DNA of 9,181 bases from a bacterium (GTDB taxonomy: Bacteria; CG2-30-53-67; CG2-30-70-394): contig JAJRSX010000119.1 in assembly GCA_024278555.1 (NCBI GenBank), positions 1 to 9,181 of the forward strand, written 5' to 3'. Below are positions 1-9,181 of this stretch, one piece after another. Under the pieces are notes generated by a model. That model was not told the DNA's origin. It worked only from the letters and a program-made list of their open reading frames with translations, and did no database searches. Positions within the stretch are counted from its first letter, which is position 1. Each line of letters begins with the position of its first letter. The position numbers were made by a program, and so were the translations under genes.

Positions 1-119
1 GACGGAGGAGAAGTTCTTTTCCTTCTCGGGGGACGACTCGCTGCGCGGTCGCGCATCTCGTCTCCCCCTCCGGTATCCCGCCACCCGGCCTCCACGGTGT
101 TGACAGGGAGCGGCCTCCT
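1..119. other. Left edge, no gene recognised
   Basis: I see no convincing gene here. A plus-strand frame is open from base 2 to a TGA near 101-103 and could be the last 33 codons of a gene entering from the left, but its peptide, which begins TEEKFFSFSGDD, is not recognisable. On the minus strand an ATG at 56-54 follows a purine-rich GGAGGGGGAGACGAG stretch and would begin a gene running out of the window, but only 18 codons are visible. Neither is called. GAGAAG at 8-13 can pair with CTTCTC at 22-27 as a small hairpin. Confidence 0.3.
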
Positions 120-144
120 CATGGAAGACACAGAGGACACGGAG
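120..144 (-). repeat. Cluster A element A1 (minus orientation)
   Basis: Read on the minus strand this is CTCCGTG (144-138), two bases, CTCTGTG (135-129), one base, then CTTCCATG (127-120). That is the 7-2-7-1-7 layout of the family, with a slightly degenerate third unit. It is followed on the minus strand by a GC-rich flank containing GGCCGCTCCC. It faces elements A2 and A3 in the opposite orientation. Confidence 0.6.
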
Positions 145-250
145 AACTGCAAAGGAGGGGTGCGTTCCTCCTCTTGGGCCTCGCAATGGATCGCCACGGG
201 GTTGCCGTGCACGAGGACGGCGCAAGATCGTGCTGTGTTCTGATGGAGCT

Positions 251-293
251 CTCTGTGCCCTCCGTGTCTCTATGGTGAAAAACCCCTCCCGGG
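251..293 (+). repeat. Cluster A element A2
   Basis: Three 7-nt units, CTCTGTG (251-257), CTCCGTG (260-266) and CTCTATG (268-274), are spaced 2 and 1 nt apart and end in GTGAA (275-279). TCCCGGG (287-293) begins exactly 13 nt after the first G of GGTGA, and a perfect CTCCCGGGAG palindrome lies at 286-295. Unit spacing and flank phase match A3, B6 and C2. In translation such elements give spurious peptides of the HRDTEGTE type. No protein-coding role is supported. Confidence 0.7.
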
Positions 294-363
294 AGCCCCC
301 ACCTCCCGGCCGAGGGGTGGAGCGACGCCGTACTTGGCCTCCATTGCGATTTCCGCTGATCCT

Positions 364-407
364 CTCTGCGTCCTCTCCTGCCCTCTGTGGTGAAGCCTCC
401 CTCCGGG
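364..407 (+). repeat. Cluster A element A3
   Basis: The units are CTCTGCG (364-370), a degenerate middle unit carrying about two extra bases (CTCTCCTG, 373-380) and CTCTGTG (383-389), closed by GGTGAA (389-394). TCCGGG (402-407) again begins 13 nt after the first G of GGTGA. This element has the same orientation as A2 and the opposite orientation to A1. Confidence 0.65.
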
Positions 408-586
408 CCGCTGCCAAGGAGGTTGGTCCCACCGGTGACATCAGACCGCCAGCACCCTTTATTCGCGTCCATCCCCGTCTACTGGGGATCCACGGCCCGG
501 GCGTCGGGTTGGTGGTGTGGCGGTAGGAGCGGGCCATGCCCGCGACCCGGGGTCGCCGGCGGGCGCCCCCCCTCCCGGCCGCTCGT
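408..586. other. Gene-free stretch downstream of the PEP-CTERM gene
   Basis: This continues the gene-free stretch that begins at base 1. It holds no gene I can support. ATCCCC (471-476) and GGGGAT (484-489) form a 6-bp hairpin about 100 bp beyond the PEP-CTERM stop, but no T-tract follows on the minus strand, so it is at best a weak terminator. The remainder is GC-rich and includes a CTCCCGGCCG string like the flank of the nearby repeat elements. Confidence 0.35.
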
Positions 587-1450
587 TCACCCGCGGGGCG
601 ATCGGCGCCGGCCCGGGCCCCTCCGGTGGCGCCGGAGGGTAGCGAGCAGCGGCAGGGTGGTGATGAGAAGGGAGGTGGGCTCGGGCACGGATGTGGGGGG
701 AAGCGCCACGGTTACAACATCGAAGCCAAGAGAGAGGGTGTTCGACGTGGTGGCGTTTCCCGTGAGCCAGCTGGAGGTCGACGCGTCGTCGAGCTGGACC
801 TTCACCCCGATCGGTGAGCCCACCGGGAAGGTGGCGACCACGCTCTGGGTGTCCGTGCCGTCGTTCTGGCCGGTGCAGATGGGAACGAGCCACCCGGGCA
901 CACAGACCGTCTCGTCGTAGGTGAAGAGGCCGCTGCCGTAGATGGTGGCGGGGTTATTCAGATCGTAGATGCCGATGGTCACCGTGGTGGTGGTGTCTCC
1001 GTAATCGAAACCCTGAAAGTCGGTGCCGCCGCCACTGAGCTGGTGGGCCAGGGTGTAGGTGGCGGTCAGTTGATTGAAGGCGGGGGCAAGGATCGAGCCG
1101 GTGAAGATGGTTGAGGTGGTGGCGTTGCCGTGGACGCCGTTGACGTGGGTCGTGGACTGGAACTGCCAGGCGTCTACCCCGGTCGTGGCGGACTCGTCAT
1201 TCGTCGAGCCAACACCCCAAAACGGGCTGTTGTGATCCTGGGCCGAGGTGGCCATGGGCAGGGCCGAGGTGCTCCCCGGGAAGCTCTGGGTGTCGGTCAC
1301 CTGGTACACGGCGGAGGTCGTTGAGTACGTCGTCGTGTCGAAGGCGGTGAAGGGGGCCGCCTGGGCGACACGCGGCGGGGCCACGGCCGAGATCATCAGG
1401 GTGAGACCCAAGAGGTAAGAGGATGGGGTGGGTCGGGGTGTGCGGTGCAT
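587..1450 (-). CDS. PEP-CTERM sorting-signal protein
   Basis: This is a predicted secreted or surface protein of 287 residues. An n-region with basic residues and a hydrophobic stretch (about 13-24) lead to a likely signal-peptidase site after A31 (motif AQA, then AP). The body (about 32-250) is rich in Thr, Ser, Gly and Asn with beta-prone segments, as in many matrix or appendage proteins, and I recognise no catalytic domain. The C-terminus has VPEP at 255-258, a hydrophobic segment (about 260-271) and an Arg cluster (RRHRR at 273-277), which is the exosortase-recognised PEP-CTERM signal. Ten further residues rich in Arg follow the usual end. Only two cysteines lie in the mature region, C183 and C192. 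The ATG at 1450 is chosen over one 23 codons upstream because AAGGAG lies 6 nt before it and a signal peptide begins there. The adhesive or floc-matrix role is inferred from the family. Confidence 0.85.
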   Translation of the reverse strand: MHRTPRPTPSSYLLGLTLMISAVAPPRVAQAAPFTAFDTTTYSTTSAVYQVTDTQSFPGSTSALPMATSAQDHNSPFWGVGSTNDESATTGVDAWQFQSTTHVNGVHGNATTSTIFTGSILAPAFNQLTATYTLAHQLSGGGTDFQGFDYGDTTTTVTIGIYDLNNPATIYGSGLFTYDETVCVPGWLVPICTGQNDGTDTQSVVATFPVGSPIGVKVQLDDASTSSWLTGNATTSNTLSLGFDVVTVALPPTSVPEPTSLLITTLPLLATLRRHRRGPGRRRSPRG

Positions 1451-1456
1451 GGTGCG

Positions 1457-1462
1457 CTCCTT
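1457..1462 (-). promoter_or_regulatory. Shine-Dalgarno site of the PEP-CTERM gene
   Basis: AAGGAG on the minus strand, 6 nt before the ATG at 1450. It decides the start against the upstream in-frame ATG at 1519, which would also lie about at or upstream of the predicted transcription start. Confidence 0.75.
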
Positions 1463-1530
1463 GAATGTGAGTGGAGAGTCGGACCCTTTTTCCAACCGTG
1501 AGTTGCTCTCTTGTTTCATTGCTCTCGGTT

Positions 1531-1547
1531 AAGCAAACTTTGTGCCA
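1531..1547 (-). promoter_or_regulatory. Sigma-54 (-24/-12) promoter of the PEP-CTERM gene
   Basis: The minus strand reads TGGCACAAAGTTTGCTT from 1547 to 1531. This matches the RpoN consensus TGGCAC-N5-TTGCW at every specified position, with the invariant GG and GC at the required spacing. The predicted start of transcription is near 1521, giving a leader of about 70 nt before the ATG at 1450. PEP-CTERM systems are known to encode PrsK/PrsR, a kinase and NtrC-like sigma-54 activator, so the promoter type fits the gene. I saw no equally good match in the other intergenic gaps I inspected. Confidence 0.75.
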
Positions 1548-1652
1548 GATCCGCCGCCGAGGGGGGGTGGTGAGGAGGTTTGTTAGCTGCGCCAAGGGGT
1601 TGGCTCCCGATGGCGGCGCGACGCAGGTGGGCCCTCGGCGAACGTATCTTGT

Positions 1653-1682
1653 TGTCCGTCTTATTTTGAGACGGACAGACGG
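1653..1682. promoter_or_regulatory. Candidate upstream activator site (inverted repeat)
   Basis: TGTCCGTCT (1653-1661) and AGACGGACA (1669-1677) form a perfect 9-bp inverted repeat around a 7-nt AT-rich centre. A third half-site, AGACGG, follows at 1677-1682. The centre (about 1665) lies about 145 bp upstream of the start of transcription predicted from the sigma-54 promoter, a normal distance for an enhancer bound by an NtrC-type activator. It could instead be a transcript hairpin downstream of serS, but neither strand has a T-tract after it. Confidence 0.5.
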
Positions 1683-1721
1683 TGCGCTCCTCCGCCGGTT
1701 CCGATCTCGTCTCACGGAGCC

Positions 1722-1759
1722 GGTCGACCCCCATCGACCCGCCCGTCGTTGGGACGACG
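1722..1759 (-). terminator. Hairpin pair downstream of serS, possible weak terminator
   Basis: Directly after the serS stop codon, CGTCGT and ACGACG (1744-1749 and 1754-1759) form a 6-bp stem with a 4-nt loop. A second stem pairs GGTCGA (1722-1727) with TCGACC (1734-1739). Neither is followed by a T-run, so termination here, if any, would not be the classical intrinsic type. Confidence 0.35.
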
Positions 1760-3142
<1,383 letters not shown>

Positions 3143-3427
3143 CTACTCCTCTTCGACGACCACCGTGCCGCCGACCTTCACCTCGTGGTCGTCGTCATCG
3201 ATGAAGGAGAGGTAGGCGCCTTGGACCTCGATCTTGAAGCGGCCGTGCCAGGTGCGGATCGGGGCACCGTTGCAGTCGTAGAGGGTGACCTTGCGCTTCA
3301 GGCCGATGAGGCCCGATTTGACGTGCTTGATCCCCTTGCGCTGGCTCTCGGTGCAGCCGGTGGCGGTGAGCGTGAGGGCGAGGAGTGCGGCGAGGGCGAG
3401 GAGGGAGGGGGCGCGGAGAGTGCTCAT
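3143..3427 (-). CDS. Small lipoprotein of unknown function
   Basis: A 94-residue protein with a clear lipoprotein signal: a hydrophobic stretch rich in Leu and Ala (about 8-22) and a lipobox ending ATGC, with C25 as the lipidated cysteine. The mature part begins with a basic segment (QRKGIKHVKSG), then VTLYDCNGAPIRTW and FKIEVQGAYLSFIDDDDHEV, which read as short beta strands, and ends EEE. The general pattern, a basic start followed by VTLYD.NG.PI..W and SFIDDD, resembles small lipoproteins I associate with proteobacterial chromosomes and mobile elements, but I cannot name a function. The start at 3427 gives the complete signal peptide. No good Shine-Dalgarno site is present, and the gene starts 22 nt after the PAS gene ends, so translation may be coupled. 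The same frame extends far upstream but only as a shadow of the PAS gene. Confidence 0.8.
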   Translation of the reverse strand: MSTLRAPSLLALAALLALTLTATGCTESQRKGIKHVKSGLIGLKRKVTLYDCNGAPIRTWHGRFKIEVQGAYLSFIDDDDHEVKVGGTVVVEEE

Positions 3428-3449
3428 CACCGCAGGGTAGACGAAGGGC

Positions 3450-4055
3450 TCATCCCTCGTCAGCCGGGGGGGCACGGGGCGGCGGCGCGTCCTCCAGCTC
3501 CCGGTAGTAGACCGCCTCGCACCCCGGGCAGAGGGTGTGGGTGAAGAGAGTGTGGGAACGCGCCTCGACGTAGCGGTCCAGGGGGAGCCACTCGTCGTCT
3601 TGGCGTACCTGCTTGCACTGGGCGCAGATGGCGATGAGTCCCGGGAGGCGCTGGAGGTCGGTGATGTCTTGGAGGACCACCACCGCCGCCCCTGCATCGC
3701 TCCGTGTGGCCGGACCGGCGGAGCAGAGGAAGACGCGACGTACCGTCCCGTCCTCCCGGACGACGGGGATGACGGCCTCGCGGTGGATCCTCGTCTCGCC
3801 CGCCACCGCCGCCGTCACCGCGCTCCACAGGTGACACTGCTTACACGGCTTCCCCTCCCCACACCTCGCGCGGGTGGTGGCGACGCAGTGGATCACCTCC
3901 CCCGGCCGCCGTCCTACCGCCTCGTGGGTTTCCACCTGGAGCGTCTCGCGGGCGATCCGGTTGAGGCTTCGAACCCGCACCTCGGCATCGCACAGGAGCG
4001 CTGCCACCGGCAGCATCTCCATCCAGCCGTCCCCCCCTTGGGTTGAGCTGGTCAT
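3450..4055 (-). CDS. PAS-domain protein with C-terminal Cys4 ribbon
   Basis: A 201-residue, probably cytoplasmic sensor-like protein without an output enzyme. Residues about 12-133 form a PAS domain: MLPVAALLCDAEVRVRSLN at the start and VVVLQDITDL at 125-134 at the end. Inside it, H56-C57, C65, C71 and C74 (pattern CG...C..C.L) form the cysteine cluster seen in a subset of PAS domains. The tail has C144-x2-C147 (ICAQCKQVR) and C176-x2-C179 (LCPGCEAVYY), a module that commonly follows PAS domains in signalling proteins and looks like a zinc ribbon. It therefore has two potential Cys4 or HisCys sites, which suggests metal or redox sensing. No kinase, GGDEF or DNA-binding domain is present, so it may act through a partner. 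AGGAGG 5 nt before the ATG at 4055 fixes the start. The small lipoprotein follows after 22 nt. Confidence 0.8.
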   Translation of the reverse strand: MTSSTQGGDGWMEMLPVAALLCDAEVRVRSLNRIARETLQVETHEAVGRRPGEVIHCVATTRARCGEGKPCKQCHLWSAVTAAVAGETRIHREAVIPVVREDGTVRRVFLCSAGPATRSDAGAAVVVLQDITDLQRLPGLIAICAQCKQVRQDDEWLPLDRYVEARSHTLFTHTLCPGCEAVYYRELEDAPPPRAPPADEG

Positions 4056-4060
4056 GCCTG

Positions 4061-4066
4061 CCTCCT
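4061..4066 (-). promoter_or_regulatory. Strong Shine-Dalgarno site of the PAS gene
   Basis: A full AGGAGG on the minus strand, 5 nt before the ATG at 4055. It is the strongest ribosome-binding site among the minus-strand genes here. Confidence 0.75.
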
Positions 4067-4074
4067 GTCTAATT

Positions 4075-4117
4075 CCGTCCCAAACTTAGCACAACTCCAT
4101 GTAATTAAAGGTTATGC
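4075..4117 (-). promoter_or_regulatory. AT-rich promoter region of the PAS gene
   Basis: The 72-bp gap between the CorC-like gene and the PAS gene is noticeably AT-rich for this genome. On the minus strand it contains CCTTTAATTACATGG and GTGCTAAGTTTGG, where a sigma-70 type promoter would be expected, but no hexamer pair has both good matches and good spacing. I call it a likely promoter region rather than a defined promoter. Confidence 0.35.
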
Positions 4118-4127
4118 ATGCGGTCCA

Positions 4128-5378
4128 CTACCCGGCTTTGGTGGCCACCCGCCGCATCCATACCCGCTTCAGGCGCCGCCCATCCACCGCCATGACCCGC
4201 ACCTCGTAGCCATCGAAGCAGGCCGCCTCTCCCTCGCGCGGCAGGTGGCCGAGGTGGGCGATGATCCAGCCGGCGACGGTGTCGTACTCGCCCTCCCCCT
4301 CGGGGATCGCCCAGTCGAGGCGGCGGTTGATCTGGCCGATGTCGAGGCGGCCGTCGAGGAGGACCGCGTCGCGGCCGTGGGGGACGATGTCCATCTCCCC
4401 CTCCTCGCCGAGGCGGCCGGTGATCTCCTCGGCGATGTCCACGTAGGTGAGCAGGCCGGTGATGTCGCCGTACTCGTCGGCGACGATCGCCATCCGGTGG
4501 CCGTCGCGGCGTAGCTCCTCCAAGAGGGTTCCCACCGTCTTCGACTCGGGGACGAAGAGCGGCGGCTCCAGGAGGTGGTCCCAGTTGGGCCGCTCGCTGT
4601 GGCGCAGGGCGACGAGGAGGTCGAGGGCGGTGGCGATGCCGCGGATGGCCCCGTCGCTCCCCTCCACCGGGTAGCGGCGGAAGGGGTGGCGGTGGATCAC
4701 CTCGACCAGGGCGTCGGCGTCGGCGTCGGCGTCGAGGGTGACCATGTCGGCGCGCGGCACCATGATCTCGCGGACCCGCGTCGAGGCGAGGGCGAAGACG
4801 CCGTGCAGGCGATCCGCCGCCGCCGCCTCCAGCCCCCCCTCCTCCTCGCCGAGGGCGATGAGGCTCTGGAGCTCGGCGGCGGAGACGAACCCCTCCCCCT
4901 CGCTGCGCATCGGGAGCCAGGCGGTGAGGAGTCGGGAGATGCCGGTGAGCAGAAGCAGGAGCGGGTGGAGCAGGTGGCGCAGGGTGTCAATGGGGCGGGC
5001 GACGAAGAGGGCGACCGGGAGCGGGTAGCGGGCGGCGATCCCCTTCGGGGTGATCTCCCCGAAGAGCAGCAGCACCGCGGTCACCCCGAAGGTGGCGTAG
5101 GCGACCCCCGCCTCGCCGTAGAGGTGGAGGCAGAGCGCCGTGGCCAGGGCGGTGATCGCCACGTTCACCAGGTTGTTGCCGATGAGGATGGCACCGAGCA
5201 TCCCCTCCGGGTCTCCGCGCAGGGTCTCGATCCGCCGTGCCCCGGGGTGGCCGTCGGCCGCCAGCCGGCGGAGCTGCAGGCGACGCACCGCCAAGAGCGC
5301 GGTCTCCGAGGAGGAGAAGAAGCCGGAGAGGACGAGGCAGACGGCGAGGGCGAGGAGGGTGGTGAGGGTCTCGTTCAT
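4128..5378 (-). CDS. CNNM/CorC family membrane protein with CBS pair
   Basis: A 416-residue inner-membrane protein of the CNNM (DUF21)-CBS-CorC_HlyC architecture, the family of bacterial CorB/YfjD and MpfA proteins linked to magnesium export. The DUF21 membrane domain (about 1-155) carries FSSSETALL (21-29), IGNNLVN (66-72) and FGEITPKGIA (106-115), all family hallmarks, and hydrophobic segments at about 5-20, 60-82, 90-107 and 118-155. The CBS pair spans about 203-322, with the family signature MVPRADM (206-212) and DEYGDITGLLT (301-311), and probably binds a nucleotide. A CorC_HlyC domain occupies about 333-412. The start gives the usual N-terminus, but its upstream sequence is C-rich and has no Shine-Dalgarno site. 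A DADADADA run (216-223) within CBS1 comes from a DNA microrepeat. The gene is followed by the PAS gene after 72 bp. Magnesium transport is inferred from the family. Confidence 0.9.
   Translation of the reverse strand: MNETLTTLLALAVCLVLSGFFSSSETALLAVRRLQLRRLAADGHPGARRIETLRGDPEGMLGAILIGNNLVNVAITALATALCLHLYGEAGVAYATFGVTAVLLLFGEITPKGIAARYPLPVALFVARPIDTLRHLLHPLLLLLTGISRLLTAWLPMRSEGEGFVSAAELQSLIALGEEEGGLEAAAADRLHGVFALASTRVREIMVPRADMVTLDADADADALVEVIHRHPFRRYPVEGSDGAIRGIATALDLLVALRHSERPNWDHLLEPPLFVPESKTVGTLLEELRRDGHRMAIVADEYGDITGLLTYVDIAEEITGRLGEEGEMDIVPHGRDAVLLDGRLDIGQINRRLDWAIPEGEGEYDTVAGWIIAHLGHLPREGEAACFDGYEVRVMAVDGRRLKRVWMRRVATKAG
4710..4733 (+). repeat. GGCGTC hexanucleotide tandem repeat inside a CDS
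   Basis: Four perfect tandem copies of GGCGTC. In the CorC-like protein they encode a repeated Asp-Ala dipeptide (D216-A223) between the VPR motif and the first CBS helix. Being a multiple of three, copy-number slippage would change loop length without breaking the frame. Confidence 0.85.
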
Positions 5379-5404
5379 GGGCGGGGAGGAGGGGGGCGGT
5401 GGGT

Positions 5405-5426
5405 TAAGTCACGAAGGAGCCGAAGG
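5405..5426 (-). repeat. Cluster B element B1 (minus orientation)
   Basis: The minus strand reads CTTCGG, CTC, CTTCGTG and then ACTTAA. This is a two-unit, CTTCGTG-dialect member of the dispersed repeat family, ending in the TTAA-like terminus seen in other dialects. It lies just upstream of the CorC-like gene. Confidence 0.45.
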
Positions 5427-5437
5427 GGGGGGGCTCG

Positions 5438-5453
5438 CGCAGAGGCGCAAGAG
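5438..5453 (-). repeat. Cluster B element B2 (minus orientation)
   Basis: The minus strand reads CTCTTGCG (5453-5446), one base, CTCTGCG (5444-5438). It is a short two-unit member in the CTCTGCG dialect, 11 nt from B1. Confidence 0.45.
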
Positions 5454-5550
5454 AGACCGGGCCGCAAATGGGCCGCGAATGTTTGTCAGGCAGGGTGGGG
5501 TGCCACCGGCGATCACCGCGTGGTTGGGGTTCTCCCGTGCAGCCATGGTT

Positions 5551-5569
5551 CATCGCGCAGACGCAGCGG
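5551..5569 (-). repeat. Cluster B element B3, degenerate
   Basis: The minus strand has CTGCG, T, CTGCG, then CGATGAA. This may be a decayed CTCTGCG-dialect element. It is too short and irregular to be certain. Confidence 0.3.
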
Positions 5570-5653
5570 GGGAGGTGGATGGCGCCCCTCTGGCGCGAGG
5601 CGGGAGGGGAGGGGGCACAGCCGTGATGCGTTGACGCACGGCAGGAAAAGTGG

Positions 5654-5672
5654 CCACGGAATCCACGGAAGG
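5654..5672 (-). repeat. Cluster B element B4, left arm of inverted repeat
   Basis: The plus strand reads CCACGGAATCCACGGAAGG. It is the reverse complement of 5785-5803 at 18 of 19 positions. On the minus strand it has two TTCCGTG units 2 nt apart. Confidence 0.75.
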
Positions 5673-5776
5673 GGCGAGAGCACGCGACGGGGGGTAGAGA
5701 ACGAGGCGGCGCCTGCCGTGTGTCGAGCAGGAACGGGAGTTCGGGTCTCTCGCACAACCCAACGTGAGGCGTCTAC

Positions 5777-5806
5777 TTCCGTGTCCTTCCGTGGGTTCCG
5801 TGGTAA
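5777..5806 (+). repeat. Cluster B element B5, right arm of inverted repeat
   Basis: Three identical TTCCGTG units at 5777-5783, 5787-5793 and 5796-5802 end in GTAA. Spacers are 3 and 2 nt. Positions 5785-5803 pair with element B4 across a 112-nt gap. Confidence 0.75.
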
Positions 5807-5876
5807 TAAAAGCCTTCCTGGCTGTTGCGCGCTGGTCGTCTCCACCGATGACCTCTTGCCTCCTGGTCCACCACCC

Positions 5877-5922
5877 CTCTGCGTCCTCTGCGCCTCTGCG
5901 GTGAGACCGCCTTCCCGGCCGC
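5877..5922 (+). repeat. Cluster B element B6
   Basis: Three perfect CTCTGCG units at 5877-5883, 5886-5892 and 5894-5900 (spacers 2 and 1 nt) close with GGTGA. TCCCGGCCGC (5913-5922) begins 13 nt after the first G of GGTGA. It matches element C2 of cluster C at 25 of 27 core positions. Confidence 0.75.
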
Positions 5923-5987
5923 CTCCCTACTGCGTGGGGCAGCGGCGACGCCTGCTCCCCGGCCCTCCACACCGCTGTGCATCTCCA

Positions 5988-6001
5988 CGGGGCGATCCCC
6001 G
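5988..6001 (-). terminator. Hairpin downstream of the amidohydrolase
   Basis: CGGGG (5988-5992) and CCCCG (5997-6001) form a 5-bp stem with a 4-nt loop 9 nt beyond the stop codon of the minus-strand amidohydrolase. No T-run follows, so its role in termination is uncertain. Confidence 0.3.
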
Positions 6002-6010
6002 CCGGGCTCC

Positions 6011-7270
6011 TCATGGGACATCCGTTCCGGCCACCGCGCTTCCCGCCACCATGGCCAGGCGCAGCCGGCCGCGGTCGAACAGCAGCCGCTCGGGGAGGCG
6101 GGCCAGCGGCCCGCCCTCTACCTCCACGGCGATCACGTCCGCCGCCCGCCCCGGGGTGAGGGCGCCGGCCACCCTCTGCCAGCCGAGGCAGCGGGCGGAG
6201 CCGGCGGTGGCCATCGCCAGAAGCTGCTCGGCGGTGAGGGGCTCGGGGGTGGTGCGGTGCCAGAGGTAGGCGAAGGCGAGCTCCTCCCACAGATCGAGCG
6301 ATGGGCACGACGCGAGGGAGTCGGTGCCGAGCCCTACCGAGATCCCCAGGGCGAGCCAGCGGGCCACCGGCGGGGGCGGCTGGCCGAGGTAGGCGTTGGA
6401 GCGCGGGCAGTGGCAGAGGGCGGCTCCGGCGGCGGCGACGCGGGCCATCTCCGCTGCGGTGAGGTGGCAGCCGTGGATGAGGAGGGCGCCTTCGAGGAGG
6501 CCGTGGCGGGTGAGGGGATCCAGGGGAGAGGGGCCCGTGGGGAGGGGGAGGTCTCCCCAGCCGACCGCCGGAAAGAACGCCTCGGCGAGGGGACCGTTGC
6601 CGTGGGCCAGGAGCGCCACCTCGGCGCGTGACTCGGCCATGTGCACGGTGAGCGGTGCCGGGTGGCCACGGTGCCACGCCCCGAGCCGCTCCCAGAGGCG
6701 GTCGGAGAGGGTGTAGGGGGCGTGCGCCGAGACCCCGAGGGTGAGGGGCGGGTCGGGGTGGGCCATCCCCACCGCCTGGAACCGGTCGGCGAGGCGGCCG
6801 AGGGCGAGGTCGGCACGCGCCGGGTCGAGGGCGAGGAGCTCAATGTCCAGGCGCACCCGCATGCCGGAGGCCAGCAGCGGCGCCTGGGCGATGTCGATCG
6901 AGGCGATGTCGCCCACCCCGGTGGTGCCGGTAGCCACCAGCGTGGCCACCGCCGCGGCCGCGGCCCGGGCCGCCTCCCCCGCCTCCAGCCGCCGCTTCTG
7001 CTCCACCAGGCCGAGGAGCCAGCCGACGAAGTCGTGGGCCACCGGCCGCTCCGGGCCGAGGGCGGCGAGCTCCAGGTGGGTGTGGGCGTTGATCAGCCCC
7101 GGCAGGAGGCAGGCACCCTCCAGGTGGCGAACCTCCTCGCCCGCCTCGGCCAGCGGGGTGAGGTCCGGCCGCCGCCCCACCGCCGCGATGGTGCCGTCGA
7201 CGATCCGCACCCCTCCGTCCTCCAGGGCGTGGCCCGCCTCCGGCCACAGCCAGTCCGCAGTGAGAATCAT
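6011..7270 (-). CDS. TrzA/AtzA-type amidohydrolase, probable nucleoside deaminase
   Basis: A 419-residue cytoplasmic metal-dependent hydrolase of the amidohydrolase superfamily, in the subgroup with cytosine, SAH/MTA and aminofutalosine deaminases. An N-terminal beta-sandwich part (about 1-55) precedes PGLINAHTHLEL (57-68) with metal ligands H63 and H65. Next come SAHAPYT (181-187), VHMAES (209-214) with ligand H210 and catalytic-type E213, IHGCHL (265-270), CPRSN (288-292) and GTDS (315-318) with D317. All expected metal and catalytic positions look intact, so it should be active. The HTHLELxxL start of the barrel resembles aminofutalosine deaminase-like members of the menaquinone futalosine route. 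The neighbouring mtnP argues equally for an MTA or deoxyadenosine-type substrate. The start lacks a strong Shine-Dalgarno site but begins like family members. Repeat clusters B and C flank the gene. Confidence 0.88.
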   Translation of the reverse strand: MILTADWLWPEAGHALEDGGVRIVDGTIAAVGRRPDLTPLAEAGEEVRHLEGACLLPGLINAHTHLELAALGPERPVAHDFVGWLLGLVEQKRRLEAGEAARAAAAAVATLVATGTTGVGDIASIDIAQAPLLASGMRVRLDIELLALDPARADLALGRLADRFQAVGMAHPDPPLTLGVSAHAPYTLSDRLWERLGAWHRGHPAPLTVHMAESRAEVALLAHGNGPLAEAFFPAVGWGDLPLPTGPSPLDPLTRHGLLEGALLIHGCHLTAAEMARVAAAGAALCHCPRSNAYLGQPPPPVARWLALGISVGLGTDSLASCPSLDLWEELAFAYLWHRTTPEPLTAEQLLAMATAGSARCLGWQRVAGALTPGRAADVIAVEVEGGPLARLPERLLFDRGRLRLAMVAGSAVAGTDVP

Positions 7271-7304
7271 GGTCGCCAGCCGGGCATTGGGGATGACGAG
7301 GGCG

Positions 7305-7330
7305 TCATGCAGAGGCGCAGCGGTGCAGAG
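7305..7330 (-). repeat. Cluster C element C1 (minus orientation)
   Basis: The minus strand reads CTCTGCA (7330-7324), a shortened GCTGCG unit and CTCTGCA (7314-7308), ending TGA. It is a degenerate three-unit member facing the three plus-oriented elements of this cluster. It lies only about 35 bp upstream of the amidohydrolase start, inside the likely leader of that gene. Confidence 0.5.
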
Positions 7331-7515
7331 CGCGGGTTGGCCACCTCAATCCCCGCAGTGAACCAAACCCCCTGTCTGGTTGACTCGTTCGCGAAGATCT
7401 TGAGGAAAACCCACCGTCCCCTCCCGCCCCCAACCCCCCCGTGGTCAACCGCCTTCAAGGGCGAAACGATCCCAGAGTGAAGCGCCTGTGGCGCCGTCCC
7501 CCAGGTGCTCTCCCC

Positions 7516-7556
7516 CTCTGCGTTCTCTGCGTCTCTGCGGTGCGATCCCTTTCGGC
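7516..7556 (+). repeat. Cluster C element C2
   Basis: Three perfect CTCTGCG units at 7516-7522, 7525-7531 and 7533-7539 are closed by GGTG. Spacers are 2 and 1 nt, identical to B6 and A2. A TCGG at 7552 sits at the same 13-nt phase as TCCCGG in the other members. Confidence 0.75.
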
Positions 7557-7574
7557 ACGGTGGACCGGCCGCCC

Positions 7575-7610
7575 CTTTGCGCCTTTGCGTCTTTGCCTCT
7601 TTGCGTTGAG
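7575..7610 (+). repeat. Cluster C element C3, four units
   Basis: CTTTGCG at 7575-7581, CTTTGCG at 7583-7589, CTTTGCC at 7591-7597 and CTTTGCG at 7599-7605, each separated by one base, end in TTGAG. It has four units in a distinct dialect with an 8-nt period. Confidence 0.75.
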
Positions 7611-7677
7611 CGCCGCTTCCAGCATGCACGGCGTTGGGCTGCATCGCATGCGACGCCACGCGCGTCTCTCCCCTCTC

Positions 7678-7706
7678 CTTCGTGGCCTTCGCGCCCTTCG
7701 TGGTCT
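7678..7706 (+). repeat. Cluster C element C4
   Basis: CTTCGTG (7678-7684), CTTCGCG (7687-7693) and CTTCGTG (7696-7702) have 2-nt spacers, then GTCTTG. This is the CTTCGTG dialect with a 9-nt period. Confidence 0.7.
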
Positions 7707-7827
7707 TGCCCCTCCCAGCCGCCCGATGCTCGGCTGCCGGCCGTGGCGACCAACCATCCGGGGTGGTAGCCTCCCGCCTCCACACCCCGTTGATTTTCCA
7801 GCGGGGCCGGGCAGGAGACGGACAACG

Positions 7828-8670
7828 ATGATTGGGGTGATCGGTGGTAGCGGCCTTTACCAGATGGAGGAGCTGGAGGGGGCGGAGTGGCAACCGATGC
7901 AGACGCCGTACGGCGAGGCGTCGGACGCGCTGCTGTGCGGCCGTCTGAACGGGGTCGACGTCTGCTTCCTGCCGCGCCATGGGCGCAATCATCGCCTGCT
8001 GCCCTCCGAAATCAACTACCGCGCCAACATTTGCGCCCTCAAGAAGGTCGGCGTGCGGCGGGTGGTGTCGGTGTCGGCGGTGGGGTCGCTCAAGGAGGAG
8101 ATCGTCCCCGGCCACATGGTGGTGGTCTCCCAGTTCGTCGATCGCAGCCTCTCCCGGCCCTCCACCTTTTTCGGCGACGGCGTGGTCGGCCACGTCTCCA
8201 TGGCCGACCCGGTCTGTGCGGAGCTCTCGGCCCGCCTCGCCGCCGCCGCCCGCGACGCCGGCGCCACCTGCCACGAGGGGGCCACCTATCTCGGCATGGA
8301 GGGGCCGCAGTTCTCCTCCCGTGCCGAGTCCAACCTCTATCGCGCCTGGGGGATGGACGTGATCGGGATGACCAACGCCACCGAGGCGAAGCTGGCGCGG
8401 GAGGCGGGGCTCTGCTACGCCACCCTGGCCATGTCCACCGACTACGACTGCTGGCGCGTCGAGGAGGAGGGGGTGGAGGCGGCCGACGTCCTCGCCACCC
8501 TGCAGGCGAACGTCGACCTCGCCCGCAAGCTCCTGTTGGCGCTGATCGGTGATGGGGTCGAGGCGCGTCCGTGTGGCTGTGGGCGGGCGGCGGAGACCGC
8601 CCTGCTCACCCCGAAAGAGGCGATCCCGCCGGCGCGGCTGGCGGCGCTGGCGGTGGTCCTTGAGCCGTGA
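7828..8670 (+). CDS. mtnP: S-methyl-5'-thioadenosine phosphorylase
   Basis: A 280-residue cytoplasmic phosphorylase of the purine nucleoside phosphorylase/MTAP family. It splits 5'-methylthioadenosine with phosphate into adenine and methylthioribose-1-phosphate for methionine and purine salvage. It carries GGSG (6-9) and RHG (50-52) for phosphate, SEINYRAN (60-67), MEGPQFSSRAES (157-168) and GMTNATEAKLAREAG (180-194). TDYDCW (204-209) has the Asp pair that favours 6-aminopurines, so MTA rather than methylthioinosine or inosine is the expected substrate. Near the C-terminus a CGC motif (249-251) matches the CxC found in several prokaryotic MTAPs. The ATG at 7828 follows AGGAG at 7813-7817 and starts at the typical MIGVIGGSG. 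The same frame is open further upstream, but only through the repeat cluster. It is divergent from the amidohydrolase and abuts the TPR lipoprotein downstream. Confidence 0.95.
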   Translation: MIGVIGGSGLYQMEELEGAEWQPMQTPYGEASDALLCGRLNGVDVCFLPRHGRNHRLLPSEINYRANICALKKVGVRRVVSVSAVGSLKEEIVPGHMVVVSQFVDRSLSRPSTFFGDGVVGHVSMADPVCAELSARLAAAARDAGATCHEGATYLGMEGPQFSSRAESNLYRAWGMDVIGMTNATEAKLAREAGLCYATLAMSTDYDCWRVEEEGVEAADVLATLQANVDLARKLLLALIGDGVEARPCGCGRAAETALLTPKEAIPPARLAALAVVLEP

Positions 8671-8675
8671 CCCGC

Positions 8676-9181
8676 ATGTTCCGTTCCCTCGCCGTGATCC
8701 TGTTGGCGGCCCTTGTCGCCGCCTGCGCCACCACGTCGCCCGCCAAGGGCGACGCCACGAAGGTGGCCGCCAAGTTTCGCGACATCGGCGGCCGTGAGCT
8801 GGCCATCGGTCAGAACAGCGCCGCCCTTCGCGACCTCCTCCACGCCCGCGAGCTTGACCCCGCCAGCGCCGCCACCCACCACCTCCTGGGCCTCGCCTAC
8901 CTCCGGCTGAACCGCTTTGCCGAGGCGGAGGCGTCGATCCAAGAGGCCCTGCGTCTCGACCCGACCCTGGGGGCCGCCCACAACACCCTCGGCTCTCTCT
9001 ATTCTCTGCAACACAGAGAGCACGACGCCGAGGCCGCCTTCCGGGCCGCCCTCGCCACCCCCGGCTACGCCACCCCGGAGGTGGCCCACGCCAACCTCGG
9101 TCGCCTCTACGTCCGCCGCGGTGACGACGCGGCCGCGGCCGCCGAGCTGCAAGCGGCGCTGCAGGCCAACCCCACCTACCA
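8676..9181 (+). CDS. TPR lipoprotein, PilF/PilW-like (partial)
   Basis: The first 168 codons of a protein cut by the window end. The N-terminus has a lipoprotein signal (hydrophobic 4-15, lipobox VAAC, lipidated C17). Tetratricopeptide repeats follow at about 65-96, 98-129 and 134-166, each with the G/A-x-Y and A-x-L-DP pattern, and a partial one lies before them. The insert TPGYATPEVAHANLG between the second and third repeats matches the layout of PilF/PilW, the outer-membrane pilotin needed for assembly and stability of type IV pilus secretin. A general TPR lipoprotein is the alternative. The ATG at 8676 is 5 nt after the mtnP stop. A GTG at 8667, in the same frame, overlaps that stop as GTGA and could be the true start. 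Either way the two genes look co-transcribed. Confidence 0.75.
   Translation, partial: MFRSLAVILLAALVAACATTSPAKGDATKVAAKFRDIGGRELAIGQNSAALRDLLHARELDPASAATHHLLGLAYLRLNRFAEAEASIQEALRLDPTLGAAHNTLGSLYSLQHREHDAEAAFRAALATPGYATPEVAHANLGRLYVRRGDDAAAAAELQAALQANPTY

Follow-up and report, generated by a model that had tools for sequence, protein, structure and literature searches.

Short tandem arrays of 7-nt units, of the general form YTYYGYG, lie in three intergenic gaps of the window, by which we mean the whole 9,181-nt stretch of bacterial DNA that was analyzed. A chain search allowing at most one mismatch per unit recovered seven chains of at least three YTYYGYG-like units, all inside the three gaps and none in genes, while dinucleotide-shuffled gaps yield 0.06 such chains (maximum 1). 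A preliminary description made from the letters of the window had placed about 13 elements exclusively in these gaps; the location holds for the robust chains (7/7), but the remainder of that tally consists of degenerate copies. The features are listed below, with the strand in brackets.

120-148 (-): left arm of element A, CTCCGTG-TC-CTCTGTG-T..., directed outward to the left; inverted partner of 251-280
251-280 (+): right arm of element A, closing with GGTGAA
361-397 (+): degenerate array downstream of element A, CTCTGCG-TC-CTCTCCTG-CC-CTCTGTG-GTGA
5654-5672 (-): left arm of element B5, TTCCGTG dialect
5777-5807 (+): right arm of element B5, closing with GTAAT
5877-5905 (+): array B6, three exact CTCTGCG units, closing with GGTGAG
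7273-7759 (no strand): stretch with C2-C4, shrunk to 14 nt at the syntenic place in the same-genus genome G007
7309-7330 (-): probable decayed left arm of element C2, with a weak score (11.5 against a shuffled 95% value of 11.0)
7516-7543 (+): array C2, three exact CTCTGCG units, closing with GGTGCG
7575-7609 (+): array C3, CTTTGCG dialect, four units at a spacing of 8, closing with TTGA
7678-7706 (+): array C4, CTTCGTG/CTTCGCG dialect

The spacers are those first described, that is, 2 then 1 nt in A2 (251-274), B6 (5877-5900) and C2 (7516-7539), 1, 1, and 1 nt in C3 (7575-7605), 2 and 2 nt in C4 (7678-7702), and 3 and 2 nt in B5 (5777-5802). The proposed closings GGTGA, GTAA, and TTGA do occur, although C2 ends in GGTGC and C4 in GGTCTTG. 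Elements A and B5 form inverted pairs which out-fold all shuffles: the arms of A (120-148/251-280) reach an inverted-arm score of 15.5 against a shuffled maximum of 11.5, with a hairpin z of -4.0, and the left arm of B5 (5654-5672) is 95% complementary to 5785-5803, with a hairpin z of -4.9. The window arm search found no significant inverted partner remaining for B6, C3, or C4 and no clear one for the array at 361-397, whose best score falls within the shuffles. The presence of 7273-7759 relative to G007 could reflect insertion or loss. Positions 126-280 form the core of a dispersed family with at least 53 matches in the same genome (40 of 291 candidates scored), many of which end exactly at 126 and about 280. 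The window holds no rRNA and has no Rfam match.

Two neighboring repeats were also seen. Positions 1-127 hold a second repeat that abuts element A and is 97-99% identical in several other contigs, the contig ending inside it. At the place of the second gap in G007 (C12, ~25780-26010; L228), there are four 28-nt palindromic repeats ~66 nt apart, which are CRISPR-like or REP-like.

Genome-wide distribution and inverted pairing

Copy number against a control and enrichment between genes had been proposed as checks on the family. A strict three-unit pattern has 67 matches in the 3.06-Mb genome (33 forward, 34 reverse), whereas the reversed pattern has one. In 44 stretches around matches, with genes called by a codon model trained on the window, 0/52 re-fetched matches overlap predicted coding sequence, while 64% of the surveyed DNA is coding. 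The family therefore withstands both tests, and its description as real and intergenic, with a common grammar and dialects, is supported.

The arrangement of the arrays adds a point that the preliminary description missed. Among opposite-strand neighboring chains in the sampled stretches, at most 600 nt apart, 28 pairs face outward and three inward (p = 5e-6), and the loops between the outward pairs are mostly 40-200 nt. The arrays are outward-facing inverted pairs and the element is therefore a palindrome of which they are the two arms. The second point that had been missed is that the arrays bound a gene family.

Gene families between the arrays

The array units resemble sequence in front of genes annotated GxxExxY, and this lead was then tested. 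Of the four GxxExxY genes in the window's genome one is frameshifted, and all are beside or between arrays: one is enclosed by a perfect inverted repeat of 31 nt (TCACCGCAGAGACGCAGAGGACGCAGAGGGA and complement; L009), two lie between arrays (L011, L012), and one adjoins an array (L010). A contig scan yielded 80 GxxExxY loci spread across many phyla, among them Chloroflexota, Acidobacteriota, Planctomycetota, Verrucomicrobiota, and Bacteroidota as well as Pseudomonadota, Desulfobacterota, Cyanobacteria, and archaea (names as given in the database records). These loci are the ones most closely related to the query, and their uniform dialect is partly a consequence of this. In the 76 that were usable for a flank test, a chain stands on both sides of the gene in 55 and on at least one side in 73, against 0/381 for controls at shifted positions within the same loci. 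Unit density at these flanks is 19/kb in the outward direction, 4.3 inward, and 2.8 in controls; the units are spaced at 8, 9, or 10 nt, and GTGA directly follows the last unit in 55 cases. A motif-free alignment of the inverted arms places 54/75 loci above the 99th percentile of control positions.

Strict arrays and the gene also co-occur, imperfectly, across genomes. In 149 genomes from the phylum of an acidobacterial locus, of which 29 have the array and 54 have GxxExxY, the gene is present in 25/29 array genomes and 29/120 others (Fisher p 9e-10), leaving 29 genomes with the gene and no strict pattern and four with the pattern and no gene. The recurrence in unrelated genomes named in the preliminary description is thereby borne out, by the strict version in 29/149 genomes of one phylum and by GxxExxY flanks across many phyla. 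The arrays can far outnumber the genes (85 vs. 3 in genome G147, 61 vs. 1 in G171) and most are therefore gene-less. A Treponema plasmid copy (L318, 39% identity) has no heptamer array of the usual kind, and distant GxxExxY proteins may lack arrays. For GxxExxY remnants in the gaps of the window, tblastn gave matches at chance level only, on which the queries disagree. A full member would have inverted YTYNGYG arrays on both sides of a GxxExxY gene; with no such gene in the gaps, the window arrays are a relative or derivative, and judging by their shared ends they are probably relatives of the GxxExxY type that carry no gene or have decayed.

The protein itself is well conserved. The catalytic residues D67, E77, and K79 are 97-100% conserved in 78 sequences, and the closest pair has a dN of 0.04 and a dS of 0.44. 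An AlphaFold model (pLDDT 94) has a PD-(D/E)XK fold and its best structural match is SSO0001, a Cas4 nuclease (Z 9.3 over 101 residues); the remaining matches have Z under 8 and share the same general fold class, which is not specific. PADLOC reports weak Cas4 likeness only (E 0.02), a sequence search found no solved structure, and phage records contain no GxxExxY. By the core fold of the model and the D...ExK residues, GxxExxY would be a conserved PD-(D/E)XK nuclease. Literature searches gave unrelated matches only for the array units and incidental mentions only for GxxExxY. In several Betaproteobacteria (L083, L087, L089, L105) a GxxExxY element lies just upstream of an apparent glutamine amidotransferase gene with a trpG-like start, a position which suggests one old insertion kept by descent.

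A second cargo, unrelated to GxxExxY, is found between inverted arrays built alike, namely the S23/four-helix-bundle family (PF05635). Both S23 genes of the window's genome are between inverted arrays, of the GGGATGG and AAGTAGG types. In a sample of 57 S23 genes from the phylum of the window's genome and 24 other genomes, the arm score exceeds the 99th percentile of control positions for 37, and for 39/57 the left arm is matched by its own right arm at least as well as by any other. The period, where clear, is 7 in 21/26 and 8 in 5/26, and the dialects include CCCTATA, GTTCACC, AATGACC, CTCGGTA, and GACTCCT. The similarity between the two arms of one element is 0.60; between elements, arm similarity is 0.58 at >65% protein identity and 0.15, that is, background, at <55%. 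Two species of the window's genus have an S23 gene at one shared position, and the arrays there have drifted, on both sides, from TTTCTAC/TTCCTAC to TGTCTAC/TACCTAC. The arms drift together on both sides, and the dialects first described are thus lineages: they are lineage-specific ends of distinct element families, common to both arms of one element. Recognition by one protein or copying between the arms of a hairpin could each maintain such matching, and either would suffice. The S23 protein forms a four-helix bundle; 2gsc is a relative of known structure, and the Avd protein of diversity-generating retroelements is a weak match.

The proteins of an acidobacterial (L157) and a cyanobacterial (L300) locus are 70% identical and both have the GACTCCT dialect, a likeness that suggests transfer of gene and arrays together between phyla. 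An S23 gene of Ignavibacteria (L175) is between non-heptamer inverted repeats, CCTGCCCTC...GGCGGGCAGG.

The association with two gene families bears on whether these are REP/BIME-like repeats moved by host Y1 (RAYT-type) transposases, which we consider quite improbable. The outward pairing of inverted arrays, their location between genes, and their high copy number do resemble REP/BIMEs (PMC3733652) and the genome has four Y1 transposase genes (L016-L019). Those genes are, however, bordered by other sequences (e.g., GGGGTCAGGTCTTG, AAAAGGGGACAGGACCC), with the exception of one degenerate unit pair near L018, whereas arrays stand next to GxxExxY in 73/76 cases and next to S23 in the majority. 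The tips of the arrays are GGTGA, GGTTA, GGTAA, or GGTTC; the GTAG/CGTC tags that define REPs are not the rule and GTAG occurs once only.

Insertion sites and the proposed explanation

Filled and empty sites on cyanobacterial plasmids reveal that the arrays and the S23 gene insert as one unit of ~400-510 bp. Between plasmid C of Trichormus variabilis ATCC 29413 and Nostoc linckia NIES-25, both arrays and the gene are inserted and GTAAT is duplicated. In Nostoc sp. ATCC 53789, one plasmid carries an S23 element with GGAGTCA arrays between operon genes 1 and 2; on another plasmid, genes 2 and 3 of a related operon are separated by a different S23 element, whose arrays are of the GGGAAAA type. 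At the latter place C052 has only an overlapping stop-start, TAATG; relative to it, 506 bp are inserted, ATG is duplicated, and there is no further mismatch. On a plasmid of Picosynechococcus PCC 7003 (L299, 704-1060) an S23 element separates cas10 from cmr3 in a type III-B CRISPR operon and is absent in PCC 7002, and Aulosira NIES-50 provides an additional, less exact case. Arrays are lacking at the empty sites and are therefore part of the element, not of the target. Three sites have their junction at or next to the upstream stop codon; most of the compared insertions fall at a stop codon within an operon, in sense. The junction duplications of 5, 3, and 0-1 bp are unlike those of a classical transposase.

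These sites also bear on whether the arrays are intergenic repeats with a regulatory or structural role (as binding sites, quadruplexes, or supercoil-related sequences), or plain slippage products, that are near these genes by chance. For heptamer repeats of Xanthomonas and Nostoc, quadruplex formation or a regulatory role has been discussed (PMC4692102), and for TAACTGA repeats a role in translational regulation (PMC4679880). Against this, the arrays arrive with the gene at otherwise empty sites, two specific gene families are flanked by them while control positions are not, and the lineage-specific sequence is common to left and right arms; we disfavor this explanation as highly improbable.

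For GxxExxY itself no clean filled/empty pair was found. At the site of one GxxExxY element of the window's genome (L009), G007 has a short palindrome whose ends are the same but which contains no gene, giving a gene-bearing and a gene-less allele. The filled and empty sites show mobility for the S23 elements; for the window copies it is probable. Multiple GxxExxY copies in genome G128 were considered as a case of own mobility and rejected, as they ride inside an insertion sequence with its own transposase-like ORFs. This insertion sequence (L294-L298) has IS5-like transposase ORFs and carries GxxExxY as a passenger just behind the transposase; in many copies the gene is deleted between short GGGCTTG repeats and both arms are retained.

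Where the neighbors are co-directional, the element gene is in sense with them at 33:8 for GxxExxY and 26:4 for S23 (gene calls being the longest open frame). Such placement is usual for operon genes and unusual for strand-blind insertion, and selection could produce it. It is also a point in favor of the main rival, in which these would be RNA-level elements like the intervening sequences (IVS) of 23S rRNA, present in host transcripts, with a stem cleavable by RNase III, copied via an RNA intermediate by a reverse transcriptase acting in trans, and with a protein that stabilizes or escorts the RNA. Additionally, the plasmid insertions are at or near stop codons within operons, size and stem equal those of the Coxiella IVS (PMC4990558), S23 weakly matches the Avd model of diversity-generating retroelements, and the whole element has a predicted RNA fold z of -6.4. 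However, the element encodes no reverse transcriptase, the sense bias can be explained by selection against antisense copies or a need for host transcription, and the GxxExxY fold is typical of DNA nucleases, though the class includes RNA-cutting members. None of the 20 S23 loci tested is inside an rRNA gene or has an rRNA or Rfam match. Overall, we regard an RNA route as unlikely.

The explanation that we consider probable is that each array is one end of a very small, palindromic mobile element carrying GxxExxY, S23, or no gene. A full element would span ~400-510 bp and consist of an array, one small gene, and the same array inverted, such that one strand could fold into a long stem around the gene; GxxExxY would go with CTCTGTG-type ends and S23 with ends that vary by lineage. 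GxxExxY elements would move in the manner of S23 elements: the encoded protein would recognize its own arrays or their hairpin and cut or bridge DNA, and the element would thereby be copied into a new gene junction. The gene-less copies, which are more numerous than the genes, would be served in trans. The co-variation of arms and protein lineage supports a protein that may act on its own arrays; joint descent also predicts it. S23 is not a known enzyme, so the moving machinery, for the S23 type at least, may come from elsewhere. The preliminary description had suggested protein binding, RNA structure, or mobilization as reasons for the conserved architecture; mobilization is retained and binding by the element's own protein is possible, but the pattern can be explained without binding of a host factor.

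We further propose, with somewhat more doubt than conviction, a cross-domain mobile class defined by architecture, in which inverted, lineage-private 7-nt arrays accompany either a PD-(D/E)XK nuclease or a non-enzymatic four-helix-bundle protein. Its members would insert in sense at operon stop codons and seed most gene-less bacterial heptamer repeats, possibly including STRR and GGGAATC repeats. Among mostly openly licensed articles, we found none linking S23 or GxxExxY to arrays. If true, this would account for a repeat scattered through bacterial and archaeal genomes, where its translation yields spurious small ORFs, and it would place two very common protein families of unknown function, GxxExxY and four-helix-bundle/S23, in a biological context. 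It would also make the 23S rRNA intervening sequences, so far a curiosity of rRNA, part of a widespread class that lives in operons. The filled/empty pair of Picosynechococcus PCC 7003 and PCC 7002, both laboratory strains, makes the idea testable.

Comparison with known systems

Several described repeats share some of these properties. The TAACTGA repeats of Beggiatoaceae are likewise intergenic heptamers common to distant phyla, but they are direct repeats with practically no inverted sets and one fixed sequence (PMC4679880). Heptamers of the GGGAATC type in Xanthomonas and Nostoc are intergenic and tandem, with ~70 inverted pairs per Xanthomonas genome and unknown function (PMC4692102). Reports on these and on the cyanobacterial STRR repeats do not tie them to S23, GxxExxY, or insertion (PMC4692102), whereas here the arrays are shown to be the ends of elements.

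MITEs are alike as dispersed, short, palindromic, non-autonomous, non-coding copies with inverted ends, one of the present copies being allelic to a gene-bearing form. They differ in that the ends here are tandem arrays and no parent DDE transposon was found for the window family, and they may differ in their target duplications, which vary in length among the S23 sites. REP/BIMEs with their RAYTs resemble the present elements in having a single nuclease gene bounded by inverted repeats, solo intergenic copies, and outward pairs (PMC3733652). In contrast, the nuclease here is of the PD-(D/E)XK rather than the HUH Y1 type, the ends are 7-nt arrays without a GTAG/CGTC tag, and the S23 type has no known enzyme.

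The closest described thing to the S23 type is the Coxiella IVS, which is 428 nt long, contains an S23 ORF, and has a 28-bp terminal stem cut by RNase III, its origin being unclear (PMC4990558). The IVS of 23S rRNA in Coxiella, Salmonella, and others are alike in their ~430 nt, S23 ORF, terminal stem of ~30 bp, and suspected mobility. An S23 ORF between terminal inverted repeats is likewise what the S23 type has, while the window's own type carries GxxExxY or nothing. Unlike the IVS, however, the present elements are in protein operons, their arms are lineage-private tandem 7-nt arrays, and they add a second cargo, GxxExxY, together with abundant gene-less copies.
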